Shown here piece by piece: positions 1-64,000 of a DNA stretch of 64,000 nucleotides. A program made the position numbers and the translations under genes. Location: positions 434,001 to 498,000 of the forward strand of contig NZNT01000029.1 in assembly GCA_002695005.1 (NCBI GenBank), in the 5' to 3' direction. The notes below the pieces were generated by a model that worked only from the letters and a program-made list of their open reading frames with translations, searched no databases and was not told where the DNA came from. This DNA comes from Maritimibacter sp. (GTDB taxonomy: Bacteria > Pseudomonadota > Alphaproteobacteria > Rhodobacterales > Rhodobacteraceae). Position 1 is the stretch's first letter; every line of letters begins with the position of its first letter.

Positions 1-321
1 CGCACATATCTCGACCGCTACCCCAACGGCATTTTCGCGCAGGAAGCCCGCGCGCGGCTGGGTGAGTTCAACAACCAGGAAGACCGGGAACCGGAGCTGA
101 CGGCGGCGGAACGCGAGGAACAGCAGGTGGCGGGCACCAAGGTCACGCGGCTGTTGGTGGAGACCAAGCTTGCGAGCCTCGACTATAACGTCGGCAAGGT
201 GGACGGGCTGTTCACACCCGGCACGCGCACCGCGATCCGCCGGTTCCAGAGCAGCCGCAACATCCCGGTGACGGGCTTCGTCACCCAGCAGACGATGGTG
301 CGCCTGCTCGCGGCGTTCTAG
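1..321 (+). CDS. Peptidoglycan-binding domain protein, C-terminal fragment (5' end outside window)
   Basis: The reading frame is open from the first base of the window and ends at TAG 319-321, so only about 106 C-terminal residues are visible. The last ~60 residues form a PG_binding_1-like repeat: VETKLASLDYNVGKVDG, then TRTAIRRFQ and a final helix ending RLLAAF. Before it is YLDRYPNGIFAQEARARLG, a helical repeat that I associate with alphaproteobacterial proteins having an N-terminal caspase-like (peptidase C14) domain. The family suggests an envelope-associated role, but the catalytic part is not in view. An internal GTG at 127 is in frame and is not needed as a start. The next gene begins immediately after the stop. 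Confidence 0.75.
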   Translation, partial: RTYLDRYPNGIFAQEARARLGEFNNQEDREPELTAAEREEQQVAGTKVTRLLVETKLASLDYNVGKVDGLFTPGTRTAIRRFQSSRNIPVTGFVTQQTMVRLLAAF

Positions 322-768
322 ATGGTCGACGGGCGGCATCAGGGCCTCGGTGTCGGTGTCCGGCGTGTGAGGCTGGGCGCTGACGGGAGCCTGCCGCTCC
401 CCGCCGCGTTTCACCCGCCGCCCGCGCGCCTGTGGCTGATGGCGGTGGCGCCGCCGCCCGACCGCCCGATCGTCCTGCTCACACCCGACGCGCTGGACCT
501 TGTCGCCGCCAAGATCGGCAACCTGGAACGCGGGAGCCGGATGCGCCGCACCGCCGAGGCGGCGTTTTATGGCGAGTCACAGAAAATCCCGGCGAACGAG
601 TCGGGCTTTACCCGCATCCCGCGCGCGCTCCTGTCCGGTATCGCGGTGGTGCCCCCGGCGCAGGTGGTGCTGCGCCCTTATCGTCACGTTCTACAGATCT
701 GGTCGGTCGTGATGTGGGACGGGTTCGTCAGCCGGGAGCGCGGCGTCGCGAGTCCGCTCACGCCCTGA
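322..768 (+). CDS. Hypothetical protein with two MraZ/AbrB-like half-repeats
   Basis: This 148-residue ORF starts at an ATG directly abutting the preceding stop (TAGATG), which suggests translational coupling. Two segments look like the paired beta-hairpin repeats of MraZ/SpoVT-AbrB proteins. The first is around residues 17-35 (VRLGADGSLPLPAAF, compare 'kGRlslPakfr' in MraZ). The second is around residues 95-130 (FTRIPRALLSG followed by VVLRPYRHVLQIW, compare the MraZ 'R..iP..lr..agl...v.lvG....iEIW'). The usual MraZ glycines and arginines are only partly kept and the N terminus is proline-rich. If the resemblance is real it would be a divergent DNA-binding or structural relative, not the cell-division MraZ, because no mraW/ftsL follows. 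The function is unknown. Confidence 0.5.
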   Translation: MVDGRHQGLGVGVRRVRLGADGSLPLPAAFHPPPARLWLMAVAPPPDRPIVLLTPDALDLVAAKIGNLERGSRMRRTAEAAFYGESQKIPANESGFTRIPRALLSGIAVVPPAQVVLRPYRHVLQIWSVVMWDGFVSRERGVASPLTP

Positions 769-792
769 CGTTGCGTTGCGCCGGAACGGAAA

Positions 793-822
793 AAAGGCCG
801 TCGGATCGCTCCGACGGCCTTT
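793..822. terminator. Bidirectional intrinsic terminator
   Basis: A perfect 13-bp stem (793-805 with 810-822) encloses a 4-base loop TCGC. The stem starts with A-rich and ends with T-rich bases on either strand, so it can serve the rightward gene ending at 768 and the leftward rpmJ ending at 845. Confidence 0.85.
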
Positions 823-844
823 CGTCAATTCCGTAGCCTGCTGA

Positions 845-970
845 TCAGCCCTGGCGGGCCTTGAAGCGGCGTTGGGTCTTGTTGATCACGTAGACGCGGC
901 CCTTACGGCGCACGACACGGCAATCCCGGTGCCGGTTCTTCAGCGAGCGGAGCGAGTTGCGGACTTTCAT
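845..970 (-). CDS. rpmJ: 50S ribosomal protein L36 (bL36)
   Basis: A 41-residue basic protein beginning [20 protein letters not shown] and continuing with [21 protein letters not shown]. This is the bL36 family of the large ribosomal subunit. The protein is the C-minus type: it has one cysteine and lacks the full zinc-binding set. Alphaproteobacterial L36 genes are usually isolated from the spc operon, as here. A good Shine-Dalgarno (GAGGAG) lies 7 bases upstream of the ATG at 970. It is followed by the terminator at 793-822 and preceded on the same strand by tRNA-Val. Confidence 0.95.
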
Positions 971-1037
971 GGCCCTTCTCCTCATTCGCGGCGCTGGTCG
1001 CGCCTTTGTGTTCAAGCCTTGTTTCCAAGGCGGTTCA

Positions 1038-1112
1038 TGGTGGGCGATACTGGGATTGAACCAGTGACCCCTTCGATGTCAACGAAGTGCTCTACCGCTG
1101 AGCTAATCGCCC
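1038..1112 (-). tRNA. tRNA-Val (anticodon GAC), CCA encoded
   Basis: Read on the minus strand from 1112, the acceptor arm GGGCGAT pairs with ATCGCCC near 1042-1048. The D arm is GCTC-AGCGGTA-GAGC, the anticodon stem CTTCG/CGAAG holds loop TTGACAT, giving anticodon GAC (valine), the variable loop is GGGTC, and the T arm is ACTGG-TTCAATC-CCAGT. The discriminator base is A at 1041, and the CCA end is encoded at 1038-1040. It is 72 nt without CCA. Confidence 0.97.
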
Positions 1113-1259
1113 TGAATTTCTCGTCCGGGGGTAAACCCAAACAAACAGACGCGGGAAACCCCGCGCCGGTCCGCAGGTCTATAAAAGGAGTCGAAGGACC
1201 ATGCAAGGGGCTTTTGGCCTTGGTGTTTATCAGGCTATGCTGGAGTCTCAGGAGAGAAA

Positions 1260-2120
1260 ATGAGTCCCTCGCATCGCGTCGAATACCCGAGCCTTCGGTC
1301 AACCTCGGTGATCTTTGCCTCGCCCCATTCCGGGCGCGACTACGGCTGGGGTTTCCTGCGCCGCAGCGTGCTTGATTCGCGCACCATCCGATCCTCTGAA
1401 GATGCCTTTGTGGACGAGCTTTTCGCCTCGGCCCCGTCGCATGGCGCGCCGCTTCTGGCGCTGACCGTGCCGCGCGCGTTCGTGGACGTGAACCGGGGGA
1501 CCGAGGAACTGGACCCCGCGCTGATCCGGGGCGTCGAGAAGGCGCTGCACAACCCGCGCGTGACCTCCGGCCTTGGGGTGATTCCCCGGGTTGTGGCCGG
1601 GGGGCGCCCGATTTACCGCGGCAAGATCCCGCTGGCCGAGGCCGAGGCGCGGCTGCGCTCGCACTGGCACCCTTATCACGGGCGGCTCAAGACATTGGTG
1701 AACGAGTCGCATCGGCTGTTCGGTCAGGCGATCCTCATCGACTGCCATTCCATGCCGCACGAGGCGATCGACAGCCTGTGCCGGGGGCGGCGCGAGAAGC
1801 CCGAGATCGTGCTGGGCGACCGGTTCGGCGCGTCGGCGGCGGGCGAGATCGTGGACGAGATCGAACTGGCCTTCCGCGACGAGGGGTTCCGGGTCGGGCG
1901 CAACACGCCGTTCGCCGGGGCTTTTACCACGCAGCACTACGGTCGCCCCTCACGCGGACAGCACGCGATCCAGGTCGAGATCGACCGCTCGCTGTACATG
2001 AACGAGTCCAAGCTGGTGCCGAATGGCAATTTCGCCTCGATGCAGGCGGCGATTGACCGGGTCATCGCGCGGGTGGCCGAAGTGGGGCGTCCGCAGGACC
2101 TGCCGCTCGCCGCCGAGTAA
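1260..2120 (+). CDS. N-formylglutamate amidohydrolase family protein
   Basis: 286 residues of the FGase family (PF05013), cytosolic metal-dependent hydrolases that release formate and glutamate from N-formylglutamate, the last step of one histidine-degradation route. Hallmarks seen are ASPHSGRDY near residue 22, AFVDVNRGTEELD near residue 74, DCHSMPH near residue 161 (likely metal ligands) and a late QVEIDRSLYM. The start has AGGAGAG 6-8 bases upstream. No hut genes are adjacent, so whether it works in histidine catabolism or on another N-formyl/acyl amino acid cannot be told here. It ends back to back with dinB. Confidence 0.88.
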   Translation: MSPSHRVEYPSLRSTSVIFASPHSGRDYGWGFLRRSVLDSRTIRSSEDAFVDELFASAPSHGAPLLALTVPRAFVDVNRGTEELDPALIRGVEKALHNPRVTSGLGVIPRVVAGGRPIYRGKIPLAEAEARLRSHWHPYHGRLKTLVNESHRLFGQAILIDCHSMPHEAIDSLCRGRREKPEIVLGDRFGASAAGEIVDEIELAFRDEGFRVGRNTPFAGAFTTQHYGRPSRGQHAIQVEIDRSLYMNESKLVPNGNFASMQAAIDRVIARVAEVGRPQDLPLAAE

Positions 2121-3374
2121 TCAGCGGATCGCGCGCCCCTTCAGGATCGCGCCCTCACCGAATTTCGCCCGGATCGCATCCGTCGCCTTTTCCGCCGCGC
2201 GCCGTTGCGCCGCCTGCGGGTCGAGCAGATCGCCCGCCGTATCGGCCCCGTCCGCCCCGGAAATCTCGCTGATCCCGACGCCGATCAGCCGGAACGGCCC
2301 CTTGTTGGCGACCGTGTCGAACAGCCCGCGCGCCGTGCGATAGATGCGGTCGGCGCTTTGCGTCGTATCATAGAGGCTCACCCGCTTGGTGATGAGCTTG
2401 AAGTCCGCCCGCTTGAGCTTGAGCGTCACGACGCGGCCCGCACGGCCCTTGGCCTTGGCGCGGTCGGCGACCTTTTCGGACAGCCGCCAGAGATGACCGT
2501 CGAGCAGGTCGGGGTCTGAGGTATCCTCGAAAAACGTGGTTTCGTTCGAGATCGACTTGACCGGCGCGTTGGCCGAGATTCGGCGGAAATCCTCGCCCCG
2601 CGCGAGGTGCCAGAGGCGCTCGCCCATGCCGCCGAACCGCTCCACCAGCGCCTGCTTGTCCCAGCGCAGGAGGTCGGTAAAGGTGCGGATGCCCGCCCGC
2701 TCCAGCGACGATTGCGCAGCGGCTCCCACACCCCAGATCATGCGCACCGGCTTGCCGGCGAGGAAGTCCATCGTCTCGCCCTTGCCGATCACGGAGAACC
2801 CGCGCGGCTTGTCGAGGTCCGAGGCGACCTTGGCCAGAAACTTGTTGTGGCTGAGGCCGATGGAGCCTGAGAGGCCCAATTCGTCCTCCATCCGCTTGAG
2901 CAGCCGGGCCAGCATAACGGCGGGCGGGTGGCCGTGGAGTCGTTCCGTCCCGGTCATGTCCAGAAACGCCTCGTCCAGCGACAGCGGTTCGATGGAGGGC
3001 GTGAGTTCGTCCATCATCGCGCGGATCTGTTTGGACACGGCGGCGTAATGGCTCCCGCGTGGCTTGATGACCACGGCGTTTGGGCACAACTCCAGCGCCT
3101 TGAACATCGGCATCGCGGAGCGCACCCCCCGGATGCGCGCGACATAGCAGGCGGTGGACACGACGCCACGCTTGCCGCCGCCGATGATGACCGGCTTGCC
3201 CGCGAGGCTCGGATCGTCGCGCTTTTCCACGCTCGCATAGAACGCATCGCAGTCCATGTGCGCGATGGAGAGCGAGAAAAGCTCGGGGTGCGAGACCACG
3301 CGCGGCGACCGGCAGGCGGGGCAGCGGGCACCGTCATCGAAGGTGGTCAGGCAATCTCGGCACAGGGCGGGCAT
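2121..3374 (-). CDS. dinB: DNA polymerase IV (Y-family) with N-terminal Cys4 extension
   Basis: 417 residues. The Y-family catalytic motifs are present: HMDCDAFYASVE (D41 and D43) and SLDEAFLD near residue 136 for the two-metal site, followed by GLSHNKFLAKVAS (thumb/palm) and a little-finger domain with AKGRAGRVVTLKLK. The enzyme performs error-prone translesion synthesis. The first ~25 residues carry C5-x2-C8 and C18-x2-C21, a small zinc-ribbon-like module ahead of the catalytic core that the well-studied enterobacterial DinB lacks. No sliding-clamp-binding peptide is obvious at the C terminus. It lies 12 bp downstream of a Pr6Pr gene on the same strand and may be co-transcribed. Confidence 0.93.
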   Translation of the reverse strand: MPALCRDCLTTFDDGARCPACRSPRVVSHPELFSLSIAHMDCDAFYASVEKRDDPSLAGKPVIIGGGKRGVVSTACYVARIRGVRSAMPMFKALELCPNAVVIKPRGSHYAAVSKQIRAMMDELTPSIEPLSLDEAFLDMTGTERLHGHPPAVMLARLLKRMEDELGLSGSIGLSHNKFLAKVASDLDKPRGFSVIGKGETMDFLAGKPVRMIWGVGAAAQSSLERAGIRTFTDLLRWDKQALVERFGGMGERLWHLARGEDFRRISANAPVKSISNETTFFEDTSDPDLLDGHLWRLSEKVADRAKAKGRAGRVVTLKLKRADFKLITKRVSLYDTTQSADRIYRTARGLFDTVANKGPFRLIGVGISEISGADGADTAGDLLDPQAAQRRAAEKATDAIRAKFGEGAILKGRAIR

Positions 3375-3386
3375 GGCCCCAATATA

Positions 3387-3983
3387 CTACCGCGCGCGGG
3401 CCCTTGCGATGGCAATCATCAAAAGTCCCGCAAGCCAGAACGCCACGCACAGCCCGACGCAGTAGCCCAGCACCGTCGAGACGGGGAAGCGGGACACGTC
3501 CACGAAGAAATACGGATAGATCCCGTCCGCCGCCCCGCGCGCCAAGGCATAGGCGAGATACAGGAGCGGATAGGCCAGCCAATACGCCGCCAGCCGCCAG
3601 CGAAACGCGACATGCCGCGCGAAGGCCACCCACCAGACGGCGGTGAGCAGCGGCACGACCGTATGGGTGGCGTGATCGGCGAAGAAATCCAGCCCCGACT
3701 TGTCATAATCGGCCAGCAGCGTGTGATAGACGACACCGACGATCAGGATCCACAAGGTAAGCGCCGCCGTCCACTGGGCCGGCGCGCGCCGTCCGCGTAC
3801 CGCCATGATCGTGAAGGTCACGGCGACGAGGGCATTCGTCAGGATGGTGAAATACCGCGCCAGCACCCAGATCGTGCGCCAGACGGTTTCGTTCGTCTCG
3901 ATCGACAGGGCGAACTGGGCGGCGAGCCCGGCCCAGGCCAAGAGTGCGAGGAGGGTGGCGATCAGCCGGGAGGATTGGGTCAT
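3387..3983 (-). CDS. Pr6Pr family integral membrane protein (copy 2 of tandem pair)
   Basis: 198 residues with about six hydrophobic helices. The family pattern is visible: an early YFTILTNALVA, a central helix ending [10 protein letters not shown], a conserved H-T-x2-P-L-L and a late IYPYFFVDVSRFP before the last helix. No biochemical role is established to my knowledge. I chose ATG 3983 rather than the longer frame to 4190 because the resulting protein aligns end to end with its upstream neighbour, has the same length, and its start overlaps the neighbour's stop by four bases (ATGA). Confidence 0.8.
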   Translation of the reverse strand: MTQSSRLIATLLALLAWAGLAAQFALSIETNETVWRTIWVLARYFTILTNALVAVTFTIMAVRGRRAPAQWTAALTLWILIVGVVYHTLLADYDKSGLDFFADHATHTVVPLLTAVWWVAFARHVAFRWRLAAYWLAYPLLYLAYALARGAADGIYPYFFVDVSRFPVSTVLGYCVGLCVAFWLAGLLMIAIARARAR

Positions 3984-4576
3984 GGCACCAAGCGTGAAAT
4001 GGCGATCAGGACGAGCCCGCCAATGAGAAAGGCGACGCTCAACCCGACCGAGTTGACTGCGACCTGTCCGGGCGAAAGCACGGTGAGGTCGATGAAGGGA
4101 TACGGGTAGCGCCCCGTGAACATGCCCCGGATCAGGGCGTAGATCGTGTAGATCAGCGGCCATGACAGCCAGCGCACCGCGTCCATCCACGTCAGCGCGG
4201 CCTTCGGCGCGAAAGCAACCCAGAAGGCCAGCGTGAGAAGCGGCGTCAGCGTGTGCAGCCCCTGATCGGCCCAGAGGGCGAGCCCCTGAGGCTCCCAGAT
4301 ATTCGCGAGAAGCGTGTGGTAGACGACCCCCACGATGGCGATCCAGAGCGTGAGACCGCCAAGCCAGCTTGCCGACAGCATCCGGCCCGCAAGCGCCATA
4401 CGCGCGAATGTCGCGAAGACGAGGAGGTTCGTGAGCACCGTGAAATAGCCGAGGATCACCCAGACCGTGGACAGCGCCCCGCCGGTCAGCCGGTAGGTGA
4501 CGACCACCTGCATCGCGAGCGCCGCGAAGGTGGCAAGGGCGATCAGGGTCGCAGCAAGGCGGGCGGCTCCGGTCAT
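3980..4576 (-). CDS. Pr6Pr family integral membrane protein (copy 1 of tandem pair)
   Basis: 198 residues and six predicted membrane spans, clearly paralogous to the gene downstream: both have YFTxLTN near residue 45, [17 protein letters not shown] near residue 90, HTxxPLLTxxxWVAFA near residue 125 and a (I/R)YPYxFxD segment near residue 165. Its last four bases overlap the start of copy 2, so the pair is probably translated together. Divergent from recO. A specific function cannot be assigned; membrane location is inferred from the helices. Confidence 0.8.
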
Positions 4577-4650
4577 TGCGCCATCAGGGCCGAATCCTGC
4601 CCTTAAAGCAAGCCCTTGCGCGGCGTCATCTGCCGGGCAGAATGGCCCGC

Positions 4651-5373
4651 ATGGAGTGGCGGGATCAGGGCGCGCTGTTGAGCGTGCGCAAGCATGGCGA
4701 GACCTCGGTGATCATCGAGGTGTTCACGGCCGAACATGGCCGCCACGCGGGCGTGGTGCGCGGGGGCGTGTCGCGCAAGATCGCCCCGATCCTGCAACCC
4801 GGCTCACAGCTCGACCTCATGTGGCGCGCGCGGCTGGAGGAGCATATCGGGTCCTTCACCGTGGAGCCGGTCCGGGCGCGGGCGGCGGGGATCATGGGCG
4901 ATCGCGATGCGCTGGCCGCGTTGAACGCGATCACCGCGCTTCTGTCCTTCGCCCTGCCCGAGCGCGAGGCGCATCCGCAGCTTTACGCCCGCAGCGTCGC
5001 CATGCTCGACCTGCTGTCGGAAACGCCCGCCTGGCCGGTGGCCTACCTGCAATGGGAACTCGCGGTGTTGGAGGAGCTTGGCTATGGCCTCGACCTCACG
5101 GCCTGTGCCGTCACGGGCGCGCCCGACGATCTCTCTTATGTCTCGCCCCGATCCGGGCGGGCGGTGAGCGCGGAGGGGGCGGGAGAGTGGGCCGACAAGC
5201 TCCTCCCGCTGCCGCAGGAGCTTCTGGGCGTCGTCACCGGGGATCTGGCGGGGATTGCCGACGGGCTGCGCACGACGGGGTATTTCCTGACCCATAGCCT
5301 TGCCCATGCCCAGGGGGACAAACCCTTGCCCGAGGCGCGGGCGCGGCTGGTGGACCGGCTGTCGCGGCGGTAG
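4651..5373 (+). CDS. recO: DNA repair protein RecO
   Basis: 240 residues from ATG 4651. RecO binds single-stranded DNA and, with RecF/RecR, loads RecA onto SSB-coated gaps. The N-terminal OB-fold begins [19 protein letters not shown] and contains the typical [12 protein letters not shown]; the C-terminal helical part includes [16 protein letters not shown] and a [15 protein letters not shown] segment followed by CAVTG. An earlier in-frame ATG at 4642 would add three residues; I preferred 4651 because family members begin MEWRD. It is convergent with the TetR gene, three bases away. Confidence 0.92.
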
Positions 5374-5376
5374 GGG

Positions 5377-5937
5377 TCAGGCGTCCTGAAGCGCCAGCAT
5401 CGCGGCGGTCAGGGTCGAGAGCGCATCGGTATTGTCCTGTCCATCGGTGGCCGACAGCGTGCCCATGCCGATATAGGCGCCGTAGATGATGCGCGCGAAC
5501 TCCGGGTTGGTCAGGCCAAGCTGTTTGAGCGTGGCCGACAGATAGGCAAGCCGCTTGCCGTCGATCTCTTCGACCGCATCCGCCACTTCGGCATCCGACT
5601 GCGCCCAGGCGCGAATCGCAGGCTCAAGCCCGGCCCCGCCAAGGTTTCCGCCCTCATGCGCGGCCATCTCGTTGATCCGGTAAAGCCGCTGCGACGCGGT
5701 GCCGCCTGCATCCACGGCGGCGCTGAGGGCGCCGATCACGCTGCCCTGCCAATGGTGGAGCATCTTGGTCTTGAAGTCCGGCACGTCCTTGAAGTGCCAG
5801 TAGAAACTACCCTTGGTCGTCCCGAGGTCACGCGCCAGCGGTTCGGCCTTGAGCGCCTCCGGACCCTTGGTCACGAGGGCGCGGAATCCGGCTGAGATCC
5901 AGTCTTTGGCGGACAGGCGTGGCTTGGTGGTCGACAT
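5377..5937 (-). CDS. TetR/AcrR family transcriptional regulator
   Basis: 186 residues. The N-terminal helix-turn-helix is clear: an opening helix with WISAGFRALVTKGPEALK, then LARDLGTTKGSFYWHFKD (residues ~37-54), the TetR signature. The ligand-binding C-terminal domain contains ARIIYGAYIGMG. Family members act as dimeric repressors relieved by a small ligand, often of a neighbouring gene, but the neighbours here (recO convergent, dapB downstream-facing) are housekeeping, so the target is unknown. Confidence 0.88.
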   Translation of the reverse strand: MSTTKPRLSAKDWISAGFRALVTKGPEALKAEPLARDLGTTKGSFYWHFKDVPDFKTKMLHHWQGSVIGALSAAVDAGGTASQRLYRINEMAAHEGGNLGGAGLEPAIRAWAQSDAEVADAVEEIDGKRLAYLSATLKQLGLTNPEFARIIYGAYIGMGTLSATDGQDNTDALSTLTAAMLALQDA

Positions 5938-6064
5938 GATGAAAATACCTCTGGAAGAACACCATCACCCTACTTCGCAGGTGCAGCATTTTCAAGGAGA
6001 TTGCGCCCCGCCCCCTGCATCGGCGGCAAAGTGCAAGGCAATTTCAGCCTTTGGAATAAGACCT

Positions 6065-6100
6065 CCGGCGGAATTGCTGCTTTGCAGCACGATCTGCCGG
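6065..6100. terminator. Two-tier hairpin downstream of dapB, possible terminator
   Basis: An 8-bp outer stem (6065-6072 with 6093-6100, one G-T pair) encloses an inner GCTGC-TTT-GCAGC hairpin (6076-6088). It lies 30 bp beyond the dapB stop. No clear T tract follows on the dapB strand; on the plus strand AATTTT follows. It may be a terminator or an mRNA 3' end protector. Confidence 0.4.
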
Positions 6101-6129
6101 AATTTTCGGCGCCCGGCGTATGGTCCGCC

Positions 6130-6939
6130 TCAGAGGCCCAGCACGTCCATCATGTCATAGGCCCCCGGCTTGCGCCCGATGCCCCAGAGCGCGGCCTTGA
6201 GCGCGCCGCGCGCGAAGATTGCCCGGTCGGTCGCCACATGGCGCAGGATGATCCGCTCGCCCGCTCCGGCGAAGATCACGTCATGCTCGCCCACGATGTC
6301 GCCGCCACGAATGGCGGAGAAACCGATGTGCCCCTCTTCCCGTTCTCCGGTGATCCCGTCGCGGCCCCGGTCGGAGACGTCCGACAGGCGCACACCGCGC
6401 CCCTCGGCGGCCGCCTCGCCCAGCATCAGAGCCGTGCCGGAGGGCGCGTCCACCTTGTGCTTGTGATGGGCCTCGACCACCTCGATGTCGAAATCGACGT
6501 CCAGCGCGCGGGCCACCGTCTCGGTCAGCTTGGTCAACAGGTTGACGCCGAAGCTCATGTTGCCCGCCCGGATGACGATGGCGTGGCGCGCGGCGGCGTC
6601 CAGCTTGGCGAGGTCGTCCTCGTCCAGCCCTGTCGTTCCGATCACATGGACCGCGCGCGCCTGCGCCGCGATCTCGGCCAGTGGCACGGTCGCGGCGGGG
6701 GCGGTGAAGTCGATCACCGCCTGCGCGCGCGACATCGCCTCAAGCGGATCGTCCGTCACGGCCACGCCGAGCGCGGCCCCGCCCATCGCGGTCCCGATGT
6801 CCTGCCCGACCCAGTCGTGGCCCTCACGCTCCAGCGCGCCGACCAGCCGGCAGGCCGGATTGTCGCTCACCAGTTTGACCAGCATCTGGCCCATCCGGCC
6901 CGATGCTCCGTTCACCACGATACCCGGCGTTTCGCTCAT
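6130..6939 (-). CDS. dapB: 4-hydroxy-tetrahydrodipicolinate reductase
   Basis: 269 residues from ATG 6939, chosen over a longer frame because GGAGGG lies upstream at proper spacing. DapB reduces 4-hydroxy-tetrahydrodipicolinate with NAD(P)H in the lysine/meso-diaminopimelate pathway. It shows the Rossmann motif [11 protein letters not shown] near residue 8, the catalytic [16 protein letters not shown] (residues ~150-167, with the conserved histidine pair and lysine) and [22 protein letters not shown]. Length is normal. It is transcribed divergently from rbfA-truB. Confidence 0.96.
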
Positions 6940-7011
6940 GTGACCCTCCGTCGTTCGGCCCAATCCCTAGTCCCTGTTGCGCGCTCGCGCAATCGGCACT
7001 ACATCGCGCCC

Positions 7012-7422
7012 ATGTCCAAAGACCGATTCAACGAAGGCAAGGGCCCGTCCCAGCGCCAACTCCGCGTGGGCGAGCTTATCCGCCGCACCCTGTCCGATGC
7101 CCTGATGCGTGGTGAGATCCATGACCCGGACCTCAACCGCATGTCGGTTACCGTGGGCGAGGTGCGCGTGTCGCCCGACCTGCGGATCGCGACCGCCTAT
7201 GTCATGCCGCTGGGCGGCAAGAACCAGGACGAGGCGATCAAGGCGCTTGCCCGCAACAAGGGCGAGCTGAAGCGCATCGTCGGCAAGGCGCTGACGATCA
7301 AGTTCACCCCGGACCTGCGCTTCGTGCTGGACGAGACGTTCGACCGGATGGAAGAGACGCGGCGCCTGTTCGCGGACGAGAACGTGCAGCGCGACATCCA
7401 GTCAGGCGACGAGGAAGACTGA
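7012..7422 (+). CDS. rbfA: 30S ribosome-binding factor A
   Basis: 136 residues from ATG 7012. RbfA is a KH-type protein that associates with maturing 30S subunits and helps 16S rRNA 5'-end processing. Diagnostic stretches are [17 protein letters not shown] at residues ~14-30 and [18 protein letters not shown] at residues ~102-119. An acidic tail (SGDEED) ends the protein. Its stop overlaps the truB start by one base (TGATG), the common rbfA-truB arrangement. Confidence 0.96.
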
Positions 7423-8327
7423 TGGCGCGGCGCAAGAAGGGGCGGGACGTCCACGGCTGGCTCGTCGTGGACAAGCCTGCGGGGCTGACCTCGAACGCTG
7501 TCGTGAACAAGGTGCGCTGGGCGTTCGACGCCAAGAAGGCGGGCCATGCCGGCACGCTCGACCCCGACGCGACCGGCGTTCTCGCCATCGCGCTGGGCGA
7601 AGCGACCAAGACCGTGCCCTATGTCACCGACGCGATGAAGGCCTATCGCTTCACCGTGCGGTTCGGGCAGGCGACCAACACCGACGACGCCGAGGGCGAG
7701 GTGATCGCCGAGAGCGACGCCCGCCCCTCGGATGACGAGATCACGGCGGCCCTCGCGCCGCTGACCGGCGACATCATGCAGGTGCCGCCCAAGTTCTCGG
7801 CCGTGAAGATCGACGGCGAACGCGCCTACAAGCGCGCCCGCGACGGTGAGGACATCGAGATCGCCGCGCGCCCGCTGTTCGTTGAGGCGCTGTCGCTGGT
7901 CGAGCGTCCGGATGCCGACCACGCCGTGCTGGAAATGACCTGCGGCAAGGGCGGCTACGTCCGCGCCATCGCCCGTGATCTGGGCGAAGCGCTTGGCTGC
8001 CACGGCCATGTCGAGACCCTGCGCCGCATCTGGTCCGGCCCCTTCCTCGCCGAGGAAGGCGTGAGCCTTGAGCGGGTGGAGGAACTGGCAAAAACCGATG
8101 AGATCGACGCGCTCCTGATGCCGCTGTCCGAGGGGCTGACGAGCCTGCCGGAACTGAAATGCACCCACGAGGGCGCGACGCGCCTGCGCCACGGCAACCC
8201 CGGCATGGTGATCGCCTCCGACGTCGAATACGGCGACGAGGCCTGGGCCTCGCTCGATGGTGAGCCGGTGGCGGTCGGAGTCTACAAGGCGGGCGAGCTG
8301 CATCCGAGCCGGGTCTTCAACCTCTGA
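7422..8327 (+). CDS. truB: tRNA pseudouridine(55) synthase
   Basis: 301 residues. TruB isomerises U55 in the T loop of elongator tRNAs and also acts as a tRNA chaperone. The N-terminal [14 protein letters not shown] and the catalytic block [16 protein letters not shown] (catalytic aspartate in TLDPDA, residue ~48) are typical; [17 protein letters not shown] and [15 protein letters not shown] follow. The C terminus contains a short PUA-like region. Translationally coupled to rbfA. Confidence 0.96.
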
Positions 8328-8352
8328 CGTTCGTGCCCGTGGCGCGGCAAGA

Positions 8353-8418
8353 GGGGGGCTCTGCCCCCCCACGGCGCTGAAGCGCCGCTCCCCCCGAAGT
8401 ATTTGCGGAACGAAGAAG
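8353..8418 (-). repeat. Dispersed GC-rich hairpin repeat, copy 1 (inverted)
   Basis: Read on the minus strand it begins CTTCTTCGTTCCGCAAATAC and continues with TTCGGGGGG, then a hairpin (GGCGCT-GA-AGCGCC type, 8372-8387) and a GGGGGGC-TCT-GCCCCCC hairpin (8353-8369). It matches the copies at 8550, 10545 and 40039 in order and composition, and lies between convergent truB and deoA. Confidence 0.75.
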
Positions 8419-8549
8419 AGGCGGGTCCACCCCGGCACGAGGCCGGGGCTTCTCCGTTCACGCCCATCGGCTCTTCAGCCTGTAGCGCCTCGTCACCTTG
8501 GCGCGTTAACCTTAATATTCGGTAAACGTGAGATCAGGCCCACTTGGGT

Positions 8550-8597
8550 CTTCTTCGTTCGTCAAATACTTCGGGGGTGCGGGGGCAGAGCCCCCGC
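8550..8597 (+). repeat. Dispersed GC-rich hairpin repeat, copy 2
   Basis: CTTCTTCG, then AAATACTTCGGGGGTGC and the hairpin GGGGGC-AGA-GCCCCC. It faces copy 1 in the same 304-base gap between truB and deoA; the two make a large inverted pair. The gap holds nothing else I recognise. Confidence 0.75.
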
Positions 8598-8631
8598 GCG
8601 GATCGGCCGGGCGCATGCCCGGGCGACATGC

Positions 8632-9936
8632 CTAGTCGATGATCGCCAGAATCGGGTCCGTCAGCTCCGGCGCCTCGCCCACGCGATAGGCCGCGCGGAT
8701 CTGCGCCTCCGCCGCGTCGAGCTGTGCCTCGGTGCGCGCGTAGACGGTGCAGAGCGGCGTGCCGACTGACACCGCCTCGCCAAGGTCCAGCAGTCCGGTC
8801 AACCCGACCGCCGGGTCGACCGTATCGCTCGACACCCGCCGCCCGCCGCCCAGTTCCACCACGGCGAGCCCGATGCCCCTCGTGTCGATCTCACAGATGT
8901 TGCCTTCGACCGGGGCCATCACGTCGCGCGACAGCGGTGCAACGGGCAGGTGATCGGCGTAACGCTCGACGAAGTCCGTGGGGCCGCCCAGCCCGGCGAC
9001 CATGCGCCCGAACACCTCAGCCGCGCGCCCGTCCTCAAGTGCCGCGCGGGCGACCGAAAACCCGGTTTCGCGGTCCTCGGTCACTCCGGCCAGCGAGAGC
9101 ATCTCACCCGCCAGCGACAGGGTCACGAACTCCAGCCGCACGTCGCGGCGCACATCCGTCAGGAACTCGACCGCGTTCACCACCTCGACCGCGTTTCCGG
9201 CGGCGGAGGCGAGCGGCTGGTTCATCCCCGTGAGCAGCGCGTGACAGGGCACGCCCGCCGCCGTGGACACCTGCGCGATGCTGCGCGCCAGCGCCTCCGA
9301 TTGATCGTATGTCGGCATGAAGGCCCCGTTGCCGGTCTTCACGTCCATCACCAGTGCGTCGAGCCCGGCCGACAGTTTCTTGGACAGGATCGAAGCGGTG
9401 ATGAGCGGGATCGACTCCACCGTCGCGGTCACGTCCCGGATGCCGTAGAACCGTTTGTCGGCGGGGGCGATGGTGCCGGTCTGGCCGATGATGGCGCAGC
9501 CCACCTCGCGTACGACCCGCTCGAACGTCGCGTTGTCCGGCGTGGCGGAATAGCCCGGAATGCTCTCCATCTTGTCGAGCGTCCCGCCCGTGTGACCCAG
9601 CCCCCGGCCCGAGATCATCGGAACGAACCCGCCGCATGCCGCCACGATCGGGGCGAGCATGAGCGAGACGTTGTCGCCCACGCCGCCGGTCGAATGCTTG
9701 TCCACCACGGGGCCCGGCAGGTCCCAGGTCAGCACGTCGCCGGAATCGCGCATGGCAAGCGTCAGGGCCGCCGCCTCCTCGGCCGTCATGCCCTGAAAGA
9801 ACACGGCCATCCCGAAGGCACCCACCTGTTCGTCCGCCGCGGCCCCGTCGGCGATCCCGGCGACCAGCGTGGCGATCTCGTCTTCGTTCAGCGTGCCGCC
9901 GTCGCGCTTCTTTCGGATGATCTCGGATATCAACAT
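8632..9936 (-). CDS. deoA: Thymidine phosphorylase
   Basis: 434 residues from ATG 9936. DeoA phosphorolyses thymidine to thymine and deoxyribose-1-phosphate in pyrimidine salvage. The family signature is SGRGLGHTGGTLDKMESIPG (residues ~114-133). Other landmarks are VDKHSTGGVGDNVSL near residue 85 (phosphate-binding) and VMDVKTGNGAFM near residue 195. I chose the start giving MLISEIIRKKRDG, which matches the family N terminus. No other deo genes are adjacent. Confidence 0.95.
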   Translation of the reverse strand: MLISEIIRKKRDGGTLNEDEIATLVAGIADGAAADEQVGAFGMAVFFQGMTAEEAAALTLAMRDSGDVLTWDLPGPVVDKHSTGGVGDNVSLMLAPIVAACGGFVPMISGRGLGHTGGTLDKMESIPGYSATPDNATFERVVREVGCAIIGQTGTIAPADKRFYGIRDVTATVESIPLITASILSKKLSAGLDALVMDVKTGNGAFMPTYDQSEALARSIAQVSTAAGVPCHALLTGMNQPLASAAGNAVEVVNAVEFLTDVRRDVRLEFVTLSLAGEMLSLAGVTEDRETGFSVARAALEDGRAAEVFGRMVAGLGGPTDFVERYADHLPVAPLSRDVMAPVEGNICEIDTRGIGLAVVELGGGRRVSSDTVDPAVGLTGLLDLGEAVSVGTPLCTVYARTEAQLDAAEAQIRAAYRVGEAPELTDPILAIID

Positions 9937-10013
9937 GCGGCCACCTTGACCCATCGGTCAAATTTCGCAAGCGCGACTTGCCAAGCCGGGACGGGCAGGA
10001 CAAAACCCGCCCC

Positions 10014-10520
10014 ATGATCACCCGCGAGCATACCAAGGCCGACGCGCCCTCCACCGCCGTCTATTCCGATTGCGAACGCTACCGCTACATGCTGACGCGC
10101 ACATGGGACCCGGCGGGCAGGCGCGCTCTGTTCATCATGCTGAACCCGTCCACGGCGACCGAAGTGCAGAACGACCCGACGGTTGAGCGCTGCGAACGGC
10201 GTGCCCGTACGCTGGGCTTTGGCGCCTTCCGTGTGCTCAACATCTTCGCCTGGCGCGATACCGATCCGCGCGCGATGCGCCGCGCCGACGATCCGGTGGG
10301 GCCGGAAAACGATGCGGCGATCCGCGAAAGCGTCGAGTGGGCGGATCAGGTGATCTGCGCCTGGGGCACCCACGGCGAACACCGCGCGCGCGGCGCGGCG
10401 GTCGAGGCGCTCCTGCGCGCGACGGGCAAGCCGCTCTATCACCTCGGGCTGTCAAAGGCCGGGCACCCGAAACACCCGCTCTACATCGCCTACACCCAGC
10501 AGCCCGAGCTCTGGACATAA
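10014..10520 (+). CDS. DUF1643 domain-containing protein
   Basis: 168 residues from ATG 10014. The DUF1643 hallmark FIMLNPSTATEVQNDPTVERC is seen in two adjacent stretches near residue 42, followed by RVLNIFAWRDTDP and VICAWGTHGEH; the C terminus has KPLYHLGLSKAGHPKHPLY. Members are small cytosolic proteins of unknown biochemical role found in many bacteria and phages. It stands alone, with a dispersed repeat between it and the convergent serA. Confidence 0.85.
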   Translation: MITREHTKADAPSTAVYSDCERYRYMLTRTWDPAGRRALFIMLNPSTATEVQNDPTVERCERRARTLGFGAFRVLNIFAWRDTDPRAMRRADDPVGPENDAAIRESVEWADQVICAWGTHGEHRARGAAVEALLRATGKPLYHLGLSKAGHPKHPLYIAYTQQPELWT

Positions 10521-10544
10521 GAAAAGGCCACCGAAACGGCAGCC

Positions 10545-10593
10545 TCTTCTCTGGTCCGGAAATACCTCGGGGGTGCGGGGGCAGAGCCCCCGC
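10545..10593 (+). repeat. Dispersed GC-rich hairpin repeat, copy 3
   Basis: CCTCTTCTCTGGTCCGGAAATA is seen in two parts, followed by CCTCGGGGGTGCGGGGGCAG and AGCCCCCGC. The GGGGGC/GCCCCC hairpin is the same as in copy 2. It lies between convergent DUF1643 and serA and may terminate both. Confidence 0.75.
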
Positions 10594-10626
10594 CCGGGTC
10601 GGACCGGCGTCAGCCGGTTCGAACCC

Positions 10627-12219
10627 TCAGATCGCGAATTGCAGCGCGCTCACGTTCTGGAACATGCCGGTGTCCTTGAGCGCCTTGCGCACATCCGCCG
10701 GCACTTCCGCATCGACGTAGAGGAGCGCGATGGCGTCGCCGCCCTGCGTCTGCCGCCCGAGCGTGAAGTTGGCGATGTTCACGCCCATCTGCCCCAGCGT
10801 CGCCCCGAGCGCGCCGATGATGCCCGGCTCGTCGCGGTTGGTGGTGTACAGCATGTGCGCCCCGATCTCGGCGTCGATGGTGATACCCTTGATCTGGATA
10901 AAGCGCGGCTTGCCGTCCGAGAACACCGTGCCCGCGATGGAGCGTTCGCGGTTGGCGGTCTTTACCACGATCTTGATGTAGCCGTCGAAGACGCCCGATT
11001 TGTCCTGCGTGGTGGTCGAGGACTTGATGCCGCGATCCTTGGCCACGATCGGCGCGGAAACCATGTTGATCTCCGCGTTCTGCGGCTTGAGCAGACCCGC
11101 CAGAACGGCACAGTCGAGCGCTTTCACGTTCATCTTCGACGCCACGCCATCGAGCGTGACGTTGATTTCCTTGATCGGCTCCTCGGTCATCTGGCCGATG
11201 AAGGCGCCCAGATGCTCGGCCAGCTTGATCCACGGGCCCATGACCTTGGCTTCCTCGGCCGTCACCGACGGCATGTTGAGCGCGTTGGTCACGGCGCCGG
11301 TCAGCAGGTAGTCCGAGATCTGTTCGGCGACTTGCAGCGCCACGTTCTCCTGCGCCTCGGTCGTGGAGGCGCCGAGGTGCGGGGTGCAGACCACGTTGGG
11401 CAGGCCGAAGAGCGGGCTGTCGGTCGCGGGCTCGACCTCGAACACGTCGAAGGCGGCACCGGCGACATGGCCCGACTTGAGCGCCTCGGCGAGCGCGGCT
11501 TCATCCACCAGGCCGCCACGGGCGCAGTTGATGATCCGCACGCCCTTCTTGGTCTTGGCGAGGCTTTCGGCGTTCAGGATGCCGCGCGTCTTGTCGGTGA
11601 GCGGGACGTGCAGCGTGATGAAGTCGGAGCGGGTGAGGAGCTCGTCCAGCTCGACCTTCTCGACGCCCAGCTTGTCGGCGCGTTCCTGGCTCAGGAACGG
11701 GTCGAAAGCGATGACCTTCATCTTCAGCCCGCGCGCGCGCTCGGCGGCGATAGAGCCGATGTTGCCGCAGCCGATGACGCCAAGCGTCTTGGCGGTCAGC
11801 TCGACCCCCATGAACCGGGACTTCTCCCACTTGCCGGCCTGGGTAGAGGCGTCGGCTTCGGGGATCTGGCGGGCCACGGCCATCATCATGGCGATGGCGT
11901 GTTCGGCGGTGGTGATGGAGTTGCCGAAGGGCGTGTTCATCACGATTGCGCCTTTTTGCGAGGCGGCCGGAATGTCGACGTTATCCACCCCGATCCCGGC
12001 GCGGCCGATGACCTTGAGGTTGGTGGCTTTCTCCAGAACCTCGGCGGTCACTTTGGTGGCCGAGCGGATGGCGAGGCCATCGTACTGGCCGATCACCTCG
12101 AGGAGCTTTTCCTTGTCCTTGCCGAGGGTCGGTTCGAAATCGACGTCGATGCCGCGATCACGGAAGATCTGGACGGCGGTTTCCGAGAGCTTGTCGGAGA
12201 CGAGAACTTTGGGGGCCAT
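10627..12219 (-). CDS. serA: D-3-phosphoglycerate dehydrogenase
   Basis: 530 residues from ATG 12219, with AAAGGA upstream. SerA oxidises 3-phosphoglycerate to 3-phosphohydroxypyruvate, the first committed step of serine synthesis. Seen are the NAD-binding GVIGCGNIGSIAAERARGL (residues ~147-165), the catalytic RGGLVDEAALAEAL and the histidine in VVCTPHLGASTTEAQENVA. The long C terminus has the ASB/intervening domain and an ACT domain starting near DEPGIIGALGATLGQMGVNI, so this is the long three-domain form, probably feedback-sensitive to serine. It lies 94 bp downstream of serC on the same strand with a branched inverted-repeat structure in the gap. Confidence 0.96.
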   Translation of the reverse strand: MAPKVLVSDKLSETAVQIFRDRGIDVDFEPTLGKDKEKLLEVIGQYDGLAIRSATKVTAEVLEKATNLKVIGRAGIGVDNVDIPAASQKGAIVMNTPFGNSITTAEHAIAMMMAVARQIPEADASTQAGKWEKSRFMGVELTAKTLGVIGCGNIGSIAAERARGLKMKVIAFDPFLSQERADKLGVEKVELDELLTRSDFITLHVPLTDKTRGILNAESLAKTKKGVRIINCARGGLVDEAALAEALKSGHVAGAAFDVFEVEPATDSPLFGLPNVVCTPHLGASTTEAQENVALQVAEQISDYLLTGAVTNALNMPSVTAEEAKVMGPWIKLAEHLGAFIGQMTEEPIKEINVTLDGVASKMNVKALDCAVLAGLLKPQNAEINMVSAPIVAKDRGIKSSTTTQDKSGVFDGYIKIVVKTANRERSIAGTVFSDGKPRFIQIKGITIDAEIGAHMLYTTNRDEPGIIGALGATLGQMGVNIANFTLGRQTQGGDAIALLYVDAEVPADVRKALKDTGMFQNVSALQFAI

Positions 12220-12250
12220 GTGTTTGGTCCTTTGATGTAAATGGGGGGTG

Positions 12251-12304
12251 CTCGTCGAGGGCGATGCCCTCTCCTCGCGAGGAGGGCCGACGGCCCCCGA
12301 CGAG
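12251..12304 (-). promoter_or_regulatory. Branched inverted-repeat structure in the serC-serA gap
   Basis: A closing stem CTCGTCG (12251-12257) / CGACGAG (12298-12304) encloses three consecutive hairpins: AGGGC-GAT-GCCCT (12258-12270), CTCCT-CGCG-AGGAG (12271-12284) and GGGCC-GAC-GGCCC (12284-12296, sharing one base with the previous). As RNA on the serA strand it would form a compact four-way junction just upstream of the serA ribosome-binding site. Function is not known; it could be a leader element or an mRNA processing point. Confidence 0.5.
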
Positions 12305-12313
12305 CGGAATGTC

Positions 12314-13459
<1,146 letters not shown>

Positions 13460-13625
13460 GGTATCCTTCCAGATATATGCCCCTCGTTGGGGAGGGGTGT
13501 CCCGTCGACGCAGATACGGCCGGGCCATGATGCGCACAAGTGGGAAAATCGCGTGAAACCGACCTATTCGTGCGGCGTTCCGACACGGTGTGGAGCGGAT
13601 CGGAAACCCCGAGACCGCCCGCGCG

Positions 13626-14225
13626 TCAGCGCTGGAGGCGGGACTCGGCCACCGCGAGGTCCGCGGGCGTGTTCACGTTGAAGAAGTCCTCGGTCGCGAA
13701 AACCGCGCTCACCGCGCCCTTCGCCTCGGCAAAATCCATGACCTTGCGCGTTCCCGCCTCGATGGAGCCGCGCAGCGAGTCGGACAGCGGCACATGCCAC
13801 AGCCCCGTCACGGGCTGGAGCCCGTCCGGGGTTTCGGCCAGCACGATCGGGGCCCGGCTCACCACCTGCGCCTGCGCCAGCCGCGCGACCAGCCCGGCCG
13901 GGAGAAAGGGTGTGTCGGTCGCGACCGTCAGCACCCATTCGGATTTCAGCGCCTGCGCCCAGTCCATCGCGGCGAGGATGCCGGCGAGCGGGCCGGGATG
14001 ATCCTCGATCCCGTCCGCGATCACGGGCCTCTTGCGTCCGAACCGCGCCGGGTCGCCGTTGGAATTGATCGCGATGGGGCCGACCTGCGGCAACAGGCGG
14101 TCGATGACATGATCGACCATCGGGCGACCGGCCAGGGCGATCAGCGCCTTGTCCTGGCCACCCATACGCGTGGCGCGCCCGCCCGCGAGGATCACGGCGG
14201 GCGGCGAGAATGTCCCGTCTTCCAT
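13626..14225 (-). CDS. mobA: Molybdenum cofactor guanylyltransferase
   Basis: 199 residues. MobA transfers GMP from GTP to molybdopterin-Mo to make the guanine-dinucleotide cofactor used by DMSO-reductase-family enzymes. The N-terminal nucleotide-binding loop is [20 protein letters not shown] (residues ~13-32), followed by [16 protein letters not shown] (metal-binding aspartate) and [15 protein letters not shown]. Length is normal. It is divergent from azlC; no mob/moe genes are adjacent. Confidence 0.92.
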
Positions 14226-14320
14226 GCGCCGAGACTGCGCCTGCCCCGGGTCATGCGCAAGGTCCGGGTTGCATCACCCCGGCGCCGGGAATAGCCAGTA
14301 CCGGCGAAAGGGACCGTTTC

Positions 14321-15028
14321 ATGAGCAACGACAAGCTGTCATTCGGCAAAGGCTTCCGCGACGGGTTGCCCTTTGTCTTCGTTATCGTCCCGTTCGGTAT
14401 GCTGTTCGGCGTGGTCGCGACCGAGGCGGGGCTCGACCTTGCGCAGGTCATGGTGATGACTGTGCTCGTGATCGCGGGCGCCTCGCAATTCGCCGCGATT
14501 CAGCAGATGGGGGACAGCGCACCTGTCTTCATCGTGCTGGCGACGGCGCTTGCCGTGAACCTGCGCATGGCGATGTATTCCGCGACGATGGCGCCCCATC
14601 TGGGTGCCGCGCCGTTGTGGAAGCGGGCCGTGGCGGCCTATTTCCTTGTCGATCAGAGCGCGGTTCTCGCCACGGCGGAATTCGAGGCCCGGCCGAAGGC
14701 CACGCTTGCTGAGAAGTTCGCCTATTTCTTCGGTGTCGTCGCGCCGATCGCGCCGCTCTGGTACGGGGCGACATGGATCGGCGCCGTCGTCGGCGGGCGC
14801 ATCCCGGAGAGCTTCGCGCTCGATTTCGCGATGCCGATCACGTTCCTCGCCATGATCGCGCCGATGGTCAAAACGCTGGCGCATCTCGGCGCGGCGCTGA
14901 CGTCGGTGGTTGTGGCGCTTGCACTGGCGTGGATGCCCTACGGGACCGGGCTTCTGGTCGCGGCGGTCTGCGCGATGGCGGTCGGGTCGTTTATTGAAGT
15001 GGCACAGGCACGGAGGGCGGCGGCATGA
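14321..15028 (+). CDS. azlC: AzlC family branched-chain amino acid exporter, large subunit
   Basis: 235 residues from ATG 14321. AzlC and AzlD form a two-component inner-membrane exporter for branched-chain amino acids and analogues such as azaleucine. Around seven hydrophobic helices are visible; family landmarks are GFRDGLPFVFVIVPFG at the N terminus, VIAGASQFAAIQQMGD (residues ~50-66) and NLRMAMYSATMAPHLG (residues ~82-97). The last four bases overlap azlD. No Lrp-type regulator is adjacent. Confidence 0.9.
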   Translation: MSNDKLSFGKGFRDGLPFVFVIVPFGMLFGVVATEAGLDLAQVMVMTVLVIAGASQFAAIQQMGDSAPVFIVLATALAVNLRMAMYSATMAPHLGAAPLWKRAVAAYFLVDQSAVLATAEFEARPKATLAEKFAYFFGVVAPIAPLWYGATWIGAVVGGRIPESFALDFAMPITFLAMIAPMVKTLAHLGAALTSVVVALALAWMPYGTGLLVAAVCAMAVGSFIEVAQARRAAA

Positions 15029-15357
15029 CCGGATTTCCCGACTCGCAGATCTGGCTGGTAATCGCACTCCTCGGCCTCGGCACGTTCCTGATCCGGTTTT
15101 CGTTCCTCGGCCTGATCGGGGACCGGGACATGCCCGAATGGGTGCTGCGCGCGCTGCGCTATACGCCGGTCGCGGTCATCCCCGGCCTCGTCGCGCCGCT
15201 GGTGCTCTGGCCCGCCGCGACGGACGGTCAGCCCGACCCCTCGCGGCTCGTGGCCGCGGCGGTGACGCTCGCGGTCGGCGGGTTCACGAAGAACGTGCTC
15301 GCCGCCATCGCGAGCGGGGCTGCGACGCTCTACCTCATGCTCTGGCTGGTGGGTTAG
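15025..15357 (+). CDS. azlD: AzlD family branched-chain amino acid exporter, small subunit
   Basis: 110 residues with four hydrophobic helices. The family motif LGTFLIRFSFL near residue 18 and the segment ALRYTPVAVIPGLVAPLVLW are visible. It overlaps azlC by ATGA, which implies coupled translation of the two exporter subunits, and its 3' end overlaps the convergent RNase T2 gene by four bases. Confidence 0.9.
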   Translation: MTGFPDSQIWLVIALLGLGTFLIRFSFLGLIGDRDMPEWVLRALRYTPVAVIPGLVAPLVLWPAATDGQPDPSRLVAAAVTLAVGGFTKNVLAAIASGAATLYLMLWLVG

Positions 15358-15986
15358 CGCACGGGCTCCAGCAGGGCCTTCTGCATCGAACAGTCGCGCC
15401 GGGTGTCCGGGGCGCAGGCGCGCGGCGTGAGGTCTTGGGTAAGGCAGATCCGCGCCTCCTGAATATGTCCGTCGCGGCAGGTGATCGTGACCATGTCCGG
15501 CTCCAGCGCCGGGTTGGCCTGAAGGAACGCCTCTTCGATCAGGCTGGCGGGCACGGCGAAGGTCCGGTCGATCTTGCGCAGCACCTCGGGTTTCTCGACC
15601 GAATCGAAGGCCCTGCGGGCGAGGTCGTAATACGCCCCGGCCTCCATCCCCGAACAGACCCCGTGTTTCTTCCATTGATACCATGCGGCCCCGCCGGCAC
15701 CGAAGATGTCGGCCTGCGCGGCGGTCATCTGGCGCGAGGGCGCACGGGTCGTCGTGGGGCAGTAGGCGGGCCAGCCCTGTTCGTATTGCGGCCAGAGCCC
15801 GTGGACCACCCAGCCGAGATCCCGCGTGCATTGCTCCGCCTCGCGTGCATCGCCCTCAAGCTTGCACCAGTTGGGCGACCACGACAGGGCGAGGACGTAG
15901 TAGTCGAAGTCCCCGGCCCGTTCGCCATCGGCGCGGGCGGGAAGGGCCGACAGGGCCACGAGCAGGATCGGCAACAGGAGGTGCAT
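15354..15986 (-). CDS. Secreted ribonuclease T2 family protein
   Basis: 210 residues with a signal peptide (MHLLLPILLVALSALPARA, cleavage before D). Both conserved active-site segments are present: CAS I as WVVHGLWPQYEQGWP (residues ~59-73) and CAS II as WYQWKKHGVCSGM (residues ~102-114), carrying the catalytic histidines, plus cysteines suited to disulphides. The enzyme should cut RNA endonucleolytically via 2',3'-cyclic phosphates in the periplasm or outside the cell, probably for nutrient scavenging. Convergent with azlD. Confidence 0.93.
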   Translation of the reverse strand: MHLLLPILLVALSALPARADGERAGDFDYYVLALSWSPNWCKLEGDAREAEQCTRDLGWVVHGLWPQYEQGWPAYCPTTTRAPSRQMTAAQADIFGAGGAAWYQWKKHGVCSGMEAGAYYDLARRAFDSVEKPEVLRKIDRTFAVPASLIEEAFLQANPALEPDMVTITCRDGHIQEARICLTQDLTPRACAPDTRRDCSMQKALLEPVR

Positions 15987-16110
15987 TCACTCTTTCCTCA
16001 GACGTTTGCCCGCACTATATAGGCGCCAAGTTTCCCGACAACGGTAGCCCAGCCTGCGACAGGCGCCCCTTTCCGGGGACTGGCACCGGCGTATCTAAAG
16101 GAGTGCCGAT

Positions 16111-16860
16111 ATGGACAAACCGATCATGGCGAAAGCCACCGCCGTGTGGCTGGTGGACAATACGACGATCAGCTTCAGGCAGATCGCGGATTTCTGCGGG
16201 CTGCACGAGCTTGAAGTGCAGGGCATCGCCGACGGCGACGTGGCGCAGGGCGTGAAGGGCTTTGACCCGATCACCAACAACCAGCTCACGCAGGATGAGA
16301 TCGACGCGGCGGAAAAGTCGCCGACCCACAAGCTCAAGCTCAAGTACAACGCCGCCGCCGTAGGCGAGGAAAAGCGCCGTGGCCCGCGCTACACCCCGCT
16401 GTCCAAGCGTCAGGACCGTCCGAACTCGATCCTCTGGCTGGTGAAGTTCCACCCGGAGCTGACCGACGCGCAGATCGCCAAGCTGGTGGGCACCACCAAA
16501 CCGACGATCCAGTCGATCCGCGAGCGTACGCACTGGAACATCCAGCAGATGGAGCCGATCGACCCGGTCGCGCTGGGTCTGTGCAAACAGACCGAGCTGG
16601 ACGCCGCCGTGCAGAAGGCCGCATCCAAGAAGGCCAAGGAAGGCGACGCGATGTCGGACGAGGACCGGCGCAAGCTTCTCTCGACCGAGCAGAGCCTTGG
16701 CATGGACGCCGAGCCCAAGATGCCGACCGCCATCGAAGGGCTGGAGACGTTCACGCTCTCCGGTGATGATGAAGAGGACAAGAAGGAAGAGCCGGTGGAT
16801 GCCGAGAGCTTCTTCAACCTCCCCGACAACGATGACGAGGATGACGACGACGACCGCTGA
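16111..16860 (+). CDS. trcR: DUF1013 family cell-cycle transcriptional regulator (TrcR-like)
   Basis: 249 residues; AAAGGAG lies 9 bases before the ATG. The N-terminal ~180 residues match the alphaproteobacterial DUF1013 family: ATAVWLVDNTTISFRQIADF, then GPRYTPLSKRQDRPNSILWL, and a predicted helix-turn-helix LTDAQIAKLVGTTKPTIQSI. The tail is highly acidic, ending in an aspartate run. The Caulobacter homologue TrcR associates with RNA polymerase and cell-cycle genes. A strong terminator follows, so it is probably monocistronic. Confidence 0.9.
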   Translation: MDKPIMAKATAVWLVDNTTISFRQIADFCGLHELEVQGIADGDVAQGVKGFDPITNNQLTQDEIDAAEKSPTHKLKLKYNAAAVGEEKRRGPRYTPLSKRQDRPNSILWLVKFHPELTDAQIAKLVGTTKPTIQSIRERTHWNIQQMEPIDPVALGLCKQTELDAAVQKAASKKAKEGDAMSDEDRRKLLSTEQSLGMDAEPKMPTAIEGLETFTLSGDDEEDKKEEPVDAESFFNLPDNDDEDDDDDR

Positions 16861-16886
16861 TCGTCGCCCTCGCGTTGAACCTGATG

Positions 16887-16914
16887 AACCCCGGCCCCTG
16901 CGCCGGGGTTTTTC
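16887..16914 (+). terminator. Intrinsic terminator after trcR
   Basis: A 9-bp stem AACCCCGGC (16887-16895) / GCCGGGGTT (16902-16910) with a six-base loop is followed by a T run (TTTTTCTTT), 27 bp past the trcR stop. Confidence 0.92.
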
Positions 16915-16995
16915 TTTGCCGCTGCGTCACGTCCCTCATGTAGCTGGCCTGAACGCGAGCGATATCCTACGCTTAGGAGAATATCGGAGGATTTC

Positions 16996-17565
16996 ATGCA
17001 CAGGCTCATCGCGCTTACCCTGCTTTCGTTCACGGCGACCCCCGCCGCTGCCTATGACGTCTGTGACGAGGCCTGGTATATCCGCAACCTGATCTTCGAC
17101 CGCGCGGGCTACTGCTTTGGCTCGACACTCGGTCAGGCGGTGTTCGACAACACCGGCTGCACCGGCAAGGACGTCTCGCTGTCGCCCGGAGACGCCGCGA
17201 CGGTCGAAATGATCCGTGAGCAGGAAGGCTGGATGGCCTGTGCCGTGGATACGGGCGCGACCCGGCTCGACGTGCCGCACCGCGCGCTTCTCGACCGGCT
17301 GGAGGTGCTGCCGGTGCCGACCGACACCGCCTCTGGCTGCATTGGCTGGACCGGGGGGCCGATCCCGCTTCTCGCCGCCCCGCGCGAAGACGCGGCACTG
17401 GTCGGACGGGGCGAGGCCGGGGTGAACGTGGTCTGGGAATACGACTACGAGTCGGTGCTGGACGGCTGGCAGTTCCTGACGCTCTACCGCGACAGCGAGC
17501 TGGTCGGAATGGGGTGGAGCATCACGCCGATCTTCGAGGATCAATGCACCTCGCAGGCCGGATGA
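16996..17565 (+). CDS. Secreted DUF4453 / YARHG-domain protein
   Basis: 189 residues with a signal peptide (MHRLIALTLLSFTATPAAA). The mature N terminus, YDVCDEAWYIRNLIFDRAGY then CFGSTLGQAVFDNTGC (residues ~20-55), is a YARHG-type module with three cysteines. The rest resembles DUF4453 of Rhodobacteraceae, a tryptophan/cysteine-rich region ending FEDQC. It is probably periplasmic; the function is unknown. An AGGAG lies upstream around 16975 and the start is preceded by TATCGGAGGATTTC, a good ribosome-binding site. Confidence 0.78.
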   Translation: MHRLIALTLLSFTATPAAAYDVCDEAWYIRNLIFDRAGYCFGSTLGQAVFDNTGCTGKDVSLSPGDAATVEMIREQEGWMACAVDTGATRLDVPHRALLDRLEVLPVPTDTASGCIGWTGGPIPLLAAPREDAALVGRGEAGVNVVWEYDYESVLDGWQFLTLYRDSELVGMGWSITPIFEDQCTSQAG

Positions 17566-17581
17566 ACCGCTCCGGACGCCG

Positions 17582-19627
17582 CTAGCGCAATTCCACCCGC
17601 GCACGCGCCGCCCGACCGTCCGCGTCGATCACCGAGAGCGTGACGTGGCCGGGGCCCGGCAGGTCCAGCATCGTCTCGCGCGCATGGCTCGCCACCTGCA
17701 CCGGAGCCCCGTTGGCCAGCACCGTGAACGGCGGGCGCCCGTCACGGATCTTCACGGCAAGCGGCATCCCCCCGGTTTCCACCGTCGCGCCATCCGGCGG
17801 AAAGGCGAGCTCCGGCTGGCCCTTGGGCGCGGCGAAGACAGCACCGCGCGGCTTGAATTCCCGCAGCGGGAGCGGCAGCGCCCCGTGCGACAACATCAGC
17901 GTGCCGGGCGGCGGCGGGCCGAGCAGTTCGATCTCGGGGGTCACGCGTGAGAATGCTTCGAACAGGATCGGCGCGGCCATGTCGGCGCCGAAGGCCCCCG
18001 GCACCGGCGTCCCATCTGGGCGGCCCATCCAGACCGTCACCACATAGCGCCCGTCATAGCCCACGGCCCATGTGTCGCGGTGGCCATAGGAGGTGCCTGT
18101 CTTGTAGGCCAGCCGGGCGCGCGGTGCGTTGGGCGGCGGCGGCATGGAGGACAGGATATGCCCCACCTGCCATGCGGCCTCGGGCGAGACGAGCCGATCC
18201 GGCGCACCACGGGCCGCCTCCGGGCGGTGGGCGAGCTGCACGGCCCGCCCGCCGGAGGCCAGACCCGCATAGAGCGCGGTCAGCCCCTCGGGCGTCACGC
18301 CCAGCCCGCCAAGCGTGATGGCAAGCCCCGGCACACCGCCGGGCAGTTTCGGGTCGGTCCCCGCCGCTTCGAGCGCGGCGAAGATGCGCGCGGGCCCGAT
18401 CTCGGACGCCAGCGCCACGACCGGCACGTTCAGCGACAGGCGCAGCGCCTCGGCCACCGTGACAGGGCCGCGATAGGCCCCATCGAAATTCTCGGGCGCG
18501 TAGGTACCGAAGGCGATGGGCGTGTCGTCGATCAGTGTCTCGGGGTGGGCGAGCCCGTCATCGAAGGCCATCGCGTAGACCAGCGGCTTCAGCGTGGACC
18601 CCGGTGAGCGGTGGGCGGTGGTCATGTCCACGAACCCCTGCCGGTCCGTGGGCGCATAGCCTGCGGACCCGACGCTGGCGAGGATGTCGCCGCTCGCATG
18701 ATCGGCCACCACCATCGCGATGGAGAGCCGCCCCGCGCCGTGATCGGCCACCGCCCGCGCGGCGAGCGTTTCCAGACGGGCCTGAAGCCCGCCGTCGAGC
18801 GTCGTGGCGAACCGTCCGTCCGGACCCCGCCCCTCGCGGCGCACACGGTCGGCCATGTGCGGGGCGAGCGCGGGCATGGCGCGTCGGGCGCGTGGGACCG
18901 GGTCGCGCCGCGCGGTGTCGGCAAGGCCGGTGGTCAGGACGCCCGCTTGTTCCATCCGGTCAATCACGCGGTCGCGCGCCGCAAGCGCGGCCTCCGGGTG
19001 CCGGTCGGGCCGCCGTGTCTCGGGCGATTGCGGCAGGGCCACGAGCAGCGCGGCCTCGGCAGGTGTAAGCCGCCGCGGCTCCTTGCCGAACCACGCGCGG
19101 GTCGCGGCGCGGATGCCCTCGGTATTCCCGCCATAAGGCGCGCGGTCGAGGTAGAGCGCGAGGATCTCGTCCTTGGACAGACGCCGCTCCAGCGCGAGGG
19201 CGAGCCTGATCTGTCGAACCTTGCCGGCCACCGTGCCGGTCGGCCCGTCCTCCAGCAGCCGCGCGGTCTGCATGGTCAGCGTGGATGCGCCCGAGACGAT
19301 CCCGCCGTTCATCACCGCCTGCCCGAGCGCGCGGGTCACGGCAAACCCGTCGATGCCCTTATGGCGGTAAAACCGCTTGTCCTCATAGGCCACGAGCATG
19401 TCGAGAAACAGCGGATCGACCGGCGCACCATTCAGCCCCAGCCGCCAGCGCCCGTCCGCCACCGTATAGGCGCGCAGGAGGCGGCCCTCGCGGTCCAGCA
19501 CCTCGTCCGACACCGCGACGTCGAGCGGCGGCACCTCGGTCGTCGCGACCCAATCGTCCAGCGCATCGCGCCCCGCCGCAGCAGCCCAGAGCGCCGCGAC
19601 GAGGAGAAGGCCGGGAAGGAGCCTCAC
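17582..19627 (-). CDS. pbpC: Penicillin-binding protein 1C (bifunctional peptidoglycan synthase)
   Basis: 681 residues, GTG start overlapping the preceding stop (GTGA). One N-terminal hydrophobic segment anchors it in the inner membrane. The GT51 glycosyltransferase motifs are AYEDKRFYRHKGID (catalytic glutamate, residue ~82) and SGASTLTMQTARLL. The transpeptidase motifs are SPGSTLKPLVYAM (SxxK, residue ~341), SLNVP (SxN) and AYKTGTSYGHRD (KTG). The C-terminal BiPBP domain follows. In many proteobacteria pbpC is paired with a bacterial alpha-2-macroglobulin gene, as here, and the pair is thought to couple wall repair with protease trapping in the periplasm. Confidence 0.94.
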   Translation of the reverse strand: MRLLPGLLLVAALWAAAAGRDALDDWVATTEVPPLDVAVSDEVLDREGRLLRAYTVADGRWRLGLNGAPVDPLFLDMLVAYEDKRFYRHKGIDGFAVTRALGQAVMNGGIVSGASTLTMQTARLLEDGPTGTVAGKVRQIRLALALERRLSKDEILALYLDRAPYGGNTEGIRAATRAWFGKEPRRLTPAEAALLVALPQSPETRRPDRHPEAALAARDRVIDRMEQAGVLTTGLADTARRDPVPRARRAMPALAPHMADRVRREGRGPDGRFATTLDGGLQARLETLAARAVADHGAGRLSIAMVVADHASGDILASVGSAGYAPTDRQGFVDMTTAHRSPGSTLKPLVYAMAFDDGLAHPETLIDDTPIAFGTYAPENFDGAYRGPVTVAEALRLSLNVPVVALASEIGPARIFAALEAAGTDPKLPGGVPGLAITLGGLGVTPEGLTALYAGLASGGRAVQLAHRPEAARGAPDRLVSPEAAWQVGHILSSMPPPPNAPRARLAYKTGTSYGHRDTWAVGYDGRYVVTVWMGRPDGTPVPGAFGADMAAPILFEAFSRVTPEIELLGPPPPGTLMLSHGALPLPLREFKPRGAVFAAPKGQPELAFPPDGATVETGGMPLAVKIRDGRPPFTVLANGAPVQVASHARETMLDLPGPGHVTLSVIDADGRAARARVELR

Positions 19628-22600
19628 TCGATCACCACCGTCCCCGTCGCGCCCGTCGCGCGGTAGTCGGGGCGATACATATCCTCGACCGACACCGCCG
19701 GGTGGTGGAACGTCCCCGGTGTCACCGCCCGCACGATATAGGCCAGCCGGATGGCGTCGTCCGAGCGCCAGTCGAGCGCGGCGAGGAAGCGGTCCTGCCG
19801 GAACTCGGTCGTCTCGGTGTTGGCGGTGAGTTGCAGCCAGTCGAGCGCGCGGATGTCGCCGCCCCGGATCAGGTTCGGGTTGTCGATTTCGAAGCCTGCG
19901 GGCAGGGGATCGGAGACCATGAGCCGCCCGTCCGACGTGCCCTGCGGTGTGACCGTCACCACCGTGACCAGCCGCTCGCCCTGTGCCACGCGGTCGACGT
20001 CCACCGGCTCACCCTCCATCGAGTAATACTGCCGCCCGATGGTGTAGCCGTTCGAGGTCGGCGGTTCCGGCTGTGTCGGCACGCCGAAGGCCGAGAGCGT
20101 GATGTCGATGGCCGCATCGCCCGTGTTCTCGATGGTCCAGGGGTCCGACAGGGACACCGCGTTCATCACCTCGACCATCGGCCCGGTCATCGGTTCGCCG
20201 TTCAACACAAGCCCGGCGCTCGCCGTGTCGGAGAGGAGCGCGTTGGCGGCCAGCAGGGACCATGTCGCCTCCTGCGTGGACCAGTAGCGGTCGCCCTGTG
20301 CGATCCGGTTGACCAGCGCGTCCCGGTCCACCGCCTCGCTCCCCGCTTCGATGGCGAGGGTCAGGACGGCGGCGCTGTCGCGCAGGTTGGTGCCGTAGTC
20401 GGCGCGCCAGACCTGCCCCTCCGGCTCCTGTGCTGCGATGCGCTCGGAGGCCAGCGTGAACAGGCGGTCGGCCCGCGTCGGGTCGCCGTAAGCGGCGAGC
20501 GCGGCGCCCAGTTGGGCGGCGGCCAGCGGCCCGTCGAAATCGGCGGCCTTCACGTCGGCGAAGTAGCGCAGATCGCCCATCGCCGCCGCGCCCTCCCGCG
20601 CCAGAACGTAGAGCGCATAGGCAAGGTCGCGGCCCCCGTCCTCGAAATCCGGGTAGTAGTTGACCCGGTTGCGCAGGTTGTCCATCGCCGCGCGGAACGC
20701 CGTGTCCGGCACCGCGTAGCCCTGCGCGCGCGCCCGCGACAGGAAGTCGGAGACGAAGCTGTCGAGCCACAGGTCGCCGCTGTCAGGACGCCAGAGCCCG
20801 AAGCTGCCCGAGGACGACTGGTTTGACAGCACCGCCTCGATCGCGGTGTTCACGCGCTCCGGCAGGTCGTCGCGATCCTCCAGCCCCAGCGCCTCGGCCA
20901 CGCCGCCCATGTAAAGGAGGGGCAGCGCGCGGGAGGTCTGTTGCTCGGTGCAGCCATAGGGATAGCGGTCCAGCCGGTCGAGAAGCGCAGGCGCGTCGAT
21001 CCGGGCGAGCGGACCGGCGGCGAGCGTCGCGCGGGCCGAGGCCAGCGTCAGCCCGTCGAACACGTCCTGCGTGAAGGTGAAGGTGTCACCGGCGGCGAGT
21101 GAGAAGCGGTTCTGGCGCACGACCTCGGGGTCGAGGCTTTCGACCGGGATCGTGAGCGTTTTGGTCAGCCGCTCGCCCGACGGGGTGCGCAGGACGAGGG
21201 CGATCTCGTGGACACCCTCCGTCTCGGCCGCGATGGGGACGGACACACGCGCCGTCTCTCCCTCGCCCAACGCGATGTCATCGGCCAGCACACCGCCGCC
21301 GATCTGAAGCCCCGCGCTGGTGGCCGTCACCGTCACGTCGCCGGTCGGCCCGTCGGCATGGGTGAGTTCCAGAAGCATGCGCGCTTCGTCCCCCGGCGCC
21401 ATGAAGCGCGGGACCGAGGCGGTCATCACCACGGGGTCACGGACGAGCACATCGCCCCCCGCTTCGCCCACGCCGGTCTCGGACCACGCCACGGCCATCA
21501 GCCGGACGGAGCCGTTGAATTCCGGCAGGTCGATGGTCGCCGTCGCGCGGCCATTTACGACTTCGATGGGGCCCACGAACTGCGCCATAAGCTCTTCGGT
21601 CGGGGGCGGGGCCTGCATCCGCATCTGCGCGCCCGCGTCGCCGCCGGAGCGGATCTCGCCCATCTGGCCGGTCATTCCGTCGATGAGATTGCCATAGAGG
21701 TCACGGATGCCCATGCCGAGCCTGCGTTGTCCGAAATAGTGGTCGGACGGGTCCGGGTCGTCGAACCCGGTGAGGTTCAGGATGCCCTGATCCACGGCGG
21801 CCAGCGTGACCCAGCCGGTGTCGCCGTCAGCGATCCCGTCCACCGTCACGGCGACCTCCATCGGACCGCGCGGCTGTGCGCTCTCGGGCGCGTCGAGGCC
21901 GACCGACAGCCGGTGCTCGCCCGGATCGACGCCCGCATGGGCAAGCCCCATCGCGCGGGTCGGATTGCGCCCTTCGGCCTCGTCCAGCGGCCGGATAAGC
22001 GAGGCGGTGACGTAAGCGCCCGCGCCCCATTCCTCGGTCACGGGAAGCTCGACGGTCGTCTCGCCGTCCACGTCCACCGCGACCATGTCGATCAGCCGAT
22101 TTGACATGACGGTGACGAGCGCCTTGCCCGGCTCGCGCGGCAGGATGCGCAGGGTGGCCGTGTCACCGGGGGCGTAGCTTTCGGCGTCCAGCGACATCTC
22201 AAGCATGTCGGGCGTTTCCGACACGTCCGCCGGGACATACCAGCCGGCATAGAAGCTCATGGATGAGGCGAGGTATTCGCCCTCGGTCCGGCTCACCACG
22301 ATCTCGTAGCGGCCCCATTCCACCTGCGCCGATACGTCGACGGGATCACCGCCGAGCGTGGCACTGCCCGTCGCGACCCGTTCGCGGGTCGTCACCGGCT
22401 CCCAGTCCCAGTAGCCGTCCGAGGAATACCATTGATACCGCGTGCGCACGCGGTTCACGGTCCATGTCACCTCCATCGCCTCGGCTTCAAGGTCGGGGCC
22501 AAGGCCGATGAGTTGGAAGGAGGCCGTCGAACCCTCCGGCACCTCGCCGTCGAAACCGGGCTTGATCCCGATAAGGTCGGTGGCCGGGACCACGGGCACG

Positions 22601-25053
22601 GTCACGTCGCGCTCCACGGGCCGCCCGGACCCCTCTTTCACCCTGACCGTCACATTGGCCGACAGGGGCCGCCCCGGCGCGTCGATTTCGGGGAATGAGA
22701 GCATGGCGCTGGCCCGCCCGGCTTCGTCCGTGCGCCCCTCGGGCACCGATCCGTAGCGCGGGAACAACTCGTCCTCCCACATCCCGAAGCGGTAGCCGGG
22801 ATAGGCGTCGAGGCTGTCGGTGGCCGAAAGCCGGATGCTGCCCTCGTATGCAAGGTCCGCGCCCGGCGCACCGAAGAGATAGCGCGCGTCGATCCCGAGC
22901 GTGGGCGTCGCGCTGGCCGAAATCGGGCCGTCCGGCATGGTCAGGTCGAAGTCGATCCGCTCAGGCAGGAAGTCTTCGACAAGCAGGGTGGTCGAGGCGA
23001 GCGCGGGTTCCTTCGGGTCGGCGTGAAGGTCCAGCCGCCATGTGCCGCGCGGGGCAGCACCCGAGACGGGCATGTCGAAAACGTGCCCGCCTGCGCCGGC
23101 GCCGTCGGAGACTTGCCGGGAATACTCCACCCCGTCGGGGCGCGTCAGGATCGCGGTGATCGGCAGGCCGGGGATCGCGTCCGCCTGTGCATCGCGGGCC
23201 AAGGCAGTCGCGTGGATCGTCTCACCGGCGCGGTAGGCCCCGCGATCGGTGGTCAGGAACACGTCGATGGGCGGGGCCGCGGGATTACCCTCGACCCCTC
23301 GGTCGGACAGGTCGAACTCCGGCCCGCGCAGGGACAGGTAAACAAGGTCATTGCCCCCGTCCTCGGCCACGATCAGCGCGGGCGCGGCGGCACCCTGGCC
23401 CAAAGCCATCGCGGCGGGGAACATGGCATAGCCCGCGGCATCCGTCGTCGCCTCCCCCAGCACCTCGTTCGCATTGGACACGAGTTGGAGCGTCGTGCCC
23501 TCCATCGGGTCGGCACTGGCCAGCGAGCGGGCGAAGACGTGGACGCCATCGGTGCCCTGCATGGAGGTCAGCCCGATGTCCGAGATCACGAACCACTGGG
23601 TCGCGGGCGGCACGTCATAAGGGTCTTCCCCGGCCACGGCGGCCTGAAGCGCATAGACGCCCGGTGCCATATCGGCGATCGCCTCGCCAATCGGCAGCCG
23701 GGTGGTGACGTCGGTGTTGAGTTCGGACGACACGACCGCCTCGCCCTCCCACACGACCGTCGCCATCTCGCCTTCGAGGTACTGGGCCATCCACGGGTCG
23801 ACAGAATTGCCAAGGATGTTCTCCTGCATCGTGCGCACGAGGTTGCGGTCCGAGACCTTCATCAGCTTTAGGTCGAGCGTGTCGGCATTGACCGCGACCA
23901 CCGGCAGCCCGGCATCCTCGGTGCGCGGCAGGACATAGGCCCGGCCCGGAAAGACCACCGAGGGCGAGCGGTCGCGCACATAATGCGTCACCTGCACCGG
24001 CTTGCGCAGGTCTTCGCCCGACCCGGCGGGCAGACCCGCGCGCAGGGTCATGGTGTAACGCTGGCCGTGCTCGACCCCGGTGATGCAAAGCTGGCGGCCC
24101 GAAACGGAGACGGCGAGGCCCGTGGTCTCGGATTGCACGAAATCGGCATAGTCGCGCCCGGTCTGCACCAGCGGCTCCGAGAAGGTCGCGCAGAGGCGGG
24201 GCTGGGCCGCGTCCGACTGCACCTCGGTGTCGGTCACGCGGAAGCCGTAAAGCCCGGCAGCGCGGTCGATGGCGGCGACGGTATCGTCTCGCGGGCTCAA
24301 CTCCTGCGCCAGACGGAGCGCGGGAATCATGTCGCGCCCCCGGTCGAGATCTTCGAGCGTATTGGCCATCGTGATAAGCGCATTGGCGCGCGCCGCCGGG
24401 TTCGACAGGCGCGCATAACCGGCGATGGAGGCGTCGAGCGCGGCCTGAAGGAGGTTGCGCTTTTCACCGGAATCCTCGGTCACGTTCGCGGCGGCATAGG
24501 CAAGGCGGGCGTATTCGATCCAGTCGCCGCCCGCGCCGCTCACCACGGTCGCGGCCCCCATGTTGCGCATGGCCTGCACGAAATTCCCCTCGCGCTCGGA
24601 GTCGAAGGCGAACCGGATCAGCTCGTCCGCCTCCCATCCGCCCGCGACGAAATCGTTGGACAGCCAGCGCGCGCGCTCGGCGGCGTTTTGGATGTCGGAG
24701 TCGCGCAGGAAGCCAAGCTCGGCCTCACGCTCCGCTGCGTTGGCGAGCACGTTGCCCGCCTCGGGCACGACCTCGCCCGAGAACGCCCCGGCGTATTCGG
24801 CGCGGTCCGAGATGCTGGACTTCAGGAAACAGGAGGAATTGCGCGTGTTGAAGGTGAAGGCGCTGCATTCGGCACGGCCCAGACAGGCGGATTCGCAGGC
24901 GCGCAGGTTGGTGTCGAAGATGGATTGAAGGTCGGAGCCGTAGAAATCCACGTCGCGGCTCAGGACGAAGCGCCGGTCCGGGACAAGATCCTGCGCGATG
25001 GCCGAGACGGTGAGAGAAAAGAAAATCGTGATGAAAATGAAAAGCTTCCGCAT
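19624..25053 (-). CDS. yfhM: Bacterial alpha-2-macroglobulin with N-terminal PAN-like domain and intact thioester
   Basis: 1809 residues from ATG 25053. The frame is open further upstream, but only this start gives a signal peptide (MRKLFIFITIFFSLTVSAIA). Residues ~25-100 hold four cysteines around ACESACLGRAECSAFTFN, a PAN/apple-like module. A helical region follows, then the long series of MG beta-domains, then the thioester site YGCTEQQTSR with Cys1368 and Gln1371. The C-terminal part is the TED/CUB region. The protein should trap proteases covalently after bait cleavage. There is no lipobox cysteine after the signal, so it is probably soluble in the periplasm, unlike the E. coli lipoprotein. 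Co-transcribed with pbpC. The symbol follows E. coli yfhM (A2M). Confidence 0.92.
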   Translation of the reverse strand: MRKLFIFITIFFSLTVSAIAQDLVPDRRFVLSRDVDFYGSDLQSIFDTNLRACESACLGRAECSAFTFNTRNSSCFLKSSISDRAEYAGAFSGEVVPEAGNVLANAAEREAELGFLRDSDIQNAAERARWLSNDFVAGGWEADELIRFAFDSEREGNFVQAMRNMGAATVVSGAGGDWIEYARLAYAAANVTEDSGEKRNLLQAALDASIAGYARLSNPAARANALITMANTLEDLDRGRDMIPALRLAQELSPRDDTVAAIDRAAGLYGFRVTDTEVQSDAAQPRLCATFSEPLVQTGRDYADFVQSETTGLAVSVSGRQLCITGVEHGQRYTMTLRAGLPAGSGEDLRKPVQVTHYVRDRSPSVVFPGRAYVLPRTEDAGLPVVAVNADTLDLKLMKVSDRNLVRTMQENILGNSVDPWMAQYLEGEMATVVWEGEAVVSSELNTDVTTRLPIGEAIADMAPGVYALQAAVAGEDPYDVPPATQWFVISDIGLTSMQGTDGVHVFARSLASADPMEGTTLQLVSNANEVLGEATTDAAGYAMFPAAMALGQGAAAPALIVAEDGGNDLVYLSLRGPEFDLSDRGVEGNPAAPPIDVFLTTDRGAYRAGETIHATALARDAQADAIPGLPITAILTRPDGVEYSRQVSDGAGAGGHVFDMPVSGAAPRGTWRLDLHADPKEPALASTTLLVEDFLPERIDFDLTMPDGPISASATPTLGIDARYLFGAPGADLAYEGSIRLSATDSLDAYPGYRFGMWEDELFPRYGSVPEGRTDEAGRASAMLSFPEIDAPGRPLSANVTVRVKEGSGRPVERDVTVPVVPATDLIGIKPGFDGEVPEGSTASFQLIGLGPDLEAEAMEVTWTVNRVRTRYQWYSSDGYWDWEPVTTRERVATGSATLGGDPVDVSAQVEWGRYEIVVSRTEGEYLASSMSFYAGWYVPADVSETPDMLEMSLDAESYAPGDTATLRILPREPGKALVTVMSNRLIDMVAVDVDGETTVELPVTEEWGAGAYVTASLIRPLDEAEGRNPTRAMGLAHAGVDPGEHRLSVGLDAPESAQPRGPMEVAVTVDGIADGDTGWVTLAAVDQGILNLTGFDDPDPSDHYFGQRRLGMGIRDLYGNLIDGMTGQMGEIRSGGDAGAQMRMQAPPPTEELMAQFVGPIEVVNGRATATIDLPEFNGSVRLMAVAWSETGVGEAGGDVLVRDPVVMTASVPRFMAPGDEARMLLELTHADGPTGDVTVTATSAGLQIGGGVLADDIALGEGETARVSVPIAAETEGVHEIALVLRTPSGERLTKTLTIPVESLDPEVVRQNRFSLAAGDTFTFTQDVFDGLTLASARATLAAGPLARIDAPALLDRLDRYPYGCTEQQTSRALPLLYMGGVAEALGLEDRDDLPERVNTAIEAVLSNQSSSGSFGLWRPDSGDLWLDSFVSDFLSRARAQGYAVPDTAFRAAMDNLRNRVNYYPDFEDGGRDLAYALYVLAREGAAAMGDLRYFADVKAADFDGPLAAAQLGAALAAYGDPTRADRLFTLASERIAAQEPEGQVWRADYGTNLRDSAAVLTLAIEAGSEAVDRDALVNRIAQGDRYWSTQEATWSLLAANALLSDTASAGLVLNGEPMTGPMVEVMNAVSLSDPWTIENTGDAAIDITLSAFGVPTQPEPPTSNGYTIGRQYYSMEGEPVDVDRVAQGERLVTVVTVTPQGTSDGRLMVSDPLPAGFEIDNPNLIRGGDIRALDWLQLTANTETTEFRQDRFLAALDWRSDDAIRLAYIVRAVTPGTFHHPAVSVEDMYRPDYRATGATGTVVIE

Positions 25054-25194
25054 GAAGGCGTCCTCCTGTGCCGCGCTCATGCTGCCACGCGCCCCCGAAT
25101 CTGACAACGATTCCCCGTTTGAGCCGGCTGGCGTTAAGCCCCTGTTCACCTCGTTGCGCCAATCTCCGCCTGACCGAGACGACGGGAGTGAACG

Positions 25195-27446
<2,252 letters not shown>

Positions 27447-27462
<16 letters not shown>

Positions 27463-28223
27463 GAATCCTCGGCGCGCTGGAAGACCGGGCGCTCTGGCGT
27501 GCTCATCGCAGGCTGATAACGGTAGCCGCCCGAGGTGAAATCGGCGAGGCCCGCGGGAGTGCTGATCCGGTTTTCGCAGATGAACCGCGCCATCGTGCCG
27601 CGCGCCTGCTTGGCGAAGAAGCTGACGATCTTCGGTTCCCCGGCCTTCGTTTCGTAAAACACCGGCGTCACGACCGTCAGGGCGAGCGGCTTGCGGTCGG
27701 CGGCGGTGAAATACTCCACCGAGGCGCAGTTGACGAGCGTATCGGTGCCGAGCGCTTCGGCCTCGGCCACGAGCTGCTTCGCGATCCGGTCGCCCCAGAA
27801 ATCGTACAGCGACGTGCCCCGCCGGGTCTTGAGCCGCGTGCCCATTTCAAGCCGGTGGGGTTCGATCACGTCGCGCGGACGCAGGAGCCCGTAAAGCCCG
27901 GACAGGATGCGCAGGTGATCCTGCGCATAGTCCATCGCATCCGCATCCAGCGACCCCGCGTCGAAGCCGGTATAGGTATCGCCCGCGAACATCTCGATCG
28001 CCTGCTTGGCGCCCTCACCCGTGCCGAACCGCTTGAACCGCTCGGCGTTCAGCTTGCCAAGCGCGGGCGAGATATCCATCAGCGCCTGAAGCTTCGTCGG
28101 CTGTTTCAGCACCGCGGTCTTCGCGAGCTTCGCGGTTTCCTCGGCGAAGACGGGCGTGGTGCCGCCGGTGGCGACCGCGTCGGATTCGTCGAGGCGCTTG
28201 GCGGGAGAAACGGTGATGAGCAT
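27447..28223 (-). CDS. yaaA: Peroxide stress protein YaaA (DUF328)
   Basis: 258 residues beginning MLITVSPAKRLDESD, the DUF328 N terminus. Other family stretches are FAGDTYTGFDAGSLDADAMD (residues ~79-98), LRILSGLYGLLRPRDVIEPH and LVNCASVEYFTAAD. YaaA in E. coli binds DNA and limits free iron during hydrogen peroxide stress. Its start overlaps the recQ stop by one base (TGATG), so here it is translationally coupled to a helicase, which fits a shared role in protecting DNA. Confidence 0.92.
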
Positions 28224-30268
28224 CAGAACCTCTCGTGTATGAGCGACAGGAAGGCCGACCCGAACCGGTCGAGACGGGCGGTGTCCATACCCTTGATACG
28301 CGCCAGATCGTCTTCGGATGACGGACGGCGCTCGGCAATCTGCTTGAGCTGGCCTGGCGTGAGCGACAGGGGCTTGGCGAACCCGTCGACCCCGCGGTAG
28401 AGATCGCGCGCCGCCTCGGCCAGACGGTCGTAAAGCGGGCCGCTCTCTGACCCTGCCAGCTTGCGCCGTGCCGGATGCAGCGCCTCGACCTCGCCCGCGA
28501 TGACCGAGAGGAAGGCGTCGCCGTATTTCTCGAGCTTCTTGGCCCCGATCCCGCTGATCCCGGCCATCGCGTCAAGCGTCTGGGGCCGCGTCTCGGCCAT
28601 TTCGATGAGCGTGCGGTCGGTAAAGACGACATAGGCCGGCACCCGCTGTGCCTCGGCCAGCGCGCGGCGCTTGGCCTTGAGCGCGGAGAGGAGCGGCGCG
28701 TCCTCCTCCGACACCAGCGCCTTGACGGCGGGGCGGGTCTTGGATTTCGACACCGTGTCGCGGCGCAGCGTCACCTCGGCCTCGCCCTTGAGCACCGGAT
28801 GCGCCGCCTCGGTCACGCGCAGCGCGCCGTGGCGTTCGGGGTCGGGGCGCACGAAATCCAGCCCCATCATCTGCCGAAACAGCGCCTGCCACTGTCCGCG
28901 CGACATGTCGCGGCCCACGGCGAAGGTGGGAAGATCCTGATGGTTCCGCTGGCGCACCTTGTCGGTCTCGTTCCCCAGAAGAATGTCGATCAGATGCCCC
29001 GCGCCGAAGTTTTCGCCGGTGCGCAGCGCGGCGGACAGGGCCTTCATCACCGGGACGGTGGCGTCGAAGGTCTCTGGCGGCTTGTCACAGGTGTCGCAAT
29101 TGCCGCAGGAGCCGCCCGCCTCACCAAAGTAGGCGAGGAGTTTTTCGCGCCGGCACCCGTAGGCCTCGGCCAGACCCAGAAGCGCGTTCAGCCGCGCGTG
29201 ATCGGCCGCGCGGCGTTCTGGCGGGGCGAGCCCTTCGTCGATCTGGGAGCGGCGCAGGCGGATGTCGTCGGGGCCGTAAAGCGTGAGCGTCTCGGCGGCG
29301 GCCCCGTCGCGGCCCGCGCGCCCGATCTCCTGGTAATAGGACTCGATGGATTTCGGCAGGTCGGCGTGGGCGACCCAGCGGATGTCCGGCTTGTCGATCC
29401 CCATGCCGAAGGCGACGGTGGCGACCACGATCAGCCCGTCCTCGGTCTGGAACCGCCGCTCGACCTCCCGCCGCCGCTCGGGGTCGAGGCCCGCGTGATA
29501 GGCGACCGCTTCGTGCCCCGCGCCGCGCAGGGCCTCGGCCAGCGTTTCGGTCTTGGCCCGCGTGGCGGTGTAGACGATGCCCGACAGCCCTTTGCGGGCG
29601 TCCGCGAAGTCGAGGATCTGGCCGCGCGGCCCGTCCTTGACCGCAAAGGCGAGGTGAATGTTGGGTCGGTCGAACCCGCGCAGGAAGGTGCGTGGCGCGC
29701 CCCCGGCGAACAGCTTGGTCTCGATCTCGGCCCGCGTCTCTTCATCCGCCGTCGCGGTGAAGGCGGCGAGTGGTACGCCGAGGGCGGCCTTGAGTTCACC
29801 GATGCGCAGATAGTCCGGGCGGAAGTCGTGCCCCCACTGGGACACGCAGTGCGCCTCGTCCACAGCGATCATCGTGACACCCGCGCGTTTGAGCAGGTTC
29901 ACGGTGCCACCCGAGGCCAGCCGTTCGGGCGCCATGTAGAGCAGCTTCAGGCGGCCTTCGGAGATCGCCGCGAACACCTCGTCGGTTTCCTCCTCGGTAT
30001 TGCCCGAGGTCAGCGCGCCGGCCTCCACCCCGACCGCGCGCAGGGCGCGGACCTGGTCGCGCATGAGGGCGATGAGGGGGGATATGACCACCGTGACGCC
30101 ATCGCGCAGGAGCGCGGGGAGCTGGAAACACAGGGATTTGCCGCCGCCCGTGGGCATGATGGCGAGCGTATCCTCGCCCGCCGTAATGGCGTTCACGATC
30201 TCCTCCTGACCGGGTCGGAAGGCGTCGAAGCCGAAGACGGATTTCAGGAGGTCGAGGTCACGGGGCAT
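28223..30268 (-). CDS. recQ: ATP-dependent DNA helicase RecQ
   Basis: 681 residues. A 3'-5' superfamily 2 helicase acting in recombination and fork repair. Walker A is MPTGGGKSLCFQLPAL near residue 40; the DEAH box is AVDEAHCVSQWGHDFRPDY near residue 137; motif VI is QEIGRAGRDG near residue 315. The zinc-binding CGNCDTCDKPPE follows near residue 391, then the winged helix. The C terminus has an HRDC domain and a second HRDC-like copy ending FLSLIHERF. First gene of a recQ-yaaA pair. Confidence 0.96.
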   Translation of the reverse strand: MPRDLDLLKSVFGFDAFRPGQEEIVNAITAGEDTLAIMPTGGGKSLCFQLPALLRDGVTVVISPLIALMRDQVRALRAVGVEAGALTSGNTEEETDEVFAAISEGRLKLLYMAPERLASGGTVNLLKRAGVTMIAVDEAHCVSQWGHDFRPDYLRIGELKAALGVPLAAFTATADEETRAEIETKLFAGGAPRTFLRGFDRPNIHLAFAVKDGPRGQILDFADARKGLSGIVYTATRAKTETLAEALRGAGHEAVAYHAGLDPERRREVERRFQTEDGLIVVATVAFGMGIDKPDIRWVAHADLPKSIESYYQEIGRAGRDGAAAETLTLYGPDDIRLRRSQIDEGLAPPERRAADHARLNALLGLAEAYGCRREKLLAYFGEAGGSCGNCDTCDKPPETFDATVPVMKALSAALRTGENFGAGHLIDILLGNETDKVRQRNHQDLPTFAVGRDMSRGQWQALFRQMMGLDFVRPDPERHGALRVTEAAHPVLKGEAEVTLRRDTVSKSKTRPAVKALVSEEDAPLLSALKAKRRALAEAQRVPAYVVFTDRTLIEMAETRPQTLDAMAGISGIGAKKLEKYGDAFLSVIAGEVEALHPARRKLAGSESGPLYDRLAEAARDLYRGVDGFAKPLSLTPGQLKQIAERRPSSEDDLARIKGMDTARLDRFGSAFLSLIHERF

Positions 30269-30320
30269 GGCCCGGGTTTAGCCAAACGGCGCCACCCGGC
30301 ACAAGAGGTTGAATGACCGA

Positions 30321-30608
30321 TCAGTAAAACTGGTACATGTTGTTCTGGATCACGGTCCGGATCGCGAACAGGCCCAGGAGGACGATCACCGGCGACAGGT
30401 CGATGCCGCCCATGTCCGGCATGACCCGACGGATGCGCGAATAGACCGGATCGACCAGCCGGTTCAGCCCGTACCACACCTGTGCCACGAACCTCTGATG
30501 CAGGTTGAGCACTTGGAAGTTGATCAGCCACGACATGATGATGTGCACGATCACGATGAACCAGATCACGTTCAGGATCGCGAGGAGGATTTGCATAAGA
30601 GAAAGCAT
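30321..30608 (-). CDS. YggT family membrane protein
   Basis: 95 residues with two hydrophobic helices (ILLAILNVIWFIVIVHIIMS and VIVLLGLFAIRTVI) separated by a conserved loop, LVDPVYSRIRRVMPDMGGID, the YggT hallmark. In other bacteria the family is linked to turgor, cell division and ion homeostasis, without a firm biochemical activity. A second methionine at residue 5 could also be the start. Confidence 0.88.
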   Translation of the reverse strand: MLSLMQILLAILNVIWFIVIVHIIMSWLINFQVLNLHQRFVAQVWYGLNRLVDPVYSRIRRVMPDMGGIDLSPVIVLLGLFAIRTVIQNNMYQFY

Positions 30609-30732
30609 GGGCCGTCCGTTGATTGTCCGGCCACTGACCTAGGGGCACAGCGCCCAAAGCGCAAGTGCGACGCCAAGGAACGGTTGACGCGCCGCCTTCG
30701 CAGTTGCAGCAAACGCGCGAAGGAGATCCGCC

Positions 30733-31266
30733 ATGTATCCGTTCATCCGGCTCGCCAAGGAAATCATCAAGGCCCTGCGCCAACCGCCGCTCCCCATCGA
30801 CGGGGTTCACGTCAGCCACCACCTGTGCTGGCCCTGGGACCTCGACATGTGGATGGAGCTCAACAACGGGCGCACGCTGACCCTGTTCGACCTTGGCCGC
30901 GTGCCGTTCGGCATCCGCGCAGGCATTGCCCGGACCCTGCGTGAGCAACGCTGGGGCGGGGCCGTGGCGGGCGCCAGCGTCATGTACCGCCGCCGCGTGC
31001 GCATGTTCGACCGGATCGAGCTGCGCACCCGGCTAATCGGCTGGGACGACAAATTCACCTACACCGAGCAATCCATGTGGACCCGGGGCACCTGTGCCAA
31101 CCACATCCTCGTGCGGGCCGCGACGACCGACAAGAACGGCATCGTGCGCAACGACCGGGTGCTCGCGGCGATGGGCTTTCCTGATGCCAAATCCCCGCCG
31201 TTGCCCAATTGGGTGGCAGGCTGGATCGAAGCCGATACTCACCGTCCCTGGCCGCCGGATTTCTGA
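30733..31266 (+). CDS. Acyl-CoA thioesterase-like (hot-dog fold) protein
   Basis: 177 residues; GAAGGAG lies upstream of the ATG. The sequence fits the 4HBT/THEM6-like hot-dog family: HVSHHLCWPWDLDMWMELNN near residue 27 places the family's asparagine-rich loop before the central helix TLFDLGRVPFGIRAG; later strands include ASVMYRRRVRMFDRIELRT and FVYTEQ-like FTYTEQSMW. It is predicted to hydrolyse acyl thioesters; chain length and physiological substrate cannot be read from the sequence. Confidence 0.75.
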   Translation: MYPFIRLAKEIIKALRQPPLPIDGVHVSHHLCWPWDLDMWMELNNGRTLTLFDLGRVPFGIRAGIARTLREQRWGGAVAGASVMYRRRVRMFDRIELRTRLIGWDDKFTYTEQSMWTRGTCANHILVRAATTDKNGIVRNDRVLAAMGFPDAKSPPLPNWVAGWIEADTHRPWPPDF

Positions 31267-31346
31267 GCCTGATCGGCCCGCGAAGCTTGCCAGACGATAA
31301 AGTCTCAGTTCATACAGTTATCCATAAGAGGGGCTGGGAGGGGATC

Positions 31347-32720
31347 ATGGCCACCGGTGATCGAAAACGAATATGGGGTTGGTACTGGTTCGATTGGGCG
31401 AGCCAGCCCTATCACACCGTACTTCTCACGTTCATCTACGGGCCGTTCTTCGCCACAGTCGCAACGGCCTTTTTCATTGCCGGCGGCATGTCCGAGACGC
31501 TCGCCGATGCGCGGGCGCAGACGATCTGGTCGATGGGGCTGACGATCACCGGGCTGATCATCGGCTTCGGCGGTCCCATCCTCGGCGCCCTCGCCGACAC
31601 CTCCGGACGCAGGCGGCCCTGGATCTACGCCTTCACACTGCTCTACGTCGTGGGCGCATGGTCGCTGTGGTATACCGACCCGGCGGGGAGCAATATCTGG
31701 GCCATGCTCGTGGCCTTCGGCATCGGCTTCATCGGCGCTGAATTCGCGCTTGTCTTCGTCAACGCCCAGCTCCCCGGACTGGTGGAGGACGAGGCGGTGG
31801 GCAAGACCTCCGGCTCCGGCTTCGCTTTCGGCTATCTCGGCGGCATCACCGCGCTGATCGTCATGCTCGCGGTCTTCGCCGAGAACGACAGCGGCAAGAC
31901 GCTGATCGGCCTGGAACCCGCCTTCGGCCTGCTCGACGCCGAAATGCGCGAGGGCACGCGGATCGTCGGGCCCTTCGTGGCGCTCTGGTTCCTCGTCTTC
32001 ATGATCCCCTATTACATGTGGGTGCGCGAGGATCACATTCCGCGCAAGAAGCACTCCATCTCGACCGCCATGCAACGGCTCGGCGGCTCGATCCGCGCGC
32101 TCAAGGATCGTCGCTCGCTCCTCAATTTCCTGCTGTCGTCGATGTTCTACCGCGACGCGCTCAACGGCCTGTATGGCTTCGGCGGGGTCTATGCGACGCT
32201 GGTGCTCGACTGGCAGGTCACCTCCATCGGTATCTTCGGCATCATCTCGGCGCTGGCGGCGGCGGTCTTTTCCTGGCTTGGCGGGCGGCTCGACAGCCGG
32301 CTTGGACCGAAGCCGGTCATCATTGGCGCGATCATCGCGCTCATCTTCGTCATCATCACCATCGTCTTCATGGACAGGGAAATGCTCTTCGGCATCCCGC
32401 TGGAACCCGGCTCGCGGATTCCGGACATCGTGATGTTCGGGGCCGGCGTCGTGATCGGCGGCATGGGCGGCACGCTTCAGGCGGCCTCCCGGTCGCTCAT
32501 GGTGCGCCATACCGACCCGGCGGCCCCGACCGAAAGCTTCGGGCTTTACGGCCTGTCGGGCCGCGCGACCGCCTTCATCGCCCCGGCGCTGATCGGGATT
32601 TTCACGGCGATCACCGGCTCGGCGCGGCTCGGCGTCTCGCCGCTCATCCTGCTCTTTCTTCTGGGGCTCGTTCTGCTAATCTGGGTGCGACCTGACGGTG
32701 AGGAGTACGCCACCCGATGA
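31347..32720 (+). CDS. UMF1-type major facilitator superfamily transporter
   Basis: 457 residues from ATG 31347, preceded by GGGAGGGG. The N terminus WGWYWFDWASQPYHTVLLTF is the signature of the UMF1/Atg22-like MFS branch. About twelve hydrophobic helices follow, with the MFS loop GPILGALADTSGRRRPWIY between helices 2 and 3. The substrate is unknown; relatives are suspected amino acid or solute exporters. Its last four bases overlap mepA, so the transporter and the endopeptidase are probably co-transcribed. Confidence 0.87.
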   Translation: MATGDRKRIWGWYWFDWASQPYHTVLLTFIYGPFFATVATAFFIAGGMSETLADARAQTIWSMGLTITGLIIGFGGPILGALADTSGRRRPWIYAFTLLYVVGAWSLWYTDPAGSNIWAMLVAFGIGFIGAEFALVFVNAQLPGLVEDEAVGKTSGSGFAFGYLGGITALIVMLAVFAENDSGKTLIGLEPAFGLLDAEMREGTRIVGPFVALWFLVFMIPYYMWVREDHIPRKKHSISTAMQRLGGSIRALKDRRSLLNFLLSSMFYRDALNGLYGFGGVYATLVLDWQVTSIGIFGIISALAAAVFSWLGGRLDSRLGPKPVIIGAIIALIFVIITIVFMDREMLFGIPLEPGSRIPDIVMFGAGVVIGGMGGTLQAASRSLMVRHTDPAAPTESFGLYGLSGRATAFIAPALIGIFTAITGSARLGVSPLILLFLLGLVLLIWVRPDGEEYATR

Positions 32721-33673
32721 TACGTCATCTGCCCCGAACGATCGTGACCGCGCTGGCGCTGACCGGTGCCCTCGCGGCCTGTTCCGCCGACAACCGACCG
32801 GTGGGCCGCTCCGCCGCGCCGCCTGCGAGCGAATATGACTTGACCGCCGCGCGTGAGATCATCTCGACCTCGAACGAGCCGGCGAAACAGCTCTTTGGCC
32901 ACAAGTCGACCGCGTCGAGCCAGACGCCGGCCTCGTGGGGCTTTTATTCCAAAGGGTGTCTTGCCGGGGGCGCACAGCTTCCGGAAACCGGACCGACATG
33001 GCAGGCGATGCGCCTCAGCCGGAACCGCAACTGGGGCCACCCGGAGCTGATCGACTACGTCAAAACCCTGTCTGCCAAGGCCGCGCGTCAGCCGGGCTGG
33101 GCCGGGCTTTACGTCGGTGACATGAGCCAGCCGCGCGGTGGCCCGATGCTGACCGGCCATGCCAGCCACCAGATCGGGCTCGATGCCGATATCTGGATGC
33201 TGCCGCCGTCGCGGCTCGACCTGTCGCGCACCGAGCGTGAGAACCTGTCGTCGATCTCGACCCGCCGTGCGAACGGGGCCTACACCAATTCCAACTGGAC
33301 GCCGCAGCACCATCAGGTGCTGAAGGCCGCCGCCTCGGACCCGCGTGTGGCGCGGATTTTCATTTTCCCCGGCGCCAAGGTGAAGATGTGCAACGACGAG
33401 ACCGGCGACAAATCGTGGCTGCGCAAGGTCCGGCCGTGGTACGGCCACCACTATCATTTCCATGTGCGCCTCAACTGCCCGCCGGGCCTGTCCGGTTGCA
33501 CGAACCAGGACCCGCCCCCGCCGGGTGACGGCTGCGAGGACGCGCAGCAGTGGGTGAACAACATCCTGAATCCGCCGCCGCCCGACCCCAACGCCCCGGC
33601 TCCCCAGCCGCGCCGTGAGATTCGGCTCGCGGACCTGCCTCAGCAATGCGCCGCAGTCTTGCAGTCACAATAA
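32717..33673 (+). CDS. mepA: Penicillin-insensitive murein endopeptidase (MepA)
   Basis: 318 residues. The N terminus is a signal sequence with a possible lipobox (TGALAAC, Cys22). The LAS-metallopeptidase ligands are visible in GHASHQIGLDADIWML (residues ~150-165) and GHHYHFHVRLNCPPG near residue 242. MepA cleaves D-alanyl-meso-DAP cross-links in the wall. The family cysteines are retained. The C terminus is proline-rich (PPPPDPNAPAPQPRR). It overlaps the upstream transporter by 4 bp and the next gene by 28 bp. Confidence 0.93.
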   Translation: MIRHLPRTIVTALALTGALAACSADNRPVGRSAAPPASEYDLTAAREIISTSNEPAKQLFGHKSTASSQTPASWGFYSKGCLAGGAQLPETGPTWQAMRLSRNRNWGHPELIDYVKTLSAKAARQPGWAGLYVGDMSQPRGGPMLTGHASHQIGLDADIWMLPPSRLDLSRTERENLSSISTRRANGAYTNSNWTPQHHQVLKAAASDPRVARIFIFPGAKVKMCNDETGDKSWLRKVRPWYGHHYHFHVRLNCPPGLSGCTNQDPPPPGDGCEDAQQWVNNILNPPPPDPNAPAPQPRREIRLADLPQQCAAVLQSQ

Positions 33674-34572
33674 CCGCCCTGGCCCTGTCGCCGGTCGCGA
33701 CAGCCCAATCGCTGCAACCCGCCACCTTCGCATCGAGCACACTGTGGTCGATCGCGGATGACTCCTTCGGTGGCTGGTCGGGGATCGAGGTGGACGACAC
33801 CGGCACCGGCTTTACCGCCGTCTCGGATCGTGGCCTCATCGTCTCCGGCCGGCTTCTGCGCAACGCGCGCGGATGGCTCATCGGGGCCGAGGCGGGGCCG
33901 ATCCTGTCCATCAGCCACACCGACGGCGGCCCCCTGCCGCGCTACTGGGACGACAGCGAGGGGCTGGCCATCGGACCGGACGGCAAGGTCTATATCTCCT
34001 TCGAGGCGCAGCACCGGGTGAACGTCTACGAGGACGCCGCCGCCGACCGCGCGACCGAACTGCCGCGGGCCGAGGGGTTTGCCGACCTCCAGAACAACTC
34101 CTCGCTCGAAGCGCTGGCCATCGACGGCGAAGGCGCGCTCTACACCCTGCCGGAACGCTCGGGCGAGCTGGACCGCCCGTTCCCGGTCTTCCGCTTCCGC
34201 GACGGGGAATGGACCATCCCCTTCAGCCTGCCGCGCCGGGGCGAGTTCCTGCCCGTCGGCATGGACATCGGCCCGGACGGACGCCTCTACCTGCTGGAGC
34301 GCACGCTGTCCTCGACCCAGCTAGGCTTCGCGACGCGGGTCAGGCGCTTCGACATCGGCGAGGACGGGGCGACGGGGGAGATCACGCTGCTCGAAACCCA
34401 GCCGCGCGACCACGACAACCTCGAGGGCATCTCGGTCTGGCAGGACGATCTGGGCGACATGCGGCTCGTGATGATCGCCGACGACAATCACCGTTTTTTC
34501 CAGAAGAACGAAATCGTGGAATATGTCGTGCCCGCCGACACGGGCCTTGATCCGGGGGAGGAGAACCTGTAA
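33646..34572 (+). CDS. Secreted esterase-like phytase family protein
   Basis: 308 residues with a signal peptide (MRRSLAVTITALALSPVATA). The rest is a beta-propeller-like sequence of the 'esterase-like activity of phytase' family (PF13449): GGWSGIEVDDTGTGFTAVSDR (seen in two pieces), DDSEGLAIGPDGKVYISFE, NNSSLEALAIDGEGALYTLPE and HDNLEGISVW, the usual NxxxEGLA repeats. It is probably periplasmic; the activity and substrate are unproven for most members. The start lies inside the mepA 3' end, 28 bp overlap. Confidence 0.85.
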   Translation: MRRSLAVTITALALSPVATAQSLQPATFASSTLWSIADDSFGGWSGIEVDDTGTGFTAVSDRGLIVSGRLLRNARGWLIGAEAGPILSISHTDGGPLPRYWDDSEGLAIGPDGKVYISFEAQHRVNVYEDAAADRATELPRAEGFADLQNNSSLEALAIDGEGALYTLPERSGELDRPFPVFRFRDGEWTIPFSLPRRGEFLPVGMDIGPDGRLYLLERTLSSTQLGFATRVRRFDIGEDGATGEITLLETQPRDHDNLEGISVWQDDLGDMRLVMIADDNHRFFQKNEIVEYVVPADTGLDPGEENL

Positions 34573-34637
34573 CCCGCGCCCGTCCTGCGTGGTGCAGGGC
34601 CAAGTCTCCGACTACCTTGTAAAAACGGATCAGATAC

Positions 34638-35279
34638 ATGACCAGAATACTGCCCGGCGTTATCGCCATGGCCGCCGTCGTGGTGGCATCCAACATCCTC
34701 GTGCAATTCCTGCTGGGCGACTGGCTCACATGGGGCGCTTTCACCTACCCCATCGCATTTCTCGTCACCGACGTGATGAACCGCGTCTACGGCGTGCGGG
34801 CCGCGCGGCGGGTGGTGTTCGTGGGGTTCCTCGTGGGCGTTGTGTGCTCGCTCATCGGGTCGCAGATCATGTTGCAGGGCGACGGCTACACCTACGCGGC
34901 CGTTTCGCTGCGCGTCGCGGTGGGCTCTGGCATCGCGTTCCTGACCGCGCAACTCCTTGATGTCGCTATATTTAATCGCCTGCGCGACGGGGCGTGGTGG
35001 CGGGCGCCTTTGGCGTCGACGGTGATCGGGTCGGCGGTGGATACGGTGCTGTTCTTCTCGATCGCCTTCTCGGCCACGCTGGGCGCCTTCTTTTCCGAGG
35101 CCGCGAACATGGAGACGTCCTGGGCGACCGAGGCGGTTCCGTTCCTGGGACAGGGCGGCGTCGCACCCTTGTGGGTCAGCCTTGCGGTGGCCGACTGGCT
35201 GGTCAAACTTTCGCTCGCTTTGGTCGCGCTGATCCCGTTTCGTGTGCTCGTCGCGAAACTTTCACCAAATCCTGCGTAA
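34638..35279 (+). CDS. yhhQ: Queuosine precursor transporter (YhhQ family)
   Basis: 213 residues, six or so hydrophobic helices. Family features are LTWGAFTYPIAFLVTDVMNRVYG near residue 30 (seen in two pieces), AVGSGIAFLTAQLLDVAIFN near residue 92 and SAVDTVLFFSIAF. YhhQ imports queuine precursors (preQ0/preQ1) for the modified tRNA base. The 65-base leader upstream contains a short CCTGC/GCAGG hairpin but no recognisable preQ1 riboswitch. Its stop is followed by the structured RNA region described next. Confidence 0.92.
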   Translation: MTRILPGVIAMAAVVVASNILVQFLLGDWLTWGAFTYPIAFLVTDVMNRVYGVRAARRVVFVGFLVGVVCSLIGSQIMLQGDGYTYAAVSLRVAVGSGIAFLTAQLLDVAIFNRLRDGAWWRAPLASTVIGSAVDTVLFFSIAFSATLGAFFSEAANMETSWATEAVPFLGQGGVAPLWVSLAVADWLVKLSLALVALIPFRVLVAKLSPNPA

Positions 35280-35290
35280 AAATTGTTGAC

Positions 35291-35307
35291 CCACACAAAA
35301 TATGTGG
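35291..35307. promoter_or_regulatory. Inverted repeat and -35-like element upstream of the 13-codon ORF
   Basis: TTGACC at 35286-35291 resembles a -35 box. Immediately after is CCACA-N7-TGTGG (35291-35307), which could be an operator or the end of the yhhQ transcript. No convincing -10 hexamer is visible at 17 bp. Confidence 0.35.
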
Positions 35308-35346
35308 CACCTTTTCCTTATCGTAACTCATAGAAAGGAGGTGTCC

Positions 35347-35388
35347 ATGTCTAGAGAAACTATGGAGCGAGGTGCCGGGACAAAGTAG
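35347..35388 (+). CDS. 13-residue short ORF (MSRETMERGAGTK)
   Basis: ATG 35347 to TAG 35386-35388, preceded at 3 bases by the end of GGAGGTG, an unusually strong ribosome-binding site. Coding capacity is only 13 residues. It may be a leader peptide, a small functional peptide or just the translated part of a regulatory RNA. No homologous peptide is known to me. Confidence 0.4.
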   Translation: MSRETMERGAGTK

Positions 35389-35477
35389 TCGCGCCGCGCC
35401 GGGGCAGCCCCCGGAACGGATCGCGGGCTGAGTTGGCGGAATGACCCGCCTAACCGGCCCCACCTCCAGACTTCTCG

Positions 35478-35506
35478 AAGGGCCACCCGAAGCGGTGGCC
35501 CTTTTC
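35478..35506 (+). terminator. Intrinsic terminator of the short-ORF RNA
   Basis: A 10-bp stem AAGGGCCACC (35478-35487) / GGTGGCCCTT (35494-35503) with six-base loop, followed by TTT and CGCG. Confidence 0.85.
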
Positions 35507-35530
35507 GCGTCCGGGGGGCTGAAATGGCCA

Positions 35531-35585
35531 TGCACAGCGCGTACACAGGGTGTGCACATCGTGTGCATACGATTGTACATACAAT
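35531..35585. repeat. Five 11-bp phased units in front of arfB
   Basis: Units TGCACAGCGCG, TACACAGGGTG, TGCACATCGTG, TGCATACGATT and GTACATACAAT run head to tail from 35531 to 35585. The core TRCAYA recurs at 35531, 35542, 35553, 35564 and 35576, about one helical turn apart. The last unit is part of a palindrome ATTGTA-CA-TACAAT (35572-35585). It ends 20 bp before the arfB start and looks like a multi-site protein-binding array. Confidence 0.55.
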
Positions 35586-35605
35586 AGTTAACGGGCGAGG
35601 GCGGC

Positions 35606-36022
35606 ATGATCCGCGTGAACGACACGATCACGATCGAAGACTGGGAATGGACCGAGAGCTTCGTGCGCGCCTCGGGCCCCGGCGGTCAGAACGTAAACAA
35701 GGTGTCCACGGCGGTCGAACTCCGGTTCGAGGCCGAGCGCTCGCCCAACCTGCCCGACCCGGTGAAACGGCGGCTCAGGCGGCTGGCCGGGCGGCGCTGG
35801 ACGACGGACGGCGCGCTGCTGATCTTTGTGCAGGACACCCGGTCACAGGCGAGGAACAGGGAGATCGCGCAGGAGCGGCTGGCGGAGCTGATCCGCAAAG
35901 CCTGTGAAAAGCCCAAACGCCGGGTGCCGACCAAGGTGTCGCCCAACCAGAAGCGCAAACGCGTCGACGCGAAGAAGAAGCGCGGGGAGGTGAAGGCGCT
36001 CCGGGGGAAGGTGGAGGATTGA
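35606..36022 (+). CDS. arfB: Alternative ribosome-rescue factor / peptidyl-tRNA hydrolase ArfB
   Basis: 138 residues. The GGQ loop ASGPGGQNVNKVSTAVELRF (Gly26-Gly27-Gln28) is the class I release-factor catalytic motif; the C terminus is a basic tail (KPKRRVPTKVSPNQKRKRVD and KKKRGEV) that inserts in the empty mRNA channel of stalled ribosomes. No codon-recognition domain is present, which separates it from RF1/RF2. In alphaproteobacteria ArfB backs up tmRNA trans-translation. The start is preceded by GGGCGAGGGCGGC. The phased repeat array lies immediately upstream. Confidence 0.93.
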   Translation: MIRVNDTITIEDWEWTESFVRASGPGGQNVNKVSTAVELRFEAERSPNLPDPVKRRLRRLAGRRWTTDGALLIFVQDTRSQARNREIAQERLAELIRKACEKPKRRVPTKVSPNQKRKRVDAKKKRGEVKALRGKVED

Positions 36023-36035
36023 GGGGGCAAAACCG

Positions 36036-36260
36036 GATCAAGAACAGTCCGTGCAGTTTGCGTCTAGATATAGCGGTTTGGAGTGGCGTAGGCAGCAATA
36101 TGGCGAGCGTTACATGGCTTGTAAGGGTAGCGTTTGGGCGCGGATCAAAACCCGATCAAGAACTACGTTTAGACCAAGGTCGTCCTATCCATCTGACAAG
36201 TAACGAGAAAAGAATGGGCTAGATTGTGATCTTTGACTATGCTGACTCTCAGATCAAGAA
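36036..36260 (+). repeat. Three copies of GATCAAGAA in the gap after arfB
   Basis: GATCAAGAAC at 36036-36045 and 36154-36163, and GATCAAGAA at 36252-36260, all in the same orientation in a 239-base AT-richer gap. The first two share a wider context (AAAcCGGATCAAGAAC and AAACCCGATCAAGAAC). Spacings are 118 and 98 bp. No ORF with coding character is seen in the gap. Confidence 0.45.
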
Positions 36261-36261
36261 G

Positions 36262-37716
36262 TCAGGCCCACCATGGCAAGTACCCGGCTCTGGGATGGTC
36301 TTCATCAGCGAAACGGATCAATCCAGAGTCCAAGGCTTTTCGGATCACATTAGATGCCTGCGCTGCGTTACGGGAAGCAATGCCAAATCGTTCGCACAGT
36401 GACGCATTCTTCATTCTGTCACCAGCCATAAAGCGGAGCACAGAGTGGAAGTAGCATGCCCGCACCCGCTCTTCAGGTGTCATCTCTGCGAAGGTGCGTG
36501 GTCCGTACAATACGACTTGCATTGACGACGAACTGGATCGAAGCAGGGGTGCGGGCAGTTGGAATAATTCTACTTCACGAAACACCTTATCTAAGCCGCT
36601 TCCTTGCTCCTCACACATCCCCATGCGTCGCATCAAAGACGCGAGAGCTTCGTTTCTGGACCTAGGAGGTTGGTCGATCATGCGATCAGTCTCGATCAGC
36701 GGTTGCCCCGGATTGGTAATTTCGATCCTGTCCGCGAACAACTCAATCATCGGACCCGCGCCACTGATACTCATGTCTTGGTGGATAAGGGCATTAGCGA
36801 CCAGTTCCCTTATCGACAAAGATGGGAAAAGAGGGTGGCTCTCTCTAAGGGCTGTTCCAATATGCTCGTTCTGCGGAAGTAGCCCATTAATGTACTCAAG
36901 CAGGCCTTCAAATCCGCATGCATATCCGCGCCTTCCATCCTGCCGATGAGTAACCCGCGATGTTCTATCGGGACCATCATACCTGACAAAGCGGACGGAC
37001 TTCCTCGCTATTGACGGGCCAAAGGTCGCTAGATCAGTCGCAAAAAGAATTGCGCCAAGATTAAGGATATTCCAGCGGCGTCCTACATCTTTGGAAACCA
37101 GCCGATCAGCGCGAAGGCGCTCTAGTATCCGCTCGGGATCACTTGAACCACTTACACCGATGAGTCGAAAATATGCTATATGATCAAGTGCTTCAAGCAC
37201 ATCATTTTCTGTTGCATATGACATCGCCACGCCTTGTTCCCAAGTGTAGGGGCGAATTTTCTCTATCAATGCTTGATAGCGAGATTGATCATCCGTCAAC
37301 TTCGGTGTTGCGCTGCCTGCGCGCACATATGGAATGCTTTCGAACGCGGTTGGCGCCATAGTCGGCGCTGGTATTTCCAACAGAACTAGATTTCCGTCTG
37401 GATGGGCTACTTCGCGAAATTGGAAGGCGGGAGCTGGGCTCAGTCGTTGCCTAAGCCACATTTCCAAAGGCTGCCTGCCAACTGTGTGTGAGTCATGTGA
37501 AAAGGTGGTTCCGACGACTTCGTGACTCTCGTCATCGATGCCCCAAACTAAAAATGCGCTTTCTTTGTCCTCCAAACGGGCCGAATTGGAGAGTGCAGAG
37601 ATAAGAACTCCAATCTTGTGATGGTCAGCCAGATTTGCCTTGAATTCTATCCACCCATTCTCGGCTGGACGCGCTCTAAGTTCGTTGACTAGGTCGATGT
37701 CGCGTTCGTTTGGCAA
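36262..37716 (-). CDS. AlbA_2 (Schlafen-like) and GHKL-ATPase domain protein
   Basis: 484 residues, TTG start. Residues ~1-130 are an AlbA_2/Schlafen-type module (ENGWIEFKANLADHHKIGVL, then FLVWGIDDESHEVVGT). The middle has a region typical of these proteins, and residues ~300-360 an HATPase_c_4 domain (SIRELVANALIHQDMSISGA, and RIEITNPGQPL). The tail looks like a winged helix (FGIASRNAAQASNVIRKALD). Such 'RecG-like/ATP-dependent helicase' annotated proteins are of uncertain function and often occur in variable loci, some near defence genes. Base composition is clearly more AT-rich and codon use differs from the neighbours, suggesting recent acquisition. It sits alone between two core genes. 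Confidence 0.8.
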   Translation of the reverse strand: MPNERDIDLVNELRARPAENGWIEFKANLADHHKIGVLISALSNSARLEDKESAFLVWGIDDESHEVVGTTFSHDSHTVGRQPLEMWLRQRLSPAPAFQFREVAHPDGNLVLLEIPAPTMAPTAFESIPYVRAGSATPKLTDDQSRYQALIEKIRPYTWEQGVAMSYATENDVLEALDHIAYFRLIGVSGSSDPERILERLRADRLVSKDVGRRWNILNLGAILFATDLATFGPSIARKSVRFVRYDGPDRTSRVTHRQDGRRGYACGFEGLLEYINGLLPQNEHIGTALRESHPLFPSLSIRELVANALIHQDMSISGAGPMIELFADRIEITNPGQPLIETDRMIDQPPRSRNEALASLMRRMGMCEEQGSGLDKVFREVELFQLPAPLLRSSSSSMQVVLYGPRTFAEMTPEERVRACYFHSVLRFMAGDRMKNASLCERFGIASRNAAQASNVIRKALDSGLIRFADEDHPRAGYLPWWA

Positions 37717-37757
37717 TGTAGTTTCTCGCTTTCAATGAATTGATGTAGCATTGTTTT

Positions 37758-39050
37758 CTAAACCACAACCTCCCGCCGGGCCTGCTCCCCAACCCCGAAC
37801 ACCCGCTTATACCGCGCCACTTCTCCCTTCGGCCCCATCGCCTTCGCCGGGTTGTCCGAGAGCTTCACCGTGGGCCGCCCCTCGGCGGCGACGGCCTTGC
37901 ACACGAGCGAGAACGGCGCCAGCGCGTCGTCCGGCGCCAAGCCCCGGAAATCATTCGTCAGCAGCGTCCCCCAGCCGAAGCTCACCCGCACCCGGTCTGA
38001 GAACAGGCCGTGGAGCCGCTCGATCTCCTCCACGTCCAGCCCGTCGGAGAAGATCACCATCTTCTCACGCGGGTCCTCGCCGCGGCTTTCCCACCAGCGG
38101 ATCGCGATTTCGGCCCCCTCCACCGGGTCGCCCGAATCCACGCGGATGCCGGTCCAGCCCGCGAGCCAGTCGGGCGCGTTGTCCAGAAACCCGCGCGTGC
38201 CATAGGTGTCGGGCAGGATGATGCGCAGGTTCCCCGAATGCTCCTCATGCCAGTCCGCGAGCACGTCATAGGGCGCGCGGGCGAGCGCTTCGTCATCCGG
38301 GGCGAGGGCGGCGGTCACCATCGGCAGTTCATGCGCGTTGGTCCCGATCGCCTCGAGGTCGCGGTTCTTGGCGATGAGGCAGTTGGAGGTGCCGACAAAG
38401 GCGGGGCCGAGGCGTTCAACCATCGCCTGCACCGCCCAGTCCTGCCACAGGTAGGAGTGGCGGCGGCGGGTGCCGAAGTCGGCCAGCTTCAGGCCGGGGA
38501 GCGCGCGCAGGCGTTCGGCCTTTTCCCACAGGCGGGTCATGGCGCGGGCGTAGAGCACCTCGAGCTCGAAGCGCTTCATGTCGCGCAGGACGGCGCGGGA
38601 GCGCAGTTCCATGAGGACGGCGAGGGCCGGCACCTCCCACAGCATGACCTCGGGCCAGGCGCCTTCGAAGGTGAGCTCGTATTGGTCGCCGGTGCGGGTG
38701 AGATGGTAGGGGGGGAGGCTGAGCCCCTCGAACCACTCCATGAATTCCGGGCGGAACATCTGGCGCTGGCCGTAGAAGGTGTTGCCGCGCATCCAGGTGC
38801 TCTCGCCGCGCGTGAGGGTGAGGGTGCGGATGTGGTCGAGTTGTTCGCGCAGTTCGCCCTCGTCGATGAGGGTGGTGAGGGGCACGTCGGTCGCGCGGTT
38901 GATGAGCTGGAAGGTGACCTGCGTGTCCGGGTGGTTGCGGTGGATCGACTGGCACATGAGGAGCTTGTAGAAATCCGTGTCGATCAGCGACCGGACGATC
39001 GGGTCGATCTTCCAGGTGTGATTGTAGACGCGGGATGCGATGTCGACCAT
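37758..39050 (-). CDS. pncB: Nicotinate phosphoribosyltransferase
   Basis: 430 residues; GGAGGA precedes the ATG. PncB makes nicotinate mononucleotide from nicotinate and PRPP, the salvage entry to NAD. Seen are SLIDTDFYKLLMCQSIHRNH (residues ~21-40), LADFGTRRRHSYLWQ (active-site arginine/histidine region, residues ~187-201), FVGTSNCLIA, GIRVDSGDP (PRPP/phosphate site) and FGWGTLLTNDF. It pairs functionally with pncA at 62309, which makes nicotinate from nicotinamide. Confidence 0.95.
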   Translation of the reverse strand: MVDIASRVYNHTWKIDPIVRSLIDTDFYKLLMCQSIHRNHPDTQVTFQLINRATDVPLTTLIDEGELREQLDHIRTLTLTRGESTWMRGNTFYGQRQMFRPEFMEWFEGLSLPPYHLTRTGDQYELTFEGAWPEVMLWEVPALAVLMELRSRAVLRDMKRFELEVLYARAMTRLWEKAERLRALPGLKLADFGTRRRHSYLWQDWAVQAMVERLGPAFVGTSNCLIAKNRDLEAIGTNAHELPMVTAALAPDDEALARAPYDVLADWHEEHSGNLRIILPDTYGTRGFLDNAPDWLAGWTGIRVDSGDPVEGAEIAIRWWESRGEDPREKMVIFSDGLDVEEIERLHGLFSDRVRVSFGWGTLLTNDFRGLAPDDALAPFSLVCKAVAAEGRPTVKLSDNPAKAMGPKGEVARYKRVFGVGEQARREVVV

Positions 39051-39101
39051 GGTGTCCTCCGTATGCGGCCATGTGAGCCGGGGCGGCGGGGGATTTCAAG
39101 G

Positions 39102-40028
39102 ATGAAGGCGGTTGTGATGCGCGGCTACGGGCCGGGGGCCTTCGCCGTGGCGGATGTGGCTGTGCCGTCCGTGGGGCGCGGCGCCGTGCGGGTGCGCGTG
39201 GCGGCCTGCGGGGCGAATGCGTCGGACTGGGAGTTCGCGACGGGGCGGCCCCTCTATGGCCGGCTGGCGCGGACGCTGATGCGGGTGCGCGTGGCCGGGT
39301 CGGACGTCGCAGGCGTGGTCGAGGCGGTGGGCGAGGGGGTGTCCGGCTTCGCCGTGGGCGACCGGGTGGTTGCGGACACGTTCGAGACATTCGGCGGTTT
39401 CGCCGAGCTCTGCGTGGCCAAGGCGGAGCGCTGGGTGAAGATCCCCGAGAGGATGGATTTCATCACCGCCGCCGCGCTCCCCCAATCGGGGGCCATCGCG
39501 CTCACCGCTTTCGACGGCACGTTGCCGCAGAATGCGCGCGTCCTCGTCAACGGGGGCGGCGGCGGGGCAGGCCCGCTCGCGATCCAGGTGGCGAAACGCG
39601 CCGGGGCCGAGGTCTGGGCGGTCGACAACGCGGGCAAGCAGGACGTGATGCGCGCCGCCGGGGCCGATCACCTGATCGACTACCGCGAAACGGACTTTGC
39701 CGCGCTCGACTCCACGTTCGACAATATCCTCGACCTGATCGCCACCCGCCCCATGCGCCGGGTGGCCGCGCGCCTGACCCCGCGCGGTATCTACCGGCTG
39801 GTGGGCGGGGCCACCCAACATCTGATCGCCGCCGCGCTGCCACCGCGCAGAACCGGGCTGCTGATCGCCCATCAGGGTCCCGAGCTGACCGCCCGGATGG
39901 TGGCGCAGGTCGCGCGGGGAGAGATCACGCCCCATATCGGCGCAACCGTCCCGCTTGGCGACGCCCCTGCTGCCCTCGCGCGCATGGGCGCCGGAGACGT
40001 TCCGGGCAAACTCGTCATCACCTGCTGA
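39102..40028 (+). CDS. Medium-chain dehydrogenase/quinone oxidoreductase-like protein
   Basis: 308 residues from ATG 39102. MDR superfamily: GroES-like N-terminal domain (MKAVVMRGYGPGAFAV, VAGSDVAGVVEAVGEGVSGF at residues ~67-86) and a Rossmann domain with VLVNGGGGGAGPLAIQVAKR near residue 147, an AxGGxGxxA variant typical of NADPH quinone/enone reductases. No structural zinc cysteines are seen. Substrate unknown. It reads away from pncB from a 50-bp gap, and is convergent with icd. Confidence 0.85.
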   Translation: MKAVVMRGYGPGAFAVADVAVPSVGRGAVRVRVAACGANASDWEFATGRPLYGRLARTLMRVRVAGSDVAGVVEAVGEGVSGFAVGDRVVADTFETFGGFAELCVAKAERWVKIPERMDFITAAALPQSGAIALTAFDGTLPQNARVLVNGGGGGAGPLAIQVAKRAGAEVWAVDNAGKQDVMRAAGADHLIDYRETDFAALDSTFDNILDLIATRPMRRVAARLTPRGIYRLVGGATQHLIAAALPPRRTGLLIAHQGPELTARMVAQVARGEITPHIGATVPLGDAPAALARMGAGDVPGKLVITC

Positions 40029-40038
40029 CCGCTCCCCC

Positions 40039-40088
40039 CTTCTTCGGTCCGAAAATACCTCGGGGGGTTCGGGGGGCTGGCCCCCCGA
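40039..40088 (+). repeat. Dispersed GC-rich hairpin repeat, copy 4
   Basis: CTTCTTCGGTCCGAAAATAC, then CTCGGGGGGTTCGGGGGG and the complementary CCCCCCGA across a CTGG turn. It matches copies 2 and 3 over the CTTCTTCG/AAATAC/TCGGGGG core and again lies between convergent genes. Confidence 0.7.
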
Positions 40089-40142
40089 CACCGCGGATTG
40101 CGCCGCAGGCGCAATTCGCAATCCCTCCCGCCCCACACGAAA

Positions 40143-40168
40143 AAAGGGCGCCCCGAAGAGCGCCCTTT
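40143..40168. terminator. Bidirectional intrinsic terminator between the MDR gene and icd
   Basis: A 9-bp stem AAAGGGCGC (40143-40151) / GCGCCCTTT (40160-40168), A run on the left and T run on the right, 26 bp beyond the icd stop. Confidence 0.85.
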
Positions 40169-40193
40169 CCAAACTCGCGAAAGCCCCGAAACC

Positions 40194-42395
40194 TCAGTCG
40201 ACGATGCCGTTCAGCGTGGCCGAGGGGCGCATGACGGCAAACGTCTTTTCCTCGATCGGGTGGTAGTAGCCGCCAAGGTCGGCCGGCTCGCCCTGACCGG
40301 CCATCAGCTCGCTGATGATGTCGGCTTCCTTCTCGACCATCGCGGCGGCGATGGGCTTGAAGTGCGCGGCGAGGTCGGCGTCGCCGGACTGGGCGGCCAG
40401 CGCCTCGGCCCAGTAACGGGCGAACCAGTAATGCGAGGTGCGGTTGTCGTTCTGACCGACCTTGCGCTCCGGGCTGTTGCCGTTCTCCAGCACCTTCTGC
40501 GTCGCATCCTCGACCGCTTCGCCGAGGATCTTCGCGCGGGCGTTGCCGCGCGCGTCGGCGAGGAACTTGAGGCTTTCTCCCAGCGCGCAGAATTCGCCAA
40601 GGCTGTCCCAGCGCAGGTGGTTTTCCTCGACAAGCTGCTGGACGTGCTTGGGGGCCGAACCGCCCGCGCCGGTTTCGAACAGGCCACCACCGTTCATCAG
40701 TTTGACGATGGACAGCATCTTGGCGGACGTGCCCAGTTCGAGGATCGGGAACAGGTCGGTGAGGTAGTCGCGAAGCACGTTGCCGGTGATCGTCACGCAA
40801 TCCTCGCCCGCGACCATCGTTTCCAGCGTGAAGCGGGTCGCGTCGCGCGGGTTCATGATCGGGATCTCGATCCCGGCCTCTTTCAGCGCCGGTTCGACAT
40901 ACTTGATGAGTTCCGCGTCATGCGCGCGGGTGCTGTCGAGCCAGAAGGCCGCCTTGCCGGTCGCCTTCGTGCGGTCGATGCCCAGCTGGATCCAGTCGAG
41001 GATCGGCGCTTTCTTGGCGGTGGCCGAGCGCCAGATGTCGCCTTCGTTCACCGAGTGCTCGTGCAGGATGTCGCCATTGTCCAGCACGATGCGCACCTTG
41101 CCCGAGGCCGGGATTTCAAAGGTGGTCGGGTGGGAGCCGTATTCCTCGGCCTTTTGCGCCATCAGGCCCACGTTCGACACGGCACCACAGGTGGTCACGT
41201 CGAGTTTCCCGTTCTCTTTGAAATACTCGATCGTCTCGTCATAGACGGGCGCATAGCAGTTGTCGGGGATGCAGCACTTTGTCGGCGCGGCTTTCCCGTC
41301 GGGGCCCCAGCCGATGCCGCCCGCGCGGATCACGGCGGGCATGGAGGCGTCGATGATGACATCCGAGGGGACGTGCAGGTTGGTGATGCCCCGGTCGCTG
41401 TCGACCATGTACATCGGAGGCTGCTTGTCCATCACCGCCTTGAGGTCGGCTTCAAGGTCGCCGTCGCCCGCGATCTTGGCTTCGAGCGAGCCGATGCCGG
41501 CATTCGGGTTCCAGCCGAGGTCTTTCAGCTTGGCCTCATGCTTGGAGATGAACTCCTCGAGGTAGACCGAAACGAAATGGCCGAAGATGATCGGGTCCGA
41601 GACCTTCATCATCGTGGCCTTGAGGTGGACCGAGAACAGGACGCCCGGCTCCATGCTGTCGATTTCGGCGCGGATGAAGTCGCGCAGGGTGGCCGCCGAC
41701 ATGAAGGTGGCGTCGACGACGGTGCCCTCGTCATAGGACAGCCCGTCCTTCAGCGTCTTCTGGTTTCCGTCATCGGCGAGGAAGACGATCTTGGCCCCGC
41801 CCGCCTGATCGGCGGTGATGGTGGCCGATTTCTCGTTCGCGAAGAAGTCGTTGCCGGGCATCGAGGCGACGGTCGTCTTGCTGTCCTTCGCCCAGTCGCC
41901 CATCGAATGGGGGTTGGCCATCGCGTAGTTCTTGACGGCCTTCGCGGCGCGGCGGTCGGAGTTGCCTTCGCGCAGGACCGGGTTCACGGCAGAACCTTTC
42001 ACGGCGTCATAGCGCGCGCGCACGTCCTTTTCCGCGTCCGTCGCCGGTTCATAGGGATAATCGGGGAGCTTGTAGCCCTGTTCCTGCAATTCCTTGATCG
42101 TCGCGTCGAGCTGCGGCTGGCTGGCCGAGATGTTGGGGAGCTTGATGACATTGGCGCCCGGCGTCTTCACGATCTCGCCCAGCGCGGCGAGGTCGTCGCT
42201 CACCTTCTGGTCGTCCGTCAGGTAGTCGGGGAACTGCGACAGCACCCGGCCCGCGAGCGAGATGTTGCGCACCTCGATGCCGATGTCGGCCGCCGCGGCA
42301 AACCCGCGGATGATGGGGAGGAGCGAATGGCTCGCCAGCTCCGGGGCTTCGTCGACCTGGGTGTAGATGATGTCGGGGGTGTCGCTGTTGGCCAT
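40194..42395 (-). CDS. icd: NADP-dependent isocitrate dehydrogenase, monomeric type
   Basis: 733 residues from ATG 42395. This is the ~80 kDa monomeric IDH family, unrelated in length to the dimeric E. coli enzyme. It decarboxylates isocitrate to 2-oxoglutarate producing NADPH in the TCA cycle. Typical stretches are the N-terminal DTPDIIYTQVDEAPELASHS, NPVLREGNSDRRAAKAVKNY near residue 131, IFGHFVSVYLEEF and CCIPDNCYAPVYDETIEYFK (residues ~378-397), and the late AKMLSIVKLMNGGGLFETGAG. Length is normal. Confidence 0.96.
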   Translation of the reverse strand: MANSDTPDIIYTQVDEAPELASHSLLPIIRGFAAAADIGIEVRNISLAGRVLSQFPDYLTDDQKVSDDLAALGEIVKTPGANVIKLPNISASQPQLDATIKELQEQGYKLPDYPYEPATDAEKDVRARYDAVKGSAVNPVLREGNSDRRAAKAVKNYAMANPHSMGDWAKDSKTTVASMPGNDFFANEKSATITADQAGGAKIVFLADDGNQKTLKDGLSYDEGTVVDATFMSAATLRDFIRAEIDSMEPGVLFSVHLKATMMKVSDPIIFGHFVSVYLEEFISKHEAKLKDLGWNPNAGIGSLEAKIAGDGDLEADLKAVMDKQPPMYMVDSDRGITNLHVPSDVIIDASMPAVIRAGGIGWGPDGKAAPTKCCIPDNCYAPVYDETIEYFKENGKLDVTTCGAVSNVGLMAQKAEEYGSHPTTFEIPASGKVRIVLDNGDILHEHSVNEGDIWRSATAKKAPILDWIQLGIDRTKATGKAAFWLDSTRAHDAELIKYVEPALKEAGIEIPIMNPRDATRFTLETMVAGEDCVTITGNVLRDYLTDLFPILELGTSAKMLSIVKLMNGGGLFETGAGGSAPKHVQQLVEENHLRWDSLGEFCALGESLKFLADARGNARAKILGEAVEDATQKVLENGNSPERKVGQNDNRTSHYWFARYWAEALAAQSGDADLAAHFKPIAAAMVEKEADIISELMAGQGEPADLGGYYHPIEEKTFAVMRPSATLNGIVD

Positions 42396-42711
42396 GAAAT
42401 GCTCTCCGGGTTGTCGGGATGGCACGGGGGGACTCGCCGCTCCGTGGTGTTGGTGATCGCGTAATTCAGGCGGGGCGCCAAGTCAATGTGTGCGACGGTA
42501 TACCGAACGAGATTCGCGCCGGGGCGCCGCTTTCGGGGGTGAAATCAGAGGGTGTCGCAGGAATTTGAGCAAATTCCCGCATGGTTTCGTCGCGTAAGGC
42601 TTGCATCACCTTGTCCCGTCCTTAGTCCGGGGTAGAGTTGAGCGATCGGAAAAGATCGGATGACGCCTCGCCGCGTCCAACCGCACTTCACCAACACAGG
42701 GAGAAAAACAT
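42396..42711. other. 316-bp divergent control region between icd and oppA
   Basis: No gene is seen. It contains TTGACT on the minus strand (42481-42486, a possible icd -35 with only a weak -10), a perfect palindrome CGGTATACCG (42496-42505), an inverted repeat GAATTT-GAGC-AAATTC (42561-42576), and a direct repeat GATCGGA-AAA-GATCGGA (42644-42660) just after the oppA promoter candidate. Confidence 0.5.
42611..42638 (+). promoter_or_regulatory. Candidate sigma-70 promoter for oppA
   Basis: TTGTCC (42611-42616), 16-bp spacer, TAGAGT (42633-42638). It is about 75 bp upstream of the oppA ATG, whose own ribosome-binding site is AGGGAG. Confidence 0.45.
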
Positions 42712-44337
42712 ATGAAACACATGACCCACCTTGCCGTGGCGACGCTCTTGTCGACCACGATGCTGACCGGGGCGGCCATCGCCGCGAGCCATGTGCCCGA
42801 GGGCGTCACGCTGGCCGATGACCAGACCTTCACCTACCGCGTGCTGGACGAGCACAGCTCGGTCGACCCGCAGGTCGTCGAGGACGTGACCGGCGCGGAG
42901 ATCGTGCGCGACCTGTTCGAGGGGCTGATGAACCAGAACGAGGACGGCAAGCTCGTGCCGGGTGTGGCCACGGGGTTCGAGGCGTCCGAGGACAAGATGA
43001 CCTATACCTTCACCCTGCGTGAAGATGCCAAGTGGTCGAACGGCGATCCGGTGACCGCCGGTGATTTCGTTTATGCCTGGCGCCGGGCCGCCGATCCCGC
43101 GCTCGCCTCGCCCTACCAGTGGTTCATCGAGCTGATGTCGCTGGAAAACGCCGGTGAGATCATCGCGGGCGAGATGGAGCCGTCGGAGCTGGGCGTGACC
43201 GCCGTGGACGACTACACGCTCGAAGTGCGCCTGACCTCGCCGCTGCCCTACTTCCCGCAGATGACGACGCATGCCACCACCTTCCCCGCGCCGCAGTCGG
43301 TGATCGAGGAGCATGGCGACGAGTGGACGAAGCCCGAGAACATCGTGTCGAACGGGGCCTATGTCCTGACCGAGCACCTGCCCAACGAGCGCTCCACCCG
43401 TGAGCGCAACGAGATGTACTGGGACAACGAGAACACGATCATCGACAAGGTCGTGGCGCTGGTCATCAACGACGAGAACGTGGCGCTGACCCGTTACCTT
43501 GCCGGTGAACTGGACCGCACCGACATTCCGGCCGGCCAGTATCCGCAGCTCAAGGAAGAATACCCGGAGGAAGCCACGAGCTTCCCGCGTCTGTGCAACT
43601 ACTACTACACGTTCAACGTGTCGGACTCCGGTCCCGAGGCGTTTCAGGACGTGAACGTGCGCCGCGCCCTGGCGATGGCCGTGGACCGCAACATCATCAC
43701 CGAGAAGGTCATGCAGGGCGGGCAGCCGCCGGCCTATACCTTCACCCCGGCCGCCGTCGCGGGCTTCGAGCCGCCGACCCTGCCGTGGACCGAGATGAGC
43801 CAGGCGGAGCGTGACCAGATGGCCAAGGACCTTCTGGCCGAGGCGGGCTATGGCCCGGACAATCCGCTTGAATTCGAGATGGTCTACAACACCTCGGAAG
43901 CGCACGAGAAGGTCGCGGTGGCCCTGAGCCAGCTTTGGAAATCCAAGCTCGGCGTGCAGGCGACGCTCGCCAACATGGAGTGGAAAGTCTTCCTCGAAGA
44001 GCGCGGCAACCAGAACTTCGAGCTGGCCCGTGGCGCGTGGTGTGGCGACTACAACGAAGCCTCGACCTTCCTCGACCTGCTGGACAGCGACAGCGGCTAT
44101 AACGACGGCAAGTTCTCGAACGAGCGGGTCGACGAGCTGCTGGAGCAGGCCAAGACTTCGGACGACACGACGCCGCTTTACACGGAAGTCGAGGAAATCC
44201 TGTACGAAGAAATGCCGGTGATCCCGATCTATCACTATGCCGGCGTCTATATGCTCGACACCGATCTGGGCAACTGGCCGGTCGATAACGTGGAGCAGAA
44301 CTGGTACTCGAAAAATCTCTACAAGATCGCCGAGTAA
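42712..44337 (+). CDS. oppA: Oligopeptide ABC transporter, periplasmic substrate-binding protein
   Basis: 541 residues with signal peptide (MKHMTHLAVATLLSTTMLTG then AAIAAS). SBP_bac_5 family (cluster C). The family block GADKMTYTFTLREDAKWSNGD-like is seen as KMTYTFTLREDAKWSNGDPV near residue 100; the YAWRRAADPALASPYQWF stretch near residue 122 is typical of OppA/MppA rather than nickel or dipeptide binding proteins. It delivers peptides to the OppBC permease encoded next. A long hairpin lies between its stop and oppB. Confidence 0.92.
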   Translation: MKHMTHLAVATLLSTTMLTGAAIAASHVPEGVTLADDQTFTYRVLDEHSSVDPQVVEDVTGAEIVRDLFEGLMNQNEDGKLVPGVATGFEASEDKMTYTFTLREDAKWSNGDPVTAGDFVYAWRRAADPALASPYQWFIELMSLENAGEIIAGEMEPSELGVTAVDDYTLEVRLTSPLPYFPQMTTHATTFPAPQSVIEEHGDEWTKPENIVSNGAYVLTEHLPNERSTRERNEMYWDNENTIIDKVVALVINDENVALTRYLAGELDRTDIPAGQYPQLKEEYPEEATSFPRLCNYYYTFNVSDSGPEAFQDVNVRRALAMAVDRNIITEKVMQGGQPPAYTFTPAAVAGFEPPTLPWTEMSQAERDQMAKDLLAEAGYGPDNPLEFEMVYNTSEAHEKVAVALSQLWKSKLGVQATLANMEWKVFLEERGNQNFELARGAWCGDYNEASTFLDLLDSDSGYNDGKFSNERVDELLEQAKTSDDTTPLYTEVEEILYEEMPVIPIYHYAGVYMLDTDLGNWPVDNVEQNWYSKNLYKIAE

Positions 44338-44362
44338 CCCCGTCACGCAAACCTGACGTAGC

Positions 44363-44388
44363 GCGCGCCCCGGCCAACCGGGGCGCGC
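44363..44388 (+). promoter_or_regulatory. Intercistronic hairpin between oppA and oppB
   Basis: An 11-bp stem GCGCGCCCCGG (44363-44373) / CCGGGGCGCGC (44378-44388) with loop CCAA and no T tract. This is the usual form of an mRNA stabiliser or attenuator that keeps the binding protein more abundant than the membrane subunits. Confidence 0.7.
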
Positions 44389-44412
44389 ATCACGGTTTGA
44401 AGAGGTAGTCCC

Positions 44413-45336
44413 TTGGTCTCATACATCTTCCGGCGCCTGCTGATCGCGATACCCACGATCCTGATCCTCATCGTCGCCTCGTTCTTTCTGATCCATTTCG
44501 CGCCCGGCGGCCCGTTCACATCGGAGCGCCCGCTGCCGCCCGCCGTGCTCGCCAATATCGAGGCGCGGTACGGGCTGGATCAGCCGCTGTGGAAGCAGCT
44601 TTGGGATTATCTCACCAACATCGTCCTGCATTTCGATTTCGGCCCGTCGTTCAAGTTCAAGGACCGCGACGTGAACGACATCATCGCGCAGGGCTTTCCG
44701 ATTTCGCTGACCTACGGCTCGCTCGCCTTCCTTGCGGCCTCGATCGTCGGGATCGCGCTGGGCGTCACCGCCGCGATCCGGCATAATTCCTGGATCGACT
44801 ACACCGCCGTCAGCATGGGCATCGGCGCGCAGGCGCTGCCCAACTTCATCATGGGCCCGATCCTGATCCTCGTCTTCACGCTGTGGCTCGGCTGGCTGCC
44901 CGGTGGCGGCTGGAACGGGGGCCAGTGGCCCTATCTCATCATGCCGGTGATCGCGCTCTCGACCTCCTACATGGGCAACATCGCGCGGCTGACGCGCTCG
45001 TCCATGCTCGAAGTGCTGAACTCCAACTTCATCCGCACGGCGCGGGCCAAGGGCCTGCCGACCCGCGCGGTGATCTGGCGCCACGCGATGAAGCCCACGC
45101 TTCTGCCGGTGGTGAGCTACCTTGGCCCCGTCTTCGTTTACGTCCTTACCGGGTCGGTTTTCGTGGACATGTACTTTTCGACCGGCGGGCTGGGGCAGGC
45201 CTATGTCGGCTCCGCACTCACCCGCGATTACGCCGTGCTGCTGGGGGTCACGATCCTGTACGGCACGCTGACCGTCGTGGTGAACCTCCTCACCGACCTC
45301 GCCTATGCGTGGTTCGATCCGAAAATCCGGTACTGA
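44413..45336 (+). CDS. oppB: Oligopeptide ABC transporter permease OppB
   Basis: 307 residues, probably with a TTG start (44413) after GAAGAGG; the resulting N terminus VSYIFRRLLIAIPTILILIV matches OppB. Six membrane helices and the BPD_transp_1 EAA loop (NFIRTARAKGLPTRAVIWRH, residues ~206-225) are present. Inner-membrane channel subunit pairing with OppC. 10 bp separate its stop from oppC's start. Confidence 0.92.
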   Translation: MVSYIFRRLLIAIPTILILIVASFFLIHFAPGGPFTSERPLPPAVLANIEARYGLDQPLWKQLWDYLTNIVLHFDFGPSFKFKDRDVNDIIAQGFPISLTYGSLAFLAASIVGIALGVTAAIRHNSWIDYTAVSMGIGAQALPNFIMGPILILVFTLWLGWLPGGGWNGGQWPYLIMPVIALSTSYMGNIARLTRSSMLEVLNSNFIRTARAKGLPTRAVIWRHAMKPTLLPVVSYLGPVFVYVLTGSVFVDMYFSTGGLGQAYVGSALTRDYAVLLGVTILYGTLTVVVNLLTDLAYAWFDPKIRY

Positions 45337-45346
45337 AGGGAACGTC

Positions 45347-46279
45347 ATGGTTTTCGGAAGCTCCCAACGCGCCGCCGCCATCGCCGACGATGTGACCGAC
45401 CAGATCCCCGTGCGGGGGCGGTCGCTGCTCAAGGACGCGCAGATCCGGTTCGTGCAGAACAAGGCCGCGATGGCGAGTGTCGTCGTCCTTGGTCTCATCA
45501 TCCTGTTCGTCATCATCGGGCCGTTGTTCGCCCAGTGGTCGAACGAGGAAATCGACTGGGACCGGATGGGCAACATCGCGACCGAGGGGATGCCGTCGCT
45601 GGCCAATGGCCATTATTTTGGCTTGGACGAGCTGGGGCGCGACCTCTATTCGCGAGTCATTCAGGCGACCCGCACCTCACTCCTCGTTGGCTTGATCGGC
45701 GCGTTGACCGCACTCATCATCGGCACGACCTACGGCCTTGTCGCTGGCTACACGGGCGGCCGGGTGGACAGCGCCATGATGCGTTTCGTCGATATCCTGC
45801 TGGCGATCCCGCTCACGCTGGTCATCATCCTGCTGCTCGTCATCGCGGGGCGGAGTTTCTTCATGCTGTTCGTGTCGCTGGGCGCGGTCGGCTGGCTTAC
45901 CATGAGCCGGATCGTGCGCGCGCAGACCCTGAGCCTCAAGACCCGCGAGTTCATCGAGGCCGCGCGTGCCGCCGGTGTGTCGGAGGTGACGATCATGATC
46001 CGGCATATCCTGCCCAACCTGATCGGCGTCGTGATCGTCTATGCGTCCCTGCTGGTGCCCGAGATGATCCTGACCGAGAGCTTCATCTCGTTTCTTGGCC
46101 TTGGCATTTCCGAACCCTACACCAGCCTCGGCAAGCTCATCTCCGAGGGGGCGGGCACGATGGCCTATGGCACGACATGGCAGCTTCTCTATCCCCTGTT
46201 TTTCTACGTCGCGATCATCATCACCATGTTCTTCATCGGTGACGGGCTTCGCGATGCACTCGACCCGAAGGACCGCTGA
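45347..46279 (+). CDS. oppC: Oligopeptide ABC transporter permease OppC
   Basis: 310 residues from ATG 45347 (GAAGGGAA upstream). Long cytosolic N terminus then the first helix ([20 protein letters not shown]), the OppC_N segment [20 protein letters not shown] and the EAA loop [20 protein letters not shown] (residues ~203-222). Partner of OppB in the channel. One base separates its stop from the ATPase gene start. Confidence 0.92.
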
Positions 46280-46280
46280 G

Positions 46281-48122
46281 ATGGCTGTGCTTTCCGCCCG
46301 CGACCTGCGCGTTTCGTTCTCGACCCCCGACGGACAGGTGGACGCCGTGAAGGGCGTGTCCTTCGACGTGGCCGCCGGGGAGTGCCTTGGCATCGTCGGT
46401 GAATCTGGGTCCGGCAAATCGCAAAGCTTCATGGCCGCGATGGGGTTGTTGCCGCCAAATGGGCGCGCCACGGGATCGGTGACGTTTCAGGGCGACGAGA
46501 TCCTGAACCTGCCGGTGTCCAAGTTGAACAAGCTGCGCGGCTCGGACGTCGGCATGATCTTTCAGGACCCGCTGACCGCGCTGACGCCGCACCTGAAGGT
46601 GGGCGACCAGATGGCCGAGGTTCTGAAGGTTCACAAGGGCCTGTCGGGGGGTGATGCGCGGCGTCATTGCCTCGACTGGCTGAACCGCGTCCAGATCCCC
46701 GAGGCGGAGCGTCGGATGGGCCAGTATCCGCATGAGCTATCGGGCGGGATGCGCCAGCGGGTGATGATCGCGCAGGCGATGCTGTGCGAGCCGAAGTTGC
46801 TGATCGCGGATGAGCCGACGACGGCGCTGGACGTGACCGTGCAGGCGGAAATCCTGGACCTGATGCACGAGTTGCAGCGGGATTCGAACACGGCCATCGC
46901 GCTGATCACCCATGACATGGGCGTGGTCGCGCGGATGTGCGACCGGATCGAGGTGATGAAGCTGGGCGAATATGTCGAGTCCGGCGACGTCATGCAGGTC
47001 TTCAACGCGCCCAGGCACGACTATACCCGCAAGCTGCTCGACGCGATGCCGCGCATTGATGACGAAGGCGCGCCGGAGGGAACGGAGGCGACCGCCGAGC
47101 CTCTGCTTTCCGCCGACGACATCAAGGTGCATTTCCCGATCCGGGTGAAAGGCGGGCTGTTCGGGCGGACCATCCCGCTCAAGGCCGTGAACGGCGTGAC
47201 CTTCGATCTGGCCAAGGGCGAGACGCTGGGGGTCGTGGGCGAGTCAGGCTGCGGCAAGTCCACGCTGGCGCGCGCGGTGCTGCGACTGATCGAACCCACG
47301 GGCGGCTCGGTGTCGTGGCTGGGATCAAGCTTCACCGATCTGGACAAGCGGGCGCTGACGAAAAGCCGCAAGGACATGCAGTTGGTGTTTCAGGACCCGC
47401 TCGCCTCGCTCGACCCGCGCATGACGATTTCCGACAGCATCGCGGAGCCGCTTAAGACCTTCCGCCCGGAGCTGTCCAAGTCGCAGCGCAAGGAAGAAGT
47501 GCTTGCGATGATGGACCGCGTCGGGTTGGAGCGCGGCATGTTCAACCGCTACCCGCATGAGCTGTCGGGCGGGCAGAACCAGCGCGTCGGGATTGCCCGG
47601 GCGATGATCAACAAGCCCAAGCTGATTATCTGTGACGAGGCGGTGTCGGCGCTCGACGTGTCCATTCAGGCGCAGATCGTGCGGCTGCTGAAAGACCTTC
47701 AGGACGAGTTCGGGATGTCGATGATCTTCATTTCGCACGACCTGTCGGTGGTGCGCGCGATCTCGAACCGGATCATGGTGCTGTATCTGGGCCGGATCGT
47801 TGAACTGGCGGATGCCGGCACGGTGGTCGAGGAGCCGGTGCATCCCTATACCAAGGCGTTGATCTCGGCGGTCCCGATCCCGGACCCGGAGTTTGAGCGC
47901 ACGCGGGAGCGTATCCGCATCCCCGGTGAGCTTCCGTCACCGCTGGACCCCAAAGCCTCGCTCAGGTTCCTGCCGTCGAAACTGCGGGCGGGCGATACGG
48001 ACTACACCCCGCGCCTCGACCAGATCGCGCCGGGGCATTGGGTGGCCGAGCACGACACGCTCGAAGCCATCCTCGCCGCCGAGCCGATGGTGAGCGAAGA
48101 GGTGGTGGAGCCGATGCGCTAG
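46281..48122 (+). CDS. oppDF: Fused oligopeptide ABC transporter ATPase (OppD-OppF)
   Basis: 613 residues from ATG 46281. Two complete ABC modules in one chain: the first (~1-265) with Walker [12 protein letters not shown], signature LSGGMRQRV and Walker [13 protein letters not shown]; the second (~275-613) with [23 protein letters not shown] and [12 protein letters not shown]. Both modules end in an oligopeptide-transporter C-terminal region ([12 protein letters not shown] and [17 protein letters not shown]). It powers the OppBC channel. In many bacteria OppD and OppF are separate proteins; here they are fused in one frame. Confidence 0.93.
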
Positions 48123-48196
48123 GCCGGGTCACTTGCGCTCACCCCGGAATACATCAATGATCCCGTTCACATTTTTAGGCGGGGTTTCCTGAACAT

Positions 48197-49003
48197 ATGG
48201 CGCAAGCGCGGATATCCACTCATGCCCAAAAGGCTTTGCGGCGTCTGACGGGCCGGCCCGCGCGCCCGACGCGTGTCCACCTCGTGTCCTTCGCGGATGG
48301 CCTTTTTGCGCCGCGCGGGGCGTCGTTCCTGAAAAGCGCAGCCGCGTTCGGCGGGTTCGAAAGCGCGACGCTGTGTTCGGCGGCGGATCTGGACCCGGAC
48401 TTCGTGCGCCGTCACGCCGCGATGCTGAAACCGGACGTGCGCGGGTACGGCTATTGGATCTGGAAGCCGCAAGTCACCTTGCAGGCGCTCGAGAGGGTCG
48501 CGGACGGGGATGTCGTGCTCTACGCGGATGCCGGATGCGAGTTCCATTCGCCGGGACGCGCGCGGTTTGCCGAGTATGTCTCGCTCTGTCAGGACAATCC
48601 CCTCGGTGTGCTCGGGTTCGAGCAGGTATTCATCGAGAGTCACTGGACGAAGATGGACCTTGCGCTCAGGCTCGGCATCGGCGCGGGTCATTCGCACATG
48701 AAGACCGGTCAGCTCATGGGCGGCAAATACCTCATGCGGAACTCACGCAAGACGCGGGCCTTCCTGCGCGAGATGATCGCGATTGCCAGCGAGCAGAATT
48801 ATCACTTCATCGACGACACGCCGTCGGTCGCCGCGAACCATCCGAAATTTCGCGAACACCGCCACGATCAGAGCATCTTCAGCCTGCTGGCCAAGCAGCG
48901 CGGGGCGGCGATCACCTTTGGCGAGGGCGACCTGCCGCGCGTGCGGGCGTTCAAGCACCTGCACGACAACATTCCGATCTGGACGATGCGCCACAAGACG
49001 TGA
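48197..49003 (+). CDS. Glycosyltransferase-like protein (GYGYWIWKP / YADAG motif family)
   Basis: 268 residues, no membrane segment. The region RGYGYWIWKPQVTLQALERV near residue 82 followed by GDVVLYADAGCEFH (residues ~103-116) resembles nucleotide-sugar transferases in which a hydrophobic strand ends in a D-x-D-like metal site (here DAG). Later segments are MGGKYLMRNSRKTRAFLREM and FREHRHDQSIFSLLAKQRG, where HDQS may be the second catalytic block. It is probably a sugar transferase acting on cell-surface or small-molecule acceptors; that is an inference. It stands alone after the opp operon. Confidence 0.6.
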   Translation: MAQARISTHAQKALRRLTGRPARPTRVHLVSFADGLFAPRGASFLKSAAAFGGFESATLCSAADLDPDFVRRHAAMLKPDVRGYGYWIWKPQVTLQALERVADGDVVLYADAGCEFHSPGRARFAEYVSLCQDNPLGVLGFEQVFIESHWTKMDLALRLGIGAGHSHMKTGQLMGGKYLMRNSRKTRAFLREMIAIASEQNYHFIDDTPSVAANHPKFREHRHDQSIFSLLAKQRGAAITFGEGDLPRVRAFKHLHDNIPIWTMRHKT

Positions 49004-49159
49004 CTGCGCCGCCACGGTCGCGGCCCCATTGATCGCGAGGCCAAGGACGGATAGGGGGGCATGGAACGCCGTGAACGATCACGACAGCGGAACCGCGCCC
49101 TGCCCGTGGCGGTTGGCGCGTCATGCCCCGTCATCTTTTTAACCTGAGTGGATACGCCC

Positions 49160-49936
49160 ATGCGCCTCATCATCGACGTGACCATGCACTACAATTTCGC
49201 ACAGCCGAATACCGTGTTCCTCGCGCTGGAAGCGGCGCAGACGGACGGGCAGGACGTCATCGACGCGTGGATCAACATCGGGGATGCCACCATCGACCGG
49301 ATCGCGGGCGATTCTGGTGTGGGGGAGCGGATCTGGGCGCGGGTGCCGGGGTACGAGATGTACCTCACCTATCACGCCGTGGTGGACGTGACCCGGCCCA
49401 CGGTGCCGCTGGAGGGGATGCAGGCGATACCGCTTCACCAGCTTCCTGCCGAGGTCGCGCCCTATCTGCGCCCCTCGCGTTATGTCCAGTCGGACAAGTT
49501 CCAGAGCTTCGTGGGCAAGCGGTTCGGGCATCTGGGCGGCGGGGACAAGGTCGCGGCGATCCGCGACTGGATCACCCAGAACCTGTCCTATGTGCCGGGC
49601 AGTTCGGATGCGGATACCAACGTGCTGGAGACCTTCGCGGGGCGGCAGGGGGTGTGCCGTGACTATGCCCACCTGATCTGCGCGATGGTGCGCGCCGCCC
49701 AGATCCCCGCGCGGATGGTGGCGGCCTACAGCCCCGGCGTCTGGCCGCCGGATTTCCACGCGCTGGCCGAGGTCTGGCTCGACGATGCCTGGCACCTCGT
49801 GGACCCGACCGCGATGGGCCAGCCCCACAACATCGCCAAGATCGCCGTGGGCCGCGACGCCTATGACATCGCCTTCATGGACTCGCAGGCGCCTGCGGGG
49901 CTGATCTATCAGGCGGTGTCGGTGGTGGAGGGCTGA
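49160..49936 (+). CDS. Transglutaminase-like cysteine hydrolase family protein
   Basis: 258 residues from ATG 49160; an in-frame GTG at 49148 would add four. The transglut_core triad is visible: Cys in GRQGVCRDYAHLICAMVRAA (residues ~164-183), His in FHALAEVWLDDAWH and Asp in LVDPT. The N-terminal beta domain is of the bacterial transglutaminase N type. No signal peptide is seen, so it is probably cytosolic; relatives often sit beside circularly-permuted ATP-grasp/alpha-E genes, which are absent here. It could cleave or form amide bonds; the substrate is unknown. Confidence 0.85.
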   Translation: MRLIIDVTMHYNFAQPNTVFLALEAAQTDGQDVIDAWINIGDATIDRIAGDSGVGERIWARVPGYEMYLTYHAVVDVTRPTVPLEGMQAIPLHQLPAEVAPYLRPSRYVQSDKFQSFVGKRFGHLGGGDKVAAIRDWITQNLSYVPGSSDADTNVLETFAGRQGVCRDYAHLICAMVRAAQIPARMVAAYSPGVWPPDFHALAEVWLDDAWHLVDPTAMGQPHNIAKIAVGRDAYDIAFMDSQAPAGLIYQAVSVVEG

Positions 49937-49991
49937 GGACACGCGCGCCCCCGGCGGATGCCGGAGGCGTGTCGTGGGGGCGTTGCGCCGT

Positions 49992-50384
49992 TTACTCTGC
50001 GGGGTGGGCGACCGGCTGACGCGACGCGCCGAGGACGATCCAGCCGAACAGCAACATATCGGCGAAGAGGACCAGCGAGCTGATCGCGGCCAGCGGCTCT
50101 GCCTGCGGTGCGCCGCTGTAGATCAGGGCGATCCCGGCCACCATCGCGGCGGTGGCGGCGGCCCAGACGGCCACCTGAAGCTTGGCAAGGCCGCTTTGGT
50201 CACGCTCCGGGTGCCAGCGGTAATAGAGCCCCATCAGGAAAAGCGACACCCACCCCAGAAGGTTCAGGTGGGCATGGGCCGGCGCGGTTTCGTGGTTGCC
50301 GGAGATCGCCATTGCGATGCCCCAGCCCATGCCGATGATAACCATCAGGACGGCGAGGGAAATGGAAAGCTTGGATGCGGTCAT
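49992..50384 (-). CDS. Small four-helix membrane protein of unknown function
   Basis: 130 residues from ATG 50384 (GAAGGAG upstream). Four hydrophobic helices. The loop GNHETAPAHAHLNLLGWVSL (residues ~24-43) with two histidines in HAHxNLLGW resembles the first helices of haem-copper oxidase-like/NnrS-like proteins, so haem or metal binding is possible but not shown. It is divergent from a broken LysR gene that may once have controlled it. Confidence 0.65.
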   Translation of the reverse strand: MTASKLSISLAVLMVIIGMGWGIAMAISGNHETAPAHAHLNLLGWVSLFLMGLYYRWHPERDQSGLAKLQVAVWAAATAAMVAGIALIYSGAPQAEPLAAISSLVLFADMLLFGWIVLGASRQPVAHPAE

Positions 50385-50555
50385 GTGTTTGTCTCCTTCA
50401 GGTGGCGCGGTGCAGGGGCAGGCGGACGACCCGTCCGCGCGCGTGCCTTCTGGCTCGGCGGCGTGCCGATTTTGGTTCCTGAGCAGTGATCGTGGGTGTC
50501 GTCGCCGGATCATGGCGACTTGACCTGACCATAGGGCAGGGTGCTCTATTGACCG

Positions 50556-50565
50556 AATTGCAATT
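50556..50565. promoter_or_regulatory. AATTGCAATT palindrome upstream of the LysR pseudogene
   Basis: A perfect 10-bp palindrome 23 bp before the LysR start, in the divergent region shared with the gene at 49992-50384. It is a candidate LysR-type binding site. Confidence 0.35.
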
Positions 50566-50587
50566 TTGTATCGGCCCCATCACTGAG

Positions 50588-51438
50588 ATGAATTTTGCCA
50601 CCTTCGACCTGAACCTGCTCCGTGTATTCGACGCGCTCATGCGCGAGCGGAGCGTCACGCGGGCCGGGGCCTCGATCGGCCTCAGCCAGCCTGCGGTCAG
50701 TAACGCCCTGTCGCGCCTGCGCCACCATTTCGCGGACGAGTTGTTCGTGCGGCGGGCCAATGACATGGTGCCGACGCCCAAGGCCGAGGGTCTGGCCCCC
50801 ACGCTCCAGAAGGCGCTGAGCGATATCGAGGGGGCGATGGCCGATCAAGGGCCGTTCCGACCGGAGGAGATCGACGAGACCTTCACCTTCGCGGGGGCCG
50901 ACTTCTTTTCCGTCCTGTTCCTGCCCCGGCTCTATCGGGCAATCGCGCCCGTCGCGCCGCGGGCGACGCTCAGAATGATCGAAAGCGCAACGGTGGATGT
51001 GCAGACCCTGTTGCGTGACAGCGCAATCGACATGGCGTTGGAGCGGGATCTGGGTGAACAGCCCGACTGGGTGTCGAGCACGCCCTTGATGCGCTCATCC
51101 TTCTGCGTGGTCGCCGCACGGGACAATCGTGCGATTGCCGCTGCGGGGATCGAGTCGGGCGAGGCGTTGCCGATGGACCTGTTCTGCGCGATGCCGCAGG
51201 CGCTCAGAACGTCCGACGGCACGATGCACGGGGTGATCGACACGGCGTTGGAGCGGCATGGGCGCGCGCGGCCGTGGCGTCGCATGACGTGGTCATCTAC
51301 CGGCCCCCCATCGATATTCCGCAGCAGAAACTCAGCCTCTACTGGCATCGGCGGCAGGACCGCTCCGCCTCGCACCGCTGGATGCGCGGTCAGGTTCTCG
51401 ATATGGCGCGGGTGCTGGACCCGATGGTGGACGCATAA
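50588..51438 (+). pseudogene. LysR family regulator broken by an internal deletion
   Basis: From ATG 50588 the frame encodes a normal N terminus: FDLNLLRVFDALMRERSVTR, the helix-turn-helix GASIGLSQPAVSNALSRLR, and most of the effector domain up to TALERHGRAR near 51270. After that the frame changes: the usual C terminus (SHDVVIYRPPIDIP, LSLYWHRRQDRSASHRWMRG, then MARVLDPMVDA) continues in another frame to TAA 51436-51438. The join lacks roughly 30 residues that family members have between these blocks. An in-frame read-through would make a garbled tail running to 51622 into the ask gene. Loss of function is likely. Confidence 0.8.
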
Positions 51439-51441
51439 AAA

Positions 51442-51469
51442 AAGCCCCCCGGCGCGAACCGGGGGGCTT
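51442..51469. terminator. Intrinsic terminator after the LysR pseudogene
   Basis: An 11-bp stem AAGCCCCCCGG (51442-51452) / CCGGGGGGCTT (51459-51469), A run before it on the plus strand, i.e. T run on the minus strand. It may also end the ectoine transcript coming from the right. Confidence 0.85.
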
Positions 51470-51519
51470 CAGTCTATGCCTGACGTTCTTTTTGGAACTT
51501 TGGAGTGTCAGGCAATCCG

Positions 51520-52950
51520 TTATGCCGCTTCACGGAGCGGGGCTTTTTTTTCCTGTTCGACCAGGGCGCGGTGGAGCGCCTTGATGGCCTCGTTGGCTTC
51601 GTCGCGCGGCATGAGGAACTGAACGTCCACGTTGCGCGGGGTCGCGTGGGCGGCGATCACGTCCAGCCCGGCTTCGTCCAGCGCGGTCAGGCCGCGGCCC
51701 AGCACCGACTGCTTGCGCAGGTCACGGCCGATGGCCGACACGATGCACTGGCTGCGCACTTCGATCTCGGCCTGCGGGAAGCGTTCGAGAACGTCGGCTT
51801 CCACGCGTTTCACGGCCTTGAGCGAGCCTTTGACGTAGTGGGTGATCGTGTTGGCGTTCGAGGTCTTGGACACGATCCAGACCTTGTGACGCTTGAGCGC
51901 GTCGAGGATCGCGGTGTCGTAGCCTTTCACGCCCACCATGTCCTGTTCGAACACTTCGATGGACACGACATCCAGCCCGGTCACGATCTCGACCCCCGGC
52001 GTGTCACCGCGGCTGTCGTCGATCAGGGTGCCCGGATCGTCCGGCTCGAAGGCGTTGGTCACGCGCAGCGGCACGTCGGCCTGACGCAGCATCTTGGCCG
52101 CCGAGGGGTGGATCGCCTCCATCCCGAGGTTCGAAAGCTGGTCGGCCACGTCGTAGTTGGTGTGGCCCAGCTTGCGCACGGCATCCTCGCCCACGAGGTT
52201 GGGGTCCGCCGAGGAGAGGTGGAACTCCTTGTGGATGATCGCCTCTTTCGCGTGGGTCTGCGCGGCGATGCGCGCGAAGGTCACTTCCGAGTAGCCCCGG
52301 TCGTATTCCTTCATCAGACCTTCCTTGCACTGGGCATAGCCCGTGACGATCGGCATTTCGGTGGCGAGGTCGATGTCGGCCAGCCCCTGCTCGATGCGTT
52401 CGAACAGGTTGCAGTCGCCCTCGTCGCGCCAACCGGACAGGTCGACGAACCGGGCCGACACGCCGGCGCGCTTGAGCATCAGGGTGGTGACATAGGCGGA
52501 ATGCGCCTCGCCCAGCCCCGAGAGCAGCTCGCGCACCATTTCCATGTGCTCGGACAGGCGGAAGTGGCCGTAGGAGCACAGGCGGCCGAGGTCGATCAGG
52601 AACGAGCGTGCGCCCGCCATCCGTTCGGCCACGAAGTCGTTGGCGTCAGAGATATCGGCCGGGTGTTCGAGCACCGCGCGATGCGCCTCTTCCATCGCTG
52701 CGCCGGTCTTTTTCAGGGCCGACATCCAGGCGTGGTCGTCGCTTTCGCTGTCGGCGAAGGCGGCATAGACGCCCTGTTCGCCGGTCTTCTTGTGTTCGAG
52801 CAGCAGGTTGGTGATCCCGCCGAAGGCCGACACGACGAAGACGCGGTTGTACGGGTCGCCGTCGCGGATGAGCAGCGTATCGCGCAGCTCGTTCACACGG
52901 CTCATCGACGTGCCGCCGATCTTCTCGACAGTATGGTTTCGCTCAGACAT
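51520..52950 (-). CDS. ask: Ectoine-specific aspartate kinase
   Basis: 476 residues from ATG 52950. Its place as the last gene of the ectABC cluster and its divergence from ordinary LysC mark it as Ask_Ect, supplying beta-aspartyl phosphate for ectoine. Seen are the kinase N terminus HTVEKIGGTSMSRVNELRD, GYAQCKEGLMKEYDRGYSEV, LSSADPNLVGEDAVRKLGHT and two C-terminal ACT-like regions (VVSIEVFEQDMVGVKGYDTA; IVSAIGRDLRKQSVLGRGL). Ask_Ect proteins are generally insensitive to lysine feedback. 20 bp downstream of ectC. Confidence 0.94.
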   Translation of the reverse strand: MSERNHTVEKIGGTSMSRVNELRDTLLIRDGDPYNRVFVVSAFGGITNLLLEHKKTGEQGVYAAFADSESDDHAWMSALKKTGAAMEEAHRAVLEHPADISDANDFVAERMAGARSFLIDLGRLCSYGHFRLSEHMEMVRELLSGLGEAHSAYVTTLMLKRAGVSARFVDLSGWRDEGDCNLFERIEQGLADIDLATEMPIVTGYAQCKEGLMKEYDRGYSEVTFARIAAQTHAKEAIIHKEFHLSSADPNLVGEDAVRKLGHTNYDVADQLSNLGMEAIHPSAAKMLRQADVPLRVTNAFEPDDPGTLIDDSRGDTPGVEIVTGLDVVSIEVFEQDMVGVKGYDTAILDALKRHKVWIVSKTSNANTITHYVKGSLKAVKRVEADVLERFPQAEIEVRSQCIVSAIGRDLRKQSVLGRGLTALDEAGLDVIAAHATPRNVDVQFLMPRDEANEAIKALHRALVEQEKKAPLREAA

Positions 52951-52969
52951 GGGTTTTTCCCCGTTCGGT

Positions 52970-53365
52970 TCAGGCAGCGTCTTCGTCGGGCGCGGCATAG
53001 GAGCCATCTTCGCGATGCACTTCCTTGCCGGTCACCGGCGGGTTGAAACAGCAGGCCAGAACCAGCGTTTCATCGGATACCAGCGTATGCTTGTCATGCT
53101 CGTTCAGCGCGTACATAACGCCCGGCTTGATCTCGTGCGTCTCGTTCGTGGCGAGGTCGGTGATCCGGCCCTTGCCCGAGATGCAGTAGACGCTTTCGAA
53201 GTGGTTCTTGTAGTGGAACGTATGTTCCGAACCGCCCTCGATGGTGGTGATGTGGAACGAAAAGCCCATCCCGTCATCGGCGAGAAGCATGCGCACGGAG
53301 TTCCAGCGCGCGTCCGAGATGGACTTGTCGGTGTTTTTCAGTTCGTTGAAGTCACGGACGATCAT
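52970..53365 (-). CDS. ectC: L-ectoine synthase
   Basis: 131 residues of the cupin-fold ectoine synthase family, which cyclises N-gamma-acetyl-2,4-diaminobutyrate to ectoine with an iron cofactor. The metal-binding region is HTFHYKNHFESVYCISGKGR (residues ~48-67) and ALNEHDKHTLVS near residue 87; the N terminus MIVRDFNELKNTDKSISDAR is typical. Six bases separate it from the ectB stop. Full length. Confidence 0.97.
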   Translation of the reverse strand: MIVRDFNELKNTDKSISDARWNSVRMLLADDGMGFSFHITTIEGGSEHTFHYKNHFESVYCISGKGRITDLATNETHEIKPGVMYALNEHDKHTLVSDETLVLACCFNPPVTGKEVHREDGSYAAPDEDAA

Positions 53366-53371
53366 GGCGTC

Positions 53372-54673
53372 TTACTCCGCTGCAATTTTCTTGTTGGCGT
53401 CGAGGGCTTCGCGGGTCGCTTCGAGAACGATCTCGAGGCCCTTCTGAAGCACGTCGTTCGGGATGTTCAGCGCGGCGAGCACCTTGACCACCTCGTCGTC
53501 GGCGCCCGACGTCTCGATGATGAGGCCCTTCTCGAACGAGCGCGCGCAGATGTCTTCGGCCAGATCGCCGGAGCCCACGTCCACGCCGCGCATGAAGCCA
53601 CGGCCCTTGAGATAGGCGTGCGGCACCAGGTCTGCGACCTTCTTGAGCCCGTCTTCGAGGATCTGCGCCTTTTCGGCGGTGGAGGCTTCCATCGCGTCCT
53701 TGTCGGCCCAGAATTTCTCAAGCGCGACACGGCCCGTGACGAAAGCATGGGTGTTGCCGCGGAAGGTGCCGTTGTGCTCGGCGGGCTTCCACACGTCATG
53801 CTCACGCTTGATGAGCAGGCAGGCGAAGGGCAGGCCGAAGCCCGACAGCGATTTCGCCTGGGTGATGAGGTCCGGCTCGATGTCCATGCCCTCGAACCCG
53901 AAGTAGGTGCCGGTGCGGCCGATGCCCGCCTGAATGTCGTCGACGATCAGCAGCGCGCCGTGGTCCTTGGCGAGCTTGGCGATGCCTTCGATCCACTCTT
54001 TGGACGCGGCGTTCAGGCCGCCTTCGCCCTGCACGGGTTCAAAGATGAACGCGGCCGGGGCGTCGACGCCCGAGGAGCCGTTGTCGAGCATGGCCTTGAT
54101 GAAGGCGAGCGTATCGACACCGTCGCCCATCGCGCCCTCATAGGGCATGTGCGTTACGCCACCCAGCGGGGTGCCGGCGCCGCCACGCTTGCCGGCGTTA
54201 CCGGTCAGCGAGAGCGAGCCCATGGTCATGCCGTGGAAGCCATTGGTGAACGAGATGATGTTGCGGCGCCCGGTGATCTTGCGGGCGAGCTTCATCGCGG
54301 CCTCGACGGCGTTGGTGCCGGTCGGGCCGGTCATCATGACCTTGTAGTCGTCCATGCCGCGCGGCTTGAGCACGATGTTCTCGTATGCTTCGAGCCACTT
54401 GGCCTTTTCCTCGGTATACATGTCGAGGCCGTGGGCGATGCCGTCGCCCGTGATGTGCTCGACCAGCGCCGTCTTCATGTCGGCGTCGTTGTGGCCGTAG
54501 TTCAGCGACGAGCACCCGGCGAGAAAGTCGATGTACTCGGTGCCGTCAGTCGCGGTCATGATCGACCCCTGCGCTTTCGCGAAGGTGGTCGGGAAACCGC
54601 GGCAATAGGAGCGGGCTTCCGACTCGCGGCGTTCAAAAACGGGATTGTTCGCAGACTGCTTGTCTGTCGTCAT
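53372..54673 (-). CDS. ectB: L-2,4-diaminobutyrate transaminase
   Basis: 433 residues from ATG 54673. A class III PLP aminotransferase converting aspartate semialdehyde plus glutamate to diaminobutyrate. Seen are SYCRGFPTTFAKAQGSIMTA near residue 24, TGPTGTNAVEAAMKLARKIT (residues ~117-136, PLP phosphate site), LIVDDIQAGIGRTGTYFGFE with the DDIQ aspartate, and AKSLSGFGLPFACLLIKREH containing the Schiff-base lysine near residue 270. Length is normal for EctB. Confidence 0.97.
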   Translation of the reverse strand: MTTDKQSANNPVFERRESEARSYCRGFPTTFAKAQGSIMTATDGTEYIDFLAGCSSLNYGHNDADMKTALVEHITGDGIAHGLDMYTEEKAKWLEAYENIVLKPRGMDDYKVMMTGPTGTNAVEAAMKLARKITGRRNIISFTNGFHGMTMGSLSLTGNAGKRGGAGTPLGGVTHMPYEGAMGDGVDTLAFIKAMLDNGSSGVDAPAAFIFEPVQGEGGLNAASKEWIEGIAKLAKDHGALLIVDDIQAGIGRTGTYFGFEGMDIEPDLITQAKSLSGFGLPFACLLIKREHDVWKPAEHNGTFRGNTHAFVTGRVALEKFWADKDAMEASTAEKAQILEDGLKKVADLVPHAYLKGRGFMRGVDVGSGDLAEDICARSFEKGLIIETSGADDEVVKVLAALNIPNDVLQKGLEIVLEATREALDANKKIAAE

Positions 54674-54722
54674 AACGTATTCCTTCGATGTTAGTGTGAA
54701 AGGACGGGGGGCCGCGCGTGTC

Positions 54723-55256
54723 TTACGCGGCCTTCGCCATGTCATCTTCGTCGGGCAGCGTGATCGTCACCATGTGTTCGGTGTCGTGACGGCCTTCGAA
54801 GTGATCGTCCTTTTTGAAGTGTGCTTCGTCTTCAAGCTCGCCGCCGTGGCGTTTCGCGAATTTCTTGAAGAGCGCCCAGGAGGCGTCGTTGTCCTTGGTG
54901 ATGGTGGTCTTGAGGACGTTGGCTTCGTCGCATTCCTCGCGACCGAAGATTTCGTCCAGCATCAGGCCACCAAGGCCCATGCCCCGGGCTTTCTCGCTCA
55001 CGGCCACCTGCCACACGAAGAGCGCCTCTTCGTTCGGCACGAGATAGCCGGAGATCCAGCCCACGACGTCGCCGTCCAGCTCCGCCACCACGCAGGTGTC
55101 ACGGAAATGGTCGCATTGCAGCAGGTTGCAGTAGACGGAATTCTCGTCGAGCGGCTTGCACTCGCGGATCAGGTCCCAGATTTGCGCCCCGTCCTCGGAA
55201 TTCGGCTTCCGAAGGCGGAGCTTGCCAGTTCGGGGAATGTCTTTCGCAGTATGCAT
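54723..55256 (-). CDS. ectA: L-2,4-diaminobutyrate N-gamma-acetyltransferase
   Basis: 177 residues from ATG 55256, with TTGGAGAGG upstream. A GNAT-fold enzyme acetylating diaminobutyrate. The N terminus LRLRKPNSEDGAQIWDLIRE and the acetyl-CoA loop VSEKARGMGLGGLMLDEIFG (residues ~92-111) are family-typical. First gene of ectABC-ask, read away from ectR from a shared control region. Confidence 0.96.
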   Translation of the reverse strand: MHTAKDIPRTGKLRLRKPNSEDGAQIWDLIRECKPLDENSVYCNLLQCDHFRDTCVVAELDGDVVGWISGYLVPNEEALFVWQVAVSEKARGMGLGGLMLDEIFGREECDEANVLKTTITKDNDASWALFKKFAKRHGGELEDEAHFKKDDHFEGRHDTEHMVTITLPDEDDMAKAA

Positions 55257-55289
55257 GTTTCGGTCCTCTCCAAAGTTCCTTCGATGCAC

Positions 55290-55318
55290 TAACTATTAAA
55301 CCAAGCCATTTGTTTCAA
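55290..55318 (-). promoter_or_regulatory. Candidate ectABC promoter with overlapping inverted repeat
   Basis: On the minus strand TTGAAA (55313-55318), 17-bp spacer, TAGTTA (55290-55295). Within it TTGAAAC and GGTTTAA form an imperfect inverted repeat that could be an EctR operator. It lies about 34 bp before the ectA start. Confidence 0.5.
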
Positions 55319-55411
55319 GACCTAAAGCACTTTTCGCCGGAATGGGCGGAAAAACCCCTGTTTTTCGGGTCGTTCGGGCGAAAATACTTCAGTAATGAGC
55401 GACTCAGAACC

Positions 55412-55439
55412 TTTACATACCGAAAGATTTGGCTATCTA
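55412..55439 (+). promoter_or_regulatory. Candidate ectR promoter
   Basis: TTTACA (55412-55417), 16-bp spacer, TATCTA (55434-55439). Transcription would begin near 55446, downstream of the in-frame ATG at 55395, which supports the later ectR start at 55500. Confidence 0.5.
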
Positions 55440-55499
55440 AGCACCATGATTGCATCAGACCTGCTCGCCGTGGCATCAATGCCTCTGGAGGGAGAACAT

Positions 55500-55985
55500 A
55501 TGGATCGGACCGACGTAAGCCTCATCGCCCTGCGGCGTATTCTCAGGGCGACAGAGCTGTACGGCAAAGAGCTCGCGACCGCCGCCGGCGTGACCGCCGC
55601 GCAATTCCGCGCGCTTCAGATCGTGGGCGAACGCGGCAGCGCGACGCCCAAGGATATCGCGGCCCGCATGGGGGTGAGCCAGGCGACCATCACGACGCTG
55701 GTGGACAAGCTCGTGGCGCGCAACTTCGTGACCCGTCAGCGGTCCGAGCGTGACCGGCGCCAGACCAACGTCACGATCACCCCCGCCGGGCAAGCCACCG
55801 TGGACGACGCGCCCGACGCGCTGCAACAGCGTTATGTGCGCAAGTTCGAGGCGCTCGAGGACTGGGAGCAGGCGCAGATCATCGCCTCGCTCGAACGGGT
55901 CGCGGCGATGCTCGACGCGCATGAGATCGACGCCTCGCCGGTGTTGACCACGGGCGATATCAAGACGAGCGACAAGCGCCACTGA
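55500..55985 (+). CDS. ectR: MarR family regulator of the ectoine cluster (EctR-like)
   Basis: 161 residues from ATG 55500, preceded by GGAGGG at good spacing; an earlier in-frame ATG at 55395 lies before the likely transcription start. A winged-helix MarR core is clear: LIALRRILRATELYGKELAT, then AAQFRALQIVGERGSATPKD and MGVSQATITTLVDKLVARNF with the beta-wing RQRSERDRRQTNVTITPAGQ. EctR proteins repress ectABC in other salt-tolerant bacteria; the divergent arrangement here supports that role, but no salt-response data are in the sequence. Confidence 0.9.
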   Translation: MDRTDVSLIALRRILRATELYGKELATAAGVTAAQFRALQIVGERGSATPKDIAARMGVSQATITTLVDKLVARNFVTRQRSERDRRQTNVTITPAGQATVDDAPDALQQRYVRKFEALEDWEQAQIIASLERVAAMLDAHEIDASPVLTTGDIKTSDKRH

Positions 55986-56025
55986 GCGGCTTTTCATTCG
56001 CGGCCCGCTGGCGCATCGTCCCCCC

Positions 56026-56664
56026 ATGACTGACGCGACCCTTCCCCGGCCCGAGGCCGTGATCTTCGACATCGGCAACGTGCTCATCACCTGGCAGCCC
56101 GAGGACCGCTATGACGAGATGATCGGGCGGGCGCGGCGCGAGGCGATGTTCGCCGCCGTGGATCTTCACGCCATGAATGAGCGCTTCGACCGGGGCGAGG
56201 TGTTTCGGGACGTTGTGGTGGAGACGGCTGCGGCCTACCCCCGGTTTCACGATGAGATCATGATGTGGCATGACCGCTGGCTCGACCTCGCCACGCCGCC
56301 GATCGAGCATTCGGTGCGTCTGTTGCGGGCGCTGCGTGCCAAGGGGGTGCCGGTCTTTGCGCTGACCAATTTCGGGATCGACAGTTTCGCCCTGTCCGAG
56401 GGGCGCGATACGTTTCTGACCGAGTTCGACCGGCGCTATATCTCGGGCCACATGGGCGTGACCAAGCCCAGCCCGCGCATCTACGAGATGGTCGAGGAAG
56501 ATTGCGGGATCGCGCCCGAGCGGCTTCTGTTCACCGACGACAAGCCCGACAACATCGCCACCGCCGCCGAACGGGGTTGGCAGGTGCATCTGTTCGACGG
56601 GCCGCAGGGTTGGGCCGACCGCCTTGTGGCGGCCGGCCTCCTGACACGCGCGGAGGCGGCTTAG
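56026..56664 (+). CDS. HAD-superfamily phosphatase, YihX-like
   Basis: 212 residues. The N-terminal motif VIFDIGNVLITWQPEDRYDE has the nucleophile aspartate followed by I-G-N rather than the usual D-x-D; this DxGNV form is typical of the YihX / epoxide-hydrolase-N group of HAD phosphatases, which act on glucose-1-phosphate or related sugar phosphates. Motif II is FALTNFGIDSF (Thr-Asn), motif III the lysine in HMGVTKPSPRIYE, and motif IV RLLFTDDKPDNIATA. Length is normal. It follows ectR in the same direction at 40 bp, but a link to ectoine is not implied. Confidence 0.87.
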   Translation: MTDATLPRPEAVIFDIGNVLITWQPEDRYDEMIGRARREAMFAAVDLHAMNERFDRGEVFRDVVVETAAAYPRFHDEIMMWHDRWLDLATPPIEHSVRLLRALRAKGVPVFALTNFGIDSFALSEGRDTFLTEFDRRYISGHMGVTKPSPRIYEMVEEDCGIAPERLLFTDDKPDNIATAAERGWQVHLFDGPQGWADRLVAAGLLTRAEAA

Positions 56665-57134
56665 GCCAGTTCCAGTGCGTCGAGGGACTTGAAGGAAATC
56701 TCCATCCCGTCGAGCATCCCGGTGTCCATGATCATCTTGCGGGTTTCCGCATCGGGCAGGGTCATCGTCATGGTCATGCGGGTGCCTGCGCCCTTTGCTT
56801 CGAACAAGGTCTCGATATGGTTGGGTGGCGAAGGCTCGGGCATGAGCATCACCTCCTCCTGCACCACGCGGTGCGGTTCGTCGAGGTCGAGGAAGGTGCC
56901 GGTGATCGAGAACACCGAGCCGTCCGGCCCTTCGTGATCCATGCGATAGAAGCCCCCAACCGCCGCGTCGATCACGCAATTCACGACGTTCCAATCGTCG
57001 GCGCCCGATTGCCATTTCTTGACCAGCTCCGGCTCCATATGTGCGCGCCAGACAAGGGCGGGGGGCGCGTCGAAGTCGCGGGTGACGACAAGCTGCGTGT
57101 CGCCGACAAGTTCGAAAGTCAGGGGATTGGGCAT
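56661..57134 (-). CDS. SRPBCC / AHSA1-domain protein
   Basis: 157 residues of the AHSA1 branch of the SRPBCC (START-like) fold, with an N terminus TQLVVTRDFDAPPALVWRAH (residues ~12-31) and the core WNVVNCVIDAAVGGFYRMDH near residue 44. Such genes very often follow an ArsR regulator in one operon, as here at 3 bp. The pocket binds a hydrophobic ligand; ligand unknown. Confidence 0.88.
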   Translation of the reverse strand: MPNPLTFELVGDTQLVVTRDFDAPPALVWRAHMEPELVKKWQSGADDWNVVNCVIDAAVGGFYRMDHEGPDGSVFSITGTFLDLDEPHRVVQEEVMLMPEPSPPNHIETLFEAKGAGTRMTMTMTLPDAETRKMIMDTGMLDGMEISFKSLDALELA

Positions 57135-57137
57135 GAT

Positions 57138-57488
57138 CTAATCCTTTTGAGAACGGTCTTTTTGCATTTCTTCGGCCAGAACCGCATCCAGCCGGGCGTA
57201 ATTCGCGGTGAGGGCGCGGCGCAGGTGGTCGAGCCAGGCCTCGAGCTCCTCCAGCGTGCCGCCCGCCAGTCGGCAGGGGCGGCGCTGGCCGTCCACCCGC
57301 CGGGTGATGAGCCCCGCGCCCTCCAGCACCTTGAGGTGGTGCGAAATGGCAGGCTGGCTGATGGGGAAGGGCGCTGCGATCTCGCTCACCGTCATCTCGC
57401 CGCCCGACAGACGGTCGAGAATCGCCCGGCGCGTGGGGTCGGAAAGCGCGGCGAAGGCGGCGTCCATATCGGGGATCTTTGATTCCAT
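57138..57488 (-). CDS. ArsR/SmtB family regulator
   Basis: 116 residues. The winged helix is FAALSDPTRRAILDRLSGGE then EIAAPFPISQPAISHHLKVL (residues ~12-50). It lacks the CxC metal-binding motif of true arsenic/cadmium sensors, so it is of the SRPBCC-linked ArsR subgroup rather than a metal sensor. It is expected to regulate itself and the AHSA1 gene downstream. The start codon lies only 5 bases from a -10-like sequence and has no Shine-Dalgarno, so the message may be leaderless. Confidence 0.88.
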   Translation of the reverse strand: MESKIPDMDAAFAALSDPTRRAILDRLSGGEMTVSEIAAPFPISQPAISHHLKVLEGAGLITRRVDGQRRPCRLAGGTLEELEAWLDHLRRALTANYARLDAVLAEEMQKDRSQKD

Positions 57489-57493
57489 AATTA

Positions 57494-57523
57494 TTTATAT
57501 AAACAAATACTGACATAAGGCAA
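57494..57523 (-). promoter_or_regulatory. Candidate promoter/operator of arsR, predicted leaderless
   Basis: On the minus strand TTGCCT (57518-57523), 18-bp spacer, TATAAA (57494-57499), then TAATT and the ATG at 57488. The -10 lies in a perfect palindrome TTTATATAAA (57494-57503) that may be the ArsR operator. The A of the ATG is where transcription should start. Confidence 0.55.
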
Positions 57524-57591
57524 TCCCGCCTTTTCCGTTGCGTCAGGACCGCCCAACCGGCACAGTTGCCGAAAAACAGCGAGCAGCTTTC

Positions 57592-58515
57592 ATGGCCTGG
57601 ATCATTGTCGGCATCGTCGCCCTTATCGCTGCGGCGCCCTTCGTGCGTGAATGGTTCCGGGCGCCCGTTTCGGCGGCGCGGGACGGGATCGAGGACGGCG
57701 GGTTCGCAGAGTTGTCGGGCGGCAAGACCTATTACCGCTGGTATGGTGCGCCGACCTCCCACGTCATCGTCCTCATCCACGGGCTGACCACGCCGCACTG
57801 GGTCTTTTCCGGGATCGTGCGCGGGCTGAACCTGCTGGGCTATCAGGTGCTGGCCTATGACCTGTTCGGGCGCGGGCTGTCGGATCGTCCCGGCGACGCG
57901 CAGACGCCGCAGTTCTTTCTTCACCAATTGAACGAGCTGTTGATCGAGCAGGGGCTCGACGGCCCCGTGTCGCTGCTGGGCTACTCGATGGGCGGTGTCA
58001 TCGCGGCGCAGTTCGCCGTGACTTACCCGGAGCGGACGGACCGCGTGATCCTGCTGGCCCCGGCCGGGATCGACTACACCCCCGCCGAACCGCTCAAGAC
58101 CGCGGGGGCATCCGGCGTGCTGGGCAACTGGCTGTGGCGGGTCGTGGGCTCCCGGTCACTCCGGCGGGCCGCCAGACGGGACGCGCAGGCGCCGACCGTG
58201 ATCCCCGACCTTGAAAAGCGAATGTCGGAGGAGACGGGGCGGCGCGGATACCTGCGGGCGGTCCTGTCGGCACACCGGGAGTCGCTGGCCATCAACCTTG
58301 AGAACCTGCACCGCGACCTCGCCAAGACCGAGATCCCGGTGCTGGCGATCTGGGGTGGCGAGGACAAGGTGATTCCCCTGACCTCGATGGGCAAGCTGAC
58401 CCAGTGGAACCGCACCGCGCGCCACCATGTCGTGGACGGGGTGGGCCATGCCCTGCCACATGCCGCGCCGAACGAGATCATCGCGGCGATCACCACGTTT
58501 TTCAGAGAGGTTTGA
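57592..58515 (+). CDS. Alpha/beta-fold hydrolase
   Basis: 307 residues from ATG 57592. One N-terminal hydrophobic helix (AWIIVGIVALIAAAPFV) may anchor it in the inner membrane. Catalytic features of the fold are the oxyanion loop VIVLIHGLTTPHWVF (residues ~58-72), the nucleophile elbow LLGYSMGG near residue 125, an acid probably in AIWGGEDKVIP, and the histidine in VVDGVGHALPHAAPNE. Probably an esterase or lipase-like hydrolase; substrate unknown. Convergent with the next gene, overlapping by 14 bp. Confidence 0.85.
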   Translation: MAWIIVGIVALIAAAPFVREWFRAPVSAARDGIEDGGFAELSGGKTYYRWYGAPTSHVIVLIHGLTTPHWVFSGIVRGLNLLGYQVLAYDLFGRGLSDRPGDAQTPQFFLHQLNELLIEQGLDGPVSLLGYSMGGVIAAQFAVTYPERTDRVILLAPAGIDYTPAEPLKTAGASGVLGNWLWRVVGSRSLRRAARRDAQAPTVIPDLEKRMSEETGRRGYLRAVLSAHRESLAINLENLHRDLAKTEIPVLAIWGGEDKVIPLTSMGKLTQWNRTARHHVVDGVGHALPHAAPNEIIAAITTFFREV

Positions 58516-58960
58516 CGACCGTTTCCAGCGCAGCCGCGCCCCGGTGCTTGTGCCGCCGGGTATAGACGTAGGCGGCGAAACGGGCGGTGAACCATTCCAT
58601 GCGCGGGGCCTCGACGATCACCCGGTCGGTCCAGACGCAGCCCTTGCCGGTCCGCTCCGGCTGGATCGACAGGGTGTGGTCCCAGCGCGTGACCTGCGCG
58701 TTCTTTTCGCGGCTCTGGATCACCCGCGCCTCTCGGTCGAGCATCTCGACATACATCGTGTGGCCGGGGTTTTTCATCACGCCGAAGAGGGTGATGTCCA
58801 CGACGTAGGTCGCGCCCTCTTCCACCACGCCCTTGGGCAGGCCGTCATAGCGCGCGATGCCCTTCATCGCCTCGGTCATCTCGTCGAAATGGATCGCTTC
58901 GTCGAACACGGTGTCCGCGTCGCGGGGGTAACGGGCGGTAACGGTGATTTCACGGGCCAA
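58502..58960 (-). CDS. SRPBCC family protein
   Basis: 152 residues, TTG start at 58960 with GGAGA upstream. A START-like fold is suggested by AREITVTARYPRDADTVFDE at the N terminus, a middle strand pair (YVVDITLFGVMKNPGHTMYV) and an ending helix region WFTARFAAYVYTRRHKHRG. It is only weakly similar to the AHSA1 gene at 56661. A hydrophobic-ligand binding role is inferred from the fold. Confidence 0.75.
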   Translation of the reverse strand: MAREITVTARYPRDADTVFDEAIHFDEMTEAMKGIARYDGLPKGVVEEGATYVVDITLFGVMKNPGHTMYVEMLDREARVIQSREKNAQVTRWDHTLSIQPERTGKGCVWTDRVIVEAPRMEWFTARFAAYVYTRRHKHRGAAALETVVKPL

Positions 58961-59033
58961 GGGGTGTCTCCTGCAACGAATACGGCGTTACAAAACGCCG
59001 CGCCGCCGAATCCCTCAACCCCAAAAACGACAA

Positions 59034-59058
59034 ACCCCCGGGCGAGAGCCACGGGGGT
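59034..59058 (-). terminator. Intrinsic terminator downstream of rpsU
   Basis: ACCCCCG (59034-59040) pairs with CGGGGGT (59052-59058); on the minus strand the stem is followed by TTTGTCGTTTTT. It lies 38 bp past the rpsU stop. Confidence 0.75.
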
Positions 59059-59095
59059 CGTCTGGTCGACATGTCGACCGTCTATCGCAAGGGCC

Positions 59096-59302
59096 TTAAA
59101 GGAGGCCTTCGCGTTGCGCTTTTTTACGGGCGAGCTTGCGCTGACGGCGAATGGCTTCCGCCTTCTCGCGCGCCTTCTTCTCGGAGGGCTTCTCGAAATG
59201 CTGCCGGAGCTTCATTTCACGAAACACACCTTCACGCTGAAGCTTCTTCTTCAGAGCCCGAAGCGCCTGGTCGACGTTGTTATCGCGAACCGATACCTGC
59301 AT
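59096..59302 (-). CDS. rpsU: 30S ribosomal protein S21 (bS21)
   Basis: 68 residues, highly basic: [20 protein letters not shown] and the conserved [19 protein letters not shown], then [16 protein letters not shown]21 sits near the anti-Shine-Dalgarno end of 16S rRNA and aids initiation. The start is preceded by GAAAGGTGGT. A good promoter (see next entry) and a terminator bracket it, so it appears monocistronic. Confidence 0.97.
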
Positions 59303-59357
59303 GTGGTTGTCACCACCTTTCTAGGTTTGTGTTGCAAGAGAAATTGCAGGAGCGCGC

Positions 59358-59386
59358 TATATAGCGACGATCCCGCCACTTGTCCA
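59358..59386 (-). promoter_or_regulatory. Candidate rpsU promoter
   Basis: On the minus strand TGGACA (59381-59386), 17-bp spacer, TATATA (59358-59363). It is about 55 bp upstream of the rpsU ATG and close to the sigma-70 consensus for this GC-rich genome. Confidence 0.7.
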
Positions 59387-59458
59387 GTTGGGCATGAAAC
59401 GCGACGTTGGCGCGCGGGTTCCCTTGAAGCACCCCGCACCGCGTGCCACTTATTTCCC

Positions 59459-60136
59459 ATGACACATGCTGATCAACTGCTCGACGCCGTGCAAATGCAC
59501 GTCCCTTTCGATGGCTGGAGCGAGGTGGCGCTGAAGGCCGCCTGCGAGGATACCGGCATACCGCTCGACGAAGCGCGCGCGCTGTTTCCGCGTGGCGGGG
59601 TGGACCTTGCCTTCGCGTATCACGAGCGCGGCGACCGCCAGATGGTCGAGGCGCTGCGCGCGGCGGACCTTACGGCGCTGAGGTTTCGCGACCGCATCGC
59701 CTTTGCCGTGCGCACCCGGCTCGAGGTGGCGGACCGGGAGCTTGTGCGGCGTGGCATGTCGCTGTTTGCCCTGCCGCAGCACGCCGCCGACGGGTCGCGA
59801 GCGCTCTGGGGCACCGCCGGGCTGATCTGGGAGACGCTGGGCGACACGTCGGACGACATCAACTGGTACACCAAGCGGGCGACGCTCTCGGCGGTCTATT
59901 CCTCGACGGTGCTGTATTGGCTGGGCGACGAGAGCGAGGGGCGCGTGGCGACCTGGGCCTTCCTCGACCGGCGAATCGATAACGTGATGAAGTTCGAACA
60001 GGTGAAGGGGCGCGTGCGCTCCAACACGCTGGTCGATGCCTTCATGAAGGGACCGGGGCGCGTGTTCGACCATATCCGCGCGCCGGGCACCCCGCGCTCG
60101 GGCTATCCCGGACAGTGGGGCGGGCGCGGACAATGA
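59459..60136 (+). CDS. COQ9 family protein (ubiquinone biosynthesis)
   Basis: 225 residues from ATG 59459. COQ9 is a lipid-binding TetR-like-fold protein that in mitochondria assists COQ7 in ubiquinone synthesis; alphaproteobacteria carry an orthologue. Seen are MHVPFDGWSEVALKAACEDT near residue 13 (helix-turn-helix-like N part) and WETLGDTSDDINWYTKRATL (residues ~121-140), the family signature, then TVLYWLGDESEG. Its stop overlaps the next start by ATGA. Confidence 0.9.
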   Translation: MTHADQLLDAVQMHVPFDGWSEVALKAACEDTGIPLDEARALFPRGGVDLAFAYHERGDRQMVEALRAADLTALRFRDRIAFAVRTRLEVADRELVRRGMSLFALPQHAADGSRALWGTAGLIWETLGDTSDDINWYTKRATLSAVYSSTVLYWLGDESEGRVATWAFLDRRIDNVMKFEQVKGRVRSNTLVDAFMKGPGRVFDHIRAPGTPRSGYPGQWGGRGQ

Positions 60137-61119
60137 GCCTTCCTGACACCATGCGCGCGGTCGAGATTTCCAAGGCTGGCGGGCCGGAGGTTCTGACCCC
60201 CGTCGAGCGGCCCGTGCCCGAACCGGGGCATGGCGACATCCTTATCAAGCTGGCCTATGCCGGCGTGAACCGCCCCGACGCGCTGCAACGCGCAGGAGCC
60301 TATGCGCCGCCGCCGACGGCGAGCGATCTGCCCGGCCTCGAAGGGGCAGGGGAGGTCGTGGCGGTCGGCCCGGGTGTGACCGGAGTCTCGGTGGGCGATC
60401 AGGTCTGCGCGCTTCTGCCGGGTGGCGGTTACGCGGAATATGTCGTCACGCCAGCGGCCCATGCCCTGCCGGTCCCGAAAGGCATGGGGCTGAAGGAGGC
60501 CGCCTGCCTGCCCGAAACCTACTTCACGGTCTGGTCCAACGTATTCATGCGCGGCGGGCTGACCGCCGGGGAGCGGTTTCTGGTCCACGGCGGGTCGTCC
60601 GGCATCGGCACGACGGCGATCCAGTTGGCGAACACGCTGGGCGCGCGGGTCTTCACCACTGCCGGGTCGGACGAGAAATGCGCGGTCTGCCGGGAGCTGG
60701 GCGCCGAGGTGGCGATCAACTACCGCGAGCAGGACTTCGTTGAGGTGATGGGCGAGGCCGGGGGTGCGAACCTGATCCTCGACATGGTGGGTGGCGAGTA
60801 TATTCCCCGCAATATCAAGGCGCTGGCGGATGAGGGCCGGATGGTTCACATCGCGTTCCTGACCGGACCCAAGGCCGAGGTGAACTTCGCACAGATCATG
60901 GCGCGCCGGCTCACCGTCACCGGATCGACGCTCAGGCCCCAGTCCGACGCGGCCAAGGCGCGGATCGCGGAGGAACTGCGCGAACACGTCTGGCCATTGC
61001 TGGAGGCCGGCCGGGTGAAGCCGATCATGGATTCGACCTATCCGCTGGACGAGGCCGCCAAGGCCCATGCCCACATGGAAAGCTCGACCCATATCGGCAA
61101 GATCGTCCTCGAGGTCTGA
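60133..61119 (+). CDS. NAD(P)H:quinone oxidoreductase, zeta-crystallin type
   Basis: 328 residues from ATG 60133. An MDR protein with GroES-like N terminus (GHGDILIKLAYAGVNRPDAL near residue 38, GLEGAGEVVAVGPGVTGVSV) and the NADPH Rossmann motif FLVHGGSSGIGTTAIQLANT (residues ~155-174). No catalytic zinc ligands are visible, as usual for quinone oxidoreductases. The coupling to coq9 suggests a role in quinone handling, though quinone reduction is only a family inference. Confidence 0.9.
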   Translation: MSLPDTMRAVEISKAGGPEVLTPVERPVPEPGHGDILIKLAYAGVNRPDALQRAGAYAPPPTASDLPGLEGAGEVVAVGPGVTGVSVGDQVCALLPGGGYAEYVVTPAAHALPVPKGMGLKEAACLPETYFTVWSNVFMRGGLTAGERFLVHGGSSGIGTTAIQLANTLGARVFTTAGSDEKCAVCRELGAEVAINYREQDFVEVMGEAGGANLILDMVGGEYIPRNIKALADEGRMVHIAFLTGPKAEVNFAQIMARRLTVTGSTLRPQSDAAKARIAEELREHVWPLLEAGRVKPIMDSTYPLDEAAKAHAHMESSTHIGKIVLEV

Positions 61120-61258
61120 TCCCGGCCAGTGGGTCTGACGCCTGAGCGCCGTAGCGCAAGACACACGCTCGTGAGAGGGCGGGCGTTTGCAATTCCTTAG
61201 CTATGGGGCCATATCCAAGGTATGCTGCGGTGCAGCAATGGCCCGAAGGAGTCGCCTC

Positions 61259-62302
61259 ATGGACGGAACCACGCTCAACACGGTCAAGGTCGACGTCGCG
61301 CTTCAGGGCGGCGGCGCGCACGGGGCGTTCACCTGGGGCGTTCTCGACCGGCTGCTCACCGATCAGACCGTCGATATCACCGCGATCTCCGGCGCCTCCG
61401 CCGGGGCGATGAACGCGGCGGTCGCGGCCTCCGGCCTCGCGGTCGGCGGGCGCGAGGGCGCGCGCCGTTCGCTTGCTTCGTTCTGGGAGGCCGTGAATAC
61501 CGGCGCACGCACGCTGGCCCCCCTCATCACCGTGTTCGACGAGTTCCCCAACTGGACCTCGGCCACCGCGTCGTGGTTCAACCTGCTCTCCGGTGCCCAG
61601 CTTTCAGTCACGCCGCACCCGACGAACGGACGCCCGGCGCAAATGCTGCTGGAAGAGATCGTGCGCGACCATGTGGATTTCGACGCGCTCCGCCACGCAT
61701 CCGCGCCGCGCCTGTTCATTTCGGCCACCAATGCCAAGACCGGCGCGGCCAGGATTTTCCGCAACGACGATGTGTCCGTGGATGCGCTGATCGCCTCGGC
61801 CTGTCTGCCGATGTCCTTTCCGTCGGTCGAGATCGACGGCGAGGATTACTGGGACGGGGGCTACAGCGCCAATCCGCCTCTGGTCCAGCTTGTGCAGGAA
61901 AGCGGCAATCACGACCTGATCCTCGTCACCGTGAACCCGATCAGCCGCCGCCGCACGCCGTCTTCGCCCGACAAGATCCCGGACCGGATTTCCGAGCTCA
62001 CCTTCAACCAGACGCTGACCAAGGACATCCGCGCGATCACCATGCTCAAGGCCGAGCTGGACGGGCGCCCGCCGGTCTGCGGCGTGCCGTTCATTCAGGC
62101 CATCGCGAACCTGCGGATGCACGAAATTCAGAACGAGCTGGCGATGCGGGAGTTCGATCCGAAGTCCAAGATGTTTCCGTCCTGGTCGCTGCTCACCGAA
62201 CTGCACGGCCTCGGGTCCGAAACGGCCGGGGACTGGCTCGGCACCCATCGCGGGGCGCTGGGCGTCGAGAGCACCGCGAAACTGGAAGACCGCTATCTGT
62301 AA
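61259..62302 (+). CDS. Patatin-like phospholipase
   Basis: 347 residues from ATG 61259, preceded by GAAGGAG (an earlier ATG at 61238 and a TTG at 61187 are in frame). The patatin oxyanion loop ALQGGGAHGAFTWGVLDRLL near residue 15 and the nucleophile elbow GASAG (Ser in ITAISGASAGAMNAAVAAS, near residue 46) are present; the catalytic aspartate is in the DGGYSANPP stretch (DG[GA]). A cytosolic or membrane-facing acyl hydrolase; the lipid substrate is unknown. No signal peptide is seen. Confidence 0.9.
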   Translation: MDGTTLNTVKVDVALQGGGAHGAFTWGVLDRLLTDQTVDITAISGASAGAMNAAVAASGLAVGGREGARRSLASFWEAVNTGARTLAPLITVFDEFPNWTSATASWFNLLSGAQLSVTPHPTNGRPAQMLLEEIVRDHVDFDALRHASAPRLFISATNAKTGAARIFRNDDVSVDALIASACLPMSFPSVEIDGEDYWDGGYSANPPLVQLVQESGNHDLILVTVNPISRRRTPSSPDKIPDRISELTFNQTLTKDIRAITMLKAELDGRPPVCGVPFIQAIANLRMHEIQNELAMREFDPKSKMFPSWSLLTELHGLGSETAGDWLGTHRGALGVESTAKLEDRYL

Positions 62303-62308
62303 GGCGGG

Positions 62309-62917
62309 CTAGTCGGGCTTGCGCGACAGCTTGACCCCGGCCTGCGCCATGTTCGCCAGCGCCATGTCGAGCGACCCGTTCGCGTCGATGCCCCGGCACA
62401 GGTCGAGCCGCACCGTCACGTTGAACCCGAGCCGCGCCGCGTCCATCGCGGACCAGCCGACGCAGAAATCCGTGGCCAGCCCGACGAAGGTCAGGTCCGT
62501 GGCCCCCCGGTTGCGCAGGTAACCTTCGAGCCCGGTGGGCGTGCGGTGGTCGTTCTCGAAGAACGCCGAGTAGCTGTCGACCTCGGGCCGGAAGCCCTTG
62601 CGGATCACGAGGTCGGCGGGATCGGTTTCCAGGTCTTCGTGGAAGGCCGCCCCGTCGCTCCCCTGAATGCAGTGGTCGGGCCAGAGCACCTGCGGGCCAT
62701 AATCCATCTCGACCAGTTCCAGCGGCGCCTTGCCCGGGTGGGACGAGGCGAAGGACGAATGGCCCGCCGGGTGCCAGTCTTGCGTGAAGACCCGCACGGG
62801 GAAGGCACGCAGGAGCCGGTTGATGCCCGGCACGATTTCGTCTCCGCCCGCAACGGCGAGTGCGCCGCCGGGACAAAAGTCGTTCTGAACGTCGATGACG
62901 ATAAGCGCGTCGGTCAT
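62309..62917 (-). CDS. pncA: Nicotinamidase
   Basis: 202 residues from ATG 62917. The isochorismatase-fold catalytic set is visible: Asp in LIVIDVQNDFCPGGALAVAG (residues ~4-23), metal-binding TQDWHPAGHSSFAS near residue 54, Lys in VIRKGFRPEVDSYSAFFEND and the nucleophile Cys in FVGLATDFCVGWSAMDAAR. Converts nicotinamide to nicotinate, which PncB (37758) then uses. Five bases from the protease gene downstream-start; the two may share a transcript. Confidence 0.94.
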   Translation of the reverse strand: MTDALIVIDVQNDFCPGGALAVAGGDEIVPGINRLLRAFPVRVFTQDWHPAGHSSFASSHPGKAPLELVEMDYGPQVLWPDHCIQGSDGAAFHEDLETDPADLVIRKGFRPEVDSYSAFFENDHRTPTGLEGYLRNRGATDLTFVGLATDFCVGWSAMDAARLGFNVTVRLDLCRGIDANGSLDMALANMAQAGVKLSRKPD

Positions 62918-62921
62918 GGGA

Positions 62922-64000
62922 TCACCCGTTGAAGCGTGCGGTGATGCGCCGTCCACCGCGTGAGAATTCGACCCGCCACCAGCGCGAGCCTTCCGCGATG
63001 ACGGCCTCGAACGCGTCGCCGGTCGTCACCGAAATGTGGTTCACGGAATGGATCACGTCGCCGCGCTGGAACCCCGTGCGCCGCGCCGGCCCCTCGGCGG
63101 TCACGACGACGACGCCCTTCGCATCCATCGGCTGGCCGAGGTTGCGGGCGATGTCGGGCGAGAGCGGCGACAGCGTGAGGCCCTGAAACGGGCCGGGCAG
63201 GGTGATGGCGGTCAGCGCCGCCTCGATCCCGCGCGGGGCGGCGGCGAGGGTCACGCGCGCCGCCTGAAACCCGTCGGCGTTCATGTAGCGCACCTCGACC
63301 GTGTCGCCCATCGGATGCGTGGCGAGGCGGAAGTCGAGCTCGGCGGCGGCATTCACCGGCTGATCCGCGATGGCCACGACAACGTCGCCGACACTCAGCC
63401 CGGCCTGCGCGAAGGGGCTGTCCGGGTGGATGTCGCGCAGGAGCACGCCCATCGGCCGCTCCAGCCCCATCGCATCGGCGATGGAGGCGTCGACCACCTG
63501 CACCTCGACCCCCGACCAGGGCCGTTCGAACCGGTCGCGCCCGGCGGCGGCCTGTGCGACCACCTGTTTCACGAGGTTGGCGGGGATGGCGAAGCCGATC
63601 CCGTTCGAGCCGCCCGAGCGGGTGACGATCTGGGTGTTGATGCCGACGAGGTCGCCGCGCATGTCCACCAGCGCGCCGCCGGAATTGCCGGGATTGATCG
63701 GCGCGTCGGTCTGGATGAAATACCGCCCGCCCTGCAACAGCGCCCCGCCGCCCTGACCCGTGCGCGCAAGGCCCGAGATGATGCCGGAGGAGACCGTCTG
63801 ACCCACGCCGAACGGGTTGCCGATGGCCAGCACGAGGTCACCGACCGCAAGCTCGTCACTGTCGGCGAAATCGAGCGCGGGGAGGTCTTCGCCCCCGTCG
63901 AGCCGGATCACGGCGAGGTCGGCGGCCTCATCCGCGAGCACGAGCCGCCCGTCGTATTCCCGCCGGTCGGCCAGAACGACGCGGATATCGGTCGCATTGC
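62922..64000 (-). CDS. DegP/HtrA-like periplasmic serine protease, C-terminal part (5' end outside window)
   Basis: About 359 residues are visible; the frame stays open to the window edge at 64000, so the N terminus is missing. Catalytic Asp is in DEAADLAVIRLDGGEDL and Ser in APINPGNSGGALVDMRGDLV; the histidine should lie beyond the edge. Two PDZ domains follow (about NLVKQVV onward with LLRDIHPDSPFAQAGLSVGD, and ARRTGFQRGDVIHSVNHISV). A periplasmic protein quality-control protease and chaperone. The visible frame begins TDIRVVLADRREYDGRLVL. Confidence 0.93.
   Translation of the reverse strand, partial: NATDIRVVLADRREYDGRLVLADEAADLAVIRLDGGEDLPALDFADSDELAVGDLVLAIGNPFGVGQTVSSGIISGLARTGQGGGALLQGGRYFIQTDAPINPGNSGGALVDMRGDLVGINTQIVTRSGGSNGIGFAIPANLVKQVVAQAAAGRDRFERPWSGVEVQVVDASIADAMGLERPMGVLLRDIHPDSPFAQAGLSVGDVVVAIADQPVNAAAELDFRLATHPMGDTVEVRYMNADGFQAARVTLAAAPRGIEAALTAITLPGPFQGLTLSPLSPDIARNLGQPMDAKGVVVVTAEGPARRTGFQRGDVIHSVNHISVTTGDAFEAVIAEGSRWWRVEFSRGGRRITARFNG

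Follow-up and report, generated by a model that had tools for sequence, protein, structure and literature searches.

A 64,000-nt stretch of Maritimibacter sp. DNA (hereafter, the window) contains a compact gene that reads at positions 35286-35506, between yhhQ and arfB, with all three on the + strand. We identified it as an ortholog of rreR in a derived form. It is probably a stand-alone small mRNA of the rreR type, controlled by ribosomes, whose ribosome-binding site (RBS) is covered by its own tail. This kind of RNA has already been published (rreR); the self-covering design and its spread are worth testing.

The small transcription unit occupies 35332-35506 and comprises, in this order, the RBS, a 13-codon ORF, the heptamer CACCTCC, and an intrinsic terminator. 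Every element named in the original prediction, which described a self-contained RNA with a 13-codon peptide ORF, was found in place, and the layout and the conserved frame both support that description. The upstream neighbour yhhQ encodes a queuosine-precursor transporter (34638-35279, +; NCBIfam TIGR00697, 90.7 bits, cut-off 50.95), and the downstream one is the ribosome-rescue gene arfB (35606-36022, +; NCBIfam ArfB, 172.9 bits, cut-off 100), a sure assignment. A promoter candidate can be read from the sequence at 35286-35313 (+): TTGACC (35286-35291), a 16-nt spacer, and CACCTT (35308-35313), a possible atypical -10 of the small gene. A sigma-70 consensus scan of the window made no call there. 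Among the 54 Rhodobacterales-type loci (those with this ORF type beside yhhQ), 50 have TTGAC, TTGCC, or TTTGC between 85 and 31 nt before GGAGGTG, mostly at 51-57. The terminator, a stem-loop with a TTTT tail at 35478-35506 (+), is recognised from the sequence, the fold, RNAalifold, and changes in relatives, with two-sided substitutions at 11 of the 12 stem pairs in a structure-fitted alignment of 100 genera (A3). A simple terminator scan demanding at least five T in eight did not list it. The gene is neither a tmRNA nor a tRNA, as ARAGORN on the window returned only a tRNA-Val at 1038-1112, and it is not a named riboswitch or leader, as Rfam at gathering thresholds returned only serC and one tRNA. 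The former is a serC leader RNA (RF00517) at 13456-13507 (-), which scores 70.3 bits, over its cut-off.

The original prediction had proposed comparison with relatives as its check, and the gene is indeed conserved in the family. BLASTN with the 240-nt region gave matches in 19 of 61 genomes, the window's own included, a few of which are short matches elsewhere; from the window alone it reached other genera with E-values down to 1.7e-13. The covariance model R1, built from 45 sequences including the window and three congeners, found the gene at E 0.001 in 109 of 120 family genomes (one per genus). The score was at least 52 bits in 100 of them and weak only in nine; 11 had no match. Each of the 100 genomes has a single strong copy. 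This conservation makes the small RNA gene more than a product of chance. The 100 strong matches were fetched and read with a fixed start rule, whatever their start codon or ORF length. A second alignment (A2) holds 45 of the 53 Rhodobacterales-type RNAs: near-duplicates were removed to leave 46, and L149 was dropped for a terminator call that was too long.

The extended RBS (AGAAAGGAGGTG-TCCA, 35332-35347, +) was delimited with the 16S tail of three genomes of the genus and a duplex calculation. Its match to the complement of the 16S 3' end runs over 12 nt without interruption and, after a gap, over four more. Within it, AAAGGAGGTG (35334-35343) is the sole exact copy in the 64 kb. The calculated duplex with the 16S tail reaches -23.5 kcal/mol. 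The 51 window ORFs of at least 130 aa, with starts set mechanically, have a median of -6.4 and a strongest value of -18.0 kcal/mol; none of these long ORFs has an RBS as strong as that of the small mRNA. Three of eight genomes from the genus yielded the 16S tail TGGATCACCTCCTTTCT; the draft assembly that contains the window gave no match to the 16S 3' end and perhaps lacks the rRNA operon. All eight genus members, this one included, have only 11-12 nt of contiguous complementarity because two nucleotides are missing between the RBS core and the start. Among the 100 orthologs, the contiguous match spans 16-18 nt in 54, 13-15 nt in four, and 10-12 nt in 42. The shortened match is not peculiar to the genus of the window.

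The original prediction also suggested that the RBS could be hidden or freed through a downstream anti-Shine-Dalgarno element (anti-SD); the hiding, as a predicted structure, is now well supported. The element CACCTCC (35461-35467, +), exactly complementary to the RBS core GGAGGTG (35337-35343), is by itself not rare, with 15 copies in the window and 10.2 expected; it is singled out by the fold, RNAalifold, and its conservation in 100 genera. The 186-nt RNA has a predicted folding energy of -88.7 kcal/mol; its shuffles give -70.4 (sd 4.6), which corresponds to z -4.0, and the seven pairs between the two elements have probabilities of 0.89-0.90. The predicted availability of the RBS falls from 0.56, when the transcript ends at 35459, to 0.02, when it ends at 35468; it is 0.06 in the full RNA, and 0.34 when the anti-SD is replaced in silico. 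Forcing the RBS open costs 6.2 kcal/mol, and pairing with the 16S tail is calculated to gain much more, so that a ribosome could in principle still open it, kinetics being ignored in this comparison. The fold also contains a local GC hairpin, CCGGGGCAGCCCCCGG (35399-35414, +), whose core GGCAGCCC is kept in Rhodobacterales-type RNAs.

The same closure is predicted across the family. In the 100 RNAs found with R1, the RBS core is paired at 0.965 against 0.716 for shuffled bodies; it is higher in 97 and at least 0.9 in 89, although R1 itself contains the lock helix and pairing among its matches therefore leans toward it. The other three (L325, L330, and L353) pair below their own shuffles. In 97 of the 100, the strongest partner of the RBS lies 38-61 nt from the 3' end. 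An earlier, pattern-selected set of Rhodobacterales-type RNAs gave 0.99 against 0.72, higher in 50 of 50; this set excludes three congeners (MSRETMV...) and L022, which had been grouped as 'other'. RNAalifold on 45 sequences recovers the same 7-bp lock helix unprompted, and in A3, which was fitted to structure, the helix pairs in 98.7% of cells. Sliding the partners lowers pairing from 96.6% to 41-54% on the 45 sequences and from 98.0% to 40-65% on A3.

Of the covariation that the original prediction had proposed to look for in relatives, part is seen. In the lock helix, whose fixed 5' side leaves no room for two-sided change, only one-sided G-U changes occur. Two-sided changes are found in the terminator stem and in a second helix of the consensus structure, P2, which pairs CCGG within the ORF (35375-35378, +) with 35454-35457 (+), within the conserved CTAACCGG. 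P2 has such changes at all four pairs (19 cells, 100 genera) and is disfavoured in the fold of the window sequence alone.

The ORF (35347-35388, +) starts with ATG, encodes MSRETMERGAGTK, and ends with TAG; it was delimited from the sequence and the class-wide ORF set. Of the 100 orthologs (one per genus), 94 carry an 18-codon ORF and four a 20-codon one; a length of 12 codons occurs once, and the window is the only case of 13. The start codon is GTG in 90, ATG in seven, and TTG in three, and codon 2 is Ser in 95. Codon 19 is TGA in 46, TAG in 38, TAA in 10, another triplet in six, and never TGG, for which 18.7 cases would be expected if positions were independent and phylogeny is ignored. The use of all three stops together with the absence of TGG therefore indicates an open frame with its stop under selection. 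(These counts replace an earlier stop-codon count that had used an 18-codon filter.) Taken over all 18 codons, substitution gives no clear sign of coding (the synonymous fraction is 0.34 against 0.27, and 60 of 500 shuffles are as high). The fraction is 0.45 against 0.25 in codons 2-12 (four of 500 shuffles as high) and 0.23 against 0.30 in codons 13-18, where substitution is not coding-like; in the Bradyrhizobium ORF it is reversed, at 0.14 against 0.32. A general coding signal from codon positions is thus unclear overall and seen in codons 2-12 only, and the peptide sequence is only weakly constrained.

These patterns bear on the alternative of a non-coding, trans-acting small RNA, in which the ORF would be incidental and CACCTCC or other loops would pair with the RBSs of target mRNAs. 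The wide variation of the peptide between lineages, the behaviour of codons 13-18, the strong GC structure, and the filing of the related CC2171 as an sRNA in Rfam would all suit such an RNA. It would leave unexplained an 18-codon frame kept in 94 of 100 family RNAs with three stops and no TGG, and a start codon whose distance to the RBS, the strongest one found in the window, suits initiation; moreover, the anti-SD is predicted to be buried within the RNA itself. We regard this explanation as unlikely. A long-range lock between the 3' part of an RNA and the RBS of a small ORF also recalls type I toxin mRNAs such as hok. Such toxins are short hydrophobic membrane peptides, which MSRETMERGAGTK, hydrophilic with a GRAVY of -1.33, does not resemble, and 100 of the 120 family genera carry one strong copy of the gene; a toxin mRNA is thus extremely improbable.

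The position of the gene raises the question of whether it is a leader or attenuator of arfB, in which translation of the short ORF would decide on read-through of the terminator. All 54 Rhodobacterales-type loci have yhhQ upstream on the same strand. In 48 of them arfB lies downstream on the same strand, its match starting within 150 nt of the terminator in 44, which favours a leader, and 569-955 nt away in the other four. It is absent from the examined flank in the remaining six, one of these flanks being just 72 nt long. The RNA thus stays with yhhQ in the 10 loci where arfB is displaced or not found, which marks it as an independent gene rather than a leader of arfB. Neither gene occurs in the examined flanks of the 149 RNAs of other types, and 19 loci from the class have no common neighbour except one weak protein pair (29.6% identity). 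No conserved antiterminator was seen by eye. The linkage is not constant, and we reject a cis-regulatory role on synteny, giving it a very small chance of being right; the original prediction, which had separated the RNA from arfB by virtue of the intervening terminator, agrees with this.

We infer that the small mRNA is transcribed, translated weakly or in pulses, and controlled by ribosomes. The gene, about 180 nt long, has a terminator and probably also a promoter to itself, and would encode the 13-residue peptide. Once the transcript extends past 35467, CACCTCC would pair with the GGAGGTG core and close the RBS. A 30S subunit would then probably have to load while the RNA is still being made, after the RBS has emerged and before the anti-SD follows ~115 nt later; alternatively, it could use its 16S tail to displace the pairing strand. 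Apart from that, the complete RNA would be silent and compact, and expression would be set by the availability of ribosomes. This suggests that an extremely strong RBS need not mean high translation. The same RBS might instead serve as a decoy that titrates or parks small subunits, the peptide being a by-product. Its complementarity exceeds the needs of initiation, and rreB is said to co-sediment with the 30S, its long RBS and its GTG both reportedly slowing translation. A finished RNA that is predicted to hide its RBS throughout the family suits a decoy poorly, as do the conserved frame and stop, and we find this reading quite unlikely compared with a self-covered small mRNA.

Similar genes occur across the class. 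Of 385 class genomes, 99 contain a single match to a pattern of the RBS and start (two mismatches allowed) and one contains two, which makes 100 genomes; the reversed control matched one genome, and a few of the two-mismatch matches are probably other genes. We extracted 214 class RNAs. This first set (102 + 112 RNAs) was collected in part through patterns requiring GGAGGTG and a start codon, one of them also GTG + TC, so that its start codons, second codons, and RBS match lengths are partly a matter of construction. Four ORFs of 55-58 aa (L060, L063, L136, and L137) and loci that were off pattern or duplicated another were left out of the ORF set. A terminator lies within about 170 nt of the stop in 203 of the 213 tested by script (the scan skipped L240, whose ORF exceeds 45 aa; the stop before the terminator in frame 0 is by construction). 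The peptides have 13-36 residues and are alike within lineages only: MSR..LE.GVGT beside yhhQ; MSHCH..TW..AS in Rhizobiales genera, Brevundimonas, and others; KRCHLAGIAR in Bradyrhizobium; and ..EQP.. in others.

The lock does not extend to all of these RNAs. Over 203 class RNAs, the pairing of the RBS is 0.73, as in shuffles (0.73), and higher in 102, which does not support a class-wide lock; in the MSH group the RBS is more open than in shuffles (0.57 against 0.73). As far as folding predicts, the long-range lock is bound to the family lineage of the window and not to the whole class. In the MSH group, the strand preceding the terminator finds its partner at the start of the ORF instead; the longest Watson-Crick match is 6.03, against 3.85 with partners taken from other groups (n=60), and the corresponding values in Rhodobacterales-type RNAs are 4.40 and 3.84 (n=50). 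Inspection by eye further indicates that Rhizobiales-type RNAs have a CTGGATC inside the ORF that is able to pair with a GATCCAG at the start codon, with seemingly compensatory variants in L043 (GATCCTG/CAGGATC) and L042 (GATCCCG/CGGGATC). A constraint on the RNA could explain the conserved TW..AS of the peptides.

Among named families, the closest is the Caulobacter RNA CC2171. The original prediction had matched the RNA to no named family; this no longer holds, given its orthology to rreR and a full-length match to CC2171. The Rfam search that had been suggested thus yielded a family, with a sub-threshold score: RF01867 matches the window over model positions 1-159 at 21.4 bits (E 0.034), under its cut-off of 75. 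Its search of the window's own genome gave no match at E 0.01. In the class, RF01867 matched 30 of 142 genomes at E 0.01, five of them over the cut-off. Conversely, R1 matches all 20 CC2171-type loci at 19-44 bits, scores that can come largely from the shared RBS and terminator and therefore do not prove common descent; from the layout and the copy number, we infer that the whole RNA descends from a common ancestor class-wide. Rfam types RF01867 as an sRNA, although in each of the 20 loci (L033-L052) a short ORF comes right after an RBS complementary to the 16S. It may be a family of small mRNAs with too strict a cut-off. A study of Caulobacter (PMC4117421) reports no translation for most of its non-coding RNAs, but does report it for two that had been predicted earlier. 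In one CC2171-type locus, a bacterial small SRP RNA (L038:1306-1402, -) lies directly 3' of the RNA.

Beyond Alphaproteobacteria, we observed a similar gene in three of 59 genomes of one family of Pseudomonadota (L280:1500 +, L281:1500 -, and L284:1515 +). It consists of (T)AAGGAGGTGATC, which we take to be the complement of a 16S tail ending in CCTTA, an 18-codon ORF, CTAACCC, and, by eye, a terminator-like hairpin. The three peptides are MSRVKVFGQAAMSEGRSS, MSSVLKIRKSAMSEGRVY, and MSSVLNFGIVTMGEVLLS, respectively. Rfam gave no match on the L280 gene, and three more weak matches among the 59 genomes are without such an RBS. Five pattern matches lay outside the class; four of them were discarded as protein genes of a single kind whose RBS is strong but ordinary.

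A broader hypothesis, which we hold possible but doubtful, is that rre-type small mRNAs, CC2171 and the gene outside Alphaproteobacteria included, are an ancient and widespread one-copy gauge of free 30S subunits in Pseudomonadota, the RBS in each lineage staying near the complement of that lineage's 16S 3' end. Several lineages would have independently evolved internal copies of the 16S tail that compete with the ribosome (a 3' anti-SD in Rhodobacterales, an in-ORF strand in Bradyrhizobium) and so let the RNA report whether intact 16S tails are available. If the family does gauge free 30S, it would offer a simple RNA reporter of ribosome supply. The comparison ties the rre small mRNAs to CC2171, listed as non-coding in Rfam. 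The literature searched contained no paper linking CC2171 with rre genes; the main rre paper, which lay outside the search, may link them. The element at 35461-35467 gives the question a concrete form: does a mimic of the 16S tail ration the translation of a tiny mRNA?

The known systems resemble the window RNA to different degrees. As a passage of PMC10117765 describes it, rnTrpL/peTrpL of Sinorhizobium is likewise an alphaproteobacterial small RNA with a 14-residue ORF, but it is leaderless and belongs, as an attenuator, to the operon downstream of it. The window RNA, by contrast, carries an extended RBS, and the gene that follows it is not constant. CC2171 shares the full length from RBS to terminator and the short ORF right after the RBS; it differs in that the start of the ORF, and not the RBS, pairs with the strand before the terminator. 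The rreB gene of Bradyrhizobiaceae, reportedly a small mRNA of 165 nt with a 14-codon ORF and 17 nt complementary to the 16S, is similar in design, and predicted RBS pairing there also exceeds that of shuffles (0.87 against 0.77, in 13 of 13 Bradyrhizobium). However, its partner strand lies inside the ORF (CACCTCGCTGGGATC), its neighbours are others, and its peptide is unrelated.

The closest counterpart is rreR of the Rhodobacter/Roseobacter lineage, said to encode 18 aa from a GTG start. The rre RNAs are reportedly bound to the 30S, weakly translated, and stabilised when the start codon is removed, and are said to have been detected by at least 16 nt of complementarity to the 16S 3' end. We know of no description of a 3' anti-SD lock in rreR. 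The paper reported to describe rreB and rreR, Hahn et al. 2017 (RNA Biol 14:1353-1363, doi 10.1080/15476286.2016.1256534), is cited in PMC7298713 and PMC7217052. A table of the latter lists a 14-residue protein of 1.6 kDa from Bradyrhizobium japonicum and an 18-residue one of 1.9 kDa from Dinoroseobacter shibae, both as unstructured. Our computed ORF masses (1.59-1.62 kDa in Bradyrhizobium and 1.96 kDa in Dinoroseobacter) fit these lengths and rough masses, in a passage that gives no sequences.

The window gene shares with its rreR orthologs the order of features, the yhhQ neighbourhood, the RNA model, and a peptide with an N-terminal MSR and an internal G-x-G-T. It differs in its ATG start (seven of 100 orthologs), its 13 codons (94 of 100 have 18), and the two nucleotides that its genus lacks between the RBS core and the start. 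We call it a derived form because two features reported for rreR, a match of 16 nt or more and 18 codons with GTG, are absent. All eight genus members, the window's own included, share the derived traits. The genus seems to have relaxed the long RBS and the GTG while keeping a seven-pair lock free of G-U; this reading is suggestive only, because other long-RBS genera also carry CACCTCC. With its 12-nt match the window falls short of 16 nt, a length reached by 54 of the 100 orthologs, and the 16-nt rule is a poor definition of the orthologous group. The terminator of its own that marks rreR and rreB is present in the window and conserved in the 100 genera.
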